NCBI RefSeq assembly: GCF_014196515.1
Contig: NZ_JACIDV010000001.1
Span: forward strand, 372,001 to 436,000
Origin: Rhizobium skierniewicense
GTDB lineage: Bacteria; Pseudomonadota; Alphaproteobacteria; Rhizobiales; Rhizobiaceae
Length of the DNA stretch: 64,000 nucleotides
Reading direction: 5' to 3'
Part shown: piece after piece, positions 1-64,000 of the stretch
How positions within the stretch are numbered: position 1 is the first letter of the stretch
How the letters are laid out: each line of letters opens with the position of its first letter
The notes under the pieces: generated by a model
What the model was told of the DNA's origin: nothing
Seen by the model: only the letters and a program-made list of their open reading frames with translations
The model's database searches: none
Position numbers and translations under genes: made by a program

Positions 1-2
1 AG

Positions 3-323
3 GCTGCATGGACCGACGGCGCAGGGCGTTTTTACCGCTTCCGTCGCATCACGCTGCCGCTTCTGGTCCCTTCGGTGATCACCATGTCGATGCTGTCGTT
101 GATTGCCACATTCAATTCCTTCGACATCATCTGGATTCTGACCCGTGGTGGACCGAGCGGCGAGACGACGACGATGATCATCGACACTTATCGCACTGCC
201 ATCGGCTCTAATAAATATGGTGAGGGTGCTGCCCGAGCGGTCCTGATCTGCATATTCCTGTCGATCTTCTGCGTCTGCTACTTCCGCGTAACCAGCCGCC
301 TATCTGCCGGAGACAAGCGATGA
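3..323 (+). CDS. Sugar ABC transporter permease, MalF-like (C-terminal part)
   Basis: This is the 3' end of an inner-membrane permease of a CUT1-type carbohydrate ABC transporter; the 5' part lies before the window. The reading frame is open from base 3. It starts inside the cytoplasmic EAA loop that docks on the ATPase (DGAGRFYRFRRITLPLL), then continues through two hydrophobic segments. The conserved LTRGGP stretch between them is typical of MalF-type permeases. Its stop overlaps the start of the next permease by 4 bases (ATGA), so the two are translationally coupled. Family assignment is secure; the substrate cannot be read from this part. Confidence 0.9.
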   Translation, partial: AAWTDGAGRFYRFRRITLPLLVPSVITMSMLSLIATFNSFDIIWILTRGGPSGETTTMIIDTYRTAIGSNKYGEGAARAVLICIFLSIFCVCYFRVTSRLSAGDKR

Positions 324-1180
324 GACAACCACCTGCTTTGATCAATCGCTACAGCTGGTACGAACTGATCGGCATCTATGCCGGGATCGCCGTGTTCCTG
401 ATTTTCATTCTATCGCCTTTCGTGGAAGGCTTTCTGGTATCATTGAAGCCGCTTAGCCAGCTGTTTTCCTCACCTTACCGTTTCATTCCAGAAAACGGTT
501 CGTTCGAGGCCTACCGCACCATGTGGATCAGAATTCCCGGTTTCGCGCGCTATATCTTCAACTCTTTCCTGATTTCGATCGTGGTCACAACCGTTGTGCT
601 GATCCTGGTCGTCCCGGCGTCCTATGCGCTGGCACGGTTCGAGTTCAAAGGCTCAGGAACGCTTTTAGGGGCATTTCTCGCGGTCAACATGTTCTCAGGC
701 GCCGTTCTTTTGATTCCGCTGTTTCGCTTGATGCGCTCGCTGGGCGTTTTGAACACCTACTTTGCCATGATCGTGCCGGGTGTCGCATTTCTCATTCCGT
801 CGGCTATCTGGCTGCTGCGAACCTACATGATGCGCATTCCAAGGGAACTGGATGAGGCGGCGTTCGTGGACGGTGCAAGCCATCTCTATACCTTGCGACG
901 CGTCATCGTGCCGATCGCGATGCCGGGTATCATGGTCGTTGCAATCACCACCTTCATCGGGTCTTACGCGCAGCAGTTCATCTTCGCGCTGACCTTCAAT
1001 TCGAAAACGGAATATGCGCCTCTGCCGGTCGGTCTGTTTGCATATTTCGGCAAACAGGAAGTGATCTGGAACGAATTGATGGCGGCAAGCTTCGTCGGCA
1101 TTGCGCCAGCAACCATCGTGATCTTCTTTCTTCAACGCTATCTCGTCAGCGGCCTGACCGCGGGCGCGGTGAAACAATAA
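320..1180 (+). CDS. Sugar ABC transporter permease, MalG-like
   Basis: Second membrane subunit of the CUT1 importer, 286 residues, about the usual length. It has an N-terminal membrane segment around residues 15-38, then a binding-protein-dependent transport domain with five more hydrophobic segments. The EAA loop is seen near residue 178 (DEAAFVDGASHLYTLRRVIVP), which contacts the nucleotide-binding subunit. It overlaps the upstream permease by 4 bases and is followed after 31 bases by the binding-protein gene, so all belong to one operon. Likely substrate is a sugar or amino-sugar oligomer, inferred from the nearby hexosaminidase and RpiR regulator. Confidence 0.93.
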   Translation: MRQPPALINRYSWYELIGIYAGIAVFLIFILSPFVEGFLVSLKPLSQLFSSPYRFIPENGSFEAYRTMWIRIPGFARYIFNSFLISIVVTTVVLILVVPASYALARFEFKGSGTLLGAFLAVNMFSGAVLLIPLFRLMRSLGVLNTYFAMIVPGVAFLIPSAIWLLRTYMMRIPRELDEAAFVDGASHLYTLRRVIVPIAMPGIMVVAITTFIGSYAQQFIFALTFNSKTEYAPLPVGLFAYFGKQEVIWNELMAASFVGIAPATIVIFFLQRYLVSGLTAGAVKQ

Positions 1181-1211
1181 GCCAACCACCAGAGAAAACG
1201 GGAGCTAAAAC

Positions 1212-2444
1212 GTGACAGTTCATCTCAAAACCGGGCTTTTCGCCCTGGCCATGCTCGGCTCCACCGCGCTTGGCGCCATGACTGCAAATGCTGCGGATCA
1301 AGAAATCAGCTGGATCTATTGCGGCGACAAGATTGACCCGGTGCATGAAAAATACATCAAGGAATGGGAAGGCAAGAACCTCGGATGGAAGGTCGCTCCG
1401 GAAGTGGTCGGCTGGGAACAGTGCCAGGATAAAGCAACAACGCTTGCCGCCGCCGGCACCCCTGTCGCCATGGCTTATGTCGGTTCGCGCACACTGAAGG
1501 AATTTGCCGAGAACGACCTCATCGTTCCCGTGCCGATGACGGCTGACGAAAAGAAGGGCTACTATCCATTCATTCCCGATACGGTCACCTTCGATGACCA
1601 GCAGTGGGGCGTGCCCGTCGCCTTCTCGACGAAGGCCCTTTACTGGAACAAGGACCTGTTCAAGCAGGCCGGTCTCGATCCTGAGAAGCCACCGACAACC
1701 TGGGCTGAAGAGATTGAATACGCCAAGATCATCAAGGAAAAGACAGGGATTGCCGGGTACGGCATGCCTGCCAAGACCTTCGATAACACCATGCACCAGT
1801 TCCTGCATTGGGTTTATACCAACAATGGCAAGGTGACCGATGCCGAAGGCAATGTGACGCTTGACAGCCCGGAAATTCTGGCAGCCTTGCAGGCCTACAA
1901 GGACATCACGCCTTACTCTGTCGAAGGGGCAACGGCCTACGAACAGAACGAAATCCGTGCCATCTTCCTCGATGGCAAGGCCGGCATGATCCAGAACAGC
2001 ACCGGTGCCGCTTACCGCCTGCTCAATACCAAGATCAACTGGGGTGTGACGACGCTCCCGCTTGGTCCATCGGCAAAGGGTCCGGGCACGCTGCTCATCA
2101 CCGATAGCCTTGCTATCTTCAAGGGCTCGGGCGTTGAGGAGAAGGCCATCGAATTTGCAAAGTTCATCACGTCTCCCGGTCCGCAGGAAGAATATGAACT
2201 GACAACGGATTCCGGCCTCACGCCACTGCGTCCATCTGCCAAGGTCGATCAGCTGGTCAAGGACAAGCCGTACTGGAAGCCATTCATCGACGGCATCGCG
2301 TTCGGTGGTCCTGAGCCCCTGTTCAAGGATTACAAGGGTTTCCAGAATGCCATGATCGAAATGGTGCAGTCTGTCGTGACATCCAAGGCAACGCCTGAGG
2401 AAGCCTTGAAAAAGGCTGCAGCCGAAGTCGAACAGTACAAATAA
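1212..2444 (+). CDS. Extracellular sugar-binding protein of ABC transporter
   Basis: Periplasmic solute-binding protein of family 1 (MalE/UgpB type), 410 residues. A Sec signal peptide is visible at residues 1-28: basic start, hydrophobic core [14 protein letters not shown] and a likely cut after NAA. The start is GTG, preceded by GGGAG about 8 bases upstream. The mature part has the expected two-lobe family features, for example a WNKDLF motif near residue 145 and a conserved TTLPLGP stretch. It gives the importer its specificity and lies between the permeases and the ATPase. A strong hairpin follows the stop, as is common downstream of highly expressed binding-protein genes. Confidence 0.93.
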
Positions 2445-2455
2445 GCAGATATCTC

Positions 2456-2486
2456 GACAGCCGCGAGCCTTGTGCCCGCGGCTGTC
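2456..2486 (+). terminator. Intercistronic hairpin after binding-protein gene
   Basis: A perfect 10-bp inverted repeat (GACAGCCGCG / CGCGGCTGTC) with an 11-base loop lies 12 bases after the stop of the binding-protein gene. There is no T-run, so it is more likely an mRNA-stabilising or partial-attenuation hairpin than a full terminator. It would raise binding-protein dosage over that of the ATPase. Confidence 0.6.
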
Positions 2487-2535
2487 TCCACCACAATTAC
2501 AACAGCAGCTTCGGCTGGTGCGGGGAAGACAGGTT

Positions 2536-3648
<1,113 letters not shown>

Positions 3649-3649
3649 A

Positions 3650-3667
3650 GGCGGGATCATCCCCGCC
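3650..3667 (-). terminator. Hairpin between convergent genes
   Basis: GGCGGG and CCCGCC pair around a 6-base loop in the 34-base gap between the convergent ATPase and PLP-lyase genes. On the minus strand the stem is followed by CTTTATT, so it best fits a terminator for the leftward operon. Confidence 0.5.
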
Positions 3668-3682
3668 ACCATCTTCCTGCGA

Positions 3683-4771
3683 TTACCAAACCAGCCCGCG
3701 CGCCGCGACCGGTTCGACGCGGGTGACAACGCCGTTGCGGTGAAAGGTCATCACATCCTGAAGGTTGGAGACGACGCAGGTGTGGTTGGGGATGATGCGG
3801 ATCTTTTCGCCGATCTCAGGTCGCTTGCCGGTAGATCTCGACAGATCCACGGTGCCGTGTTCTTCGGACAGGCCGGTTATGACGGCTTCGGGATATTCGA
3901 GGATCAGCCCGTAATCGGAAAAGCCCAGAAGATCTGACGTCAGCGCCTTTGAGCCTGCGTCCAGAATGGCGCGGTCTGGCGTCGGTCGGGAGACAACCGT
4001 CGCCAGAATGGTCATGGCGCAATCGTCAACCGAGCAATGACCTGCACGCACCATGGATCGATCATTATAAACATATGTTCCGGCCCGGTGCTCCGTTGCG
4101 GATGGCACGAGGTGCGCATCGAACAGGCTCGGCGAGCCGCCATTGGTGACGATCGCGCATTCGACACCGTCTGCCTTCAGTCGTGCAACTGTCGATGCTA
4201 GGAATGCTTCGACGGCTTCGGCGCTGTCCGGTTTGGGGTATGTCATCAGGCCCCCGAAATCGAGCCCATCAGATGCGGCGATATGCAATGCCAGCGCCGC
4301 CGCCTCCTGCGGGGTCTGAACACCACAACGGCCACCGCCGGTGTCACATTCGACGAGAACCATCAGCGGGCGATCTGGAGAAAACCGACGCGCAAGGCCT
4401 TCAACGGTCGCTGCGCTATCCGCCACAACCTTCAGGCCGCTTATGCGTGTGTTGAGCGCGTAGAGACGATCCAGCTTCTCCGGCCCGATAATATTAAAGG
4501 TGATCAGGATATCTTCAAAACCGGCATCGGCGAAAACCTCCGCTTCCGTCACCTTTTGGCAGTTGATTCCCTTGGCACCGGCCTTGACCTGCAAAGCTGC
4601 GATCGCTGGGATCTTGTGCGTTTTGATGTGTGGACGAAAAGCCAAGCCATGACGGTCCATATAGGACTGAACCCGGTGGATATTGGTCTCCATCCTATCC
4701 TCATCGACCAGCGCCAGCGGGGTCGAGAGAGCTTGAATGAGATCACCGGGATTTGCGAATGGAAGGGTCAT
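3683..4771 (-). CDS. D-serine dehydratase/D-threonine aldolase-like PLP enzyme
   Basis: Fold-type III pyridoxal-phosphate enzyme of the D-threonine aldolase / D-serine dehydratase (DSD1) family, 362 residues. The alanine-racemase-like barrel carries the Schiff-base region RPHIKTHK near residues 46-53. The C-terminal domain has PNHTC (H330, C332), the zinc site known in DSD-type enzymes. Members cleave or dehydrate D-beta-hydroxy-amino acids; the exact substrate is not predictable. The ATG at 4771 comes one base after the stop of the upstream M81 gene and has GAGG about 10 bases upstream; longer in-frame starts would lie inside that gene. RidA is encoded nearby, which fits an enamine product needing clearance. 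Confidence 0.85.
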   Translation of the reverse strand: MTLPFANPGDLIQALSTPLALVDEDRMETNIHRVQSYMDRHGLAFRPHIKTHKIPAIAALQVKAGAKGINCQKVTEAEVFADAGFEDILITFNIIGPEKLDRLYALNTRISGLKVVADSAATVEGLARRFSPDRPLMVLVECDTGGGRCGVQTPQEAAALALHIAASDGLDFGGLMTYPKPDSAEAVEAFLASTVARLKADGVECAIVTNGGSPSLFDAHLVPSATEHRAGTYVYNDRSMVRAGHCSVDDCAMTILATVVSRPTPDRAILDAGSKALTSDLLGFSDYGLILEYPEAVITGLSEEHGTVDLSRSTGKRPEIGEKIRIIPNHTCVVSNLQDVMTFHRNGVVTRVEPVAARGLVW

Positions 4772-4772
4772 A

Positions 4773-6242
4773 TCAAAAAGCCTCGTCGCCATGGGGATTA
4801 TTGACCATCGGCCATATATCACGCGGCGCATGTTGATAGGGCGTCGTTGCGGGATTGTTGGGGTAGGGCGTGCCTGCCGAGCAGTAAATGATATCCGACG
4901 CGATCTTCGAAAAGGCCGCATAAAAATGGTTGGTTGATTTGATGACCAGAATTTTCTTCGACGTCGGGTCGATGCCCATGGCCGAAAAGAGCGATGGATC
5001 GTAGCTCTGGGCGCGAATCGAGTTCAGGATGATATCGATACCGTTCAGACGAATATGCGCTGAATCACCAAAGGGTGCGATGCTTTCCCCGAAACGCATT
5101 TCCGCACCGCGCACCAGACGGATGATCGTCACGCGACCATCAATGGGATTGCCGGTGCCAGGGGCGGATTTTGCGCCGAAGCGCAATGGAATTTCCGCAC
5201 CTTCGCCAGCAGCCATGCAGATTTGAACGGCAATCGGGTCCCAGATGGTGCCGATGGCAGCATCGGTTACAGCTTGAGCAAAGAGCTCAGCGAGTACGAC
5301 CGTCGCGTCACCGGCCGTGCCGCCACCCGGATTGTCCCACATATCGGCAATCACCACCGGGCCTCTAGCTGCTGCGATAGCGCTGGTGACGGCATTTTTC
5401 TCGTCGGTCCACGGCATCATGTGTTTGCCGCGATTGGCAAACAGTTCCAGACCAAGATCGCGCGCCAGGCGCTCACCCTTGTCTTTTTTGCCGTTTGTGA
5501 CAGCGATCGTCTTTGTCCCCATTTCCGGGACATCACCGGCCATGAAACCATGGATGACCGACAGTGACAGCACATCGTCGTCCTCGCGTTCGATCTGTAT
5601 CAACCTGTCGACGAATGAGCGCATTGGCTCGCGAGAGGTCGGAAAGACGTCGATCATGCGACAATCAAAGGTGGACATGACGGGTTTGATCCGGCCCTCA
5701 AGCGTATCGATAACGATCTTCCAGAGGTCATGCGCACGGTCAACAAAATCCGTATGCGGAAACTCCTTGAAGGCAACGAAGAAATCCGCAGCCGTGACAC
5801 GTTTTTGGGTGAGGTGGCTGTGCGGATCAAGTTCGGCGCAAACCAGACAATTCGTCCCGACAATCTCACGAATGCGTGTGAGAAAGTCGCCTTCGGGATC
5901 GATATAGCCGTCCGCGACCATGGCGCCGTGGAGGCCGAGAATGACGGCATTTACCGGCATGGCTGCGCGCAACTGCTCCAGAATTTCGTCGCGTAAACCT
6001 TCATAGGTCTGGCGGTTAACCAGTCCGGCCGGGTCTGCCCATGCCGCACTCCCCTCTATCAAGGTCCAGCCCTTCTGTGCCATCAAACGGCGGCCGACAG
6101 GAACCGGGGCGGTGCACAGCGTTGCCGTTTCTGGATGCTGACCAGGGCCTGCGTAGAAGGAATCTTCGAAGGCCTTCCGGTCGATGCATATAGGTGAAAA
6201 CGTATTCGTCTCGGTCGCCAGTGCAGCGGTGAAAATGCGCAA
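4773..6242 (-). CDS. M81 family metallopeptidase, MlrC-like (copy 1)
   Basis: Zinc metallopeptidase of family M81, 489 residues. The family is named from MlrC, which hydrolyses the linear tetrapeptide from the D-residue-containing toxin microcystin. Visible family motifs are the start RIFTAALATETNTFSP, LHGAM with DPEGD near residues 103-117, a DPHSH motif near 139 and DNPGGGTAGD near 305. The second domain (MlrC C-terminal) follows. No signal peptide is seen, so it should act in the cytoplasm. It is the middle gene of a leftward three-gene operon, 12 bases after the NTF2-like gene and one base before the PLP lyase. A second M81 gene lies at 10913-12346. Confidence 0.88.
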   Translation of the reverse strand: MRIFTAALATETNTFSPICIDRKAFEDSFYAGPGQHPETATLCTAPVPVGRRLMAQKGWTLIEGSAAWADPAGLVNRQTYEGLRDEILEQLRAAMPVNAVILGLHGAMVADGYIDPEGDFLTRIREIVGTNCLVCAELDPHSHLTQKRVTAADFFVAFKEFPHTDFVDRAHDLWKIVIDTLEGRIKPVMSTFDCRMIDVFPTSREPMRSFVDRLIQIEREDDDVLSLSVIHGFMAGDVPEMGTKTIAVTNGKKDKGERLARDLGLELFANRGKHMMPWTDEKNAVTSAIAAARGPVVIADMWDNPGGGTAGDATVVLAELFAQAVTDAAIGTIWDPIAVQICMAAGEGAEIPLRFGAKSAPGTGNPIDGRVTIIRLVRGAEMRFGESIAPFGDSAHIRLNGIDIILNSIRAQSYDPSLFSAMGIDPTSKKILVIKSTNHFYAAFSKIASDIIYCSAGTPYPNNPATTPYQHAPRDIWPMVNNPHGDEAF

Positions 6243-6254
6243 TGTCTTGCCTTC

Positions 6255-6749
6255 TTATAGAGCGCTGCCCATCGGATTTGGCAGATATCCGATAAAGCCG
6301 CTGATCTTCCAGCGACCGCCATGGAGCCTGCAATAATACAGCGTCTGCCATTTCATGACATCGAGCGAGCCATCCGTCTTGCGAATACCGCCATCAAATT
6401 TCTTGCGCACCAGCGCGGTGTCATTTTCGATCTCGATTTCATCAAGCGTGGTCGTGGTGAAGATCGCCTTGCGGGTATCTTCCGCGAAACTTTGGCCTTG
6501 AAAATCCCGTGCCTGGCGCAGCCACTCGTCGCGGTATGCGATGAGATTCGGAAATCCAAGACGCCATTTGTCGGGGTTGTCAGCGCGGTTCGCGTTGATC
6601 GCCAAAAAGCCGGCTTCGATGAAGTCACCTTCCACTTTGGACCAGTCTGCCGCCAGAAATGCATCAATATCGCGCGGCACCAGCATCTCCCAGATGGCGT
6701 GGCGCGCAGCATCGGTTTCAGGGAAGGGGTTTTTGAAAGGGTCGCGCAT
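6255..6749 (-). CDS. NTF2/SnoaL-like hypothetical protein
   Basis: A 164-residue soluble protein that resembles the NTF2/SnoaL-like fold: alternating charged strands and a C-terminal TLYYCRLHGGRWKISGFIGYLP segment like the last strands of that fold. No catalytic motif can be assigned. It is the first gene of the leftward operon with the M81 peptidase and PLP lyase, and diverges from ridA across a region with two operator-like sites. It may be a small isomerase, lyase or ligand-binding protein of the same pathway. The coding frame itself is well supported by operon position and spacing. Confidence 0.65.
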   Translation of the reverse strand: MRDPFKNPFPETDAARHAIWEMLVPRDIDAFLAADWSKVEGDFIEAGFLAINANRADNPDKWRLGFPNLIAYRDEWLRQARDFQGQSFAEDTRKAIFTTTTLDEIEIENDTALVRKKFDGGIRKTDGSLDVMKWQTLYYCRLHGGRWKISGFIGYLPNPMGSAL

Positions 6750-6765
6750 GCAAATGATCCAATGT

Positions 6766-6779
6766 TGAAATTATTTTCA
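6766..6779. promoter_or_regulatory. Operator candidate, site 1 (TGAAATTATTTTCA)
   Basis: A perfect inverted repeat TGAAA-TTAT-TTTCA, 16 bases upstream of the leftward NTF2-like gene. Its reverse complement shares the 11-mer GAAAATAATTT with site 2 at 6839-6851. RpiR/MurR-family regulators bind AT-rich palindromes, and such a regulator is encoded at 7280. Confidence 0.55.
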
Positions 6780-6838
6780 TAATCACTGTTTTTCACTGGC
6801 AAAGATCCCTTTTCTATGGTGTCCTGTCAACGAATAAA

Positions 6839-6851
6839 GAAAATAATTTGC
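6839..6851. promoter_or_regulatory. Operator candidate, site 2 (GAAAATAATTTGC)
   Basis: Inverted copy of site 1 (GAAAATAATTT identical, flank TGCA instead of TCA), directly before the first possible ATG of ridA. Together the two sites bracket the divergent promoter region, as expected for a regulator that controls both operons. Confidence 0.5.
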
Positions 6852-6863
6852 ATGGGTATGGTG

Positions 6864-7250
6864 ATGACGATCAAGCGGTACGGAGCTGAAAAGGCGGGTG
6901 CAGGCGGGCAGAGACTGCCGTTTGCACGAGCAGTCGAGGCAGACGGCTGGCTCCATGTTTCCGGTCAGGTCGCAATGGTTGACGGCGAGATCATTGCTGG
7001 CGGTATTGTGGAGCAGACCCATAAGACGATCGAAAATCTCATCGCTATTCTTCACGAGGCCGGTTACGGCGTCGAGCATGTGGTGCGGTGCGGCGTTTGG
7101 CTGGATGACCCGCGCGATTTCTGGAGTTTCAACAAGATCTATGAGAGTTATTTCGGAGAACATCCTCCCGCCCGTGCCTGTGTGCAGGCGTCGATGATGG
7201 TTGACTGCAAGGTGGAAATAGACTGCATCGCCTATAAAGCCAAAGTCTGA
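6864..7250 (+). CDS. RidA family (reactive enamine/imine deaminase-like) protein
   Basis: A 128-residue member of the RidA/YjgF/UK114 family. It has the typical layout: a first strand after RLPFARAVEADGWLHVSGQVA, then EQTHKTIENLIAILHEAG and a C-terminal PARACVQASMM, where the arginine matches the family's carboxylate-binding Arg. RidA proteins hydrolyse 2-aminoacrylate and related imines released by PLP enzymes, which fits the DSD-type lyase of the divergent operon. Three in-frame ATGs (6852, 6858, 6864) are possible; 6864 gives MTIKRYG, the usual length. It starts the rightward operon and is followed after 29 bases by the rpiR-type regulator. Confidence 0.85.
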   Translation: MTIKRYGAEKAGAGGQRLPFARAVEADGWLHVSGQVAMVDGEIIAGGIVEQTHKTIENLIAILHEAGYGVEHVVRCGVWLDDPRDFWSFNKIYESYFGEHPPARACVQASMMVDCKVEIDCIAYKAKV

Positions 7251-7279
7251 TCTTTGGCATCAATCGGAGCGGCGTGCGG

Positions 7280-8143
7280 ATGGATATTTTTGCGAAATTG
7301 CAGGACAATGAAGAGCAGTTTTCGCAATCGGAACGGCGAATTGCGGATATTCTGCTGGCCGATTTCGAATTCGCCGTCAATGCTTCGATCATCGAGCTGG
7401 CTGGACGAGCGCAGGTTTCTCCGCCAACGGTGACCCGTTTTTGCCGCCGGCTCGGTCTTCAAAGTTTTGCCGATTTCAAGGTCAATCTGGCAAAGACTGC
7501 CTATGTGGGTGCGCGCTACCTCAACCCGGAGATACCCCGTACGGGGCCTTCGGATGTCGCTGAGGACATACTTACAAAGGCGCAGGATGCGCTTTTTCTG
7601 CTCCACCGCACACTTGACCCTGCTGTTTTGGCTCGGGCCGCGGCGGCCATTTCTTGCAGTGGCAATGTCTATGCATTCGGGTCAGGCGGGAATTCCTCGA
7701 TGATTGCTGGCGAAATCCAGAACCGTCTTTTCCGGCTGGGCCTGCGTGTGACCACCAGCAGCGATCACAGCATGCAACTGATGATGACGGCCGCCGCCCG
7801 GCCGAATGACGTGATTGTCGGTTCGTCCTTTTCGGGAAGAAACATGGAGCTGGTGAAGTGCTTCACGCTGGCGCGTGAAATGGGCGTTTCCTCGATCGCT
7901 CTCACCCAGAGTGACAGCCCGGTGGCGCTTGCGGCAGACATCGTTGTTCCGGTCGATGTGCCGGAGGGCAGCAACATCTTCAGGCCAACATCATCGCGCT
8001 ACGCTTATCTGGCTGTTGTCGACATGATCGCCAGCCTCGTTGCTTACGAGAACAAGCAGCAGTCCATGATGACGCTGCGGCATATCAAGCAGCAATTGAT
8101 TGAACACCGGGACGGCGATGACCGCCAGTTGCTCGGCGACTGA
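7280..8143 (+). CDS. RpiR/MurR family transcriptional regulator
   Basis: Regulator of 287 residues with an N-terminal RpiR helix-turn-helix domain (residues 1-75; recognition region AQVSPPTVTRFCRRLGLQSF) and a SIS sugar-isomerase domain (about 105-240; VYAFGSGGNSS and IVGSSFSGRN are its phosphosugar-binding loops). Family members sense sugar phosphates or amino-sugar derivatives such as N-acetylmuramate 6-phosphate. The ATG at 7280 has GGAG 10 bases upstream; the GTG at 7274 is too close to it. The likely targets are the paired palindromes at 6766 and 6839. It supports an amino-sugar inducer for the whole cluster. Confidence 0.9.
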   Translation: MDIFAKLQDNEEQFSQSERRIADILLADFEFAVNASIIELAGRAQVSPPTVTRFCRRLGLQSFADFKVNLAKTAYVGARYLNPEIPRTGPSDVAEDILTKAQDALFLLHRTLDPAVLARAAAAISCSGNVYAFGSGGNSSMIAGEIQNRLFRLGLRVTTSSDHSMQLMMTAAARPNDVIVGSSFSGRNMELVKCFTLAREMGVSSIALTQSDSPVALAADIVVPVDVPEGSNIFRPTSSRYAYLAVVDMIASLVAYENKQQSMMTLRHIKQQLIEHRDGDDRQLLGD

Positions 8144-8162
8144 CCGACGGAGAGACATGAGG

Positions 8163-8936
8163 ATGGCGGAAACGATAGCAATTGTAACCGGCGGTGCAGG
8201 CGACATCGGTCGTGCCATTGCTGTCAGGCTGGCCGATACCCATGACCGTGTGGTCCTCGTGGATATTGATGGTCCCGCAGTTAATCGGGCTGTCGCATCG
8301 CTGGCTGGTTCGTCGTTCATGGCGATCGAATGCGATGTAACGGATGCTGCAAGCCTCACTGAGCTTTCCAAAGACATCCGCGCTTTGGGCATCGTGCGCA
8401 CTCTGGTCAACAATGCCGGTGCTGCAAGAGCCGTCAGTCTGCACGATACGACCCCCGAAATCTGGCGGCTAGATAATGCGCTCAATCTGGAGGCACCGTT
8501 TTTGTGTTTCAGAGCCTTCGAGGACGCACTGAAACAGTCCCAAGGGTCGCTCATCAACATCGCTTCGGTCAACGGAATGTCCGTCTTTGGCCACCCGGCT
8601 TATAGCGCAGCCAAGGCCGGGCTCATTCATCTGACCAAACTGATTGCCGTCGAATACGGGAAATTCGGCATCCGCGCCAATGCCGTGGCACCCGGGACGG
8701 TGCGCACGCAGGCGTGGGAAGCCCGCGCGAAAGCCAATCCGCAGGTCTTTGAAGAGGCAAAGCACTGGTATCCACTCCGGCGCATTGTTCTGCCGGATGA
8801 TGTGGCCAATGCCGTCGGTTTTCTGGCCAGCGATCAGGCCGCCGCCATCAGCGGTGTCTGTTTGGCCGTGGACTGTGGTCTGACCGCAGGACAGGCTCCG
8901 CTTGCGCATACATTTTCGCAATCCGAGCACTATTGA
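8163..8936 (+). CDS. Short-chain dehydrogenase/reductase (SDR)
   Basis: Classical SDR oxidoreductase of 257 residues. The Rossmann nucleotide-binding motif TGGAGDIG is at residues 8-15, NNAG near 83 and the catalytic YSAAK near 145, with the Ser of the triad in NIASVNG. Residue D36-type acidic position (VVLVDIDG) after the second strand suggests NAD(H) rather than NADP(H). It likely oxidises or reduces a hydroxyl group of a sugar-derived intermediate. The start at 8163 lies 9 bases after GGAGA; an ATG at 8157 is also possible. It sits between the regulator and the GH20 gene in the same operon. The exact substrate is unknown. Confidence 0.88.
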   Translation: MAETIAIVTGGAGDIGRAIAVRLADTHDRVVLVDIDGPAVNRAVASLAGSSFMAIECDVTDAASLTELSKDIRALGIVRTLVNNAGAARAVSLHDTTPEIWRLDNALNLEAPFLCFRAFEDALKQSQGSLINIASVNGMSVFGHPAYSAAKAGLIHLTKLIAVEYGKFGIRANAVAPGTVRTQAWEARAKANPQVFEEAKHWYPLRRIVLPDDVANAVGFLASDQAAAISGVCLAVDCGLTAGQAPLAHTFSQSEHY

Positions 8937-8978
8937 AGGACGGCCCGCCCCGTCGCAGAACTACAAAAGGGAACGATC

Positions 8979-10901
8979 ATGACGCTTGCACAGTACCGTC
9001 TTGAAAATGCGTGGCACCCCAATGAGGATGACCCGAGCGGCGGTTTCGTCTTCACGCTGTTCAACCTTTCCCACCAACCCCTGAAAGACTTCCGCATTGT
9101 CTATACGTCGCTGACGCGAACGATCGACAAGCCTGTCTGCGGCAATGCCGTGTATCTGCGCCGTAACGCCAATTTCCATGAGTTTGCTCCTCCTGCTGGT
9201 TTTGAACTGAAGCCGGGTCAGGCATGGCGTTTTACGGTCGATGGATTGTTACGCCCCGCGCGCCATCGCACGGATGGTGCAAAATCCGCCTATGTCAGCC
9301 TTTCCGATGGTACGCATCACACGGTTGCCGTTGGAGATCTCATGCTGGAAGGTCGCCACAGCGAACCGCCGCCGGTGCTTTTGCCGCAAGGAGAACTCGA
9401 CTTGCCGTTCGCCATCCAGCCGTGGCCGGCGGATGTCTCGGCTGAAGCTGGAGAGACGTTTCCCGTCGCACTGTTCCCGTCTGAGGATGCAAAACCGGAT
9501 GATGTTCTGGCAGTCGATACGGCTATTTCGCTGTTCCGCAGGCTTTATACCAGCGCCCATGTGCCATTCTGCCTTGCGCCTGTCCATGAGGGGCGGACGT
9601 TGACGTTTGAGCAAAACAGCGGGCTGGAGACGGAGGCCTATTGCCTTTCTTTTTCCGAAACTGATGTGGTTCTGGAATACTCGGCACCTGCAGGACGGCA
9701 ATATGGCCTGACAGTGCTCGCGCAACTGCTGCATGGCGCACGGACAGAGCCAGCAAAATTTCGCTTCCCCATCTCGGGTACGATCAAAGACGCGCCGCGT
9801 TACAGCTGGCGCGGATGCCACCTGGATGTGTCGCGCCAATTCTATCCGACGGATGATGTTGCGCGGCTGATCGACATCATGGCCTGGTATCGCATGAACC
9901 GTTTCCACTGGCACTTGTCCGATGACGAGGCATGGCGACTGGAGATCAAGGCCTACCCGCTTTTGACGACTGTGGGGGTGAAGCGCGGTCCCGACGAGCC
10001 TCTGTTGCCACAACTAGGCAACAGTGCAGAGCCGGTTGAGGGACATTATACGCAGGATGACGTCAGGGCCATCGTTGCCCACGCCGCTCTGCTGAATGTC
10101 GAGGTTGTGCCTGAGATCGATATTCCCGGCCACAGCACGGCGGCGCTCGTTGCCTATCCTGAACTGACCGATGGGCAGGAGGCACCGGATAGCTACCGTT
10201 CCGTTCAGGGGTTTCCGAACAACGCGCTCAATCCGGCAATCGAGTTCACTTATGAGTTCATCGGCAAGATCTTCGACGAAATGGTCGACCTGTTCCCATC
10301 CCGGCTTATCCATATCGGTGGTGACGAAGTCGCCAATGGCTCATGGCTTGCCTCACCGCTTGCCAAGCAACTGATGGACAGGGAAGGGCTGGATGGCACT
10401 TTCGGCATCCAGTCCTATTTCATGAAGCGCATTCAGGGCATGTTGCATGAGCGTGGTCGCGATATTGCCGGCTGGGACGAGGTATCTCATGGTGGTGGCG
10501 TCAACCCGCACGGCACCTTGCTGATGGCATGGCAGAAGCCTGACGTCGGCATCGAGCTGGCGAAGCAGGGTTACGATGTGGTGATGACGCCGGGGCAGGC
10601 CTATTATCTGGACATGGTTCAGGATGAAGCATGGCAGGAGCCGGGCGCCAGCTGGGCCGGAACCGTGCCGCCTTATCACACCTACCATTACGAAGCGGAG
10701 GGTGATTTTCCTGATGATCTGAAGGACAGGATGAAGGGCGTTCAGGCGTGCATCTGGACCGAGCATTTCCTGACACGGGACTATTTCAATCATCTGGTCT
10801 TCCCACGCCTGCCCGCCATTGCGGAAGCGGCATGGACACCGAAAGCAAAGAAAGACTGGCTACGTTTTGCCGCCATTGTTCCTTCGCACCCGGTCTTTTA
10901 A
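8979..10901 (+). CDS. Beta-N-acetylhexosaminidase, GH20
   Basis: Glycoside hydrolase family 20 enzyme of 640 residues that releases terminal N-acetylhexosamines by substrate-assisted catalysis. The N-terminal 260 residues include the small GH20b-like alpha/beta domain. The TIM barrel begins at about residue 270 with YSWRGCHLDVSRQFYP. Substrate contacts HWHLSDDEAW follow near residue 309, and the catalytic Asp-Glu pair is in HIGGDEVANGSW near 447. No signal peptide is evident, so the substrate is probably cleaved in the cytoplasm after ABC import. GGGAACG precedes the ATG. Gene context makes it the best clue that the cluster handles N-acetylhexosaminides. Confidence 0.93.
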   Translation: MTLAQYRLENAWHPNEDDPSGGFVFTLFNLSHQPLKDFRIVYTSLTRTIDKPVCGNAVYLRRNANFHEFAPPAGFELKPGQAWRFTVDGLLRPARHRTDGAKSAYVSLSDGTHHTVAVGDLMLEGRHSEPPPVLLPQGELDLPFAIQPWPADVSAEAGETFPVALFPSEDAKPDDVLAVDTAISLFRRLYTSAHVPFCLAPVHEGRTLTFEQNSGLETEAYCLSFSETDVVLEYSAPAGRQYGLTVLAQLLHGARTEPAKFRFPISGTIKDAPRYSWRGCHLDVSRQFYPTDDVARLIDIMAWYRMNRFHWHLSDDEAWRLEIKAYPLLTTVGVKRGPDEPLLPQLGNSAEPVEGHYTQDDVRAIVAHAALLNVEVVPEIDIPGHSTAALVAYPELTDGQEAPDSYRSVQGFPNNALNPAIEFTYEFIGKIFDEMVDLFPSRLIHIGGDEVANGSWLASPLAKQLMDREGLDGTFGIQSYFMKRIQGMLHERGRDIAGWDEVSHGGGVNPHGTLLMAWQKPDVGIELAKQGYDVVMTPGQAYYLDMVQDEAWQEPGASWAGTVPPYHTYHYEAEGDFPDDLKDRMKGVQACIWTEHFLTRDYFNHLVFPRLPAIAEAAWTPKAKKDWLRFAAIVPSHPVF

Positions 10902-10912
10902 GAGAGGTTTTC

Positions 10913-12346
10913 ATGCGCATTGCGTTCGGTGGAATTCATACGGAATGCAGCACCTATTCGACGGTGCTGATGCAGGTCGAAGATTTTCGCGTTTTCAGGG
11001 GCGGTGAACTTGTCGGCATGGACTATTTCAATTTCCTCGATGCAGACGGTGTCGAGCACCTGCCGCTCCTGCATGCGCGCGCGGTTCCGGGGGGGCCGCT
11101 TTCGCGTGAGACCTACGATATCTTCAAACAGGATTTTCTGGAGCGGCTAAGCGCCGCTCTACCGGTGGACGGGCTTTATCTTGCCATGCATGGGGCAATG
11201 AATGTCGATGGTATGGATGATGCCGAGGGGGACTGGATCTCTGCGGCGCGTGCCATCGTCGGACCCGACGTCATTGTAGCGGCAAGTTACGATCTGCATG
11301 GCAATGTCAGCCAGAGGATCGTAGACCAGCTCGATATTTTCGCGGCCTATCGCACAGCCCCGCACATTGACGTGCGAGAAACCATGGTGCGTGCGTGGTC
11401 CATGCTGGTGAATGCGCTGAAGACGGGCGTGAGGCCGGGCGTCGCATGGGCCAAGGTGCCCGTTCTGCTGCCGGGCGAAAAAACCTCCACCGAGGATGAG
11501 CCGGCAAAAAGTCTTTATTCTGCGTTGCCAGCCTTCGATGCGAGGCCCGGAATATTAGATGCGAATTTGATGATCGGTTATGTCTGGGCAGACGAACCGC
11601 GCGCGACGGCCTGCGCTGTGGTGACTGGAACGGAAGTGGCTGCTGCGGAACAGGTGGTAACGGAAATTGCGCAATCCTACTGGGATGCGCGCAAGTCGTT
11701 CCGTTTCGGGCCTGTGACGGAGGCGCTGGACGACATTCTTGATATTGCCGAGACGACCGGGACGCGACCGACCATTCTGGCTGATTCCGGCGACAACCCG
11801 ACGGGCGGTGGCGTTGGTGACCGTGCCGATGTGTTGCAGGCATTGATCAAACGAAACTGGCAGGGCGCACTTTTGGGCGGCATCACCGACCGACCGGCAG
11901 TTGATGCCTGTTTTGCAGCAGGAGAAGGCGCCGTCATCGACCTGAAGATCGGTGGTAGTCTCGATCCCTCTAGCCCTTCTGTCGAGGTCGCTGCAAGGGT
12001 TTTGAAGCTGGACGATCATGAGGCTGCGAACGAGCGGCAGGCCGTTGTCGAAATCGGTGGCGTCATCGTCATCCTCGCGTCCAGGCGTCGGCCCTATCAC
12101 ATGATCTCGGATTTCACGCGCCTTGGCTTTGATCCCTCCAAGGTCAGGCTTCTGGTTGTCAAATCCGGCTATCTTTCACCGGAACTCGCTCCCATTGCCA
12201 ATCCCAATCTGATGGCTTTAACCAACGGTGTCATCAATCAGAACATTGAAAGCCTGCGGAACGAACGCAGGGATGGAAATATCTATCCTTTCCAGGCGGA
12301 TTTCCAGTATGTGCCGCAGGCACGCCGATCTTCGCGCTGGAGTTGA
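10913..12346 (+). CDS. M81 family metallopeptidase, MlrC-like (copy 2)
   Basis: Second M81 metallopeptidase, 477 residues. It shows the same landmarks as copy 1 but in diverged form: start RIAFGGIHTECSTYS, MHGAMNVDGMDDAEGD near residue 93, DLHGNVS near 129 and DNPTGGGVGD near 293. The open frame extends upstream into the GH20 gene, but the ATG at 10913 has AGAGAGG six bases before it and starts exactly at the family N-terminus. It follows the GH20 stop by 11 bases. Two divergent M81 paralogs in one cluster suggest two different amide or peptide bonds in the substrate, or two related substrates. Confidence 0.88.
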   Translation: MRIAFGGIHTECSTYSTVLMQVEDFRVFRGGELVGMDYFNFLDADGVEHLPLLHARAVPGGPLSRETYDIFKQDFLERLSAALPVDGLYLAMHGAMNVDGMDDAEGDWISAARAIVGPDVIVAASYDLHGNVSQRIVDQLDIFAAYRTAPHIDVRETMVRAWSMLVNALKTGVRPGVAWAKVPVLLPGEKTSTEDEPAKSLYSALPAFDARPGILDANLMIGYVWADEPRATACAVVTGTEVAAAEQVVTEIAQSYWDARKSFRFGPVTEALDDILDIAETTGTRPTILADSGDNPTGGGVGDRADVLQALIKRNWQGALLGGITDRPAVDACFAAGEGAVIDLKIGGSLDPSSPSVEVAARVLKLDDHEAANERQAVVEIGGVIVILASRRRPYHMISDFTRLGFDPSKVRLLVVKSGYLSPELAPIANPNLMALTNGVINQNIESLRNERRDGNIYPFQADFQYVPQARRSSRWS

Positions 12347-12424
12347 CTGTAGACATCAGCCGACGGAAACGCCTGCTTTAGAAGATTTTTGGGTTGCCAG
12401 CCTTTTACAGCAGGACATAAGACC

Positions 12425-13630
12425 ATGCGCGCCGCCTTTTCCATCGTCATTCGAAACCCATCGATAAGGGTGGCTGCGCTTGCCATTCTGTTTTTCGGGT
12501 TCTCCAATGCAGCGACAGCACCCTATCAGGCGGTCATCGGCATCCGGGAACTGGGGCTGAGCGACGGCGTATACTCACTCTTGATGCTGGTCGCTGCCGT
12601 CATCAATGTCAGCGCCAGCGTGTTGATGGGCATCCTCGCGGATCGGCTGGGTGAATATCGCAGACCGATACTGTGTATCGCCCTGTTTGGTATCTCTGGC
12701 TATTTCCTGGTCTATTTCGCGGCAAACGCGCCTGCCTTCATCGCCGCCAAGTTGCTGTTGTTGCCGATTTTTGGCGCCATGAATTCGCTGATCTTCGCGC
12801 ATGTGCGCGCTGATGCCAAAGACCTGCCGCCAAAAGAGATGATATCGGTAAACTCCGTCATGCGGGCAACGATCTCGCTCTCATGGGTGTTGGTCCCGGG
12901 CCTTGTCGGCATTTTTCTCGCCGCCTCGAGCAACATGCTCTCTGCGTTTCTCCTATCGGGCATTTTTGCGACTGTTTGTTTCCTGTTAGTCGCTTTCTAT
13001 CTCCCAAAGACTGCTGCACCGGTCGTGAGAAACGGAGAGGGGCGGTTCGGCCTTTTTGCGTCACTGGGCGAAATCTGTTCGCGCCATGTGTTGCTGCGCG
13101 TTATCAGTATTGCGCTGATCTCCTCCATGCTGCACCTCAACGACTTCGTACGTGCGCTCATCATTACAGGGTCCGCAAAGGGCACGGTGACAGATGTTGG
13201 CATCGTCGTCGGCATTGTCGCTGGACTGGAGATTGTTTTCATCATCATGTGGGGCATGGTCGAGCGGCGCTTTGCGCAAACGACAACCCTTGCCGCGGGG
13301 GCCATCCTCTATTCGGTCTATCTTGTGTTACAAGGGTTCGCCACGCAGCCTTGGCACATTTACGCGCAAACACTGATCAGCGGATTGGGAGCCGCAGCCC
13401 TCATCAGCATACCCATAACCTATCTTCAGGAGTTGATTGCCGACCGCCCAGGGCTCGGCAGTTCGCTGATTGCCGTCAACATCTTTCTGAGTGCGGGCAT
13501 CGGCTCTCTGGTGTTTGCAATCGGCACCTATGTCTCCGACTATTCGGGAGCATCGATCCTTGGTGCTGTCTTTGGTTTGGCAGGCATCGTCATGCTCTTT
13601 ACCCTAGATGGACCAGGAAAACGGCGATAG
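12425..13630 (+). CDS. MFS transporter
   Basis: Integral membrane carrier of 401 residues with about 12 hydrophobic segments, the normal size for the major facilitator superfamily. A family-like loop between segments 2 and 3 reads GILADRLGEYRRP (GxLaDrxGrr/k pattern), near residue 75. It resembles sugar-efflux (SetA-type) carriers in overall look, but I cannot name the substrate. The ATG at 12425 gives a short basic N-terminus before the first membrane segment and has CAGGA about 10 bases upstream. It is placed between the second M81 gene and cutC and may export an end product or take up a related sugar. Confidence 0.82.
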   Translation: MRAAFSIVIRNPSIRVAALAILFFGFSNAATAPYQAVIGIRELGLSDGVYSLLMLVAAVINVSASVLMGILADRLGEYRRPILCIALFGISGYFLVYFAANAPAFIAAKLLLLPIFGAMNSLIFAHVRADAKDLPPKEMISVNSVMRATISLSWVLVPGLVGIFLAASSNMLSAFLLSGIFATVCFLLVAFYLPKTAAPVVRNGEGRFGLFASLGEICSRHVLLRVISIALISSMLHLNDFVRALIITGSAKGTVTDVGIVVGIVAGLEIVFIIMWGMVERRFAQTTTLAAGAILYSVYLVLQGFATQPWHIYAQTLISGLGAAALISIPITYLQELIADRPGLGSSLIAVNIFLSAGIGSLVFAIGTYVSDYSGASILGAVFGLAGIVMLFTLDGPGKRR

Positions 13631-13689
13631 CCCGTATTTTTGCAAATCATGCCAGTTCAGCTTATGGATGCAGACGAAAAGGAATTCCC

Positions 13690-14412
13690 ATGATTCTTGA
13701 GATTTGCGTCGATGATGTAGCCGGGCTGGATGCAGCGATTAGGGGCGGGGCAGATCGTATCGAGCTTTGCGCGGCCCTTTCGGGTGGCGGTGTGACGCCA
13801 TCCAAAGGGTTCATGCATCTTGCCGGCGCCAAGAATATCCCCGTCAGTGTCATGATACGCCCGCGTTCGGGTGATTTCGTCTTCGAACGTGCTGAAGTGG
13901 ATATGATGAAGCACGATATCGATGCGGCGCGAAGCGCGGGTGTTTCAGGTGTCGTATTGGGTGCTTCTCTTGCGAATGGGGCGCTTGATACCAACACGCT
14001 GGAGGAGCTCTGTGCTCATGCGCAGGGTCTCGACACGACGCTCCATCGTGCCGTAGACGTCGTTCCTGATTTCCCTGAGGCGGTGGAGGCGGCGGTTTCG
14101 CTGGGGTTCTCCAGAATTCTGACATCCGGTGGCGCAAGATCAGCGCTTGAAGGCGTAGACCAGCTGGCGAAGATGATCGAGGTCGCGCACGGTCGCATCT
14201 CTATCATGCCAGGAGCAGGCATTCGGCCACATATGGTTACCGAGATCCTGTGCCGTCTCGTCATCAATGAAATCCACGCATCCTGTTCCGCCAATGCACC
14301 ATCCGGTACAAATAGGAGGCTTTCGATGCTCGGGTTCACCGGCCCTGAGCGCAAGCAAACCGATGAGGCAACCGTGCGTGAATTGAAGCAGCTTTTGGAA
14401 ACTCAGGGGTAG
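13690..14412 (+). CDS. cutC: CutC family protein
   Basis: A 240-residue TIM-barrel protein of the CutC family. Diagnostic stretches are MILEICVDDVAGLDAAIRGG with ADRIELC at the N-terminus, MIRPRSGDFVF near residue 55, DMMKHDIDAARSAG near 72 and LHRAVDVVPD near 118. CutC was first linked to copper homeostasis in E. coli, but its enzymatic role is unsettled. In several bacteria it is encoded beside sugar-catabolic and hexosaminidase genes, as here. The ATG at 13690 begins at the family N-terminus and follows the MFS stop by 59 bases. It is the last gene of the rightward operon. Confidence 0.88.
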   Translation: MILEICVDDVAGLDAAIRGGADRIELCAALSGGGVTPSKGFMHLAGAKNIPVSVMIRPRSGDFVFERAEVDMMKHDIDAARSAGVSGVVLGASLANGALDTNTLEELCAHAQGLDTTLHRAVDVVPDFPEAVEAAVSLGFSRILTSGGARSALEGVDQLAKMIEVAHGRISIMPGAGIRPHMVTEILCRLVINEIHASCSANAPSGTNRRLSMLGFTGPERKQTDEATVRELKQLLETQG

Positions 14413-14802
14413 TCGGGAGCGGCGCGCTTTACAATGCGAGATGGTCGAAGGACCGTCTGATCATCATTGGGTTCGGGCGACGCGGACCGTGCAGCCTTCA
14501 AGGCCACATCGACGATGACGGCAAATTTCAACGCCATCCAGACCTCCGGCATGGGTTGATGCAGCCGACAATCAACGCCCGAGCTGGCTGAACTGCGGAC
14601 TTCACCGCAGGGTTACATCCGTTGAGACAGAATTCGTTTATCAGAGGGATGATTTAGGAGTTTGCACGCGCGATGCGCATGTCCGTGTCGACGGGCCGGT
14701 TCTTCCGACGCAATCCTGAAAAACGGAAGGTTCGTTGATCGGTAGCGGGCTTATTGACTTTACGATCGGCGCATAAATCAAACGCAACCAAAAGAGATCG
14801 GT
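14413..14802. other. Intergenic region without a recognised gene
   Basis: About 390 bases between cutC and the cold-shock gene terminator. No frame has a plausible ribosome binding site plus protein-like content, and I see no repeat or RNA fold that I can support. Confidence 0.5.
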
Positions 14803-14831
14803 CTAGCCTGCCGGTATGAGCGGCAGGCTAG
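14803..14831 (-). terminator. Terminator of cold-shock gene
   Basis: A perfect 11-bp stem (CTAGCCTGCCG / CGGCAGGCTAG) with a 7-base loop lies 12 bases after the stop of the minus-strand cold-shock gene. A weak T-rich stretch (CTCTTTT) follows on that strand. Confidence 0.7.
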
Positions 14832-14843
14832 CGCAGATAAGCG

Positions 14844-15047
14844 TTAGAGAACGCTGACGTTTTCTGCCTTCGACTTGCCCGTCTTACGGTCCTGGCCGAT
14901 TTCGAAGCTGACCTTGTCACCTTCTCTAAGCGAACCACCCTGCTGCAGGGAAGACACGTGAACGAACACGTCTGTTCCGCCGTTTTCAGGTGTAATGAAG
15001 CCGAAGCCTTTGTCGTCGTTAAAAAATTTCACAGTACCGGTAGGCAT
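14844..15047 (-). CDS. Cold-shock protein, CspA family
   Basis: Single-domain OB-fold nucleic-acid chaperone of 67 residues, the usual CspA size. The RNA-binding motifs RNP1 (KGFGFITP, residues 13-20) and RNP2 (VFVHVSSL, 27-34) are intact, preceded by the standard start GTVKFFN. AAAAGGAA stands 6 bases before the ATG. About 140 bases of leader separate it from the next gene; a long 5' UTR is common for csp genes. It is a monocistronic unit with its own strong terminator. Which of the several rhizobial Csp paralogs it is cannot be told. Confidence 0.95.
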
Positions 15048-15188
15048 GACAGTTCCTTTTTATTTCCGTAGCCGTTTGACTCCGCGACAAACTCTTTATA
15101 GCGCGTTTGCGCCTCCATCAACTCCCAAGGTTAGAACAGAAAGCCAATGAGTCAAATTAAACGCGATTAGAGACCAAAAAATCTCTTG

Positions 15189-15830
15189 TCAGCGGGTCGC
15201 CACGGCAAATTTCCGCTCAAGATGGGCTCCCAAAATCGTCAGAGGGCAGCACATCACGAAGTAGAGGGCGCCGACGATGCTGAAAACGGTCAGCGGTTCG
15301 AATATCTGGTTCGAGATAATGTTGCCGGCGCGCGTCAGTTCTGTGAAGCCGACGATGGAAGCCAGCGACGTTCCTTTGATCAGCTGGACAAGGAAACCCA
15401 CCGTTGCCGGAAGCGAGATTCGAATCGCCTGCGGCAGAACGACGTCTTTCGTACGGGAAACATAGCGAAGGCTAAGAGCCTTTGCCGCTTCGATCTGCCC
15501 CTTGGGAACAGCGTCGATGGAGCCGCGCCAGATTTCCCCCAGATAGGCGCTGGCATGAAGGGTAAGGCCGATCGCGACTGCAATCCAAGCATCGAGCCGA
15601 AATCCGAGGAGCGCCAGCCCGTAATAAACCACGAAGAGCTGCATCAGAAGCGGCGTGCCCTGGAACACCGCGATATAGGCAGACGTCACCCGCTCCAGAA
15701 GGACGATGCCGGATGTTCGCGCCAGAGCGACCAGAAGCCCTGCCATGCAGCCAAAGACAAACCCGACAGCGGACAACGCGACTGTCCACTTGAGACCGAT
15801 CAACAGGAAGACAAATTCATCATAACCCAT
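15189..15830 (-). CDS. Polar amino-acid-type ABC permease (HisM/GlnP family), B
   Basis: Membrane subunit of 213 residues, His/Glu/Gln/Arg/opine permease family. Hydrophobic segments alternate from residue 8 on, the substrate-gate stretch FQGTPLLMQLF is near residue 55, and the EAA loop (QIEAAKALSLRY) is near 131. It is the last gene of the minus-strand operon, 10 bases after the other permease. The two permeases form the heterodimeric channel for the binding protein at 17064. Although the family is called amino-acid-type, members also carry opines and organic acids, and the aroQ gene in this operon hints at a cyclic acid. Confidence 0.92.
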   Translation of the reverse strand: MGYDEFVFLLIGLKWTVALSAVGFVFGCMAGLLVALARTSGIVLLERVTSAYIAVFQGTPLLMQLFVVYYGLALLGFRLDAWIAVAIGLTLHASAYLGEIWRGSIDAVPKGQIEAAKALSLRYVSRTKDVVLPQAIRISLPATVGFLVQLIKGTSLASIVGFTELTRAGNIISNQIFEPLTVFSIVGALYFVMCCPLTILGAHLERKFAVATR

Positions 15831-15840
15831 ATCGCAGCTC

Positions 15841-16509
15841 CTACTTGACGGGGTAAGCGAAGTAGCGCGCCGAAAACAGGGAGAAGAGGCGCATCATGAT
15901 CCAGGACATCACGAGATAGAGAAGCGTGATGGTGAAATAGATTTCGAAACTGCGGAAACTTTCGGATTCGATCTGTTGGGAGACCGACGTCAATTCATAG
16001 GCCGAGATCGCGGACGCAATGCTCGTGGACAGCGTCAGAAGGACGAACTGACTTGTCAGTGAGGGGTAAATGGCACGCAGAGCAGGCTTGAGAACAATCA
16101 GCCGGAAAACTTGTGCCTTATGAAGGCCAAGGGCGAGACCTGCCTCCCTTTGTCCTTTGGAGATGGACTGGACACCGCCACGAATAATCTCGATTGCATA
16201 GGCACCCCCATTGATTCCCAGCGCGATGATCGCCGTTGGAGTTGGATCGAGCCGAACACCTGCAAGAGGCAGGGCAAAATAGATAAAGAATATCTGCACC
16301 AGGAACGGCGTGTTGCGGATGATTTCCACAAAGCCGATGACGAGCCATCTCACCGCCTTGAAACGGGAATCGCGCAGGGCGACGCCACCAATTCCGATGA
16401 TGATCGCAAGAACCATGCCGCACAAGGCGAGCGTGAATGTTCCAAGGCAAGCAGACAGCAGACTTGGAAGACCGTCTATCACGGGTGTGAAATCGAGCTG
16501 GTAATTCAT
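15841..16509 (-). CDS. Polar amino-acid-type ABC permease (HisQ/GlnP family), A
   Basis: Second permease of the pair, 222 residues. It carries the family stretch IRNTPFLVQIFFIYFALP near residue 62 and the EAA-type loop (GQREAGLALGLHKAQ) near 119. Its start overlaps the end of aroQ by 4 bases, so translation is coupled to a biosynthetic or catabolic enzyme rather than to another transporter gene. No ATPase gene is found in this operon; the system must borrow one or use one encoded elsewhere. Confidence 0.92.
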   Translation of the reverse strand: MNYQLDFTPVIDGLPSLLSACLGTFTLALCGMVLAIIIGIGGVALRDSRFKAVRWLVIGFVEIIRNTPFLVQIFFIYFALPLAGVRLDPTPTAIIALGINGGAYAIEIIRGGVQSISKGQREAGLALGLHKAQVFRLIVLKPALRAIYPSLTSQFVLLTLSTSIASAISAYELTSVSQQIESESFRSFEIYFTITLLYLVMSWIMMRLFSLFSARYFAYPVK

Positions 16510-16958
16510 GATGCCTCCACGGGTGTCACCATGCCGACCATCGCCTGAATGGCCAGTTCATAGCCTGCGGCACCAAAGCCGATCAGAATGGCGGTCGCAA
16601 CACGGGAAATCAGCGAATGGTGGTAGATGCTTTCGCGGGCATGAACATTCGAAATGTGAAGTTCGATCTTGGGCGGATCGAATGTTTTCAGGGCATCCAT
16701 AAGTGCGATGGACGTGAAGGTGTATGCGGCGGGGTTGATGATAATTCCGCAAGCTTCTTCGCGGGCTTGATGCACGCTCTCGACCAACTCACCCTCAAAA
16801 TTCGTCTGTCGGAACTCGATATCGAAACCCAAGCTGTTCGACTTTGCGATACATCGATCCTTGATGTCCTGAAGCGTAGTGGTGCCGTAGATCGAAGGTT
16901 CTCTCTGCCCCAGAAGATTGAGGTTCGGTCCATTCAAGATGAATATTTTTTTGCTCAT
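16506..16958 (-). CDS. aroQ: 3-dehydroquinate dehydratase, type II
   Basis: Type II dehydroquinase of 150 residues, which interconverts 3-dehydroquinate and 3-dehydroshikimate as a dodecamer. The N-terminal motif FILNGPNLNLLGQREPSIYG contains the catalytic Tyr and Arg of the lid loop. The NPAAYTFTSIALMDAL and ELHISNVHARE stretches carry the Asn and His active-site residues. It is embedded between the binding-protein gene and the permease genes of an ABC operon, overlapping the latter by 4 bases. That context suggests a role in quinate or shikimate-type acid utilisation rather than only aromatic amino-acid synthesis. Confidence 0.93.
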   Translation of the reverse strand: MSKKIFILNGPNLNLLGQREPSIYGTTTLQDIKDRCIAKSNSLGFDIEFRQTNFEGELVESVHQAREEACGIIINPAAYTFTSIALMDALKTFDPPKIELHISNVHARESIYHHSLISRVATAILIGFGAAGYELAIQAMVGMVTPVEAS

Positions 16959-17011
16959 GATCGGGCTCTTCGGACTATCGTCAGATGTAGGCGCGCGGGA
17001 AAGGGGCCGGC

Positions 17012-17029
17012 GGGCGTCGCTGCGCGCCC
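17012..17029 (-). terminator. Intercistronic hairpin between binding-protein gene and aroQ
   Basis: GGGCG and CGCCC pair around an 8-base loop, 34 bases after the binding-protein stop (minus strand); extra outer pairs exist with one mismatch. There is no T-run in the gene direction, so I read it as a stabilising or attenuating hairpin. Confidence 0.4.
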
Positions 17030-17063
17030 ACCGTTTTTTAAGACAGAAAGGCCGGACTGACGG

Positions 17064-17894
17064 CTATTTCGCGACGAAGGAAATGCCTTCGAGACTCTCC
17101 GGAAATTCCGGTACCGGCACTTTCATCCACTTGTCGTAGATTGCCTTGAGTTCGCCATTCGTCTTGATCTTGTCGATAAAGGTATTGAGCGAAGCGTTGA
17201 TTTCTTTTTCGCCTAAACGTGTGCACGCGCCGTTATAGAGCTTCTGGAACTCCAGCTTGTTTTCAAACTCGCCGGGGCGTGCTTTCTCGACGCGGTCCAT
17301 GTAGAAAATATTGCCGCCCAATGCCTGCACCTGACCGGAAGCCAGAGCCTGGACGCTTGCTGCGTCTCCGTCATACCGGCGGATCGTGGCGGTCGAAGGT
17401 GCATTTTTCGTGACCTGGGTGTCCTGCGCTGCACCCTTTGCAACGGAGATTGTCAGGTTTGCCATATCGTCGTTGGTCTTGATCGACATGGATTTTGGCC
17501 CGATCAAAACGATGGTGTTGGCCACATAGGGCTTGCTGAACTGCACGGCTTTGGCCCGGTCTGGCAGCATGGCCATGGTTGCAAACAGAAGGTCAACACG
17601 CCCACTGGTCAAAGCGGGGATCCGATTATTCACCTCAAGCGGGACGAATTCGACGGGCACGCCGAGTTCCTTGCCAAACAGTGTGGCAATATCCGCATCA
17701 AGCCCATCCTGTTTTCCTGCGCTGGTTACAAAGCCCCAGGGCGGGTTGTCTCCCTGAATACCAACGATGAGCTTGCCTCGAGCCTTGATCTCATCGGGTG
17801 TAATCGCAGCAGCCGGTTGCGCAAGTCCCAGACCTGCGGTCATCATTGCTGTCGCCAGCAAGATATGGCGACGTGTCCATGATGATTTGAACAT
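17064..17894 (-). CDS. ABC transporter substrate-binding protein, family 3
   Basis: Periplasmic binding protein (SBP_bac_3), 276 residues. Residues 1-28 form a signal peptide with a twin-arginine-like basic start (TRRHILLATAMMTAGLG) and a likely cut after PAAA. The mature domain starts RGKLIVGIQGDNPPWGFV and contains GLDADIATLFGKELG, both typical of the family. The ATG at 17894 has AGGAGGAGG about 7 bases upstream, a strong site, whereas the longer in-frame start at 17924 would add a non-signal extension. It is the first transport gene of the operon below the GntR regulator. Confidence 0.92.
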   Translation of the reverse strand: MFKSSWTRRHILLATAMMTAGLGLAQPAAAITPDEIKARGKLIVGIQGDNPPWGFVTSAGKQDGLDADIATLFGKELGVPVEFVPLEVNNRIPALTSGRVDLLFATMAMLPDRAKAVQFSKPYVANTIVLIGPKSMSIKTNDDMANLTISVAKGAAQDTQVTKNAPSTATIRRYDGDAASVQALASGQVQALGGNIFYMDRVEKARPGEFENKLEFQKLYNGACTRLGEKEINASLNTFIDKIKTNGELKAIYDKWMKVPVPEFPESLEGISFVAK

Positions 17895-18041
17895 TGAATT
17901 CCTCCTCCTGTTATGAAACGGCATATGCTTCGCAGCTATTCCTCACCCTTCACTGCACGACGCATAGTTGCAGTAACGGATATTCAAATCAACAGGTATT
18001 TTAGAAAACATATTCTCATTTTAAGAGGGTGTTTCTGGTTG

Positions 18042-18716
18042 TCAGGAAAGAAAGCCGCTTTTCAAAACATGTTCGACGCCGCTCAAGACATGGCCTCTAA
18101 CGATTGCTTTAGCGCCTTCGATATCTCTTTTAAGAGCGGCTTCGAACAGGAGTTTGTGATCGCTCACGACCGCGACGCCGCGAAACGTTTTGGCAAGCAG
18201 GTGGTATCTTAAAAAGCGATCAAACACCGACGATAGTGTTGCCATCAACGTCGATGAGTTGCACGCCGACACGATTGCATGGTGAAATTCCCAGTCGTAG
18301 CGCACCCAGTCGATCGTGCGCGACGCGTCGCCATTCAACAGCGTTCGCTCAGCCGCAGCGAGCTTGTAATGGGCGGCAACGATATGTCCTTCCCAGTCGA
18401 TATCACCTTCGACAAAGGCCAACTCCAGCGCGTGTGTTTCTAATACGATCCGTAGATCGGCAAGTTCGTAAAGCTCTTGCCGTGATACCGGGCTGACTTC
18501 AAAGCCGCGCTGTCCCTCTGCCACGACGAGATTTTCCATGGCCAAGCGGCTGAGGATCTCCCGCAACGACGGAATGCTGATCTCGTAGCGCTCTTTGGTC
18601 TGCTCCAGCTTTATCTTGGATCCGGGTAACAGGTGGCCCGAAATGATATCCTGGCGGATTCGCCGGAACACGACGTCTCCTATGGTTTCAGTGGGCGTCT
18701 GGTTTTTCTTCAGCAT
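18042..18716 (-). CDS. GntR family regulator, FCD (FadR-type) subfamily
   Basis: Transcription factor of 224 residues: an N-terminal winged helix (residues 10-75, with ERYEISIPSLREILSRLAMENLV) and a C-terminal all-helical FCD ligand domain (about 85-215) with the acidic and His residues that often bind a metal and an organic acid (DWEFHHAIVSAC, H near 196 in VVSDHKLL). It lies upstream of the ABC/aroQ operon on the same strand and diverges from rutA, so either could be its target. The ATG at 18716 is used; the family length is normal. Confidence 0.88.
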   Translation of the reverse strand: MLKKNQTPTETIGDVVFRRIRQDIISGHLLPGSKIKLEQTKERYEISIPSLREILSRLAMENLVVAEGQRGFEVSPVSRQELYELADLRIVLETHALELAFVEGDIDWEGHIVAAHYKLAAAERTLLNGDASRTIDWVRYDWEFHHAIVSACNSSTLMATLSSVFDRFLRYHLLAKTFRGVAVVSDHKLLFEAALKRDIEGAKAIVRGHVLSGVEHVLKSGFLS

Positions 18717-18951
18717 GATTTTGCGTCCAGCAGGATGAAAAGCGCGAGGGGTGGACTTGATCCAGTTTCAGTAGTCCGTCGCCAAAGCGAACACCACAAA
18801 ATATATGACGTTTTTCTGATTGCCAGATATATTTGGAAAGTCTTTGCAGCGCCGCCAACCGACCCTCGCTAGGGTCCGCGAGCAATTTGAAGGCTGAAAA
18901 CATCACGCGCCCGCATCTGCAGTTTCTGCTGCCAAATAAATAGGCAATAAA

Positions 18952-18986
18952 TTTATCAAAAGGTAAAAAATTTATCATTTGATAAA
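18952..18986. promoter_or_regulatory. Operator candidate between GntR gene and rutA
   Basis: TTTATC-ATTT-GATAAA at 18971-18986 is a perfect 6+6 palindrome, and another TTTATCAAA half-site lies at 18952. They stand about 120 bases before rutA and 240 before the GntR start, in an otherwise gene-free 386-base gap. They do not match the E. coli RutR site. The divergent GntR protein is the nearest candidate binder. Confidence 0.45.
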
Positions 18987-19102
18987 GATCGGAAATCCGC
19001 TACCTTGTAAATCACTGTTTTTCCTGTGCCTCCAAGTCTGGCACGGAACCTGCGTTCAATCTTTCAAACGTTCAACACGGGAACAAGAACTGGAGGATGC
19101 AT

Positions 19103-20194
19103 ATGGAAATCGGTGTTTTCATTCCGATTGGGAACAATGGCTGGCTGCTTTCGGAGAATGCTCCGCAGTACAAGCCGAGTTTCGAACTCAACAAGCAGAT
19201 CACGCTGGCTGCGGAGAAGTACGGGTTTGATTTCGCACTTTCGATGATCAAGCTGCGTGGCTTTGGTGGCAAGACGGAGTTCTGGGACTACAATCTGGAA
19301 TCCTTCACGCTCATGGCGGGGCTCGCAGCCGTAACGTCTAAAATCAAGCTTTTCGGAACGACTGCCACTCTGGTCATGCCGCCAGCGATCGTCGCGCGCA
19401 TGGCGACGACCATTGATTCGATTTCCGGCGGTCGCTTCGGTATCAATCTGGTCACGGGCTGGCAGCGACCGGAATATAGCCAGATGGGCATGTGGCCGGG
19501 CGATGACTATTTCGGTGATCGCTACGAATATCTTGGCGAATACACGACGGTGCTTCAGGAGCTTCTGACGACGGGCCAGTCGGACCTCAAGGGCAAATAT
19601 TTCACGATGGACGATTGCCGGATGAAGCCGGTCCCGGAGGGTAAGGTCAAGCTGATCTGCGCCGGTTCGTCCGATAAGGGCATGGCGTTCTCAGCCCAGT
19701 ATGCAGATTACAGCTTCTGCTTCGGTGTGGGGGTTAACACGCCCAAGGCTTTTGCCCCAACAAATGAGCGACTGCTGGCTGCGACTGAGAAGACAGGACG
19801 CGATGTGAGATCCTGTGTCCTGACCATGGTGCTGGCCGAGGAGAAGTCCGAGGACGCGTGGGCAAAATGGGAGCATTACAAGGCTGGCGCTGACCAAGAG
19901 GCCATCAAGTGGCTCGGACTGCAAAGCTCGGTGGATACGAAATCGGGCGCCGATACCAATGTGCGGCATATGTCGAACCCGGTTTCCGCCGTCAACATCA
20001 ACATGGGAACGCTGATCGGCTCCTATGAAGAGGTTGCTGCCATGCTGGACGAGATGAGTGAGGTGCCGGGTACCGGTGGTGTCATGCTGACATTTGACGA
20101 CTTTGTCGAAGGCATTGAAAAATTCGGCAAATATGTGCAGCCTCTGATGAAGAGCAGGCAGCATGTAATGGCCGCCTTGGAGGCTGCGGAATGA
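19103..20194 (+). CDS. rutA: Pyrimidine monooxygenase RutA
   Basis: FMN-dependent flavin oxygenase of the luciferase-like fold, 363 residues, which opens the uracil or thymine ring to ureidoacrylate peracid/ureidoacrylate using reduced flavin from RutF. The protein follows E. coli RutA closely: [13 protein letters not shown] at the start, [32 protein letters not shown] and [13 protein letters not shown] at 19097 directly abuts GGAGG, so the second ATG at 19103, with 6-base spacing, is the better start. It heads the rut operon and overlaps rutB by 4 bases. Confidence 0.96.
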
Positions 20195-20931
20195 CGGATA
20201 CAGTGGTCGCAGGATATAATCCGCCCAGAAGCCTCTCGGAAAGCGTAACGCTTCCCGCAAGACCAGAACCGATTTCGTTGAAGCCCAGCGAAACCGCCGT
20301 CGTGGTCGTCGACATGCAGAACGCCTATTCCACGGAAGGCGGTTATGTTGATCTGGCCGGATTCGACATTTCGGGCGCAAAATCCACCATCGCGAATATC
20401 GGCAAGACAGTGACGGCCGCCCGTGCGGCTGGCGTGCAGGTCATCTATTTCCAGAACGGCTGGGATAGCGATTATGTTGAAGCAGGCGGCCCCGGCTCCC
20501 CCAACTGGCACAAGTCCAACGCGCTGAAAACCATGCGTTCGCGGCCGGAATTGCAAGGAAAGCTGTTGGCGAAGGGGACATGGGATTATGCCATCGTTGA
20601 TGAGCTGCAGCCGCAGCCGGGCGATATTCTTGTACCCAAAACGCGCTATAGCGGTTTCTTCAATACCAATATGGACAGTGTGTTGCGGGCGAGGGGCATC
20701 CGAAACCTCGTTTTCGTTGGCATCGCCACCAATGTCTGCGTGGAAAGCTCGCTTCGCGATGCCTTTCATCTCGAATATTTCGGGGTGATGCTGGAGGATG
20801 CGACCCACCATCTGGGCCCGGATTTCATCCAGCAGGCGACCGTCTACAATGTCGAAAAGTTTTTTGGCTGGGTGGCGACGGTAAATGATTTTTGCGCCGT
20901 CATATCGCAGGCTGCACCCATCGAAAACTGA
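20191..20931 (+). CDS. rutB: Ureidoacrylate amidohydrolase RutB
   Basis: Isochorismatase-like cysteine hydrolase, 246 residues, that splits ureidoacrylate into carbamate and 3-aminoacrylate. The catalytic Asp is in [10 protein letters not shown] near residue 38, the Lys is in the KTRYSGFF region near 150 and the Cys in [14 protein letters not shown] near 184. It overlaps rutA by 4 bases and is followed by rutC after 29 bases. Position and sequence leave little doubt. Confidence 0.95.
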
Positions 20932-20960
20932 TCAATCGCCATAAAAGAGGAGAACAGACA

Positions 20961-21347
20961 ATGCCGAAAAAAATCATCGTACCGGAAGGCACAGCCAAGC
21001 CAATCGCACCGTTTTCGCCGGGAACACTGGCGGATGGCATCGTCTACGTGTCGGGCACGCTACCTTTCGACAAGAACAACGATGTTGTGCATGTGGGGGA
21101 TGCGGCAGCGCAAACCCGACATGTGCTGGAAACCATCAAGTCCGTTATCGAAACCGCTGGAGGCACCATGGAAGATGTCACCATGAACCATATCTTCGTG
21201 ACAGACTGGGCGAACTATCAGGCCGTCAACGCGGTTTACGCCGAGTATTTCCCCGGCGACAAACCGGCGCGTTATTGCATCCAGTGCGGACTGGTAAAGC
21301 CGGACGCGTTGGTCGAAATCGCAACCGTGGCGCATATCGGTCGGTGA
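20961..21347 (+). CDS. rutC: 3-aminoacrylate deaminase RutC
   Basis: RidA-family protein of 128 residues. Its place between rutB and rutD identifies it as RutC, which speeds deamination of 3-aminoacrylate to malonic semialdehyde. The fold is clear from [34 protein letters not shown] and the C-terminal [19 protein letters not shown] with the conserved Arg. AAAGAGGAG lies about 10 bases before the ATG. It differs from the other RidA protein of this window (6864), which belongs to a sugar cluster. Confidence 0.93.
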
Positions 21348-21365
21348 CGGACAGGATCTGACAAG

Positions 21366-22151
21366 ATGTATTTCGAGGTTCAGGGTCGACGCGAACCGGA
21401 CGCGCAAACTATTCTTTTGTCATCCGGTCTTGGCGGATCTGGGGCGTATTGGGCGCCGCAAATGGAGATGCTGGAGCAGCATTTCCGTGTGGTTATCTAT
21501 GACCACCGTGGCACGGGACGAACGGGTGGCGCGGTTCCCGCAAATGGCGGCATTTCCGCGATGGCGGATGATGTGCTTGAGATTGCAAGCCAGTTGAACC
21601 TCGAAACATTCCACTTCATGGGTCATGCCTTGGGCGGTTTGATCGGGCTTGATCTTGCCCTGCGCAAGCCCGGTCTTTTGGATAGCCTCGTCCTCATCAA
21701 TGCCTGGAGCAAGGCGGACGCCCATTCCGGACGGTGCTTTGACACACGCATTTCGCTGCTGGAAAATTCCGGCGTGGAAGCTTTCGTCAAGGCGCAGCCT
21801 CTTTTTCTCTATCCGGCAATATGGATGTCTGAGAATGCGGAGCGTCTGGCCAAAGATGATGCACATGGCGTGACGCATTTTCAAGGCAGGGATAACGTTC
21901 TGCGTCGCATTGCAGCGCTGAGGGCTTTCGATGTGGATGATCGGTTGGGCGAGATCGGCAACAGGACGCTTGTGGTGGCCGCAAAAGACGACCTGCTCGT
22001 ACCCTACACACGCTCGACGCGGCTTGCAGAGGGCTTGCCAAATGCCGAGCTCTTCATGTTGGATGAGGGCGCTCATGCGGTTAATATTACCGATGCCACA
22101 GGTTTTAACGTGGGGTTGGAGAAATTCCTGCTCACTCCGAAATCGATATAA
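21366..22151 (+). CDS. rutD: Alpha/beta-hydrolase fold protein RutD
   Basis: Alpha/beta-hydrolase-fold protein of 261 residues. The nucleophile elbow reads GHALGG (near residue 88) with Ala where hydrolases have Ser, as in known RutD proteins; the oxyanion stretch YDHRGTGRT and the C-terminal DEGAHAVNI with the His are present. RutD was proposed to hydrolyse aminoacrylate, and its real function is uncertain given the missing nucleophile. It follows rutC by 18 bases in the rut operon. Confidence 0.92.
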   Translation: MYFEVQGRREPDAQTILLSSGLGGSGAYWAPQMEMLEQHFRVVIYDHRGTGRTGGAVPANGGISAMADDVLEIASQLNLETFHFMGHALGGLIGLDLALRKPGLLDSLVLINAWSKADAHSGRCFDTRISLLENSGVEAFVKAQPLFLYPAIWMSENAERLAKDDAHGVTHFQGRDNVLRRIAALRAFDVDDRLGEIGNRTLVVAAKDDLLVPYTRSTRLAEGLPNAELFMLDEGAHAVNITDATGFNVGLEKFLLTPKSI

Positions 22152-22166
22152 TTGAGGATTTTCACG

Positions 22167-22751
22167 ATGACTTTGGATCAACAGGCGCTCGCCACTGTGT
22201 TTACGGAAGCCCGCTCGCACAATGGATGGTCTGACAAGCCGGTCAGCGACGCATTGCTGCGCGACGTTTATGACCTGACAAAAATGGCGCCCACGTCGGC
22301 CAATTGTTGCCCAGCCCGTTTCATTTTCGTGCGCTCGCCCGAAGCCAAGGAAAAGCTGAGGCCTTCCCTGTCGTCCGGCAATCTCGAAAAGACCATGACC
22401 GCACCGGTTACGGTCATCGCTGCCATAGACAGCGAATTCTATGAAAAACTGCCAGAGTTGTTCCCGCATGCGGATGCCAGATCGTGGTTTACCTCAAGCC
22501 CGGCGGTTGCCGAGGAAACAGCATTCCGGAACGCCACGCTTCAGGCAGGCTATCTCATTCTGGCGGCAAGGTCGCTAGGATTGGACACCGGTGCGATGTC
22601 CGGTTTCGACAAGGCGAAAGTCGACGAGGCGTTCTTTGCCGGAACGACGTGGAAATCCAATTTCCTCATCAATCTTGGTTATGGCGATCCGTCGAAGCTG
22701 TTTGGTCGCTTGCCACGGTTGCCATTTGAAGATGCCTGCCTGTTGGCATGA
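22167..22751 (+). CDS. rutE: Malonic semialdehyde reductase RutE
   Basis: Nitroreductase-fold NAD(P)H-dependent flavoenzyme of 194 residues that reduces toxic malonic semialdehyde to 3-hydroxypropionate. Motifs include [33 protein letters not shown] near residue 35 and [16 protein letters not shown] near 145. The ATG at 22167 has GAGGA 8 bases upstream; an upstream TTG at 22152 is less likely. It belongs to the rut operon, with rutF following after 25 bases. Confidence 0.93.
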
Positions 22752-22776
22752 TCACGGATTAGGAAAAGGTGATGTG

Positions 22777-23301
22777 ATGCAGCCACTGTCTCTCGAAAAG
22801 GATACCGCAATGGAGACGAAGACTGCCGAGGATCTGAGCCTCGGCTTCCGCAACGCCATGTCACGGCTGGCCGGTGCGGTGAATATCGTCACGACAGACG
22901 GACCGGCAGGCAAAGCGGGTTTTGCCGCAACGGCGGTATGCAGCGTGTCGGACAGCCCGCCGACATTGCTCGTCTGCCTTAACCGCAACTCCTCCGCCTA
23001 CAAGTTCGTCGTTGAGAATGGAGTGGTCTGCGTGAACACGCTCGCTGCGGACCAGGAACAGTTGAGTAGTCTTTTTGGTGGCAAAACCCCCATTGAGGAG
23101 CGCTTTGCCGCTGGCGAATGGAATAAGCTCGAAACCGGTTCGCCGGTGCTGACTGGGGCTCTTTGCTCGTTCGATTGCCAAATCCGGACCATCCATGATG
23201 GCGGCACCCACGATATTCTGATTTGTGACGTGCGTGACACGGTGGTCAACACAGGCGAGGAAGCTTTGATCTATTTCAAACGGGCCTATCGCCACATCTG
23301 A
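22777..23301 (+). CDS. rutF: Flavin reductase RutF
   Basis: Flavin:NADH oxidoreductase of the flavin-reductase-like (HpaC/RutF) family, 174 residues, supplying reduced FMN to RutA. Family stretches are [42 protein letters not shown] and the C-terminal [16 protein letters not shown] lies about 7 bases before the ATG at 22777; an internal ATG at 22810 is possible. It is the last rut gene here: no rutG permease or rutR regulator follows, because a bidirectional terminator and a convergent transporter come next. Confidence 0.93.
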
Positions 23302-23325
23302 AAAGTGACAAGCTGTCCTTACTAA

Positions 23326-23354
23326 AAAACCCGGCGATATCCTCGCCGGGTTTT
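23326..23354. terminator. Bidirectional terminator, rutF / MHS transporter
   Basis: A perfect 11-bp stem (AAAACCCGGCG / CGCCGGGTTTT) with a 7-base loop stands between convergent genes. The A-start and T-end give a U-run in both directions, so it should stop both transcripts. Confidence 0.88.
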
Positions 23355-23370
23355 CTGCTTCAAATGCTGA

Positions 23371-25257
23371 CTATTGCATCTTGTGAATGTCGCGATCTTT
23401 CGTCTCGGGCAGGAACAGGAGGCCAACGACCACTGTAATGCCTGCGAAGATGATCGGATACCAGAGGCCATAGTAGATGTCGCCCTTGGCAGCACTCATG
23501 GCGAATGCCGTGGCAGGCAGAAGGCCGCCGAACCAGCCGTTACCAATGTGGTAGGGCAGGGACATGCCGGTGTAGCGAATGCGGGTCGGGAAGAGTTCGA
23601 CCAAAAGTGCGGCAATCGGGCCATAGACCATCGTGACATAGATGACGAGAACGGTCAGAACGGCAATGATGACGATCCAGTTGACTGCAGCAGGATCGGC
23701 AAACATCGAGAATGCTCCACCGCCGGCGACCGTGTAGACAGCCATTTCGGTCACGCCGTTGACGTCTGCAGGTGTCAACAGCTTGTCGGCGACGAGCTTG
23801 TCTGCAGGTACCGTTTTGGCGGGTGTTGCGCGGATAGCATCTGCGTTGAGGCCGAGTTCGGGGTTCGCCGCGACGAAGGCGTCCAACTTTGCGGCTGGAA
23901 CCTGAGCTGCACCACGAACCAGCGGGTAACCGCTATCGTGAAGCGCGATGTTGATCTGCTTTTGGAAGGCTCGGTCATTTGCAGCGGCATTGGCACCTGC
24001 TGCAATGGCGTCGTAGCTTGCGATCGTCGCATCGCCGATTTTGACGGATGCAGGCTGACCAGCAGGACCCTCAACAACATCATAGGGAACCGAGTTTCTG
24101 GTCAGAAACGAGGTCGCGATATCGCAGGAGGTGGTGAATTTTGCCGTACCTGTTGGGTTGAACTGGAAGCGGCAATCGCCGGGAGCTGCCGTAACCGTCG
24201 CACGAACCGTTGCTTGAGCCTGTGCAAGGGCAGGATTGCCAGCCCATGTCAGTGCTTTGAACAACGGGAAATAGGTCAGCATTGCAAGAACAAGACCTGC
24301 CATGATGATCGGCTTGCGACCGATCTTGTCGGAAAGCCAGCCGAACAGAACGAAGAAGCCTGTGCCCAGTAGCAACGCGCAGGCGACCATGATGTTGGCA
24401 GACTGTCCATCAACCTTCAAAATGCTCTGGAGGAAAAAGAGGGCGTAAAACTGGCCGGTGTACCAGACGACGGCCTGACCGATGACGGCACCGACCAGCG
24501 CAATGATCGCAATCTTGGCATTCTTCCACTGACCGAAGGCTTCGCTGAGTGGTGCCTTCGACGTCTTGCCCTCTTCCTTCATTTTCTTGAAGGCTGGCGA
24601 TTCGCTCATTTTCAGTCGGATCCAGACGGATACGCCCAGCAGAATGACGGAAAGCAGGAACGGGATGCGCCATCCCCAATCGGCAAAGGCTTCGCGGCCA
24701 ACAGCAAACTGCACGCCCAAGATGACGACGAGGGACAGGAACAGGCCAAGTGTCGCAGTCGTCTGGATCCACGAGGTGTAGTAACCGCGACGCCCGTTGG
24801 GTGCATGTTCGGCCACATAGGTTGCCGCTCCACCATATTCACCGCCGAGTGCCAGGCCCTGTGCCATGCGCAAAACGATGAGGATGATCGGTGCTGCAAT
24901 GCCAATCTGCGATGCGTTAGGCAGAATGCCGACCAAAAAGGTCGAAAAACCCATGATCAGAATGGTGACGAGGAAGGTATATTTGCGACCGACGAGATCG
25001 CCCAGTCGACCGAACACCAGCGCGCCGAAGGGGCGAACGAGAAAGCCTGCCGCAAAGGCCAGCAGCGCAAAGATATTACGGGTTGTTTCCGGATATTGGC
25101 TGAAGAAATTCGCGCCGATATAGATGGCCAGAGAGCCGTAGAGATAAAAGTCGTACCACTCGAATACGGTCCCCAGAGAAGAGGCGAAAATCACCTTCTT
25201 CTCTTCGCCCGTCATCGGGCGCGCCTTTTCAGGCCTTGCATGTGCTATAGTCGCCAT
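23371..25257 (-). CDS. MHS-family MFS transporter with large periplasmic insertion
   Basis: Metabolite:H+ symporter-type MFS protein, 628 residues; typical members have about 430-550. The N-terminal half is standard: FEWYDFYLYG near residue 31, the GRLGDLVGRKYTFL loop near 83 and LALGGEYGGAATYVAEHAP near 130. After about residue 340 a hydrophilic insertion of some 180 residues interrupts the C-terminal half, and membrane segments resume at WIVIIAVLTVLVIYVTMVYG. By topology it should face the periplasm, and it holds two Cys 18 residues apart. The ATG at 25257 has GGAGG upstream. Substrate unknown; it might replace the missing RutG or carry an organic acid. Confidence 0.85.
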   Translation of the reverse strand: MATIAHARPEKARPMTGEEKKVIFASSLGTVFEWYDFYLYGSLAIYIGANFFSQYPETTRNIFALLAFAAGFLVRPFGALVFGRLGDLVGRKYTFLVTILIMGFSTFLVGILPNASQIGIAAPIILIVLRMAQGLALGGEYGGAATYVAEHAPNGRRGYYTSWIQTTATLGLFLSLVVILGVQFAVGREAFADWGWRIPFLLSVILLGVSVWIRLKMSESPAFKKMKEEGKTSKAPLSEAFGQWKNAKIAIIALVGAVIGQAVVWYTGQFYALFFLQSILKVDGQSANIMVACALLLGTGFFVLFGWLSDKIGRKPIIMAGLVLAMLTYFPLFKALTWAGNPALAQAQATVRATVTAAPGDCRFQFNPTGTAKFTTSCDIATSFLTRNSVPYDVVEGPAGQPASVKIGDATIASYDAIAAGANAAANDRAFQKQINIALHDSGYPLVRGAAQVPAAKLDAFVAANPELGLNADAIRATPAKTVPADKLVADKLLTPADVNGVTEMAVYTVAGGGAFSMFADPAAVNWIVIIAVLTVLVIYVTMVYGPIAALLVELFPTRIRYTGMSLPYHIGNGWFGGLLPATAFAMSAAKGDIYYGLWYPIIFAGITVVVGLLFLPETKDRDIHKMQ

Positions 25258-25475
25258 TGTCTGTCCTCCACAGAATAAATGGCACATCGCGGAAGCCTGT
25301 TTCTCCCCCAGGCGATCCTTGCGGTGCGATGTCCCTGACGACAGAGTGACAGAAAATTAACGAAAGGAAGAGCAATGCTTTCGGCTTATGACTTTAGTCT
25401 AAGGCGACGTTCGATTAATGTGGCGACTGAGGTCGGATTCCGTGGCGTGGGGACCGAAATGGCAGGCGTTTACGC

Positions 25476-25503
25476 TTGACAGAAATCGGAAACACCATAA
25501 TAG
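25476..25503 (+). promoter_or_regulatory. Sigma-70 type promoter for asd
   Basis: TTGACA (25476-25481), a 16-base spacer and TAATAG (25498-25503) form a good housekeeping promoter. It lies about 250 bases before asd, which implies a long 5' leader. The rest of the 497-base gap from 25258 to 25754 holds no convincing gene. Confidence 0.6.
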
Positions 25504-25754
25504 CTTTGCCACGAAAAGGAGCACGATCTTGATGAGACATGTCATCGACATGGTTGTCTTGCAGCATCCGGCAGAACCTGCCGGTGGTCCATCGTGCTTG
25601 TCCCATTCCATCCGAATTACGGCCAAAACGACGATTAAAACCGTCTGACGTCTCTGGCCCACCGCTCTCTCCCCGGTTTGGTCGGGGAAAAGGAAGCCGC
25701 AGCCATGCGGGTTCCCCTCACCAAAAAGAGGAGAGGCAGAAAGAGAGCTTTATC

Positions 25755-26789
25755 ATGGGTTTCAAAGTTGCAATCGCAGGTGCCACCGGTAATGTCGGTC
25801 GCGAAATGCTCAACATCCTTTCCGAGCGCGGCTTTCCGGTCGATGAGGTCGTTCCGTTGGCTTCCGCCCGTAGCCAAGGCACGGAAGTGTCCTACGGCGA
25901 TCGGACGTTGAAGGTTTCCAATCTGGAAAATTACGATTTCTCCGATACCGATATCTGCCTGATGTCGGCTGGTGGTGATGTTTCCAAGAAGTGGTCGCCA
26001 AAAATCGGCGCGCAGGGCTGCGTGGTTATCGATAATTCTTCAGCATGGCGCTATGATCAGGATGTTCCTTTGATCGTGCCGGAAGTGAATGCCGACGCTA
26101 TCGAAGGCTTCAAGAAGCGCAACATCATTGCCAACCCCAATTGCTCCACGGCTCAACTTGTCGTCGCGCTAAAGCCTCTGCATGATTTTGCCAAGATCAA
26201 GCGCATCGTCGTCTCCACCTACCAGTCGGTATCCGGCGCCGGTAAGGAAGGAATGGACGAACTCTTCCAGCAAACGCGTGCGGTGTTCGTAGCGGACTCG
26301 ATCGAGGTCAAGAAGTTCACCAAGCGCATCGCCTTCAACGTCATCCCGCACATCGATGTCTTCATGGAAGACGGTTACACGAAGGAAGAGTGGAAGGTTC
26401 TGGCTGAGACCAAGAAGATGCTGGACCCGAAGATCAAGGTGACGTGCACCGCCGTGCGTGTGCCTGTGTTCATCGGTCATTCGGAATCGGTCAACATCGA
26501 ATTCGAAAACGAAATCACCGCCGATCAGGCACGCGATATCCTGCGTGAAGCACCCGGTTGCCTCGTCATCGACAAGCATGAGAACGGTGGCTACATCACG
26601 CCGGTCGAATGTGCAGGTGAAGATGCGACCTATATTTCGCGTATTCGTGAGGATGCGACCGTTGAAAACGGCCTGAACATCTGGGTTGTGTCGGACAACC
26701 TGCGCAAGGGGGCTGCCCTCAACGCCATCCAGATCGCCGAGCTCTTGGTCAATCGTGGATTGATTAAGCCGCGTAAGGCTGTTGCCTGA
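25755..26789 (+). CDS. asd: Aspartate-semialdehyde dehydrogenase
   Basis: Cytoplasmic enzyme of 344 residues that reduces aspartyl phosphate to aspartate semialdehyde for lysine, diaminopimelate, threonine and methionine synthesis. The NADP-binding GATGNVG is at residues 9-15, the catalytic Cys130 in NPNCSTAQ, and the substrate contacts are in VSGAGKEGMDEL and in the RVPVFIGHSESV stretch with the catalytic His. The ATG at 25755 starts at the family N-terminus; the open frame reaches further upstream but without protein-like sequence. It is monocistronic, with its own promoter and terminator. Confidence 0.96.
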   Translation: MGFKVAIAGATGNVGREMLNILSERGFPVDEVVPLASARSQGTEVSYGDRTLKVSNLENYDFSDTDICLMSAGGDVSKKWSPKIGAQGCVVIDNSSAWRYDQDVPLIVPEVNADAIEGFKKRNIIANPNCSTAQLVVALKPLHDFAKIKRIVVSTYQSVSGAGKEGMDELFQQTRAVFVADSIEVKKFTKRIAFNVIPHIDVFMEDGYTKEEWKVLAETKKMLDPKIKVTCTAVRVPVFIGHSESVNIEFENEITADQARDILREAPGCLVIDKHENGGYITPVECAGEDATYISRIREDATVENGLNIWVVSDNLRKGAALNAIQIAELLVNRGLIKPRKAVA

Positions 26790-26816
26790 TACGGTTTTTT
26801 AACAAATATTAACTAT

Positions 26817-26853
26817 AACCCGTCCACTCCACTGCGAGAATGGGCGGGTTTTT
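26817..26853 (+). terminator. Rho-independent terminator of asd
   Basis: AACCCGTCCA and TGGGCGGGTT pair (10 bp with one G-U) around a 14-base loop, followed by five T's, 27 bases after the asd stop. Confidence 0.8.
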
Positions 26854-26981
26854 GAGTTTGTTGCTATCACGGGCAGTTTATTTGCTGGTTTTGATGTTGG
26901 CAGGCACTTTGAAATCAGCACATTTTCTGTGACGTGGCCACAGGTTGGGTATAATCCCCGAAATATTGAAGGCAGGTTCTG

Positions 26982-27797
26982 ATGCGGGCAATGAAAGCTT
27001 TTTCCGTTGGCGTGGTGATGGTTTCGGCATTGGCGGCAACGCCGTCACTGGCCGCACAATGCGGCAATACCTCGGCCGGCTTTGACGCCTGGGTCGGTTC
27101 ATTCAAGCAAGAGGCCGCAGGCCGTGGTATCAGCGCGTCTGTTCTGGATAGGGCGTTTTCGAATGTTTCCTACAACCAGCCAACTATACGCGCCGATCGC
27201 GGTCAGCACAGCTTCAAGCTGTCCTTCGATCAGTTCATGCAAAAGCGTGGCGGTCAGGCGATCATTTCTCGTGGCAAGGCCATGAAGAAGAGCAATGCCG
27301 CATTGTTTGACAACATTGAGCGGGCCTACGGTGTACCTGCGGGGCCACTTCTGGCGATCTGGGGTATGGAAACAGGTTTTGGCGGTTTCTTGGGCAACCA
27401 GCACACCCTGTCTGCGGTCGCGACACTATCCTACGACTGCCGTCGCTCTGACTATTTCACGGAGCAGCTTTACGCCGCTCTGAAACTGGTCGGCAGTGGT
27501 AATCTGAGCGTAACGGCCAAGGGTGCTGCTCATGGTGAGATTGGCCAGACGCAGTTCCTGCCGCTCAACGTTGTCCGCTATGGCGTCGATTTCGATCGCA
27601 ACGGTCGTATCGATCTGGTTGGATCGCGTGCGGATGCTCTGGCGTCCACGGCAAACTTCCTCGTTGGTCATGGTTGGCAGCGCGGTGCCGGTTATCAGCA
27701 GGGCCAGACGAACTTCGCTGCTATCCAGGGATGGAATGCCGCCAGCGTTTATCAGCAGTCCATCGCCTATATCGGCAAGGCCATAGACGGCCAGTAG
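26982..27797 (+). CDS. Lytic murein transglycosylase, MltB-like (GH103)
   Basis: Periplasmic peptidoglycan lyase of 271 residues. It has a signal peptide (residues 1-25, cut likely after LAA) and no lipobox Cys, so it is a soluble MltB-type enzyme. The catalytic Glu130 is in IWGMETGFGG; later family features are GEIGQTQFLP near residue 186 and the FDRNGRIDL Asp-rich loop near 205 that resembles the calcium-binding loop of Slt35/MltB. It cleaves the MurNAc-GlcNAc bond with formation of 1,6-anhydroMurNAc. A hairpin follows at 27833. It stands alone between asd and carbonic anhydrase. Confidence 0.92.
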   Translation: MRAMKAFSVGVVMVSALAATPSLAAQCGNTSAGFDAWVGSFKQEAAGRGISASVLDRAFSNVSYNQPTIRADRGQHSFKLSFDQFMQKRGGQAIISRGKAMKKSNAALFDNIERAYGVPAGPLLAIWGMETGFGGFLGNQHTLSAVATLSYDCRRSDYFTEQLYAALKLVGSGNLSVTAKGAAHGEIGQTQFLPLNVVRYGVDFDRNGRIDLVGSRADALASTANFLVGHGWQRGAGYQQGQTNFAAIQGWNAASVYQQSIAYIGKAIDGQ

Positions 27798-27823
27798 ACC
27801 TGGCCGTCATCGGATAACATCAA

Positions 27824-28465
27824 TCAGACAGTCGGGCGGCGAAAGTCGCCCGTTTTGCTGTCCATGACCCACAATTCGCCGGTTGAGATATCGAACCAGG
27901 CGCCGTGCAGCTTCACTTGGCCAGCGGCTTCCTGTGCCTTTACGAAAGGAAAGCCACGCAGATTGCTGATCGAGTTTCGAATCGAAACGCGCTCCAGCGC
28001 TGTCTGGCGCTCAGACGTTGTCATCACGTCATTGCTCTGTATTTGCTCGGCTGCGGATTTGACCATGTTCATCCACTTGCCGATGAAGTCACCCGGAGAC
28101 AGAGACTCGAAATTGGGGTCGAGCGCAGCCTGAATTCCGCCGCAGCGGCCATGGCCCATGACGACGATGTTCTTGACCTTCAACACCTGCACGGCATACT
28201 CAATGGCAGCCGATGTCGCGTGGTACTGCCCATCGGGTTCGAACGGTGGCACCATGTTGGCCACGTTTCTCATCACGAAGAGCTCGCCCGGGCCGCAATC
28301 GAAAATGGTTTCCGGCGCAGAACGGGAGTCGCAACAGGCGATAATAAGGGTTTGTGGCTTCTGTCCGGTGTCGGCCAAGACACGATAACGTTCGCGTTCA
28401 TCGGTGTAACGACCGGCCATAAAATTCTTGTAGCCATTGAGAAGGTAGTCGGGGAAATCTTTCAT
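27824..28465 (-). CDS. Beta-class carbonic anhydrase
   Basis: Zinc enzyme of 213 residues that interconverts CO2 and bicarbonate. The zinc ligands are seen in CCDSR (Cys near residue 45, Asp-Arg dyad) and in GHGRCGG (His and Cys near residues 104-107), with SAAIEYAVQVLKVKNIVVMGH before the latter. The length is typical of the beta class. It is transcribed towards the lytic transglycosylase gene, and the two 3' ends are 26 bases apart. No signal peptide is present. Confidence 0.95.
   Translation of the reverse strand: MKDFPDYLLNGYKNFMAGRYTDERERYRVLADTGQKPQTLIIACCDSRSAPETIFDCGPGELFVMRNVANMVPPFEPDGQYHATSAAIEYAVQVLKVKNIVVMGHGRCGGIQAALDPNFESLSPGDFIGKWMNMVKSAAEQIQSNDVMTTSERQTALERVSIRNSISNLRGFPFVKAQEAAGQVKLHGAWFDISTGELWVMDSKTGDFRRPTV
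27833..27856 (+). terminator. Terminator hairpin after lytic transglycosylase
   Basis: CGGGCG and CGCCCG pair around an 8-base loop and are followed by TTTT, 36 bases after the plus-strand stop. The stem lies inside the last codons of the convergent carbonic anhydrase gene. Confidence 0.5.
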
Positions 28466-28542
28466 GGATATCTCGGTACCATTATGCTGGGCCAGTATCG
28501 TAAAATGATGCTTGGCGCGTTGAAAACCCTTTTTTTGCTCTG

Positions 28543-29418
28543 CTATGTGCGCTTGCTTCGCGACGGATGCAAGAGATGGCGCATCTGAACCATTGCCATG
28601 GGTGTGGAAAGGCTTGAGGCATCCGTTTCCAGTGTCAACTCATTGACGCCCCGTTTCATGGTTCGAGCCAAGACCTCAAACACGCTTGCCGTGGCCAGTT
28701 GTAACGCTTTTTCGTCATCGAGACCCTGAAGCAACCGCGCCAGAAAAAGCGCAGCGAACAGGTCGCCCAGGCCGTTCGGCACATTCTCTATCGAGCGATG
28801 CTCAGCCAGCAAAGCATGGCGACCGCTTAGGAACAGATTTCCTATGCCACCCGCCATCATCGGAACAGCCGAGGTTACCAGCATTTTCGCCGGTCCGAGT
28901 GCCAGTGCCGCGTCCATGATCTCGTTGTTTGTTTCAAGCTCCGCCCCGCTCATCCAACCGAGTTCGTAGCGGTTTGGTGTGGCAACGGTGGCAAGCGGAA
29001 TGAGTTCGTCACGTATGGCTTGTGCCGTTTCGACCGGCACATAAAGCCCGCCATTGTCGCCCATGACGGGGTCGCAGACATAGATGAGATCAGCATGGCG
29101 TGCTTTCAGCGAGCGAATGAGCGTTGCTGCGGAGCGGACCTGGTCGGCGCTGCCGAAATATCCCGTCAGGACCGCTCTGACTTCGCCCGCCCATTTGCAA
29201 CCGGCCAGATCCTGCATGGCCTTCTCGAACTCGCCATTGTCGAATCGCAGCCGCGTGGACGGCCCATGGCCCGGATGCCACGGCATCACGATGGTGGGCA
29301 CGGCCCATACCGGAAATCCAAGTGTTTCAAGCGCAAACACAACGGCTCGGTTGCCGACTGAGCCGCGCATGACGTGGCTTGAAATGACGATGACGGAGCC
29401 GTTGGTATTATCCTGCAT
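28543..29418 (-). CDS. pdxY: Pyridoxal kinase PdxY
   Basis: ATP-dependent pyridoxal kinase of the ribokinase-like superfamily, 291 residues. Recognisable stretches are VISSHVMRGSVGNRA with the substrate-binding N-terminus, VCDPVMGDNGGLYVP near residue 113, TPNRYELGWMSG near 147 and the nucleotide/anion-hole region GLGDLFAALFLARLL near 224, which contains the catalytic Asp. It salvages vitamin B6 to PLP. The ATG at 29418 matches the family N-terminus; an in-frame start at 29520 would add 34 residues of unlike sequence. No operon partner is close. Confidence 0.92.
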   Translation of the reverse strand: MQDNTNGSVIVISSHVMRGSVGNRAVVFALETLGFPVWAVPTIVMPWHPGHGPSTRLRFDNGEFEKAMQDLAGCKWAGEVRAVLTGYFGSADQVRSAATLIRSLKARHADLIYVCDPVMGDNGGLYVPVETAQAIRDELIPLATVATPNRYELGWMSGAELETNNEIMDAALALGPAKMLVTSAVPMMAGGIGNLFLSGRHALLAEHRSIENVPNGLGDLFAALFLARLLQGLDDEKALQLATASVFEVLARTMKRGVNELTLETDASSLSTPMAMVQMRHLLHPSRSKRT

Positions 29419-29541
29419 GGCATACTCGTTCAGCTTGGCGACGGTCGGGAATTTTACTCTGAAGCACCGGTTGTCTGATAGGTCCCTCATGGCATATTGG
29501 CACGTTGCTTTCCACTGCAATATCGGCGCGTTTTGCTGGGT

Positions 29542-30189
29542 CTATTTGGCTGCCCGTTCCAGTGCCTTGAGAACCGTGCGTTCGGAAAGGTTGAGGTATT
29601 GCTCCATCTGAGCGGCGGCCTCGACGACGTTGCCTTTTTCGACCAGAGAGAGGATCTGCTCATTCATGTCGACAAAGGGCGAGTGTAATTGCTCGGGGTC
29701 TTTCAACAGCCCGAAGCTGAGACGCAGTTCCGCAGCAACACGGGCATAGAAATCGCTCAGTCGGCTGCTGTCGGACAGATCGACCACGGCTGCGTGGAAC
29801 CTCATATTGGCGCTACCGACTTCACGCCATTGCTTCAGATCGCGGTGTATCTTGGCGTACTCAACCGCGTCGCGCATGGTTGTCGTTGCCGGATGCCTGG
29901 GCCATGCCTGCCGTAACGCGCTGCATTCCAGCATGCGGCGTACACGGTAGATATCGATGATCTGATCCGTACTGGGCGCAGAAACGAAAACACCGCGATT
30001 GGCTTCGTGCCGCAACAGGCCGTCTTTGGTTAAAAGGCGAAAGGCCTCCCGTAGCGAGTTTCGAGACACGTCAAGGCGTTCGCTGAAAGCCGCTTCCGAC
30101 AGACGCTGCCCCGGCGCCAACGCGCCGGTGATCAAAAGGTCACGAATATCCTTGGCCACACGATCTGCAAGCGGCAAATTTTCCGTCAT
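29542..30189 (-). CDS. GntR family regulator, FCD subfamily (pxp operon)
   Basis: Transcription factor of 215 residues with an N-terminal winged helix (RLDVSRNSLREAFRLLTKDGLLRHEANRG, residues 34-63) and a C-terminal FCD domain (about 75-205). It diverges from the 5-oxoprolinase operon across a 260-base promoter region that contains a perfect 13-base palindrome of the FCD-GntR kind at 30360, so it very likely regulates that operon. An effector such as 5-oxoproline or a related small acid is an inference from the neighbours. The start ATG at 30189 gives a normal family length. Confidence 0.9.
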   Translation of the reverse strand: MTENLPLADRVAKDIRDLLITGALAPGQRLSEAAFSERLDVSRNSLREAFRLLTKDGLLRHEANRGVFVSAPSTDQIIDIYRVRRMLECSALRQAWPRHPATTTMRDAVEYAKIHRDLKQWREVGSANMRFHAAVVDLSDSSRLSDFYARVAAELRLSFGLLKDPEQLHSPFVDMNEQILSLVEKGNVVEAAAQMEQYLNLSERTVLKALERAAK

Positions 30190-30329
30190 GGCATTTCCTC
30201 AAAGCTCTTCAATCGGACATCCATCGTCCGATAGCGTTTTTGTCGCGCCGCTAATGCGGGTGCAATATCACAAATTGCGAGCAGAACAGGTAAAAATCGT
30301 GCTTATTTTCAACGCATATGTTCCAAAGA

Positions 30330-30372
30330 TTGCGCATAATGAAAGAACGATATAATTTTATTGTTCAACAAT
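30330..30372 (+). promoter_or_regulatory. pxp promoter with GntR-type operator
   Basis: TTGCGC (30330-30335), 15 bases and a perfect TATAAT (30351-30356) form a probable promoter. ATTGTT-C-AACAAT at 30360-30372, a perfect 13-base palindrome, starts 4 bases after the -10 and would overlap the transcription start. The TTGT-N-ACAA half-site pattern fits FCD-type GntR proteins, so the divergent regulator probably represses here. Confidence 0.65.
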
Positions 30373-30448
30373 ATTGACAATTTTGTAGATGACGCCAAGA
30401 TCACTGCACAGCATCCGCGAGGGGCGGAGTGCGATAAGGAGAAAATCC

Positions 30449-31690
30449 ATGGAGCAGAACAAGCTTGCCCAGAGCGTCGAGTTTGCGAAATCGCGGCGCG
30501 CATCTCTCACAGCCGCCATCTTTCTGATGGCGACCTCGGCCATCGGCCCGGGCTTCATTACCCAGACGGCCACCTTTACCACCAAGCTCGGATCGGCCTT
30601 CGCTTTCGCCATTCTTGCATCGATTTTGATCGACTTCGTCGTCCAGTTGAACATCTGGCGTATCGTGACGCTTACCCGCATGCGCGCCTCCGACATCGCC
30701 AATGCGGCGATCCCCGGTTCGGGTTATGTGCTGGCCATTCTCGTTATTGTCGGCGGACTGTTCTTCAACATCGGCAACATCGGTGGCTCCGGCCTTGGCC
30801 TCAACGCCATGCTTGGGCTTGATCCGAAGTGGGGCGGGGCGCTGAGCGCACTTCTTGCCATCGGCATCTTCCTGTCGAAACGCGCCGGTATGGCCGTTGA
30901 CCGCTTTATCATTTTCGCCGGTCTTCTGATGATCGCGCTTACGGTCTATGTGGCGTTTGCATCCAATCCGCCGGTCGGCGATGCGCTGTTCCAGACATTC
31001 CTGCCCTCCACAATCGATTTTGCGACAATTACCACCATCGTTGGCGGTACTGTCGGCGGGTACATCACCTATTCGGGCGCCCATCGTCTTCTCGACAAAG
31101 GCATGGTCGGCGTTGAAAATCTTCCATCCATCAATCGCGCCGCACTCACCGGCATCGCCGTGACGGGCGTCATGCGTTACGTACTCTTCCTTGCCATTCT
31201 GGGCGTTGTCGCCAGTGGCGTCATTATCGACGTTTCGGGCAAGGGCGCAAACCCTGCCGCGCAGGCCTTCCAGTCGGCCGCCGGTGATATCGGGTTGAGA
31301 ATATTCGGCGTCGTTCTGTGGGCCGCGGCCATCACCTCGGTGATCGGTGCTGCCTATACGTCGGTCTCCTTTATTACGGTCTTCAAGAAGGATATCAGCG
31401 AACGCGGTCGCAATATCGCGACGGTCATCTTCATCGCGGTTTCTCTCTTCTTCTACCTCGTCATCACCACGCCACCAGCACAGATGCTCGTCTTTGTCGG
31501 TGGTCTCAACGGTCTCATTCTTCCCATTGGCCTGTCGATCTTTGTCTATGCGGCTTGGGCGCGGTCTGATCTGATGGAAGGGTACCGTTATCCGCGCTGG
31601 CTTCTGGTGCTCGGCATTCTGGTCAGCGCGCTGACCTGGTACATGGGCTACAAGTCCATCGGACCCATCTTCGCGCTTCTGACGGCATAA
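30449..31690 (+). CDS. NRAMP-family-like transporter (YcsG type)
   Basis: Membrane carrier of 413 residues with about 11 hydrophobic segments. It belongs to the NRAMP superfamily, but the first segment reads [15 protein letters not shown] where metal carriers have the DPGN metal site, and no MPH motif is seen in segment 6. It therefore probably does not carry Mn or Fe. In Bacillus a homolog (YcsG) lies in the same kind of 5-oxoprolinase locus, which suggests uptake of 5-oxoproline or a related solute. AAGGAG stands 8 bases before the ATG. It is the first gene of the pxp operon, 10 bases before pxpA. Confidence 0.85.
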
Positions 31691-31700
31691 GGAGAAAGAC

Positions 31701-32468
31701 ATGGCTTCCATTGATCTGAACAGCGATCTTGGCGAAAGCTACGGTGCCTGGAGCATGGGAGACGACGGCGCGATGCTATCTGTCGTCTCCAGCGCCAACA
31801 TTGCCTGCGGTTTTCATGCGGGCGATCCGGCCGGTATTTTCCGCACCGTCAAAGCGGCTGCCGACAATAGTGTCGTCGTGGGAGCCCATGTCTCCTATCC
31901 GGACCGCGTCGGCTTCGGCCGTCGGGATCTGGATGTGACGTCGGAAGAATTGATTGCCGATGTCATCTACCAGATTGGCGCGCTGAAAGGTATTGCCGCA
32001 GCCGCTGGCACCACGGTGCGTTACGTCAAACCGCACGGCGCGCTGTATAACCGCATCGCCAATGACGCAAAGCAGGGTCAAGCGGTGATCGACGGTATCA
32101 AGGCCATCGATCCCTCGCTGGTTCTCATGGGCCTTGCCAATGCGCCGATCCTCGACCTTGCACGCAAATCGGGTCTGGCAGTGGTTGCCGAAGCCTTCGC
32201 CGACCGTGCCTACACGCCGCAAGGTCAGCTCGTCTCCCGCCGCGAGGCCGGTGCGGTGTTGCATGATGCGGAAAAAATCGCTGACCGCATGGTGCAGCTT
32301 GCCCGAACGGGTACGCTTGAAGCCATCGATGGCAGCATCATCAAAATCGAGGCGCAATCCATCTGCGTTCATGGCGATAGCCCCGGTGCCGTCGCCATTG
32401 CGCAGCAAATTCGCAAACGGTTCGAAGCGGAAGGCATCGACATCCGTTCTTTCGCCTCCAACAATTAA
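31701..32468 (+). CDS. pxpA: 5-oxoprolinase subunit A
   Basis: LamB/YcsF-family protein of 255 residues, subunit A of the ATP-dependent 5-oxoprolinase PxpABC, which opens 5-oxo-L-proline to glutamate. Family motifs are [14 protein letters not shown] at the N-terminus, [13 protein letters not shown] near residue 30, VKPHGALYN near 110 and [17 protein letters not shown] near 160. GGAGAAAG precedes the ATG. It lies between the NRAMP-like carrier and the DUF1445 gene, the order also known for ycsFGI-kip loci. Confidence 0.95.
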
Positions 32469-32478
32469 GGAGCGATCC

Positions 32479-33288
32479 ATGACGATCCCCACTTCCTACC
32501 TGAACCACACGGATGCCACAGCAGCACGCAAGGCGCGTGACGATTATCGCGGCGGTCTGGTCGCGCCGACATCCGGCATCGCACCTGGTTTCACGCAGGC
32601 CAACATGATTGTCCTGCCGCGTGACTGGGCGTTTGATTTCCTGCTTTATGCGCAGCGCAACCCCAAGGCCTGCCCGGTTCTGGATGTTTCCGACCCTGGC
32701 GTTCCGACCACTGTGCTTGCTCCCGGTGCCGATCTCAGAACCGATCTGCCGCAGTACCGGATCTGGCGGGATGGCAAGCTGTCGGAGGAAACCGCAGACG
32801 CTACCGCCGCATGGGCAGAGCGCGATGACCTCGTGGCCTTCCTCATCGGGTGCAGCTTCACGTTTGAAACGCCCATGGTGGAAGCCGGCATTGAAATCCG
32901 CCATATGACGGATAAATCCAATGTGCCGATGTATCTCACCAACCGGCCATGCCGTCCTGCCGGTCGGTTGAAGGGCAATATGGTTGTTTCCATGCGCCCA
33001 ATCCCCGCCACGCGCGTGGCAGATGCCGCAACGATTTCGGGTCGCTTCCCGGCTGTTCACGGCTCGCCCGTGCATGTCGGTTCGCCGGCAGAACTCGGCA
33101 TTGCCGATCTCGCGAAGCCGGATTTTGGTGACGCGGTGCGGATCGAAGCTGGTGAAATTCCGGTGTTCTGGGCCTGCGGTGTTACACCACAAGCCGCAGT
33201 GATGGCGTCCGGTGTGCCGTTCGCGATCACACATTCCCCAGGTTACATGTTCATCACCGATATTCCCGATTCCGCCTATCATGCGTGA
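32479..33288 (+). CDS. DUF1445/YcsI family putative hydro-lyase
   Basis: Soluble protein of 269 residues in the DUF1445 (YcsI) family, which is related to D-glutamate cyclase. Recognised stretches are [15 protein letters not shown] near residue 34, [12 protein letters not shown] near 115, [11 protein letters not shown] near 147 and [12 protein letters not shown] near 233. D-glutamate cyclase activity would turn D-glutamate into 5-oxo-D-proline, so in this operon it could feed or interconvert 5-oxoproline stereoisomers; this is inference. AAGGAG precedes the ATG at 32479. It is spaced 10 bases after pxpA and 7 before the pxpBC fusion. Confidence 0.88.
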
Positions 33289-33295
33289 GGACACG

Positions 33296-34915
33296 ATGCG
33301 TTTTTTACCCGTCAGCCTCACGACTATTCTGGTGGAACTTGATGACCTCGACCAGACACTTGCCCTGTTTGCATCGCTTGAGGCCAACCCCGTCGAAGGT
33401 GTCGAGGAAACGGTTCCGGCTGCTCGCACGCTGATGATCCGGTTTCGGCCTGAAACCATCGGGGCGCAGGCGCTGGCGGCTGAAATCGCCACCCGTGATC
33501 TCTCGGCAAAGATTGCTCCGTCCGACAATCTGGTGGAAATACCGGTTCGCTACGATGGCGAAGATCTGGCCGATGTCGCCGAACTGACGGGCCTCAGTGT
33601 CGAAGAGGTTATTCGGCGACATACGGACAGTGAATTTACCGTCGCGTTCTGTGGTTTTGCACCCGGGTTCGGATATCTGGTCGGCGGTGATCCGGCGCTA
33701 CATGTGCCGCGCCGCAAAAGCCCGCGCACCCGTATCCCTATGGGCTCGGTTGCCCTTGCCGGTGCCTTCAGTGGCGTTTATCCGCAAAACAGCCCCGGCG
33801 GCTGGCAAATCCTCGGCACCACGCCCCTGAAAATGTGGGATATCGACCGCGATCCCGGCGCGCTGTTTCAGCCCGGTTATCGCGTCCGCTTTTTCGATAT
33901 GGACAAGGCTGACCGCAACATCGACATTCCCGCAGCAAAGCCTGCTGTCGCGAAACCCGTGGCGAACACAGAAGCCGCTCATTTCGACGTGCTGGCCGCA
34001 CCCATGCCCGCCGTGTTTCAAGACCTTGGGCGGTTTGGCCAGACGGGACAAGGCGTGTCCGCGTCCGGCGCTCTGGATCGTTCCGCCTTAAACACGGCAA
34101 ATCGCATCGTTGGCAACCCGGCCAACACCGCCTGTCTGGAAATCACACTTGGCGGCTTTTCCTTTAAAAGCACCAGCCGCGCAGTCATCGGTGTTGCAGG
34201 CGCATCCTGTATCATAACCGTGAAATCTGATGCCTACAGCGTCGAAGCCAACCCCTACATGCCAATCTCTCTGGAGGCAGGCGATGTGGTGACATTTGGC
34301 AATCCTGCAAAAGGTATGCGCTGTTACCTCGCGGTCCGAGGCGGTTTCGAAGTCGCGCCGGTTCTTGGGAGCACATCCACGGATACGCTTGCGGTTGTGG
34401 GGCCGGATACGGTCACTGCGGGGTCGATCCTCAATCTGAAAAAGAATAAAAACGGCCTTTCCAGCGTGTCCATCGATGAGGTTCCAGCCTTTGATCTGCC
34501 CCAAGTGGGTGATGTCGTCACGCTGGATGTCGTGATGGGTCCACGCACCGACTGGTTCACACAACGCGGTATCGAAACACTGACAAGCCAGCTCTGGCAG
34601 GTCACGCCGCAGTCCAGCCGCGTCGGCATTCGCCTTGCTGGTGAAACGCCGCTGGAGCGCAAGGACAGTGCGGAATTGCCGAGCGAAGGCACAGCAACGG
34701 GTGCAATCCAGATACCCCATAGCGGTCAGCCGGTGCTGTTTCTCGCCGACCATCCGCTGACGGGAGGATATCCGGTCATCGGTGCCGTTGCGGAATACCA
34801 CTTGGACCTCGCGGGTCAGATACCCATCAACGCCAAAATCCAGTTTCGCCCGCTTGGGCCATTCGCGGAGATTTCGGCCATAAAAAACACAGAGCTTTCG
34901 GGAGAACGCCCATGA
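33296..34915 (+). CDS. pxpBC: Fused 5-oxoprolinase subunits B and C (KipI-KipA)
   Basis: A natural fusion of 539 residues. Residues 1 to about 225 are PxpB/KipI (carboxyltransferase subdomain C-D-like; [13 protein letters not shown] and [20 protein letters not shown]). About 230-539 are PxpC/KipA (subdomain A-B-like; [22 protein letters not shown]). In most bacteria these are separate genes. The same two domains make the carboxyltransferase part of urea carboxylase. ATG at 33296 has GAGG 5 bases upstream; ATG at 33281 overlaps the previous gene and is possible. It overlaps the next, biotin carboxylase, gene by 4 bases, which supports one enzyme complex. Confidence 0.93.
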
Positions 34916-36633
34916 AAAAAGTGCTGATTGCCAATCGCGGTGAGATCGCGGTGCGCATCATTCGCGCCTGCCGAGATTACGGTATCGGATCGGTTGCCGT
35001 TTATGCCGATCCTGATCAGGACGCAGTTTTCGTGCGACTGGCCGATGAAGCCTACGCCCTGGACGGCGTGCGTCCGGCGCAAACCTATCTCGATATTGAA
35101 AAGCTGATTGCTATCGCCAAGCGCTCCGGTGCGGATGCGGTCCATCCCGGTTATGGCTTCCTGTCGGAACGTGCCGAATTTGCGCAGGCCGTTATCGACG
35201 CAGGCCTGATCTGGATTGGCCCTGACCCTGATGTAATCAAGGTTCTGGGTGACAAGGTGGAAGCGCGCCGCATTGCCACCAGCGTTGGCGCGCCTCTGGT
35301 CGCAGGCAGCGATGGGCCGGTTGAAACAGCAGCGGAAGTTACCGCCTTTGCCCAACAGCACGGCCTACCGGTTGCCATCAAGGCCGCCCATGGCGGCGGC
35401 GGACGCGGCATTAAGGTTGCCTGGAAAATGGAAGAGATCTCCGATCTCTACAGTTCTGCAGTGCGCGAAGCGACAGCCGCCTTCGGGCGTGGCGAATGTT
35501 TTCTGGAACGGTTCCTGGACCGTCCGCGCCACATCGAAGCGCAGGTCATTGCCGATAAGCACGGCAATGTTCTGGTTCTCGGCACGCGCGATTGTTCGTT
35601 GCAGCGCCGTAACCAGAAGCTGATCGAAGAAGCACCGGCGCCGTTTCTGTCACCAGAACAGCGTCAGAAAATCCATGAGGCGGCAAAGGCCATCTGTGCG
35701 GCGGCCGGTTATTCCGGGGCGGGCACCGTGGAATTTCTGCTGGGCGTGGACGGTACGATTTCTTTCCTTGAAGTCAACACACGTCTTCAGGTGGAGCATC
35801 CGGTAACGGAAGAGACCTCAGGCATTGATCTCGTCATAGAGCAGTTCCGTATTGCGGAAGGCCATAAGCTGCGCGTCTTCGAAACGCCGGAACCACGCGG
35901 CCATTCCATGGAATTCCGCATCAATGCCGAAGATCCCGGTCGCGGCTTTCTGCCGACGCCCGGAAAAATCACCCTGTTCGATCCGCCATCAGGCCCCGGC
36001 ATCCGCATGGATAGCGGCGTCGTCACCGGCTCGACGATACCCGGCGTGTTCGATTCGCTAATGGCGAAACTGATCGTGACAGGTGCGGATCGAGATCAGG
36101 TGCTGCGCCGCGCCCGCCGCGCCCTGAAGGAATTCCGCATCGAAGGCATCGCCACGGTTCTGCCGTTCCACCGCGCCGCCATCGATACGGATGATTTTAT
36201 CGGAACGGATGGCTTCAAGGTTCACACCCGCTGGATCGAGACCGATTTTGCCGACATGCCCGATGCCATGGAGCGCCCCGCACCGGGAGACGACGCCACG
36301 ATGACCCGCACATGGCTGGAAATTGACGGAAAGCGCGTATCCGTCGGCCTGCCGCATCTATTGCTGGCAGGTTTTACCGGTGCTGGCGTACGTTCCACAG
36401 AAGCAGTCGAGGCGATCCCCAAAACAGAGGGCATCCTGGCACCCATTTCCGGCACGCTTCAATCCTTCAAGGTCGAAGACGGAGCGGATGTGGCCGAAGG
36501 CGATCTCGTCGCCGTTATGGAGGCGATGAAAATGGAGACGCAGGTGACGGCTCCGAAAGCAGGCAAGGTCCGTCTTGTGGCCAAAGAGGGCGGGTATTTG
36601 CAAGCGGGTGAGGTTCTGATCTCCTTCGATTGA
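34912..36633 (+). CDS. Biotin carboxylase fused to biotin carboxyl carrier domain
   Basis: A 573-residue fusion. Residues 1-445 are a biotin carboxylase (ATP-grasp): [18 protein letters not shown] at the start, the glycine-rich loop [12 protein letters not shown] near 161, and the [14 protein letters not shown] active-site stretch near 285. Residues 500-573 form a biotinyl domain with the modified Lys540 in [10 protein letters not shown]. It begins within the 3' end of the pxpBC fusion. With the PxpB and PxpC carboxyltransferase-like domains, the locus encodes all parts of a biotin-dependent carboxylase related to urea carboxylase. Whether it carboxylates 5-oxoproline or another amide is open. 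Confidence 0.92.
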
Positions 36634-36661
36634 CCGCCGGACAACCTACAATCAAGACATG

Positions 36662-36689
36662 GTCTCGCGGTTGCCAATGACCGCGAGAC
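36662..36689. terminator. Hairpin between convergent pxp and phn operons
   Basis: A perfect 10-bp stem (GTCTCGCGGT / ACCGCGAGAC) with an 8-base loop lies in the 75-base gap between the two 3' ends. It lacks a T-run on both strands but probably protects or ends both transcripts. Confidence 0.6.
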
Positions 36690-36708
36690 GAGAAAGCTTT
36701 GGATCTTG

Positions 36709-37521
36709 TCAGATGACGAGCTTGCGGAGCTGTTGCGAAATCAGGTCCATCACGGTCACCGTCAAAACGATAATGATGATGATGGCGGAGGCTTGCGGGT
36801 AATAGAAGCCACGAATGGTTTCGAAGAGGATCTGGCCGATGCCGCCTGCGCCGATCAGGCCAAGCACGGTTGCCGAGCGGACGTTGGATTCCAGTCGGTA
36901 GAGGGAAAACGAAATCCATAAAGGCAAGACCTGCGGAATAACGCCGAAGATGACCTGCTGCACTCTGGACGCGCCAGTGGTTCGGATCGCTTCGACGGGC
37001 CGCGGGTCGATGGCTTCCACTGCTTCCGAAAACAGTTTTGCCAGAATTCCGGTCGTATGAATGAACAGGGCCATGACGCCGGCGAACGGGCCAAGCCCTA
37101 CTGCAACCACGAAAAGGACCGCGAACACGACTTCGTGGATGGCACGGAACATGTCCATTAATCGCCGTACTGGCTGGTTGATCCACCAGGGCGTCATGTT
37201 GTGGGCAGAGAGAATGCCAAATGGTATCGATACCAGGACCGCGAGACATGTGCCCCAAAGCGCAATCTGCACGGTGACCATCATCTCTTCGAGATAATAG
37301 GGCCACGTCTTGAAGTCCGGACGCAGGAAGTCCTTGGCATATTCCGCCATGTTGCCGCCATCGGTAAACAGGTAGGTCCAGCGATCCATCTCTGCCGGGC
37401 TCCAGCTGAAAATCAATGCAGCCGCCAGACCGAGCATCAGGCTCCAATTGCGAATGCTGCCCGGTTGCCTGCCAGTTGGCAGACCGGCTACAGCACCCTT
37501 AGAAAGAATTGTCTCGCTCAT
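36709..37521 (-). CDS. phnE: Phosphonate ABC transporter permease PhnE
   Basis: Inner-membrane subunit of the phosphonate importer, 270 residues with six hydrophobic segments. The family stretches [25 protein letters not shown] near residue 143 and [15 protein letters not shown] near 217 identify PhnE. It is the last gene of the phn operon, separated from phnD by a strong hairpin. Some rhizobia have two permease genes; only one is present here. Confidence 0.94.
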
Positions 37522-37547
37522 GGCACACGATTCCGGTTTTTCAAAAG

Positions 37548-37573
37548 AGGGGCGGGCAACTTCTCCCGCCCCT
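37548..37573 (-). terminator. Intercistronic hairpin phnD-phnE
   Basis: A 9-bp stem (AGGGGCGGG / CCCGCCCCT on the plus strand) with an 8-base loop lies 14 bases after phnD. On the minus strand it is followed by CTTTTG, so it can act as a partial terminator that keeps PhnD in excess over PhnE. Confidence 0.6.
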
Positions 37574-37587
37574 TACGCGTGGTGACC

Positions 37588-38586
37588 TCAGGTCTTGGAC
37601 GCCTCTGCGAGTTCGGCTTCGAACCTGGTCTTCTGGTCGGTCAAGGACTTGATCTTTTCAGCCTTGGCTTCGGCAGAAAGAGACGTGTCGGCTTCGACCT
37701 GCGAGAGTGATTTCGTTAGCTCCATCACGCGGATCGGCAGCAGCTGCTTGTTGGTCGAGGGACGGAACGGTCCCCACTTCAGGCTGGCAAGGATCTTTTT
37801 CTCCTCGGCAACATTACCTGTCGACTTGTCGGTGCCGTAGGTCACGAAGAACGTCCGGATTTTTTCCTTGGTCGCATCGGGAAGATCCTTGCGCCAAACG
37901 ATCGGGTCAGACGGGATCAGCGGCGAGCGCCAGATTTCGCGGATTTTCGCAAATGCGTCCGGCTTGTTCTGCTTGATCAAGGCCATGTTTTCGGTGTTGT
38001 TGGCTGCAGCATCGACCTGCTTGTTGGCAACCGCCATTGCATTGGTTTCGTGGTTGGCGTTGGTGACATTCTTGAAGCAGGTCTTGGGATCGATACCACG
38101 AGCGCTGAAGACAAACGTCATCGGCACGAGATATCCGGATGTCGAATTCGGGTCGCCCAGACCGAAGTTGAGCGACTTGTCGCATGTCAGCACGTCATCA
38201 ATGGTCTGGATCTTGCTGTCTGTAGGTACGATGACGACGGACCAATAGCCCGGATCACCATTGATCGGCATGCTCTGGACGAAGACTTCGCCATCAGCGC
38301 GATCGACCGCTTCCATCGCAGACTTGTTGCCGTACCAGGCGACCTGCACCTTGTTGAAGCGCATGCCTTCGATGATGCCGGCATAGTCGGACGCGAAGAA
38401 GGCCTTGATGTCGAGGCCTGTCTGCTTCTTCATATCGGCCAGAAGCGGGTCCCAGCTGGTCTTGAGGTTTTGCTGGGATTCCGTGGAGATAATGCCGAAA
38501 TTGATCGTGTTGTCCTGCGCCAAGGCTGCGGAGGAGATCGTCAAGGCGACAGACATCGCCGCCATGCTTTTCAGTATCGCGTTCAT
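37588..38586 (-). CDS. phnD: Phosphonate-binding periplasmic protein PhnD
   Basis: Binding protein of 332 residues for alkylphosphonates. A signal peptide covers residues 1-22 (AAMSVALTISSAALA). The mature part starts NTINFGIISTESQQNL and has the PhnD stretches FNKVQVAWYGNKSA near 74 and LNFGLGDPNSTSGYLVP near 135, where the Ser-Thr-Ser-Gly loop binds the phosphonate group. A C-terminal helical region (about 290-332) is rich in Lys and Glu. The ATG at 38586 starts the signal peptide; the longer open frame upstream overlaps phnC and is not used. Confidence 0.95.
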   Translation of the reverse strand: MNAILKSMAAMSVALTISSAALAQDNTINFGIISTESQQNLKTSWDPLLADMKKQTGLDIKAFFASDYAGIIEGMRFNKVQVAWYGNKSAMEAVDRADGEVFVQSMPINGDPGYWSVVIVPTDSKIQTIDDVLTCDKSLNFGLGDPNSTSGYLVPMTFVFSARGIDPKTCFKNVTNANHETNAMAVANKQVDAAANNTENMALIKQNKPDAFAKIREIWRSPLIPSDPIVWRKDLPDATKEKIRTFFVTYGTDKSTGNVAEEKKILASLKWGPFRPSTNKQLLPIRVMELTKSLSQVEADTSLSAEAKAEKIKSLTDQKTRFEAELAEASKT

Positions 38587-38609
38587 GAGTGGTCTCCGGT
38601 GATCGTCGG

Positions 38610-39452
38610 TCAGACGCCTAAAAGGGCCAACTGACGGTGTTGAGGCTCCGCACAGGGTTGGGGAGCCGGGTACTCCGCCGGAGCTTCCGGCAGGACGAGT
38701 TCTTCCGACGCCGAACCGTAGAGTTCGGCAAGGAATGCATTGGAAAGTTCGCTTGAAGCGCCGTCGAACACGATTTCGCCGTCGCGCATCGCAATCGTTC
38801 GCTTGCAATATCGCCGCGCATATTCGACCTGATGCAGCGAGACCAGAATGGTGATGTTGTCTTGCGTGTTGATGGTGGCGAGAACGTCCATCACCCGCCG
38901 AGCCGAAGACGGATCAAGCGCCGAAATCGGTTCGTCCGCGATCAGAATTTCAGCACCCTGCACCAGGGTCCGCGCGATGGCCGCTCGTTGCTGCTGGCCT
39001 CCGGAAAGCGTCGAAGACCGCTGGGTCGCCACTTGTGGAATACCCACGCGGGCAAGGGCCGCAATAGCCGCATTCTTTTCTTCCCGATTGAACAGACCAA
39101 GCGTTCCACGCCAGCGCGGTATCTGGCCCAGGTGGCCGATAAGGACATTGGTGAGAACCGACATGCGGCCCACCAGATTGAACTGCTGGAAGATGACCGA
39201 GACCGCGCCGCGCTTGACCTTGTCCGTCAGGCGTCCGGCGCTCTGCGACACATTGCCTAAAACATCGATCCGGCCATTACGACCATCGCCGGTTTCAAGG
39301 CCCGCAATATGACGGATCAAAGTGCTTTTGCCGGAGCCGGATGCTCCGATGAGGGCGACCATCTCGCCTTTTTCGACCATCAGGCTGACACCGGACAGGG
39401 CTCGGGTCGAGCCGTAAGTCTTCGAGAGATTGGAAACCATAATCGCCGTCAT
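38610..39452 (-). CDS. phnC: Phosphonate ABC transporter ATP-binding protein PhnC
   Basis: ATPase of the phosphonate importer, 280 residues. Walker [10 protein letters not shown] is at residues 36-44, the signature [15 protein letters not shown] near 149 and Walker [14 protein letters not shown] near 169. The PhnC-type insert [19 protein letters not shown] lies near 88. It starts the phnCDE part, 84 bases after the hexapeptide transferase gene, and a possible Pho box lies at 39512, so a separate promoter is likely. Confidence 0.94.
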
Positions 39453-39511
39453 TGCCCGTCTCCGTGCTTGGGTCTGTTCAAAGAGATTGGATGGCTTTTG
39501 ATGATCGTTCA

Positions 39512-39529
39512 GTGACGGTTCGGTGAAAG
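39512..39529 (-). promoter_or_regulatory. Pho box candidate upstream of phnC
   Basis: On the minus strand CTTTCAC-CGAA-CCGTCAC resembles two direct CTGTCAT/C repeats with 4-base spacing (each half matches 5-6 of 7 positions). It stands about 60 bases before phnC. The match is weaker than that before phnG, and no clear -10 follows. Confidence 0.4.
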
Positions 39530-39536
39530 TTTCGTG

Positions 39537-40151
39537 TCAACCGCCATAACGGCTGATGAATTCTTCGGCTGGGAGATCGCGAAAATCTTGGAGTGCTTCG
39601 AAAAGGCGATCATGCGACCAGTCCCACCATGCAAGGTTATCCATGCGCTGACCGGTCTGGGCGTCGAAGCGAGCCCGGATCAGACGGGCGGGGACGCCGC
39701 CGACAATGGTGTAGGCCGCGACATCGCGCGAGACGACAGCACCCGAACCGACGACGGCACCATTGCCGATTGTCACGCCCGGCAGGATGGTGGCGCCATG
39801 GCCGATCCAGACATCATGACCAATCACCACGCGTTTCGCACGCCTTGCGGCAAAGAAATCGGCCTCTTCTTCGCCTTGTGGCCAGTAGTCTCCGGCGCGG
39901 TAGGTGAAATGATGCAGGCTTGCCCTGTCCATCGGGTGGTTGGTGGCATTGATGCGGACACTGGCGGCGATATTGGCAAACTTGCCGATGGTCGCGCACC
40001 ATACCTGACCGTTGCGCTCGATGTAGGAGTAGTCAGCGAGGATCGTCTCCGAGATACGACATCCCCCGGCGATCTCGGTGTAGCGCCCAAGTTGGCAGTC
40101 GCTGACCTCTGCTGTCGAATGAATCAGAGGCTCTAGGGAAAGCTTGGTCAT
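39537..40151 (-). CDS. Hexapeptide-repeat acetyltransferase-like protein of phn operon
   Basis: Left-handed beta-helix protein of 204 residues, of the chloramphenicol/virginiamycin acetyltransferase-like group found in phosphonate operons. Hexapeptide repeats run from about residue 12 to 165 ([45 protein letters not shown]). The loop [12 protein letters not shown] holds a His candidate for catalysis. Acyl transfer to aminoalkylphosphonates is a plausible role but unproven. Its start overlaps the stop of phnL by 4 bases. Confidence 0.88.
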
Positions 40152-40894
40152 GCTGACATCTTTCGAGCGGAAAAGGTTGATACATCCAGAATGCGGGTCG
40201 CCACCGCGTCTCGCACGGGTTGGTCATGGAAAATTCCAAGCACCGCTGTTCCAGCATCCGTCTTTTCCGCAATCATCGCAACCACGATGTCGCGGTTTTC
40301 CGAGTCGAGTGACGCCGTCGGCTCATCGAGAAGCAGGATGGGGTGATCTGTGATAAAGCCGCGTGCAATATTGACGCGCTGCTTTTCTCCACCCGAAAAG
40401 GTCGCTGGCGGCAGGCTGAAAAGTGTCTGCGGCAGGTTCAGTCGCAAAAGCATGACCTCTGCACGCTCCAATGCTTCGGCCCGGGATATGCCGCGGGCCA
40501 GCAGAGGTGCTGCAACGACATCAAGAGCGGAGACACGCGGCACGGCTCTTAAAAACTGGCTGACATAGCCGATGCTTTCGTTTCGCAGTTCCAACACCAG
40601 TCTCGGATCGCCGCCTCCCAGATTACGCATGGCTCCAGACTTGGTGTCACGGACCCAGATCTGGCCACGGTCGATGGCGTAATTACCGTAAACCATCCGC
40701 AATATCGACGATTTTCCGATGCCCGATGGTCCGCCGAGCACCACGCATTCGCCGCGATGGAGCTCAAAATTGACATCGTTGACGACGGGCAGAACAAGTC
40801 CGTCGCGCAGATGCATGGTGAAGGATTTGGCGACGTTCTCCACCGATAGAAGAACGGTCTCGGCAGCATTGATGGACGGTTGATGAAGGCTCAT
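40148..40894 (-). CDS. phnL: C-P lyase complex ABC-type protein PhnL
   Basis: ATPase-like C-P lyase accessory protein, 248 residues. Walker [10 protein letters not shown] near residue 52, signature [15 protein letters not shown] near 152 and Walker [12 protein letters not shown] near 175 are intact. It is not a transporter subunit: in the C-P lyase system PhnK and PhnL act on the PhnGHIJ core. The start at 40894 lies one base after the phnK stop. It is followed by the transferase gene with a 4-base overlap. Confidence 0.93.
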
Positions 40895-40895
40895 C

Positions 40896-41669
40896 TCAAC
40901 TCTCCGGTATCGAGGCGACAAGAAGCTGCGTGTAGGCATGTTGCGGGTCGTCCAGCACGCGATCGGTCAAACCGTTTTCGACGACCTTTCCATCTTTCAT
41001 CACGAGCATCCGCTGCGACAAAAGGCGCGCCACAGCGAGGTCATGGGTGACGAGGACGACAGACAGACCAAGGTCGCTGACCAGCCCGCGAAGCAGATCG
41101 AGAACACGCGCCTGAACGGAAACGTCCAGACCGCCGGTCGGCTCATCCATGAAAATCAGGCGAGGGTGGGTCACCAGATTGCGGGCGATCTGCAATCTTT
41201 GGCGCATGCCGCCTGAAAATGTCACAGGCTGGTCATCGATACGATCAGTGGCAATTTCGACACGCGCCAGCCAATCGCTGGCGTTGCGGCGAATATCGCC
41301 GTAATGACGCTCTCCAATGGCCATAAGGCGTTCACCGACATTGGCGCCTGCCGAAACCCGCATCCGCAAACCGTCGGCCGGGTTCTGGTGAACGAAGCCC
41401 CAGTCCGTGCGCATCAAGAAGCGTCTCTCAGCCTCAGATAGATCGGCAAGATCGGGAAAACGCCCGTCACGCATCCGATACCGGACGCTACCGGCAGAGC
41501 GGTCGAGCCGCGCCGAAGTACAGTTCAGCAATGTCGTCTTGCCGGACCCGGATTCGCCGACAATTGCGATGACCTCGCCCGGCCAGACGTCGAAAGAAAC
41601 ACCGGTGCAGCCGATGAAGGCGCCATAGCGACGTTCAAGATCGCGCACGGACAGTATGGGATCGCTCAT
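40896..41669 (-). CDS. phnK: C-P lyase complex ABC-type protein PhnK
   Basis: ABC-type protein of 257 residues that docks on the PhnJ subunit of the C-P lyase core. Walker A GESGSGKTT is near residue 37, the PhnK stretch TDWGFVHQNPADGLRM near 90, the signature FSGGMRQRLQIARNL near 148 and Walker B LIFMDEPTGGLD near 169. The ATG at 41669 overlaps the end of phnJ by 4 bases, which supports this start over longer ones. Confidence 0.94.
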   Translation of the reverse strand: MSDPILSVRDLERRYGAFIGCTGVSFDVWPGEVIAIVGESGSGKTTLLNCTSARLDRSAGSVRYRMRDGRFPDLADLSEAERRFLMRTDWGFVHQNPADGLRMRVSAGANVGERLMAIGERHYGDIRRNASDWLARVEIATDRIDDQPVTFSGGMRQRLQIARNLVTHPRLIFMDEPTGGLDVSVQARVLDLLRGLVSDLGLSVVLVTHDLAVARLLSQRMLVMKDGKVVENGLTDRVLDDPQHAYTQLLVASIPES

Positions 41670-42547
41670 GGTTGCTCTCCCATCGCAGCCTTCGGCATTC
41701 CTAGACCCTGATGGCCGTCTCCCTGTCTCGTTTCGCAATGATCTGTGTCGGAACACACGAACATGCGTCCGCCTTGGTCGTCGGTCACAACTTCATCGAG
41801 GTAGACGCCGGTGGCATTGCATAGAGCGCAGGGTGCAGTGAACGTCTGGACCTCGAAAGGATGGTCTTCGAAGTCGAGGCTAACGACGTCCGTGAAGGGT
41901 GGAAGCGCATAAATCCGCTTCTCGCGACCAGCACCGAACAGCTGTAATGCGGGCGAATTGTGCATTTTCGGATTGTCGAATTTCGGAATGGGCGAGGGGC
42001 CCATCACATAACGGCCCTCGATCTTGACGGGGTAATCGTACGTCGTTGCGATATGGCCGTGTCTGGCGATATCCTCATAAAGCTTGACCTGAATCAGGCC
42101 GTATTCTTCCAACCCGTGCATGATGCGCGTCTCCGTTTCACGCGGTTCGAGGAAACGTAGCGGCTCAGGAATGGGGACCTGATAGACAATGGTTTGGCCG
42201 GCCTTGAGAGGCGTCTCGGGAATGCGGTGGCGCGTCTGGATGACACTGGCTTCTGTGGTTTTCGTCGTCGTTGCCACGCCCGCGGTCTTGGCAAAAAAAG
42301 CACGGATCGAGACTGCATTCGTCGTGTCGTCGGCACCCTGGTCGATGACCTTGAGAACGTCGTCCGGGCCGAGGATCGCAGCCGTCACCTGAACGCCGCC
42401 GGTTCCCCAGCCATAAGGCATGGGCATCTCGCGGGAGGCGAACGGCACCTGATAGCCGGGGATGGCGATGGCCTTCAGGATTGCCCGACGGATCATGCGT
42501 TTCGTCTGCTCATCCAGATAGGCGAAGTTGTAACTGGGCAGGTTCAT
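41666..42547 (-). CDS. phnJ: C-P lyase catalytic subunit PhnJ
   Basis: Radical-SAM C-P lyase, 293 residues, which cleaves the carbon-phosphorus bond of ribosyl-1-phosphonate 5-phosphate to the cyclic phosphate. The cluster and catalytic cysteines are at C240, C243, C265 and C271 (PCALC and FVCSDTDHC), with the same spacing as C241, C244, C266 and C272 of the E. coli enzyme. N-terminal stretches YNFAYLDEQTKRMIRRAILKA and MPMPYGWGTGG are also diagnostic. It overlaps phnI and phnK by 4 bases each. Confidence 0.97.
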   Translation of the reverse strand: MNLPSYNFAYLDEQTKRMIRRAILKAIAIPGYQVPFASREMPMPYGWGTGGVQVTAAILGPDDVLKVIDQGADDTTNAVSIRAFFAKTAGVATTTKTTEASVIQTRHRIPETPLKAGQTIVYQVPIPEPLRFLEPRETETRIMHGLEEYGLIQVKLYEDIARHGHIATTYDYPVKIEGRYVMGPSPIPKFDNPKMHNSPALQLFGAGREKRIYALPPFTDVVSLDFEDHPFEVQTFTAPCALCNATGVYLDEVVTDDQGGRMFVCSDTDHCETRQGDGHQGLGMPKAAMGEQP

Positions 42548-43635
42548 TCTGCTGCCTCCTTGCTGGCCGAGGTCTCTTCGTTTTCCTTCCGCAACATGCG
42601 CAGCAGACCGAGTTCGGCCTGGAAATCCACGTAATGCGGTAATTTGAGATGTTCGACGAATCCGGTGGCTTCGACATTATCGCAATGGGCCAACACGAAC
42701 TCTTCGTCCTGTGCGGGCGCGGTCCGTTGCTCATCGAATTCATCGGCGCGCAACGCTCGGTCAACGAGGCTGACAGCCATAGCTTTTCGTTCGGACTGCC
42801 CGAACACCAGCCCATAGCCCCGCGTGAAGCGCGGGCCGTCTGCCGTGGTGCCCTTGAACTGCGACACCATCTGGCACTCGGTGACACGAATGGAACCAAT
42901 GGAAACCGCAAAGCCAAGCTCCGGGACATCCACCTCGACCTCGACGAGCCCGATGCGCACTTCTCCGACAAAGGGGTGAGTGCGGCCGTAGCCTCGTTGC
43001 GTGGAGTAACCGAGCGACAGCAGAAATCCCTCGTCGCCACGCGCTAGCGCCTGAAGTCGCAGATCTCGGTTCGCCGGAAATGACGTCGGCTCACGGGTCA
43101 TATCCGTCGGCTCTTCTTCCGACTGGATGTCAGGCTCGATCAAGCCTTCATCGTTGAGGATATCCGTGATGCGTGGATAGGTGCTCTCTTGCTGGGCCTC
43201 GCGCCGTTCCGGCTGATCAACGGTCTCGTCAACGGCCATGGCGGGGTCGATCAGGCGGTGGGTATAGTCGAAGGTGGGTCCCAACAGTTGGCCACCGGGG
43301 ATATCCTTATAGGTGGCAGATACCCGGCGTTCGATCTGCATGGCCCCCGTGTCGATCGGTTGGGAATATCCGAAACGGGGCAGGGTGGTGCGATAAGCCC
43401 GCAGCAGAAAAATCGCCTCGATGAGGTCGCCGCGGGATTGCCGAACGGCCATAGCAGCCAGTTCTGGATCATAGAGAGAACCCTCGGCCATGACGCGATC
43501 AACGCCAAGCGAAAGCTGACCGGCAATCTGCTCCAATGTCAGCGCAGGCACATCGCGATCGCCTCGGCGTCTGTCGGCCAACAGCTTATGAGCTTTGTCG
43601 ATAGCGGCTTCACCGCCCTTTACGGCCACATACAT
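42544..43635 (-). CDS. phnI: C-P lyase core subunit PhnI
   Basis: Core protein of 363 residues; with PhnG, H and L it forms the ribosyl-phosphonate from ATP and alkylphosphonate by displacing adenine. Recognised are MYVAVKGGEAAIDKAHKLL at the start, AEGSLYDPELAAMAVRQSRGD near 50, FLLRAYRTTLPRFGYSQP near 72 and EFVLAHCDNVEATGFVEHLKLPHYVDFQ near 310. The ATG at 43635 matches the family N-terminus and lies 4 bases after phnH; the longer frame is not used. It overlaps phnJ by 4 bases. Confidence 0.96.
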   Translation of the reverse strand: MYVAVKGGEAAIDKAHKLLADRRRGDRDVPALTLEQIAGQLSLGVDRVMAEGSLYDPELAAMAVRQSRGDLIEAIFLLRAYRTTLPRFGYSQPIDTGAMQIERRVSATYKDIPGGQLLGPTFDYTHRLIDPAMAVDETVDQPERREAQQESTYPRITDILNDEGLIEPDIQSEEEPTDMTREPTSFPANRDLRLQALARGDEGFLLSLGYSTQRGYGRTHPFVGEVRIGLVEVEVDVPELGFAVSIGSIRVTECQMVSQFKGTTADGPRFTRGYGLVFGQSERKAMAVSLVDRALRADEFDEQRTAPAQDEEFVLAHCDNVEATGFVEHLKLPHYVDFQAELGLLRMLRKENEETSASKEAAE

Positions 43636-43639
43636 CGCT

Positions 43640-44236
43640 TCAAATCTCCTTGATGCGCGTTGTGCGCGGGAGGGCCAACGCCTCGCTGCCACAAACGATG
43701 ATGACGTCGAGGCCCAGTGGGTAAGACGCGTTGTTCTCCAGCGCCCATTTGGCAAAGCCTTCCGGCAGGCCGGATGGTGAAATGGCGTGCGTGTTTTCAA
43801 TCCCGGGGCCGGAGAGTTGCAGCATGGTCCCGCCAGTCATGGCGTGAACCGGAAGGATCAACGTTGCAGAGCGGTCGGGATAGCTCATCGTCCCCACAGC
43901 AAAATCTTTCCAGTTATCAATTCGGCTTTTCTCACTAAGAACCGCAAAGCTTGCCTTGCCTTGCTCTGGTGTGACCGGTGCGCCCGAATGGAAGACCAGC
44001 CATTCGGCAGCACTCTGCATGTCGCCCGCGTTTTCAAACCAGACCGGGGTGTCATAATCCGCAAGCGTCAGCAAAATGGCAGAGGCAGCGCAGGTGAGGG
44101 GCGCAGGGCCGGTTGCGACGGTGCCGAGATCAACGTTCGTTCCAGGTCTGGAAAAAGCATCCATTACCGCTCGGAAAACACTCTGGGAGGCGAAAACAGG
44201 ATCGGTGAAGCCGCCATCGAATGTTGCTGTTTGCAT
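43640..44236 (-). CDS. phnH: C-P lyase core subunit PhnH
   Basis: Core subunit of 198 residues with a fold like PLP transferases but no cofactor site. Stretches such as GGFTDPVFASQSVFRAVMDAFSRPG at the N-terminus, TLADYDTPVWFE near 58 and LQLSGPGIE near 141 identify it. It overlaps the phnG stop by one base and is followed by phnI after 4 bases. Confidence 0.95.
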   Translation of the reverse strand: MQTATFDGGFTDPVFASQSVFRAVMDAFSRPGTNVDLGTVATGPAPLTCAASAILLTLADYDTPVWFENAGDMQSAAEWLVFHSGAPVTPEQGKASFAVLSEKSRIDNWKDFAVGTMSYPDRSATLILPVHAMTGGTMLQLSGPGIENTHAISPSGLPEGFAKWALENNASYPLGLDVIIVCGSEALALPRTTRIKEI

Positions 44237-44709
44237 CAGTCTTCTCCTCGTGTGACGGTGAAGAAATCGACCTTTGTCGCTTCCGTCTCTTCGGCGCGCT
44301 TTTGCTTCTCGTCGTTGATTGCGGAGAGGATGGGCCGGGTGATTTCGTCATCGATACGTTGCTGCCAGGTGTCGATTTGCCGTAGCGCATCGAGATGGGC
44401 GACGATGCGTGCCTTGTTTTGGTCCCGGCCCAGCACGATGGAGTGGCCGACCTCACCTGTCACGAGCTTGATCGTTGCACGAGTGACGCTCGCTTCGCCT
44501 AGATTAAAGGTGGCACCACCACCGCCAATTCTGCCTCGAACCATGACGGTGCCGATTTCCGGGCCGCGTACCGGTGAAGCGGTGGGCAGCGATGGAGCCA
44601 TCCGCGAGTAACGTTCATCCAGCAGAACAGCAGGCGCCGCCGACAGGATGTCGAGAGCGCTTTTTCTTGAGAGAACTGCAGTGTCAAAGGGGTGCTTGAT
44701 GCGTGTCAT
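44236..44709 (-). CDS. phnG: C-P lyase core subunit PhnG
   Basis: Small core subunit of 157 residues. The central part GTVMVRGRIGGGGATFNLGEASVTRATIKL (read in pieces around residues 54-82), GEVGHSIVLGRDQNKA near 86 and the IVAHLDALRQ helix are characteristic. It is the first gene of the C-P lyase operon, downstream of a composite promoter with a Pho box and a PhnF-type operator. Confidence 0.95.
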   Translation of the reverse strand: MTRIKHPFDTAVLSRKSALDILSAAPAVLLDERYSRMAPSLPTASPVRGPEIGTVMVRGRIGGGGATFNLGEASVTRATIKLVTGEVGHSIVLGRDQNKARIVAHLDALRQIDTWQQRIDDEITRPILSAINDEKQKRAEETEATKVDFFTVTRGED

Positions 44710-44727
44710 CTCTCATCCATATTTATC

Positions 44728-44745
44728 TAGTTGTGTAGACAACTA
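44728..44745. promoter_or_regulatory. PhnF operator
   Basis: TAGTTGTGTAGACAACTA is an inverted repeat with perfect 7-base arms. Its core TTGTGTAGACAA closely resembles the TGGTATAGACCA site reported for mycobacterial PhnF. It lies 11 bases downstream of the phnG -10 element, so binding should block phnG transcription. Confidence 0.8.
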
Positions 44746-44756
44746 ATCATATTTGA

Positions 44757-44791
44757 TATATACACTCAATACGGTGACAGAAGAATGACAG
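44757..44791 (-). promoter_or_regulatory. PhoB-dependent promoter of phnG
   Basis: On the minus strand CTGTCAT-TCTT-CTGTCAC (44791 to 44774) is a full Pho box: two direct 7-mers with 4-base spacing. After 11 bases comes TATATA (44762-44757), the expected -10 distance for a PhoB-activated promoter that lacks a -35. The operon should be switched on by phosphate starvation. Confidence 0.85.
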
Positions 44792-44814
44792 CCTGGTGTT
44801 TGTGGAGGGCTTGC

Positions 44815-45540
44815 GTGGACGATCTCGATGATGGCGTTTCACGGTGGCGGCGCGTTGCAGACGGCATCCGCAATGCCATCAGCGAGGGGGCGATAGACGA
44901 TCAATTGCCAACGGAGGGCGCCTTGGCGTCTCAGTACGGGGTCAATCGCCATACCGTCAGGCGAGCAATCGCTGCGTTATCCAGTGAGGGGCTTCTTCGC
45001 GCTGAGCGCGGTCGCGGCACCTTCGTCAATGCGGTGCCCCAGCGCATTGTTTATCCGATTGGCACGAGGGCCCGCTTTTCCGAAAACATGATGCGACAAT
45101 CGTTGGAGCCATCGGGGCGATTGATCAATGCCGAGCTGATTGTTGCCAACGCTGCACAGGCAAGCCTGCTGGATTGCAAGATCGGAGCGCCGCTGCATCG
45201 TATGGAGCATCTGGCCGTGGCAGCCGGTGTTCCGCTGTCCAGATCGACCTCTCTTTTTTCCGCAGACCGGTTTCCCGGGATCATCGCCGCCTATGCCGAG
45301 ACCGGCTCCATCACAAAGGCACTGGAAATGGAGGGTCTTGCGGATTATCGGCGCAAGGAAACGAGATTGACCGCTGAACGCGCATCATCTCGCGATGTCA
45401 GCTTCCTCACTTGTGCGCCCGATAGTATCGTCCTTGTCAGTCGGGCAATCGATATCGATCAGAACGATGCACCCGTACAAAGCATCGTCACGCGTTTCTT
45501 GGCAGACCGTATGGAACTTGTCTTCTCGAATGCGCCATAG
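44815..45540 (+). CDS. phnF: GntR/HutC-family regulator PhnF
   Basis: Repressor of 241 residues for the divergent C-P lyase operon. The winged helix spans residues 8-75 (GALASQYGVNRHTVRRAIAALSSEGLLRAERGRGTFV in pieces) and the UTRA ligand domain about 90-238. The GTG at 44815 has GGAGGG five bases upstream. Longer starts are excluded because the ATG at 44785 falls inside the Pho box and the TTG at 44731 inside the operator. It ends with no clear terminator. Confidence 0.92.
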   Translation: MDDLDDGVSRWRRVADGIRNAISEGAIDDQLPTEGALASQYGVNRHTVRRAIAALSSEGLLRAERGRGTFVNAVPQRIVYPIGTRARFSENMMRQSLEPSGRLINAELIVANAAQASLLDCKIGAPLHRMEHLAVAAGVPLSRSTSLFSADRFPGIIAAYAETGSITKALEMEGLADYRRKETRLTAERASSRDVSFLTCAPDSIVLVSRAIDIDQNDAPVQSIVTRFLADRMELVFSNAP

Positions 45541-45722
45541 CTTCTATCTTTCCGCGATCACATACAGAGCGAAACTGGAAGACGGACCGGGCTTGTACAA
45601 AACTTTTCGGGAAAAAAGACAACCGTATCAAGGTTGTTCTCACCGCTTAAGCTGTTAGAACCAAAGGACCACGCCGACCGTGTGGTCTGCATACGGTGGG
45701 TTAACCCTGGAGAGCTTTGTCG

Positions 45723-46019
45723 ATGAATTATGCCGCACTCATCTCGGAGCTGTTGGAAACCTCTGAACACGTTTCAGACACCGACCCCGCCAAAATCCGT
45801 GAACTGCTTGATCACGCCGTTGTCGCGGTGCGGGACTTGAGAGACAAGATCGACAGACATCCAGCGCAAAACGTCCGCGATGCCGTGACGTTTCTAGAGA
45901 AGATTTCCGCTGATTTGGCCGTCGGTGACGTTCCTGTCGATCAATGTCGAAGCGCGTTGAAAGACGCTTCGGTCATGATCGAAGACCTCGCAGCAAAGTC
46001 GCGTTCCAAGATTTATTAG
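45723..46019 (+). CDS. Small hypothetical helical protein
   Basis: A 98-residue acidic protein, not recognised. The sequence is almost fully helical in character, with heptad-like hydrophobic spacing (AALISELLETSEH, AVRDLRDKID, AVTFLEKISADL). GGAGAG stands about 9 bases before the ATG at 45723; a TTG at 45717 would add two residues. It is monocistronic, with about 180 bases of leader after phnF, and converges with the J-domain gene. Codon use looks normal for the region. It may be a small regulatory or phage-unrelated structural protein; function unknown. Confidence 0.6.
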   Translation: MNYAALISELLETSEHVSDTDPAKIRELLDHAVVAVRDLRDKIDRHPAQNVRDAVTFLEKISADLAVGDVPVDQCRSALKDASVMIEDLAAKSRSKIY

Positions 46020-46065
46020 AACACGACCCCCTTATTGCGACATTACGGTTGACGATCACAACGCG

Positions 46066-46674
46066 TCAGCAAAAGCCATTCAGCTTCAGTATCTTGTGTG
46101 CCTCGATCGTCGCTTGAAGCGCTGCTTCCGAGGTGCGGTCGCCCTGGTTGCCATCTGGGTGATGCATCTTAAGCCTTTCCCGGTAACGGCGCCTGATATC
46201 TTCAGGCGTCGCATCTGCTTCGAGGCCTAGCGTGTCGAAAGCCTTTGCTTCGAGCACCTTGAGCTTGCGTTTCTGAAGATCGGCTTTTTGCGCCTGACGC
46301 TGAGCTGCCGTCTTGCGCTGATTCAATGCTTTTGCAGAACCGGAGCGTGCGGTCGAGGGCATCGGAATTTCCGTCGACCGGTCGACCCGTGTGCCAAAGG
46401 TCACGCGGCGACCTTCAGCAGCTTCCTTTTGGTAGCGCGCCACTTCATCGCTCGATGGGGCTGACGTGAAGCTGTATCCCTTGTTGTAATCTCTGACATG
46501 CTCGATGCAGAACATGAGATACAGTCCTTCGGCCATGGGTCCAACAGGTGCGCGATGCGTACCGGTCTTGTCGCAACCGTCCCACTGACATTTCGGACCT
46601 GTCGGCTCGCTAGCGCTTGTCGATTTTTTGCGCGCGGACTTCAGTCCAACGAATATTTTTGAATCAGACGTCAT
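46066..46674 (-). CDS. J-domain protein with N-terminal Cys/His motif
   Basis: Co-chaperone-like protein of 202 residues with its J domain at the C-terminus (about 142-202; LGLEADATPEDIRRRYRERLKMHHPDG contains the HPD motif needed to stimulate DnaK). The N-terminal part carries C29, C34, H40, C56 and H59 (CQWDGC and FCIEH), which could bind a metal. The middle is a Lys/Gln-rich helix (QRKTAAQRQAQKADLQKRK). The reverse arrangement to DnaJ, with no Gly/Phe or zinc-finger domain, marks it as a class C J protein. It is transcribed alone. Confidence 0.9.
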   Translation of the reverse strand: MTSDSKIFVGLKSARKKSTSASEPTGPKCQWDGCDKTGTHRAPVGPMAEGLYLMFCIEHVRDYNKGYSFTSAPSSDEVARYQKEAAEGRRVTFGTRVDRSTEIPMPSTARSGSAKALNQRKTAAQRQAQKADLQKRKLKVLEAKAFDTLGLEADATPEDIRRRYRERLKMHHPDGNQGDRTSEAALQATIEAHKILKLNGFC

Positions 46675-46944
46675 GACGTGTGTATGGACTCAGTGCGCCA
46701 TCCCGGCAAGGGTTTTTGCGCGACCTGCCCAATGGTTTTTGCGCACCCGATATGCATGGAGGGAATTGCGCGCCATTTATCTGTGAGACGATGGTGGGAA
46801 ATTGATGATGAATTGGCTGCTGCACATCGTGTAATGATCGCATCATTGTGTTCAAGACACACGGTGCGGACTTGTTAAAAAATCACAATTGCTCTCTAGA
46901 TTTCAGTAGAGTTGATTCAAGACGTCGATAAGGAATAACGCTGA

Positions 46945-49035
46945 ATGCGCATGAAGTATGGTTTTGTTGGCTTAATTCTGTTTGTTGCGTCCTCTGCTTT
47001 TTCTCAAGAGCTCGCGAAACCTCCTGTCTTGGAGCCATCCAGCACTCAGGCGCAAGCCGCCAATCTGAGTGCGCAGTTCCTTGGGAGGTATGCCTATAAG
47101 CCTGTTCCGCTCGATGACGCGCTCTCCGCAAAAATCATGGACAAGTTCATCAAGTCTCTCGACCCGGACAGGATGCTGTTCATGCAGGCTGATATCGACA
47201 CCTTCATGGTTGGCAAAAACAGCATCGATAACGGGATACTGGACGAAAACCTAGAAATTCCGTTTTCCATTTTCAACGTTTATACCCAGCGGGTCGTCGA
47301 TCGCATGACCTACGCCCGTGGCCTGCTCAAGCAGCCGTTCGATTTCACAGCAAAAGAAGAATATTCGCTTTTCCGAGAGGATGCCCCATGGGCGCAATCT
47401 GCGCAGGAGAGCAATGAGCTTTGGCGCAAGCGGGTTAAAAGTGACTGGCTGCGTCTGAAGCTGGCGGGTCAGGCCGATACGGCGATTCGTGATACTCTGG
47501 ACAAGCGTTACAAGAATATTCTGGAGCGCGTTTATCCCTACAAGAGCGACGACGTGTTCCAGACGTTCATGGCCGCCTACACAACGGCAGTGGATCCTCA
47601 TACCGACTATTTCAGTGCCGCAGCGTCCAACGAGTTCGACATCTCGATGAGACTTTCTCTGGTTGGTATCGGTGCCGTTCTGCAGGAACGTGATGGTTAC
47701 ACCACAATTCGTGAACTCGTTGCAGGTGGTCCGGCCCAATTGTCCGGAAAACTTGCCGTTGGCGATCGCATCATTGGCGTGGGGCAGGGTCAGGATGGCG
47801 AGATTAAAGAGGTTGTCGGAACCCGGCTGGATGAAGTGGTCCAAATGATACGGGGTGAAAAAGACTCCACCGTTCGACTGGATATCTTGCCTGCAGATGC
47901 GGGTGGAAATGCAAACCACCGTGTTATCACTCTCATCAGAGACAAGGTCAGCCTGGAAAAACAGGCCGCTCAAAAGACGATCGTCCCCGTGCTCAAGGAT
48001 GGTGTCACGCGCAAAATTGGCGTGATCACGCTGCCGACCTTTTACGAGGATTTTGAAGCGCGCCGAAAAGGTGACAAGAATTACAGAAGCGCCAGCCGAG
48101 ATGTTGCCAAGCTGCTTGGAGAGTTGAAGCAGGAGAATGTGGACGGCGTGCTTGTCGATCTGCGTGACAATGGCGGCGGATCCCTGTCGGAGGCAATTGA
48201 TTTGACCGGCTTGTTTGTCGGCAAGGGGCCGGTTGTCCAGCAGCGGGACGCAGAGGGCAAGATCAAGGTCGAAAGCGATGATCTGTCAACGCCGGCATGG
48301 TCAGGTCCCGTCGGCGTTCTGATCAACCGCGGTTCTGCTTCGGCCTCGGAAATTTTCGCGGCCGCCATACAGGATTATGGCCGTGGGGTGATCGTGGGCG
48401 AGCCGAGTTTCGGTAAGGGTACGGTCCAGACGGTTGTCGATCTCGATCAGGTTGCCCGCAACACCAAGCCGGAATTCGGCCAGCTGAAACTCACCATCGC
48501 ACAGTTTTTCCGTATCGATGGTGGCACGACGCAATTGCATGGTGTCACACCCGACATCAGCCTGCCGGGTCTGTCCGATCCCAAGCTGCTGGGTGAATCG
48601 AGCTACGACAACGCATTGCCGTTTTCCGAAATCAAGCCTGCGAAATATGCCGCTAAAGGAACGACAAGCGCTCTGTTGCCGCAACTCCAAAGCCGCCATG
48701 AGGCCCGTATCAAGGACGACAAGGCTTTTCAGCGATTTGAAGCGGATGTCGCCGACCTCAAGGCCCAACGCGAGAAACGAACTTTGTCTCTCAATGAAGC
48801 TGAACGCAGGAATGAAATGACCGCGTTGGCGGATCGTCTGAAAGCGCGCGGAGAGGCAGACGACGGGGTTATGCGCGGTAGTGATGATGGTTTGCAAGCA
48901 AACGAGCGCAGTCTAAGTGCTAATCTCGCGATCGAGACCGCTCGGAAAAATGCAAAAGACGTTCTACAGATCGAGGCAGCAACGATCGTTGCCGATGAGG
49001 CAGACCTGTCGCAGGACGTCAAGAAAAAGCAGTAA
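46945..49035 (+). CDS. prc: Carboxy-terminal (tail-specific) protease Prc
   Basis: Periplasmic serine protease of family S41, 696 residues, close in length to E. coli Prc (682). Signal peptide at residues 1-21, N-terminal helical domain (about 40-230), PDZ domain (about 235-325), then the protease core with the Ser-Lys dyad: Ser466 in GSASASE and Lys491 in SFGKGTVQ, 25 residues apart as in the E. coli enzyme. The C-terminal DUF3340-type domain follows (about 550-680). It trims periplasmic proteins and peptidoglycan hydrolases from their C-termini. ATG at 46945 or 46951. A terminator follows at 49065. Confidence 0.95.
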   Translation: MRMKYGFVGLILFVASSAFSQELAKPPVLEPSSTQAQAANLSAQFLGRYAYKPVPLDDALSAKIMDKFIKSLDPDRMLFMQADIDTFMVGKNSIDNGILDENLEIPFSIFNVYTQRVVDRMTYARGLLKQPFDFTAKEEYSLFREDAPWAQSAQESNELWRKRVKSDWLRLKLAGQADTAIRDTLDKRYKNILERVYPYKSDDVFQTFMAAYTTAVDPHTDYFSAAASNEFDISMRLSLVGIGAVLQERDGYTTIRELVAGGPAQLSGKLAVGDRIIGVGQGQDGEIKEVVGTRLDEVVQMIRGEKDSTVRLDILPADAGGNANHRVITLIRDKVSLEKQAAQKTIVPVLKDGVTRKIGVITLPTFYEDFEARRKGDKNYRSASRDVAKLLGELKQENVDGVLVDLRDNGGGSLSEAIDLTGLFVGKGPVVQQRDAEGKIKVESDDLSTPAWSGPVGVLINRGSASASEIFAAAIQDYGRGVIVGEPSFGKGTVQTVVDLDQVARNTKPEFGQLKLTIAQFFRIDGGTTQLHGVTPDISLPGLSDPKLLGESSYDNALPFSEIKPAKYAAKGTTSALLPQLQSRHEARIKDDKAFQRFEADVADLKAQREKRTLSLNEAERRNEMTALADRLKARGEADDGVMRGSDDGLQANERSLSANLAIETARKNAKDVLQIEAATIVADEADLSQDVKKKQ

Positions 49036-49064
49036 AGTCTGCAAAACAGGCTCAAAAGCATCAA

Positions 49065-49102
49065 GTCGCCGACCAGAGCTCACATGCAGGTCGGCGGCTT
49101 TT
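49065..49102 (+). terminator. Terminator of prc
   Basis: GTCGCCGACC and GGTCGGCGGC pair (10 bp, one G-U) around a 14-base loop, followed by TTTTCTTC, 29 bases after the prc stop. Confidence 0.75.
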
Positions 49103-49259
49103 CTTCGACGTCGGTGGGTAACATGTGTCGCCCAATCGAGCGGATTGTCCAAAAGAAAATCGCCATGAAGATCATACCGCGGTGGATGATGCATGTGACC
49201 TCCATGGTCTGAAGGCCGTTTCACTTTATCCGTTTAAGCCGCGAAATAACGATAGTTCT

Positions 49260-49285
49260 GGAACCTGTTGGCGTACCACCAGTTT
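49260..49285 (+). promoter_or_regulatory. EcfG-type (general stress) promoter
   Basis: GGAAC (49260-49264), 17 bases and GTTT (49282-49285) match the alphaproteobacterial EcfG/RpoE2 pattern (GGAAC-N18-TT). It is 30 bases before the start of the small proline-rich protein. The same motif with identical spacing recurs at 58900. Confidence 0.65.
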
Positions 49286-49314
49286 GCTTGGCAGTACCCT
49301 AAAGGAGAAATGTC

Positions 49315-49512
49315 ATGAGAGATATCAACCCGGCTCCAGATAACCCCGCAGAAACGCCACGCGGCCCAACGTCGACACCCGGCATTCCAGATCGCGTGCA
49401 GGAAAAGCCACCCGTCCCGCCCATCAGTGATCCCGGTGACACGAAAAACCCAAACGATCCGACACTCAACCCAGCCTTGTTGCCGATCGGCGACCCGGCT
49501 GGTGCTGCCTGA
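49315..49512 (+). CDS. Small proline-rich protein
   Basis: A 65-residue protein with about 17 prolines and many Asp, Asn and Gly, so probably disordered. It has no signal peptide, no Cys and no membrane segment. AAAGGAG stands 7 bases before the ATG and an EcfG-type promoter 30 bases before it; a 12-bp hairpin follows. These signals make it a real monocistronic gene. The function is unknown; a stress-response role is inferred from the promoter only. Confidence 0.75.
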   Translation: MRDINPAPDNPAETPRGPTSTPGIPDRVQEKPPVPPISDPGDTKNPNDPTLNPALLPIGDPAGAA

Positions 49513-49528
49513 TGCCTATGACGTTTTG

Positions 49529-49557
49529 AATGAGGCGCGGCCCGACCGCGTCTCATT
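49529..49557 (+). terminator. Hairpin after small proline-rich protein
   Basis: AATGAGGCGCGG and CCGCGTCTCATT form a 12-bp stem (one G-U) with a 5-base loop, 16 bases after the stop. No T-run follows. The 200 bases beyond it, up to 49760, hold nothing I recognise. Confidence 0.65.
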
Positions 49558-49760
49558 CGCGTAATGCGGCAATGGACTCACCTGTTGATCGCGGCATCTT
49601 TTGCGCCGACGACGTTCGTGAAGATTAAATCTGTTGTTATGCAGTGATTGAAGACAACAAATTTGTGTGCGCTGATTGACACCCCGGTCAAACCGCTAAG
49701 CCTGCGCGCGTGTGGGGGAGGGGCTCTCGTCTAGCCGGTTCATCCCAGTTATAGGGCCTG

Positions 49761-51158
49761 TTACGTCGAGATGAGCAAGGGTCGCAGCGAATTGAGACCT
49801 GCTGTGAGATCCTCGAAACTGGGCGCACCCAGACAGAGCCGCAGTCCCGACTGGCCATCTCCGGACCCTTCGATAGAACTTGGCGGTGTGATGGCAATGC
49901 CGTTCACGACCGCCGCCGACAAAACCTCTTCGGCTTTCTCGGCGGGCATCGGCAGCCAGATATGGAAGCCTCCGTCCTTGGATTTGAGCGCGACGTCCGG
50001 GCCCAGTAGTTCTTGCGCCGCCCGTGTCCGGCGTTGAGATTCTGTACGCACGTCGTCAATGATGATCCGAGCGGCACCAGTCTCTATCAGGCGAGAGGCA
50101 ATGACCGTATCAAGGGACGTAGCCGTGATCATGGTTGCTTGTAGCCGACTGCTAATCGCGCTGAAAAAACGGTCGTTGGGCGCAAGGATAAATCCTGTTC
50201 GCAGAGCCGGGCAGACGGTTTTGGAAAGGCTGCTGATGTAAAAGCAGATGTCGGGCGCCAACGCCGCCAGTGGCGGTGGTGCTCCAGGGATAAGGGCGCC
50301 GTAAACATCATCTTCGACGAGGATGAGATTTAACCTTCGGGCAATCTCGATGATGTCCTCCCGACGCTTCAGGCTCATCACGCTGGTTGTGGGATTCTGC
50401 AAGGTCGGCACCAAATACGCAACCCGAGCCCCCGTTCGCCGGGCTGCCTCTTCGAGGGCTTCGGGCAAAATCCCTTCGTCGTCCATGGGAACAGCACACA
50501 GCCGAAGATCGTTCTGGGCCGCTGCAGATCGAACGCCCGTATAGGTGAAGCTCTCAACCAGCACAGTGTCTCCCCGCGCCGTGCTTACGGAGAAGGCAAG
50601 GCTGATGGCATGCTGTGCCCCTTTGCACACAGCCATCCTTCGCGAGTCTGCTGGCAGGCCCTGCGAGGTGATCCATCGTGCGAAAGAGACCCTGTGCGCA
50701 TCGAAGCCTGCTGACGGGCCGTAGCTGCAGAAGTCGAGCCAGCTTTCGGGATTGTTGCCGAGTTCGGCAAACACGTCTGCAAGACGATAAAGCGACTGCA
50801 CCATCGGTGGTTCATTGAGGGCAAGATTGAGCGTTGCGAAATTGCGGTTACGGATCTCTTCGGATCGTGGTTTTGCACTGGCGGTTTCATTGGCCTGACC
50901 GGCACGGGCGGCAAGCCCGCTGACACGTGTGCCTCGCCCAACATGCCCTTCAATCAATCCACGCGTTTCGGCCTCGAGGTAAGCTCGCGTAATCGTGCCT
51001 GGACTGACTCCCAGTGCCTTCGCAAGGTTTCTGTGGGGCGGCAGGGCGTCACCACCGACAAGATGACCCGACGCAACGTCACGCGACAGGGCCTCGACGA
51101 TGCGCAGATAGATCGGCGCGGTGTCGACCGATCCTGTGCCTATTTTAGGCATCCACAT
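49761..51158 (-). CDS. MocR/PdxR-type GntR regulator with aminotransferase domain
   Basis: Regulator of 465 residues: N-terminal GntR winged helix (about 12-80; LPPHRNLAKALGVSPGTITRAYLEAETRGLI in pieces) and a large fold-type I aminotransferase-like domain (about 110-455). The PLP-lysine region is FYISSLSKTVCPALRTGF near residue 303, preceded by VAYLVPTLQNPTTS near 250. MocR proteins bind PLP or an amino-acid adduct to control a neighbouring gene. AAGGAG lies 6 bases before the ATG. It diverges from the EamA transporter gene, its likely target. Confidence 0.92.
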   Translation of the reverse strand: MWMPKIGTGSVDTAPIYLRIVEALSRDVASGHLVGGDALPPHRNLAKALGVSPGTITRAYLEAETRGLIEGHVGRGTRVSGLAARAGQANETASAKPRSEEIRNRNFATLNLALNEPPMVQSLYRLADVFAELGNNPESWLDFCSYGPSAGFDAHRVSFARWITSQGLPADSRRMAVCKGAQHAISLAFSVSTARGDTVLVESFTYTGVRSAAAQNDLRLCAVPMDDEGILPEALEEAARRTGARVAYLVPTLQNPTTSVMSLKRREDIIEIARRLNLILVEDDVYGALIPGAPPPLAALAPDICFYISSLSKTVCPALRTGFILAPNDRFFSAISSRLQATMITATSLDTVIASRLIETGAARIIIDDVRTESQRRTRAAQELLGPDVALKSKDGGFHIWLPMPAEKAEEVLSAAVVNGIAITPPSSIEGSGDGQSGLRLCLGAPSFEDLTAGLNSLRPLLIST

Positions 51159-51303
51159 TTCATCTCCTTACGCTTGACTCATTTTTTGTGACGTGACATT
51201 TTGTACTGGTGCATTAAATGCAAATTTTTAGATAATGCTCTAGTTCATTTTGTTCGACTGATGATATTATCAGCTGCACACGCTTGCAGAAGGAATTTTC
51301 TGA

Positions 51304-52224
51304 ATGGCCTTATTGCAGAACGCAGGCGCGCGCGCCACAACCTCAGCTCACGAAAATATCGGCCTCATACTCGGAACAGTAGCGGTTTTGGCCTTCTCTC
51401 TTACGCTCCCTATCACGCGGTATTTAACGCACTATCTCAATACATGGGATATTGGTTTGGGGAGAAGTTGCCTTGCTGCAATGGGTGCGGTGGTTGTCCT
51501 CATGGCGACTCGTCAGCGGTTTCCAACACGGCAACAATGGGGGCGACTTGCTCTGACGGCTTCAGGTATAGCGTTCGGTTTTCCTCTGTTGACGGCGCTG
51601 GGCATGAAAACGGTGCCAGCTAGTCATGGAGGGATTGTCCTTGGTAGCCTTCCCCTCGCTACGGCCCTTATCGGCTGCTTTCTTTCTAAAGAGCGGCCAT
51701 CTTTTGCTTTTTGGGTGGTCGCGTTGGTCGGCTTCGCCCTGGTTTTCACGTTTTCGCTCTACAGTCAGGGTGGTACAGCGGATTTGTCGTTCTATACCGG
51801 TGACTTGGCGCTGATCGGCGCCGTGGTAATGGCAGGGATTGGTTATGCGCAGGGAGGCATACTGGCCCGCTCCCTGGGGGGGTGGCAGGTTATCTGCTGG
51901 ACCCTGGTTGCCAGCTTGCCGCTCCTCATACCTGCCACGATCGCGACGGCCAACTGGGATAATTTCGCTGCCTTGCCAGTTGTGCCATGGGTCGCCTTTG
52001 CTTTTCTTGCGCTCGTCAATTCCCTGATCGGATTTTTCTTTTGGTATCAGGCTTTGGCGATTGGTGGCATCGCTCGCGTTAGCCAAGTGCAACTCCTCCA
52101 ACCGTTCTTCACATGGCTTTTTGCTGTTTGGTTCCTCGGTGAGGATCTCAGTCTCGTGACGCTGGTCTTCACGGCATTGACCATCGCCACTGTGATCATA
52201 GGTAAGAGAACACTCGTCCGATAA
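51304..52224 (+). CDS. DMT/EamA family transporter
   Basis: Membrane protein of 306 residues with ten hydrophobic segments in two EamA repeats (about 17-145 and 165-300). The second repeat ends with the family stretch RVSQVQLLQPFFTWLFAVWFLGEDL. Members export amino acids, metabolites or toxic compounds. AAGGA precedes the ATG. Divergence from a MocR regulator is a common arrangement and suggests export of an amine or amino acid that forms an adduct with PLP; the substrate is unknown. Confidence 0.9.
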   Translation: MALLQNAGARATTSAHENIGLILGTVAVLAFSLTLPITRYLTHYLNTWDIGLGRSCLAAMGAVVVLMATRQRFPTRQQWGRLALTASGIAFGFPLLTALGMKTVPASHGGIVLGSLPLATALIGCFLSKERPSFAFWVVALVGFALVFTFSLYSQGGTADLSFYTGDLALIGAVVMAGIGYAQGGILARSLGGWQVICWTLVASLPLLIPATIATANWDNFAALPVVPWVAFAFLALVNSLIGFFFWYQALAIGGIARVSQVQLLQPFFTWLFAVWFLGEDLSLVTLVFTALTIATVIIGKRTLVR

Positions 52225-52309
52225 CGCAATAGATCAATCATTCAATATTGTTATATATCAATTTAATTTCATACTAGACATTTTCAGCGATACAAGAGAG
52301 GAAATATTC

Positions 52310-53653
52310 ATGCCTCGAGAGAATGCTTGCCCGCGCCTAGAATTGAGTTCCACCGGCAGTACAAGCCGTCATTCAAACAGGACCGACGTCGCCGATTTCG
52401 GCTCCCGCTCCTCGCGTTATGGCTGGGGGATCGATGTTCGCGCTACATATGCCCATCTTCCATGCCAATGGTTCTGGACCTGGCTGACCGGGAAGTATCC
52501 GGTCCGGCACGAGCCGCGCCGTCCTGTCGAAACGTTGCTCGCGCCCTGGCAGCTCGGTCTACAGCTTCTGTGGTCTTGGGGACTGATCGCAGCATCCTTG
52601 GTCCTTGGCGCCCACCTTTACAGCAGCCCCTACATCGGCGTGGTGACCAAGGTGGTCTGCACGCTGGCACTGTGGGTCATCGTAACCAACAGGACCCGCG
52701 GCCTGCTCCATACTTTCCACTATACCAACCATGGTGCCTCCATCCGCAACCAGCAACTGGCGCGGTTCCTCGGCAAGTGGTTCATGTCTATTCCGGTCAT
52801 GCACCTGACCTGGGACGAATATCATCGCATCCATGCAGGCGATCATCATGCCAGCACATCCCTCTGCACGGAGGATGATCCGGATGAACAGTTCATGACG
52901 GACCACGGATTCTATCCCGGCATGCCGGAGCGGCTGTTCTGGCAGCGTCTGGTGCTGGCACCATTTCACCCGCGAGCGATCTGGAACCACATCCTCTTTA
53001 GGCTGCGACACAATTTCATTATTCCGGAGCGCTCTGAAATCATTTCGCGTATCGCCTTCTGGGCGGTGGTGCTTTCCGTCGTCGCGGCCACCGGTACGAT
53101 GGACATCTTCCTCATCTACTACATGGTACCGCTTTTCGTGGTCACCCAGTATTCGTCCTGGTTACAGCACACGACCGAGCACCTTTGGTTTGCCACCCGG
53201 CCGGCAGACGTCCCGCCCTTCGTTTTCTATGCATCACTGACGTGGGGACGTTTCCTTGGTCGGCCTTATCCGCGCGATGAGCGGGGCTATCGCGGCTTGC
53301 TGTTGCGAGGAACATGGTGGGCGCAGGTTTTCCTCGTCGATCTCCCGGTCAAGCTGTTTTCCTTCATGCAAGATCTGCCGAGCCACGATTTCCATCACCG
53401 CTCGCCCCGGGTGAATTTCTGGTCGATTGCCCGTGAACGCGCGGCTGCCGAGGGGCTGCCTTCGAAATATGGTCCAATGGCCGAAACCTGGAGTCTTATC
53501 GAGAGCTGGAAAGTCGTCCGCGACCAGGTTTGCTACGGCGAGACAGATGCCTTCGGTATCTGGAAATGGGCACGCGAACGCGAACGTAGCGCACGACAGG
53601 TGAACCAGTGCCCATTGTGGGACTCTGCTCAGCGCGGGCGGGAAACCGCCTAA
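52310..53653 (+). CDS. Membrane fatty-acid desaturase/hydroxylase-like di-iron enzyme
   Basis: A 447-residue membrane protein of the fatty acid desaturase superfamily. Histidine clusters for a di-iron centre are at H134/H137/H141 (HTFHYTNH), H172/H175/H179/H180 (HRIHAGDHH), H287/H291 (QHTTEH) and H359/H362/H363 (HDFHH). About four hydrophobic segments lie at 80-125 and 248-285. The first 45 residues are polar and poorly conserved-looking. GAGAGG precedes the ATG. The next two genes are an unrecognised protein and a 2OG-Fe(II) oxygenase, so it is probably part of a small-molecule pathway rather than lipid housekeeping. Confidence 0.82.
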   Translation: MPRENACPRLELSSTGSTSRHSNRTDVADFGSRSSRYGWGIDVRATYAHLPCQWFWTWLTGKYPVRHEPRRPVETLLAPWQLGLQLLWSWGLIAASLVLGAHLYSSPYIGVVTKVVCTLALWVIVTNRTRGLLHTFHYTNHGASIRNQQLARFLGKWFMSIPVMHLTWDEYHRIHAGDHHASTSLCTEDDPDEQFMTDHGFYPGMPERLFWQRLVLAPFHPRAIWNHILFRLRHNFIIPERSEIISRIAFWAVVLSVVAATGTMDIFLIYYMVPLFVVTQYSSWLQHTTEHLWFATRPADVPPFVFYASLTWGRFLGRPYPRDERGYRGLLLRGTWWAQVFLVDLPVKLFSFMQDLPSHDFHHRSPRVNFWSIARERAAAEGLPSKYGPMAETWSLIESWKVVRDQVCYGETDAFGIWKWARERERSARQVNQCPLWDSAQRGRETA

Positions 53654-53702
53654 GTTTCAACTTCCACGTTTCCATATTTTCACAGTTCGTCAGGAGAAAG
53701 CA

Positions 53703-54929
53703 ATGACGCCGGAAGCCGCGCGTGCCCACAACCTGTCTCATGGCTTTATAGACAGGGGCCTCAGTCAAACCATCTTGAAGGAAATAGCAAGCTCCACCAA
53801 GGCGCCGCCATCCGCGCCCTATCAGCCCGAAATCAATCTCGACCTGGAGATGCTCCACCGCCGTTATTGGGAAATACGCAACTCGATACCCAGCCTGCAG
53901 TGCCGAAATCTGCCTTTCTACCTGATGATCAGGGAGAAATACGCAGATTTCAGGTGGCATATCTCCGACGATGGGGTCGTCATCGATTATCATTATAAAG
54001 GGCTAAAACCGAGCCTTCTGTCGCTGCTGATGGAGCGGGTTCCGCACTACACTGCGAGACCCGCGGATCCGCTCGATCGCCTACTTCCAGACATCGCAGC
54101 CGAGATCCGCGTGGTATTTCACGAGGTGGGGATCGTCGCGCCGGAAAAGGCGCAGCTGGAGAAGCTGGCGCTCTGGCTGCGCAAGGGTCTCGATGGCGAG
54201 ACCCTGACCATCGTTTCGCCGGTCTGCCCTGACTATGCGGTGGAGCCCATCAACGAAACCGAAGAAGCGGCCGGTAACGGACCCGACCGGCGCGTGCGCG
54301 CCCGCCGCCATCGGTTCACATTCGCAGGCCTCGGCGAGGATATCGGCGTGACGGCTGCCCATCTGTTCCAAGCGGCGCCACGGCTGCACGCGCTACTCTG
54401 CGAGCGGCTTGGTCTGGATGTCCGATATCTCGTGGCGCCCGGCGATTTCGAAGGGTTTTCCGACGAGACCTGCCAGCGCCTCGGCGTTGATGATGCGACC
54501 TTCCTGAGGAAGGTCGCGGCCCAGGCGCGGACGATCCAACAGCGGGCGCCTATTGCCGTTGCCAGCCATCCCTTCACCGACCTATGCGGCGGCCGACAGG
54601 GTTGGATGATGCGATGGAAGGAAATGCTTTTGCGCATACGGGACGGCGACCTGTCCGCCATTGGGCGGGAACCGTGGGTACGCGCCACCGCGCTCGGTCG
54701 ACGCGAGCTCTATGATCGCTGGTACGGCTGCAAGAATCGGGAAGACGGTTTCTATCTCGATATCGCCCTCAGGCAAGCTGCGGAATATGCGGCAATGGGG
54801 CAGATCGTTGCCGCAAGCAAGGACCTGCAAAATCCCCTCATCCTGGGTGCGGACGACCATAAAATGGGGCGCTTTTATTCCATCGCCTCGGAAATTCCTG
54901 TTCTCTATCTTCAACGAAACTATGAGTAG
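53703..54929 (+). CDS. Unrecognised protein of the oxygenase cluster
   Basis: A soluble 408-residue protein that I do not recognise. AGGAG six bases before the ATG and tight spacing to the oxygenase gene (9 bases) support it as a real gene. It is rich in Arg, Leu and Glu; possible landmarks are IVSPVCPDYAVE near 180, AGLGEDIGVTAAHLFQ near 213, YLVAPGDFEGFSDE near 246 and the C-terminal ILGADDHKMGRFYS. The order of these blocks weakly recalls PvcA/Dit1 isonitrile synthases, but no block matches well enough to call. No signal peptide or membrane segment. It could supply the substrate of the two flanking iron enzymes. Confidence 0.8.
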   Translation: MTPEAARAHNLSHGFIDRGLSQTILKEIASSTKAPPSAPYQPEINLDLEMLHRRYWEIRNSIPSLQCRNLPFYLMIREKYADFRWHISDDGVVIDYHYKGLKPSLLSLLMERVPHYTARPADPLDRLLPDIAAEIRVVFHEVGIVAPEKAQLEKLALWLRKGLDGETLTIVSPVCPDYAVEPINETEEAAGNGPDRRVRARRHRFTFAGLGEDIGVTAAHLFQAAPRLHALLCERLGLDVRYLVAPGDFEGFSDETCQRLGVDDATFLRKVAAQARTIQQRAPIAVASHPFTDLCGGRQGWMMRWKEMLLRIRDGDLSAIGREPWVRATALGRRELYDRWYGCKNREDGFYLDIALRQAAEYAAMGQIVAASKDLQNPLILGADDHKMGRFYSIASEIPVLYLQRNYE

Positions 54930-54938
54930 GGCCAATAT

Positions 54939-55598
54939 ATGCTGAAGAATGTTGGTGAAGTCAGTGAGTTCCAACCTGTCCCGATCCCGATCACCAGCGA
55001 GCATTTCGATATGCTCGCAGATAGCGGTACGGCAATGTTTCCCCCCGAGATCATCTTCACGCCGGAAGAGCTGCAGCGTATCGACACAGCGCAGTCGCAA
55101 CTGCCGGAAGAAAAGGTTCTGATCGGCGATGCGGGAGAGCCCAATCTACTGCATGTCCGGCGGATCGTGGTGGATCTTGCCGGAGAACTGCCGCGCCGGG
55201 TCAATTCGCCCCATTCGGACGCGATCCTGGCTATCCTCGACGACGAGAGCAGGCGCGATTTCTTTCGGCGGCTTCTCGGCACGGAGAAACATCTTCGCCG
55301 CTGCCAGATCAATCGCATGACCCAGGGGTCCTTCATCGGACGGCATGTCGACCGCGACAGCAACCCGGATTACGATGTGGCCGTGGTCATCCAGCTCGGC
55401 AAGAGCTTTTCAGGCGGCGAATTCGTCGTGCACCCCACAGAAAGCGAACCGACTGTGTTTCGTCCCGAATACGGCACCGTGCTGGTCAGTCGTTGCGAGG
55501 TCCCGCACGAGGTGCTGACCGTCACCTCGGACGAACGTACGTCACTCGTGTTCTTCCTGTCGGATCATGCTGGTAAAAACCGGCGTGTCCTTCCCTGA
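54939..55598 (+). CDS. 2OG-Fe(II) oxygenase
   Basis: Soluble oxygenase of 219 residues with a prolyl-4-hydroxylase-like double-stranded beta-helix. The iron ligands fit H136 and D138 (RHVDRD) and H190 (VPHEV), and R200 (SDERTSLVFF) would bind 2-oxoglutarate. FSGGEFVVHP between them is a typical strand. Proteins of this type hydroxylate free or carrier-bound small molecules as well as proteins. Nine bases separate it from the upstream gene, so it is in the same operon as the desaturase-like enzyme. Confidence 0.88.
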   Translation: MLKNVGEVSEFQPVPIPITSEHFDMLADSGTAMFPPEIIFTPEELQRIDTAQSQLPEEKVLIGDAGEPNLLHVRRIVVDLAGELPRRVNSPHSDAILAILDDESRRDFFRRLLGTEKHLRRCQINRMTQGSFIGRHVDRDSNPDYDVAVVIQLGKSFSGGEFVVHPTESEPTVFRPEYGTVLVSRCEVPHEVLTVTSDERTSLVFFLSDHAGKNRRVLP

Positions 55599-55833
55599 GA
55601 CGCCAGTCCTGCAGCCGGTGACCACGGGCTGCAGGAAACCCTTCCTGACCAAGAAGGCTCGCAACATCGATCCCGCCTCCGTATGGGGCCGGAGCGAGAG
55701 CGACGCGTCCGACCGGGTCTGCGGTTTCTGCTGGTCGGCCAAAGGCGGCGCACTGTTCTGTCCGGAGTGCGGAGACACTTGGGTTTTATGCTTCGACGAC
55801 GAACCTGTGCGTGCGAGCGTCCTCTGCGTTTAA
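55567..55833 (+). CDS. Possible Cys-rich mini-protein (zinc-ribbon-like)
   Basis: An 88-residue frame that starts 32 bases before the end of the oxygenase gene, in another frame. It contains C52-x2-C55 and C65-x2-C68 (VCGFC, FCPEC), a pattern like a zinc ribbon, in a fairly Trp/Phe-rich context. A Cys-spaced motif like this is unlikely in random sequence, but the ribosome binding site is weak and the overlap is long. It could be a real partner of the oxygenases, or a chance frame. Confidence 0.35.
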   Translation: MLVKTGVSFPETPVLQPVTTGCRKPFLTKKARNIDPASVWGRSESDASDRVCGFCWSAKGGALFCPECGDTWVLCFDDEPVRASVLCV

Positions 55834-55974
55834 CGATTGCTGCCATCTCAATCTCCAGGTGCGATCGACATGACGCGCAGGAAGCCCCTTTGCCAAGGAT
55901 AATTTCAGCACGCTCGCCTTGGCCAGAAGGACCAGACCGGTTAACGTTGGCGCGAAGCAAATCGAAGACGACGC

Positions 55975-57417
55975 ATGGCAGCCAAGACGACACTCAACGC
56001 GAAGAACCTAGAGGTGCTCGGCGCACAAAGGCTTGCCGAGCTTCTCATTGAGATCAGCACTGGCAGCGCCGCACACAAGCGTCGTCTCCGGATGGAGATC
56101 GCAGGCAGCCACAGCAGCGCGGATGTTTCCAGAGAGGTTCGCAAGAGGCTGTCAACGATCATGCGCGCCCGTACATTCATCGATTGGCGCAAGGTCAAGG
56201 CAATGAAGATGGACCTGGAGACCCAGCGCAAGACGATCGTTGATGCCGTTGCGCCGCATGACCCCGCCGAGGCCTTCGAGCTGATCTGGCAGTTCCTGGC
56301 GGTCGCAGATCCGCTGTTTGGGCGGTCGGACGACGGCAGCGGTTTGTTGATCCAGAGCTTCCATCAGGCATGCCATGATGCCGGGGCGATCGCCAAGGCT
56401 GCGAATATCGACATCGACGTGCTCTCCGAAAAGATATTCACGGCATTGCAGGACAACGGCTATGGCCAGTTTGACCGGCTGATCACGGCCATGATCCCAG
56501 CTCTGGAGAATGAGGGCCTTACGCGTCTCAGAGCGCTTTTTGTCACCTGGTCGAAAGAACCGAAAGAGAAAGCTCGCAAGACGGACCGGACAGTCATCGG
56601 TTGGAGCAGTGCTGGCGCGATCTACGAGGACGAGGTCTACGGCAACCATAAAGACCTCACAATCCGCATCGCTCTCCAGGAAATCGCTGACGCTTTGGGC
56701 GACGTGGATGCCTATATCGCACAACAGCCCGAAAAGACACGCGCAACGCCGATGGTTGCAGCAGACATCGCCAACCGCCTCGTATCAGCGGGACGAGCCG
56801 AAGAAGCTTTAGAGGTGCTCGACAAAGTTGAGACGAACAGACGAACGGATGTCCCCTTCGAGTGGGAGTTGGCCCGTATTCAGGCGCTGGACGCACTAGG
56901 GCGTGGTCAAGAAGCCCAGGCATTCCGGTGGAGGTGTTTTGAGCAGTCGTTGAACGATGAGCATCTGCGCGCCTATGTCAAACGCCTGCCCGACTTCGAT
57001 GACATTGAGGCGGAGGCGAAGGCGTTCGGCTACGCGCAGGCATTCCCGAACGTCCATCGTGCTCTGCACTTTTTCCTGCGCTGGCCCTCACCAGCAGAGG
57101 CAGCAAAGCTGGTCATGAAGCGAGAGGCGGAGCTGGATGGGGACCTCTACGGACTGATGACGCCGGTTGCGGACGCACTGTCCGCGAAACAGCCGCTAGC
57201 AGCGACAGTCGTCCTTCGATCCATGATCGACTTCACTCTGAGAAATGGCCGATCGAGCCGATACAAGCACGCAGCACGACACCTTGCAGAATGCGGCTCG
57301 CTGGCGAGCCAAATCGAGGACTTCGGGAGCAGACAGTCGCACGATGCTTATGTCGCTGACCTGAAACGAGAGTACGGGCGGAAGTCGGGGTTCTGGAGCC
57401 AGGTGCAGTCATCCTAG
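55975..57417 (+). CDS. DUF6880 family protein
   Basis: A 480-residue, largely helical soluble protein of the DUF6880 family, known from many Alphaproteobacteria and without an assigned function. Family-like stretches are NAKNLEVLGAQRLAELLIEIS near the start, RMEIAGSHSSADVSREVRKRL, and SFIDW-like TFIDWRKVKAMKMDLE near 65. The second half looks like helical repeats of the TPR kind (RLVSAGRAEEALEVLDKVE, QALDALGRGQEAQAFRWR). It is monocistronic in an accessory region, 140 bases after the possible mini-protein. Confidence 0.85.
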   Translation: MAAKTTLNAKNLEVLGAQRLAELLIEISTGSAAHKRRLRMEIAGSHSSADVSREVRKRLSTIMRARTFIDWRKVKAMKMDLETQRKTIVDAVAPHDPAEAFELIWQFLAVADPLFGRSDDGSGLLIQSFHQACHDAGAIAKAANIDIDVLSEKIFTALQDNGYGQFDRLITAMIPALENEGLTRLRALFVTWSKEPKEKARKTDRTVIGWSSAGAIYEDEVYGNHKDLTIRIALQEIADALGDVDAYIAQQPEKTRATPMVAADIANRLVSAGRAEEALEVLDKVETNRRTDVPFEWELARIQALDALGRGQEAQAFRWRCFEQSLNDEHLRAYVKRLPDFDDIEAEAKAFGYAQAFPNVHRALHFFLRWPSPAEAAKLVMKREAELDGDLYGLMTPVADALSAKQPLAATVVLRSMIDFTLRNGRSSRYKHAARHLAECGSLASQIEDFGSRQSHDAYVADLKREYGRKSGFWSQVQSS

Positions 57418-57653
57418 CCCGAGCTTGCGAGCGTCCTTCGAGTGTCCGTGCCATCGCCATGTGATCTCCAATCGACATTGAAGATCACGCACAGGATGCG
57501 CCTGAAGGGAGTTCCCGGTATGATTCTGGCGGATTTTTGAACCTGAGAGCCTTAAACTAACTCTGTCTCTCGATGTTGCCTCACGTGCTGCAACGCCTAT
57601 CTTCACGGCCTCGCAAATGTAATAAGAAATTCCGAACCAATGGAGCGCAGCTT

Positions 57654-58478
57654 GTGATCAGAGATACTCAGGAACAAAGCATTGTCGATGGCCTATCCCA
57701 GCGACACGGCGTCAGCCAAGGCGTCATCGAGCATCTCACAATGGCGTTGATTGCAGGCAACACCAATCAGGCGCAGTTCAATCACTCCGAGCTTGGCGGG
57801 ATGGGGCAATGGTCGAACGGCGGCATGATCATGGTCGGAGACATGTTCAACAATGGCCTGAAGCATCGCGTTGACATGCTCTGCTCCGAGATCGCCGATC
57901 ACATAAGGTCAGGTAGACTGTCTGGCCCGAAACTGGATCGGCCTCATCAGTCTCAAAGCCAGGGAAACGGTAACAGCTTTTTCTACCAGTCGAGTTCGCA
58001 AAACAGCTCCTGGCCGCAACATCTGGGACAGGCGTCGTCAACGGGTTCCCAGAACAACCTCCGCTACGCGTTCTTTCCGGCAAGCCGCCGGTTGGCCATC
58101 GATGTCAACGGACAGATCACTGTCTACGATACTCAAGATCACAACATTGGCGGCTTTTCCCAGCAACAGAGCGGCGACCAGTCCCTGACCTTCACATCCC
58201 AGCATGGTCTTATCCGTGTGGCTGATCTCGATATCGTCCCCACGAGCGACAACCCGGACGCGCCCCAAGTCCCACAGAGTGCGGCTCGGATACAGATGCA
58301 GCCAGCGGAAGTTCCGCCAATGGCGCCTCCAAGTGTAAGCGCGGTTCCAGAACAGACAGCTTTCCACCAAGACGACATCATCAGCAAAATCGAGCGGCTC
58401 GCAGGTCTGCGTTCAAAAGGTATAATTTCAGACGAAGAATTTGCCGCCAAAAAGACAGAGCTACTTGACCGACTATGA
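57654..58478 (+). CDS. SHOCT-domain protein
   Basis: A 274-residue protein with a short helical N-terminal domain (1-80; TQEQSIVDGLSQRHGVSQGVIEHL and GQWSNGGMIMVGDMFN), a Gln/Ser-rich linker (about 90-135), a beta-rich middle and a C-terminal SHOCT domain (about 242-274; ISKIERLAGLRSKGIISDEEFAAKKTELL). SHOCT modules mediate oligomerisation. GTG at 57654 has GGAG 8 bases upstream and starts at the first conserved-looking helix, so I prefer it over the ATG at 57573. Function unknown. It is the last gene before tRNA-Ser. Confidence 0.82.
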   Translation: MIRDTQEQSIVDGLSQRHGVSQGVIEHLTMALIAGNTNQAQFNHSELGGMGQWSNGGMIMVGDMFNNGLKHRVDMLCSEIADHIRSGRLSGPKLDRPHQSQSQGNGNSFFYQSSSQNSSWPQHLGQASSTGSQNNLRYAFFPASRRLAIDVNGQITVYDTQDHNIGGFSQQQSGDQSLTFTSQHGLIRVADLDIVPTSDNPDAPQVPQSAARIQMQPAEVPPMAPPSVSAVPEQTAFHQDDIISKIERLAGLRSKGIISDEEFAAKKTELLDRL

Positions 58479-58635
58479 GGTCGGCAAAACGGAAAACGCG
58501 CTGGTCGACTTCATAGAAAGGCTGGCGTTCAGTGGAAAGGGCCGCAGTTGTGACGTTGATCAATGTGAGCCGAATAATAAACCGAAGATAAAGCCAGGTT
58601 TTTGACCAAAGCCATTGTCACCCCTGGGTCTGTTA

Positions 58636-58725
58636 TGGCGGAGAGGGTGGGATTTGAACCCACGATACCCTTGCAGGTATGCCGCATTTCGAGTGCGGTG
58701 CATTCGACCACTCTGCCACCTCTCC
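58636..58725 (-). tRNA. tRNA-Ser (anticodon CGA)
   Basis: A 90-base class II tRNA with encoded CCA. The acceptor stem GGAGAGG pairs with CCTCTCC, the discriminator is G, the anticodon loop is CTCGAAA (anticodon CGA at 58689-58691, minus strand), there is a long variable arm, and the T arm contains GGGTTCAAATCCC. It reads UCG serine codons. Its 3' end faces the accessory region on the left. Confidence 0.97.
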
Positions 58726-58899
58726 GCGGGCACGAACTGTAAGGTTCGTGCGGGCGTTCTCTTAACCAGCAAACAGGATGCGCGCAAGGGTTAAATGGCT
58801 GCTCTGGCAGCGGCGGTGCAAGTTTTTGATGCTTTTGTGACCTGACACTGTTTTGCTTGGCGAAATGGGTCAGCAGAAGCGGTGCTCCGATCAGAATAA

Positions 58900-58925
58900 G
58901 GAACAAGTTCCCGGTTTTCGTGTTT
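58900..58925 (+). promoter_or_regulatory. EcfG-type promoter of the FGase/QEGLA/ATP-grasp operon
   Basis: GGAAC (58900-58904), 17 bases and GTTT (58922-58925) match the EcfG/RpoE2 pattern with the same spacing as at 49260. The downstream ATG at 58951 is 26 bases away. This places the three-gene operon under the general stress response. Confidence 0.65.
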
Positions 58926-58950
58926 CCAAATCAACGTATGAGGGGGAAAC

Positions 58951-59769
58951 ATGACAAATGGCGTCGCGGAAACGGCTCGTGGAGAACAGCAATATTGGTC
59001 GGTTGTATCAGGTGATTCTCCCGTCATCGCCACAGCCATTCACGATGGTCATGCAACGCGCTCTGAGGTCGAGGAACTGATGGCGCTGTCTGGCGCGCAG
59101 CGGCTTCGGGAAGAAGACCCGTTCACAGCCGATATGATCGCTGGACTGGTCAACCGCGTTGTTGTCAACCACTCCCGGTTTGAAGTCGATCTCAACCGTG
59201 CAAAAGATGAGGCGATTTACCTTGAGCCGCAGCAGGCATGGGGGCTAGAGGTGTGGAAGGACAGACCGCCCGAACAGGTGATTTTAAGATCCCTCAATTT
59301 TCACGATGACTATTATGCCACGCTCGAGCATCTGCTGATGCAAATGCAGGCTCGTCACGGAGCATTCGTGCTTCTTGATGTTCACAGCTACAATCATCGC
59401 CGCGATGGTGCGGACGAAAAGCCTACAGCGCAAGCCAAGGCGCCTGATGTCAACATCGGCACGATCTCGATGCAGAGAGACCGCTGGGCGGATGTGATCG
59501 ACGCGACGATAGAGCACTTTAGCGCTGCCAAGATCGGCGGGCGACGCCTTGATGTGCGGGAAAATGTAGCTTTTCAAGGCAAGGGCGAACAGACACGCTT
59601 CGTGCATGAGCGCTTTCCTCAAAATGGCTGCGCGATTGCAATCGAGTTCAAGAAAATCTTTATGGACGAGTGGACAGGCGAGCCGGACGTCTCGATGATT
59701 CAGGATATCGGCAAAGCGATCCAATCGCTTGAACCAATCCTTGAGGATCTGCTGGCGGGGCGCAGATGA
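58951..59769 (+). CDS. N-formylglutamate amidohydrolase-like protein
   Basis: Zinc-dependent amidohydrolase of the N-formylglutamate deformylase family, 272 residues. The expected signals are SPVIATAIHDGH near the start, NRVVVNHSRFEVDLNRAKDEAIY near 70 and LLDVHSYNHRRDG near 149, which hold the His, Glu and Arg residues of the active site. No histidine-degradation gene is near, so its role is probably not in HutG-type histidine catabolism. AGGGGGAAAC precedes the ATG. It overlaps the next gene by 4 bases and is always seen here with a QEGLA protein and an ATP-grasp ligase. Confidence 0.88.
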   Translation: MTNGVAETARGEQQYWSVVSGDSPVIATAIHDGHATRSEVEELMALSGAQRLREEDPFTADMIAGLVNRVVVNHSRFEVDLNRAKDEAIYLEPQQAWGLEVWKDRPPEQVILRSLNFHDDYYATLEHLLMQMQARHGAFVLLDVHSYNHRRDGADEKPTAQAKAPDVNIGTISMQRDRWADVIDATIEHFSAAKIGGRRLDVRENVAFQGKGEQTRFVHERFPQNGCAIAIEFKKIFMDEWTGEPDVSMIQDIGKAIQSLEPILEDLLAGRR

Positions 59770-61640
59770 GTGCGTCACAAACCAAGGACTTTACTGAAAC
59801 AAATCGAGGCCTGGAACAGGTCGCAGCGCTCTTGGGTGAGGGGAAGGCCATTCGGCAGGATATTGGCCTTGATGGACGGCTGCACATCGACAGACCATTG
59901 CCTTTCATCTGCCTGCACCTCATCAACGGCGCAAATGGGCTTGCGGCGCGTGACATCGCGGCTGCAAATGCGTCCTATCTGATTGCCGCCGACGTTGCGG
60001 AAGCGATGCCGATTCTGGATCTGGTCGGCACCGAGATGAAAAAGCGTTTCGGCGCCTTCATCGTGCTTGATATGGGCGAGTTGGAACACGACGTCCTCTT
60101 GGCGGACGATTCGCCATTTTTGCCGCAGTACGACGTGAGGGTCTCCGCCACGCCGGACCTCGAGGCGCAACATGCGGAGCGTGTTTTTGTCAAAGCCGTT
60201 TGCGACGCTGATATTCGGTTTCGGACGCCTCGCATTATCTACCCGGACGCTGAAAACAATCCCGTCTCTCATCTGAAGGCAGCCGGGCTGCGATTTTCCT
60301 GTATCGGCGTACGCTTCGCGCCCATTTATCGCCAACCGGAATCGGGTGCGGATTACCCCGGGCTTCGCGAAACGATGATTGCGGATCTGTTCGATGCGGG
60401 ACTGCGTGCGTTTGCTGCATTTTCCAGCACGTCGGACATCTTGAAAGTCACGTCTCATCGCGCATTGGGCCGTAAGGCATTTGTGGACGCTGTGCGCAGA
60501 GCCGATCGCTCGGTCGATGATATCGCGGCATCATTCGATTTTCTGCTTTCGGTGACGCCGATCAACGCACGCAAGGCGCTTGCAGACTTCAAAGCGAGCA
60601 ATTTTCAGTCCGCTCCGCATTTTCTTTATCGTCCTTTGAGTGTCGATATCGAGGAGCAGAAACGCAAACTTTATTCGGTGGCTTTTGATCACCTGGAAGA
60701 CCCTGTCCTTTACAATCTCTACCGTGAAAAACAGCAGGAGATCGATCTCCAGCTGAGTATGCTGGCACATCTCCACAAACGTCAGTTCACAGATTTCAGC
60801 CGGGCGCTTTACGGCTCTGTCGAGCCGTCCTTACTTGCTCTTGCCCAGACCGTCCTGGGGCAATGCCCTCGTCCAGATCATGGCGAGGAGATTGCCATGG
60901 CGGATTGTTACGAGGTAACGAAAAAAGCGCGCGAAATGGTGAATGCCTATCACCTCGAAGATCCTACGTTCGACGCGCGTGTTGATATCCGTGACGATCT
61001 GCCGCCGGGTTTGATGGTATCTGGCAGCAAGTTGTTCGTGTCGCGACACACAGTCATGGAAAAAAGACGACTGGATGCATTGTTGCATCATGAGATCGGC
61101 GTTCATCTTCTCACCTATTTCAATGGCTCCGCGCAGGGTCTGCGGCTCTTCAGAACCGGGCTTTCGGGATACGAGGGTGTGCAGGAGGGCTTGGCCGTTC
61201 TGGCTGAATATCTCGCAGGAGGCATGACGCGTGATCGATTGCGGTTGATCGCCGGGCGCGCTGTTGGTTGTGCCGCGATGCTGGATGGTGCTGAATTTCT
61301 GGAGACGTATCGCTTGATGACGAGCGAACATGGCTTTGATGATGCGGCCGCGTTCAACATGGTGCTGAGAATTTATCGCGGGGGAGGGCTTTCGAAGGAC
61401 GCAATCTATCTTCGCGGACTGAGTGAAATCCTCGAGCATTTGAAAAAAGGTGGCTCACTCGATCCGTTCTGGATGGGAAAGATTTCTGCGGCTCATTTTC
61501 CCATCATGCAGGAACTGGCGTTGCGCGGCCTTCTGCGTTCACCCGTCATCAGACCCGCATTTCTCGGTTCTACCGAAGCCCAGGAACGCCTCGACATCAT
61601 ACGATCAGGATTACCGATAGCCGAGATGGCAACCTTGTAA
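59766..61640 (+). CDS. QEGLA-motif zinc carboxypeptidase-like protein (DUF1704)
   Basis: A 624-residue protein of the DUF1704 family, annotated elsewhere as flavohemoglobin expression-modulating QEGLA protein and related to eukaryotic MATCAP tyrosine carboxypeptidases. The C-terminal half has the zinc-binding HEIGVH (H442-H447) and the namesake QEGLA (473-477), whose Glu474 is a good third metal ligand. The first 250 residues form a separate alpha/beta domain that resembles the N-formylglutamate amidohydrolase fold only weakly. It starts in the stop of the preceding gene and ends 10 bases before the ATP-grasp gene. It is probably a peptidase that acts on a C-terminal residue; target unknown. 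Confidence 0.9.
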   Translation: MSASQTKDFTETNRGLEQVAALLGEGKAIRQDIGLDGRLHIDRPLPFICLHLINGANGLAARDIAAANASYLIAADVAEAMPILDLVGTEMKKRFGAFIVLDMGELEHDVLLADDSPFLPQYDVRVSATPDLEAQHAERVFVKAVCDADIRFRTPRIIYPDAENNPVSHLKAAGLRFSCIGVRFAPIYRQPESGADYPGLRETMIADLFDAGLRAFAAFSSTSDILKVTSHRALGRKAFVDAVRRADRSVDDIAASFDFLLSVTPINARKALADFKASNFQSAPHFLYRPLSVDIEEQKRKLYSVAFDHLEDPVLYNLYREKQQEIDLQLSMLAHLHKRQFTDFSRALYGSVEPSLLALAQTVLGQCPRPDHGEEIAMADCYEVTKKAREMVNAYHLEDPTFDARVDIRDDLPPGLMVSGSKLFVSRHTVMEKRRLDALLHHEIGVHLLTYFNGSAQGLRLFRTGLSGYEGVQEGLAVLAEYLAGGMTRDRLRLIAGRAVGCAAMLDGAEFLETYRLMTSEHGFDDAAAFNMVLRIYRGGGLSKDAIYLRGLSEILEHLKKGGSLDPFWMGKISAAHFPIMQELALRGLLRSPVIRPAFLGSTEAQERLDIIRSGLPIAEMATL

Positions 61641-61650
61641 GGGAGGACAC

Positions 61651-62697
61651 ATGCGTATCGCTTTTTTCGTGAATTCAATCGAAGGCGAGCAGCCGACATT
61701 CGCGACGGGACTGCTGGCTATGGCAGCACTCAACCGTGGCCACGAGGTCATCTATCTGACGCCGGGTGATTTCACGTTGCGACGGGACGACTCGCTTGTG
61801 GTGCATGGCCTCGTGGTTCCACGCCAGAAATACAAGAAGACCGAAAACTTCCACGCGCTGCTTCAGGAAAAGAAACTGGAGCGGGAGACGATCGACATCG
61901 AGGATATAGACGTGCTGATGCTGCGGAATGACCCCTCTCTGGATCAAACCGCACGTCCATGGGCGGTTCATTCTGGTATTCTGTTCGGTCGTCTGGCCGA
62001 GCAGCGGGGCGTCGTTGTCTTGAACGATCCTGAAGGCCTGGCGCTCGCTCAGAACAAGCTCTATTTCCAGAGCTTTCCAGAAATCGTCAGACCGACGACG
62101 CTCATCTCGCGCAACGTCGAGGAAATCAGAGCCTTCGCCGATGCCCACCCGAAGGGCGTCATCGTCAAGCCTCTGCAGGGTTCGGGCGGCAGAAATGTCT
62201 TCAAGATCGGATCCAGTAAGGAGACCAATCTCAACCAGATTTTCGAGGCCGTCAGCATCGAAGGATATTTGATTGCGCAGGCCTATCTGCCTGCCGCAAA
62301 AGAGGGTGACATTCGCTTTTTCATGATGAATGGCGAGCCGTTGATGCGCGACGGTCAGTATGCCGCCCTTCGTCGTGTGCCTGCAAAGGGCGACCTGCGA
62401 TCCAACATCCACGCCAGCGGCACGGCAGAGGCCGTCGAAGTGAATGATGCGGTGATCGCACTGGCAGAAATGATGCGGCCGAAACTGGTGGAAGACGGCA
62501 TGTTCTTGGTCGGCCTCGATATCGTGGGAGACAAGATACTCGAGGTCAACGTCTTTTCACCCGGCGGCCTTTCGCACATTCGTGAACTCGCGAATGTGGA
62601 TTTTACCGATACGATTATCGAAGCCATCGAAAAGAAAGTCGCCATGCAGCAGGCATCTGCGGGCATGCTGAACAACCGGTTGCTGGCGACGCTGTAG
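61651..62697 (+). CDS. ATP-grasp ligase, glutathione synthetase-like
   Basis: ATP-grasp enzyme of 348 residues, like the GshB/RimK group. Landmarks: IAFFVNSIEG at the start, NDPEGLALAQNKLYF near 130, the ATP-lid glycine loop KPLQGSGGRNVF near 172, DIRFFMMNGEPL near 219 and the metal-binding LEVNVFSPGG near 296-305. It forms an amide bond between a carboxylate and an amine, through an acyl phosphate. As this genome region has no gshA next to it and the partner genes are an amidohydrolase and a carboxypeptidase, I read it as a dedicated peptide ligase rather than true GshB. GGGAGG precedes the ATG. Confidence 0.88.
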   Translation: MRIAFFVNSIEGEQPTFATGLLAMAALNRGHEVIYLTPGDFTLRRDDSLVVHGLVVPRQKYKKTENFHALLQEKKLERETIDIEDIDVLMLRNDPSLDQTARPWAVHSGILFGRLAEQRGVVVLNDPEGLALAQNKLYFQSFPEIVRPTTLISRNVEEIRAFADAHPKGVIVKPLQGSGGRNVFKIGSSKETNLNQIFEAVSIEGYLIAQAYLPAAKEGDIRFFMMNGEPLMRDGQYAALRRVPAKGDLRSNIHASGTAEAVEVNDAVIALAEMMRPKLVEDGMFLVGLDIVGDKILEVNVFSPGGLSHIRELANVDFTDTIIEAIEKKVAMQQASAGMLNNRLLATL

Positions 62698-62718
62698 AGG
62701 CCGCCAGTCCGATTGCCG

Positions 62719-64000
62719 TCACGCGTTGCGAAGCCGCCCTTGCATCAGATCGATGACGGCACGGGCGGCTTCCAGCACGTTGGTGCCGGGGCCAAAAACA
62801 GCCGCCACGCCATTGGCGAGCAGGAACTCGTAATCCTGCCGGGGAACCACACCGCCCACGATAACGATAACATTCTCCGCACCCTTGTCTTTCAGGGCTT
62901 GGACCAGTTGTGGCGCAAGCGTCTTGTGACCCGCAGCGAGCGATGACATTCCCACCACATGAACCTTGTGTTCGACGGCGAGCGTTGCAGCCTCATCCGG
63001 TGTCTGGAACAAGGGGCCAGCCAGGACATCGAAACCGATATCACCAAAGGCCGACGCGATGATTTTTGCGCCGCGATCATGCCCGTCCTGACCGAGTTTC
63101 GCGATCAACATTTTCGGTTTCGAACCAACAATGTTGGACAGTTCACCCAAGCGGGTACACAGCGTTATATATTCCGGGTCGTCCTCATATGCGGCGCCGT
63201 ACACATCATGCACAACTTCCGGAACTGCTGTATGGTCTCCGAAAACGCTGCGCATCGCGTCTGAAATTTCTCCGACGCTTGCGCGGGCGCGGGCGGCTTC
63301 AATCGCGGATTCCAGCAAATTGCCGTTCCCGGTGCGGGCAATTTCGGTCAATCTTGAAAGAGCTGCATCGACGGATGCTTGATTTCGTTGGCGGCGAAGC
63401 ATCTCCAAGCGTTTGATCTGCGATGTGCGAACGACGGTGTTATCGATATCAAGGATGTCGATGGGGTCTTCATTTTCGAGACGATACTTGTTGACACCGA
63501 CAATGATTTCCTCCCCACGGTCGACGGCTGCCTGTCGCTTGGTGGCCGCTTCCTCGATCAACCTTTTCGGCAGGCCATCATCGACGGCTTTCGTCATCCC
63601 ACCGAGCGCCTCGACCTCCTCCATCAGGGCCCACGCTTTTTCCGCGAGGTCGTTCGTCAGGCTTTCGACGTAGTAAGAGCCAGCCAGCGGATCGATGACT
63701 TTCGTGACGCCGGTTTCGTGCTGGAGGATAAGCTGGGTATTGCGGGCAATGCGGGCGGAGAAATCGGTCGGTAGTGCCATGGCTTCGTCGAGCGCATTGG
63801 TGTGGAGCGATTGCGTTCCGCCGAGTGCTGCCGAAAGTGCTTCATAGGCAGTGCGGATGATGTTGTTGTAAGGGTCCTGCTCCTGAAGCGATACGCCCGA
63901 TGTCTGGCAGTGGGTGCGCAGCATCGAAGACGATGCCTTCTGCGGCTTGAATTCTTCCATGATCCGCGCCCAAAGCAACCGTGCGGCGCGCAGCTTTGCC
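62719..64000 (-). CDS. scpA: Methylmalonyl-CoA mutase (C-terminal part, runs off window)
   Basis: The 3' two thirds of an adenosylcobalamin-dependent mutase that converts (R)-methylmalonyl-CoA to succinyl-CoA; the start lies beyond 64000. The frame is open to the edge (AARLLWARIM at the boundary). The substrate-barrel end has HTNALDEAMALPTDF and DPLAGSYYVE near the start of the visible part. The C-terminal B12 domain shows GQDGHDRGAKII, the DxHxxG motif whose His binds cobalt, and the later GGVVPRQDYEFL. It converges with the ATP-grasp gene. The single-chain arrangement (catalytic plus B12 domain) is normal for this enzyme. Confidence 0.95.
   Translation of the reverse strand, partial: AKLRAARLLWARIMEEFKPQKASSSMLRTHCQTSGVSLQEQDPYNNIIRTAYEALSAALGGTQSLHTNALDEAMALPTDFSARIARNTQLILQHETGVTKVIDPLAGSYYVESLTNDLAEKAWALMEEVEALGGMTKAVDDGLPKRLIEEAATKRQAAVDRGEEIIVGVNKYRLENEDPIDILDIDNTVVRTSQIKRLEMLRRQRNQASVDAALSRLTEIARTGNGNLLESAIEAARARASVGEISDAMRSVFGDHTAVPEVVHDVYGAAYEDDPEYITLCTRLGELSNIVGSKPKMLIAKLGQDGHDRGAKIIASAFGDIGFDVLAGPLFQTPDEAATLAVEHKVHVVGMSSLAAGHKTLAPQLVQALKDKGAENVIVIVGGVVPRQDYEFLLANGVAAVFGPGTNVLEAARAVIDLMQGRLRNA

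Follow-up and report, generated by a model that had tools for sequence, protein, structure and literature searches.

Three adjacent genes of Rhizobium skierniewicense, coding for an FGase-family amidohydrolase (FG), a QEGLA protein (QE) and a glutathione-synthetase-like ATP-grasp ligase (GS), were studied in a stretch of 64,000 nucleotides (the window) and in related loci. The proposed function, which has about an even chance of being correct, is that they work as one unit that builds and dismantles an amide-linked, peptide-type compound other than glutathione. GS would use ATP to activate a carboxylate, to which an amino acid is then attached. A C-terminal residue would be removed by the MATCAP domain of QE, and FG would split the amide bond of an acidic amino acid. 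The FG-like domain of QE probably holds FG beside the carboxypeptidase, a docking suggested by the fused form found in Photobacterium and others. Activation of the operon in Alphaproteobacteria most likely depends on EcfG, the sigma factor of the general stress response, and a peptide solute or small peptide would be adjusted as osmotic conditions shift.

The current gene names conceal this conserved three-gene unit. The proteins are annotated as "glutathione synthase" or "synthetase", "N-formylglutamate amidohydrolase", and "flavohemoglobin expression-modulating QEGLA protein", and the available part of one transcriptome paper takes the induced ligase as GshB (PMC10308900). Among the papers listed in a literature search, no title or abstract opening presented FG-QE-GS as a system, and an earlier mention is possible. 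The 2009 amidoligase review by Iyer and colleagues may cover similar neighbourhoods. Regarding the three genes as one system allows a testable substrate hunt and gives the human MATCAP fold a bacterial context. The product might be a new metabolite that plant-associated bacteria use in osmotic or general stress.

Organization of the operon and its proteins

The three ORFs were called on one strand of the window (Table 1). FG and QE share 4 bases (ATGA), and a gap of 10 bases separates QE from GS. As a tRNA-Ser gene lies upstream on the other strand and a convergent methylmalonyl-CoA mutase ORF follows GS, the operon most likely consists of exactly these three genes. The order FG>QE>GS on a single strand was found in 74 of 80 loci. 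Of the 75 loci having FG, 60 have a QE start codon that falls within the stop codon of FG. The conserved order and the co-occurrence of GS and QE across genomes rule out a chance arrangement.

Table 1 Features of the operon and its flanks, in window positions
Feature	Positions	Strand	Details
tRNA-Ser gene	58636-58725	opposite	upstream of operon
EcfG-type promoter	58900-58924	+	GGAAC 58900-58904, 16-base spacer, TGTT 58921-58924
FG, FGase-family amidohydrolase	58951-59769	+	272 aa; PF05013 98.1 bits
QE, QEGLA protein, whole ORF	59766-61640	+	624 aa
QE N-terminal domain, approximately residues 1-250	59766-60515	+	FGase/M14-type fold, most FG-conserved residues lost
QE C-terminal MATCAP-type metallocarboxypeptidase domain (predicted)	60516-61640	+	HEIGVH, QEGLA
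GS, glutathione-synthetase-like ATP-grasp ligase, subfamily PRK12458	61651-62697	+	348 aa; NF009110 487.4 bits
Methylmalonyl-CoA mutase ORF	62719-63978	convergent	downstream of GS

FG belongs to the PF05013 family (98.1 bits, cut-off 28.9). Its conserved family residues (H31, G33, E54, E55, D56, D80, N82, R83, D143, H145, and E232) are intact and invariant in an alignment of 31 sequences. HutG (N-formylglutamate deformylase) is of the same family, but FG was rejected as a HutG, reaching only 30.5 bits with TIGR02017 against a cut-off of 278.75. Five further PF05013 proteins are encoded in the genome, each closer than FG to the family profile. Sequence and profile searches gave no solved structure for FG at the thresholds used. 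In one locus (L079), where QE has neither FG nor GS as a neighbour, the position of FG is occupied by a deacylase of the AstE/AspA type (126.6 bits with Pfam, cut-off 25), which fits a role of FG as an acyl-amino-acid hydrolase. The FG domain of the fused locus L072 itself lacks some conserved residues, and this was counted against the proposed function.

QE matched both PF08014 MATCAP (321.6 bits, cut-off 27) and TIGR02421 QEGLA (424.6 bits, cut-off 338.65). The features of a MATCAP enzyme are present, namely HExxxH, a second glutamate (in QEGLA) and the MATCAP fold. HEIGVH spans residues 442-447 and QEGLA residues 473-477. An alignment of 46 QE proteins (80 proteins thinned to 47, two more removed, and the window QE added) shows no variation at H442, E443, H447, Q473, E474, and G475. 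The N-terminal domain is a probable pseudo-FG. It resembles FGase weakly, by profile-profile comparison and by fold, and the FG-like fold ties in Z with M14 carboxypeptidases. No match to PF05013 was obtained in 26 members, and a Pfam scan of the domain gave no family in the window QE and chance-level ones only in the 26 members. A profile search returned no solved structure for it. Residue loss in this domain does not prove inactivity.

The original prediction had described the gene spacing, the HEIGVH and QEGLA motifs, and the three protein families. All were confirmed, the families by curated profiles scoring above cut-off (PF05013, PF08014/TIGR02421, GSH-S_ATP, and NF009110/PRK12458).

Probable regulation by EcfG

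The promoter in the window ends 26 bases ahead of the FG start codon and has one mismatch to GGAAC-N16/17-CGTT. A loose search with two mismatches within the window was at chance level (193 found, 194 expected), so that the promoter claim depends on comparison between species. This comparison upheld the predicted EcfG-type promoter, as the conserved motif (a single mismatch being allowed, and only in the second box) precedes FG in 50 of 69 distinct alphaproteobacterial loci, as in an EcfG regulon, related species among these 69 upstream regions not being independent. The controls gave 1.35 on average in shuffles of single letters rather than dinucleotides, 2/69 in reversed and 9/69 in reverse-complemented sequences. 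The motif was found in none of the 23 non-alphaproteobacterial or Magnetococcales loci. EcfG responds to many stresses and not to osmotic stress alone, which was counted against an osmotic reading. No mention of the module was found under guessed locus tags in the papers on RpoE2 and transcription starts of S. meliloti (PMC6180224, PMC3616915).

Distribution and genomic context

GS scored above its cut-off in 14 of 398 Pseudomonadota genomes. All 13 genomes classed as having long or fused QE have GS, and in the 14th GS-bearing genome (G300, 82% complete) GS lies 48 bases from the contig start. The survey of gene fusions proposed at the outset was carried out and found GS>FG-MATCAP fusions in 6 of 51 loci of a separate set and on two Photobacterium plasmids. 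In a tree of 78 QE rows, left after thinning close alphaproteobacterial ones, the QE proteins of three-gene loci and the fused plus mid-length ones form two supported sister branches, apart from short QEGLA proteins. Exceptions to the linkage occur: no FG was found adjacent to QE in L196 and L199, and Vibrio HDW18 has a fused QE with no GS nearby. Computed support covers linkage, co-occurrence, fusion, folds, promoter motif, and separation from curated glutathione synthetases.

A broader proposal is more tentative. In about ten phyla, a GshB-like writer and a MATCAP eraser, helped by an FGase-family enzyme, may act on a peptide used in adaptation to osmotic or general stress, a non-glutathione solute or a tag, with MscS partners. 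If true, the module would be the bacterial equivalent of the tubulin-tail erasers and would also include a writer of its own.

The neighbourhood bears on a further alternative, the trimming and re-ligation of peptidoglycan-derived peptides in envelope stress. No gene for cell-wall peptides was prominent in the part of the neighbourhood that was scanned (63 of 153 proteins, with 25 of 103 families listed), and such salvage is very improbable.

Probable separation from glutathione synthesis

GS matched GSH-S_ATP (185.3 bits, cut-off 23) and NF009110/PRK12458 (487.4 bits, cut-off 408). It shares the ATP-grasp fold and core motifs with GshB but falls under the GshB equivalog cut-offs (TIGR01380, 205.3 vs 299.05; NF003573, 222.3 vs 272), and a 90% consensus NVFxPGG replaces NVTSPT of GshB. 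The possibility, raised originally, that GS is the only glutathione synthetase of the genome was dismissed, since GS is a second copy beside a normal and better-scoring GshB (C7:38232-38747; PF02955, 246.7 vs 187.2 bits).

Among 12 module genomes from other phyla, no match to PF04107/PF04262 was found in seven; three matched PF04107 weakly (25-28 bits) and two clearly. Four of the seven (G843, G848, G850, and G851) have no PF02955 match other than GS, so that only the missing gamma-glutamylcysteine ligase argues against glutathione there. According to the available part of the source, a gshB mutant of S. meliloti 2011 had no glutathione by HPLC (PMC7063052). pSymB of this strain matches FG and QE, and GS comes next there in strain 1021. 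The operon is thus probably not for glutathione synthesis. GS might still make a variant thiol peptide that both hydrolases recycle in stress. The GshB ATP-grasp motifs and N-terminal GSH-S_N domain kept in GS, the GCS2-family protein and GshB of the host, and the four genomes with a sole PF02955 ligase agree with such a side-pathway. It is nevertheless quite improbable in view of the seven genomes with no detectable gamma-glutamylcysteine ligase, the altered GS motif, and the S. meliloti mutant, in which the module may have been off.

Some loci carry two or three tandem GS copies, and all three in L173 pass the curated cut-off. The tandem copies suggest stepwise addition.

Comparison with protein-tail modification systems

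RimK/RimB is a C-terminal glutamate ligase-protease system. Like the module, it combines an ATP-grasp ligase with a hydrolase that attacks what the ligase has made, and the two are sometimes fused as RimBK, according to the available part of PMC11957791. In contrast to RimK, GS is of the GshB type (TIGR00768, 77.7 bits, cut-off 143.4) and falls outside the RimK family. RimB is an aspartic retropepsin, whereas the module eraser is a MATCAP metallopeptidase, with an FGase-family enzyme in addition. PF05618 retropepsin had no match in the three window proteins and was seen only as a neighbour in the Magnetococcales locus L192. Compared to the human MATCAP/TMCP tubulin carboxypeptidases, QE is bacterial, joined to an FG-like domain, and in an operon with a ligase, with no tubulin substrate.

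These systems raise the idea of a reversible protein-tail modification, in which GS would add one or more amino acids to a protein C-terminus or side chain and the MATCAP domain would remove them, much as RimK/RimB act on ribosomal protein S6 or the tubulin-tail enzymes on tubulin. In the accessible parts of the sources, MATCAP/TMCP enzymes are described as trimming the C-termini of proteins and removing glutamate (PMC10499314), and RimK/RimB is a bacterial ligase-eraser pair (PMC11957791). Moreover, L192 has a retropepsin gene and glutamate-ligase-like genes next to the module. Such a modification is nonetheless unlikely. No neighbour family was common to most loci among the 45 clusters shown, and hence no linked target protein was seen; GshB-type ligases are known for small peptides, and FG has no obvious role in such a cycle. 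The original make-and-break idea is retained in part: linkage, co-occurrence, fusion, and folds favour it, and its protein-tail version is disfavoured by the lack of a linked target.

Proposed link to osmotic stress

For the preferred peptide-type compound, low-salt induction, MscS neighbours and an rlo-like operon suggest a peptide solute or small peptide whose level follows osmotic conditions. In Photobacterium damselae at 1% NaCl, GS was up 38.4-fold and QE 27.5-fold, according to the available part of PMC10308900. The induced genes appear to be the GS>fusion pair, judging from annotation and gene numbers there.

The rlo operon codes for the retropepsin RloA, the inactive transglutaminase RloB, and the ATP-grasp protein RloC. 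It resembles the module in having a ligase and a hydrolase, and the accessible portion of PMC12239564 ties it to hypo-osmotic tolerance. The enzyme families differ, and RloA is exported and RloB a membrane protein. In L192, an rlo-like operon lies directly downstream of GS.

An MscS gene lies within 4 kb of the module in 7 of 26 genomes, against 0.23 expected (nominal P ~6e-9, the distance having been set after the first loci had been viewed), and in 19 of the 26 none does. This count omits the module or GS carriers G286 (same locus as G846), G364, G300, G854, G855, and G856, and the family of the window. CorA was found near the module in 6 of 131 loci, five of them Pfam-confirmed; both MscS and CorA are neighbours in a minority of loci.

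Conservation and spread of the three-gene module

The module is a real, widespread and co-inherited three-enzyme unit, and its parts are members of known families: an FGase-family (PF05013) amidohydrolase (FG), a QEGLA/MATCAP metallocarboxypeptidase with an FG-like N-terminal domain (QE), and a GshB-like ATP-grasp ligase of the PRK12458 subfamily (GS). A QE scan of named genomes gave 547 confirmed loci, the best 80 of which were analysed. Among these, the order FG, QE, GS on one strand is kept in 74. The others comprise three loci whose module reaches a contig end (L182, L186, L195), two in which FG was not found (L196, L199), and a rearranged one (L197). The 74 loci belong to Alphaproteobacteria, Luteimonas and Magnetococcales, and to Planctomycetota, Gemmatimonadota, Verrucomicrobiota, Kiritimatiellota, Poribacteria, Acidobacteriota, Campylobacterota, Bacteroidota (Pontibacter) and Coriobacteriia; many of the non-proteobacterial loci are metagenome bins, with some genes cut. 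Of the 75 loci having FG, 60 have the QE start inside the FG stop codon. Within the best 80, the closest named QE is that of Agrobacterium rosae (82% identity), which makes Agrobacterium the probable genus of the window's genome.

GS exceeded its curated cut-off in 14 of 398 sampled Pseudomonadota genomes; below these, scores drop from 436 straight to 241 bits. Of the 47 genomes that have a QEGLA match, 13 were classed as having a long or fused QE, and all 13 are among the 14 GS-positive genomes. This class consists of 11 genomes assigned by domain make-up, the window itself, and G364, which was assigned from its adjoining GS, its QE being cut. The fourteenth GS-positive genome is 82% complete, and its GS begins 48 bases from a contig start. 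Among the relatives searched, 37 of 38 other same-genus genomes have a QEGLA match, but only 7 of the remaining 162 do.

Broken copies were also encountered. In a same-genus genome (G005; L111, 5790-9570), QE is split into two overlapping frames, with FG and GS intact. On the complete chromosome of Planctomycetes bacterium Pan216 (L177, 9572-10939), GS lies in two consecutive pieces, with FG and QE intact. All three genes are in pieces on a Rhizobium sp. RCAM05350 plasmid (L191, 7101-10899), through decay or sequencing errors.

Gene layout and promoter

Features in and around the module in the window
Feature	Position	Length	Remark
DUF6880 protein	55975-57417		full length, 627 bits
ORF with C-terminal SHOCT domain	57573-58478		PF09851, 32.7 bits; upstream of tRNA-Ser gene
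tRNA-Ser gene			upstream of FG, opposite strand
EcfG-type promoter	58900-58924		GGAAC-N16-TGTT; precedes FG
Module (FG, QE, GS)	58951-62697		all one strand
FG		272 aa	FGase family
QE		624 aa	QEGLA/MATCAP
GS		348 aa	ATP-grasp
Methylmalonyl-CoA mutase ORF			downstream of GS, convergent

The tight spacing described in the original prediction was confirmed: the FG end and the QE start share ATGA, and 10 bases separate QE from GS. Given the orientation of the tRNA-Ser gene and the mutase ORF, the transcription unit most likely consists of the three genes.

The EcfG-type promoter proposed ahead of them is backed across relatives, although within the window by itself it is no commoner than chance. 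The search covered the 230 bases ahead of the FG profile start and asked for an exact GGAAC, a 16- or 17-base spacer and a second box differing from CGTT at no more than one position. The motif occurs in 50 of 69 distinct alphaproteobacterial upstreams (related species, so the 50 are not independent) and is perfect in 11, against a mean of 1.35 of 69 in 200 single-letter shuffles and 2 of 69 in reversed upstreams. Reverse-complemented upstreams gave 9 of 69, which exceeds the shuffles and perhaps serves divergent genes. None of the 23 loci outside the alphaproteobacterial set carries the motif, and EcfG is not expected there; it is described as confined to Alphaproteobacteria (PMC3892343). General-stress control of the module is likely in the window's organism.

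Relation to glutathione synthesis

The ligase is not the only glutathione synthetase of its genome, the case that had been named as counting against the proposal: a second PF02955 protein is a better GshB (ordinary glutathione synthetase) than GS. At least two PF02955 genes are present in each of 15 genomes of the window's class. The ATP-grasp core is kept in GS. At 90% consensus, GS reads NVFxPGG and GshB reads NVTSPT (109 GS, 25 GshB); GS of the fused loci, where an FG-MATCAP fusion gene follows GS, differ at this motif (NVL or NVM). Of the 12 genomes from other phyla that carry the module, seven matched neither PF04107 nor PF04262 (G842, G843, G844, G848, G849, G850, G851), each absence being weakened since genome completeness is not reported; PF04107 was weak in three and clear in two. 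GS is the sole PF02955 match in four of the seven. GS probably does not make glutathione: it falls below the GshB cut-offs, a better GshB is present, and the module occurs in those seven genomes.

For a gshB (SMc00419) mutant of S. meliloti 2011, the absence of glutathione was checked by HPLC (PMC7063052). FG and QE were matched on the pSymB record of this strain (H36), and GS follows them in strain 1021 (L203). The module may simply have been off during that growth of the mutant.

Osmotic context

Osmotic links of the module are found outside the window's organism. In Photobacterium damselae at 1% NaCl, A0J47_RS17020, annotated 'Glutathione synthase GshB', is up 38.42-fold and the QEGLA protein A0J47_RS17025 is up 27.51-fold (PMC10308900). 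From the gene numbers and other Photobacterium, we infer that these are a GS-fusion pair.

The MscS count used 26 genomes from families other than the window's, picked because they have the module and irrespective of their channels; 120 MscS-domain matches were found in their 108.2 Mb (rounded sizes). Seven lie within 4 kb of the module (G839, G841, G844, G845, G852, G492, G304), where 0.23 are expected (nominal P ~6e-9, the distance having been fixed after the first cases); an eighth, in G234, is at 4.0-4.4 kb. MscS is the next same-strand gene in L072, L173, L176, L187 and L190. Overall, 15 of 131 loci have MscS matches, some loci being counted twice, and none of these is among the 17 short-QEGLA loci. 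A CorA gene was seen at six loci (L081, L084, L173, L181, L183, L188) and confirmed at five of them.

In L192, GS is followed by an RloA-like retropepsin and an RloB-like membrane protein, neither of which reaches its NCBIfam cut-off, and by a glutamate-ligase-like protein (TIGR02291). The Pseudomonas aeruginosa rlo operon is tied to hypo-osmotic tolerance (PMC12239564). Short RloC- and RloA-like frames between CorA and GS in G304 (L084, 5796-6301) are possibly remnants of such an operon.

Possible function of the module

GS-type ligases form an amide bond at a carboxylate, carboxypeptidases remove C-terminal residues, and FGase and AstE/AspA enzymes release amino acids from N-acyl groups. Together, FG, QE and GS could cycle a peptide-type compound. 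Two GS genes lie in tandem in L174 and three in L173, which suggests that more than one residue can be added. The three copies of L173 (Phycisphaerae bacterium, 9857-13095) share 61-67% identity, each exceeds the PRK12458 cut-off, and MscS and CorA genes follow them.

A protein tail as substrate is less favoured: the ligase is GshB-type, no linked target gene was seen among the 45 neighbour clusters listed, and the osmotic neighbours suit a solute. For the same reasons a small peptide is preferred as the product, which is a judgement rather than a result.

Among working systems, the ligase-protease pair RimK/RimB is the closest analogue (PMC11957791). Its enzyme families differ from those of the module, which is therefore not a member of that system; the module was rated as belonging to the ligase-plus-eraser type already known.

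In G286 (L079, 7161-10110), QE has no GS nearby and is accompanied by an AstE/AspA-family gene at the place of FG. The best NCBIfam model for this gene, far below cut-off, is DoeB, an ectoine-pathway deacetylase.
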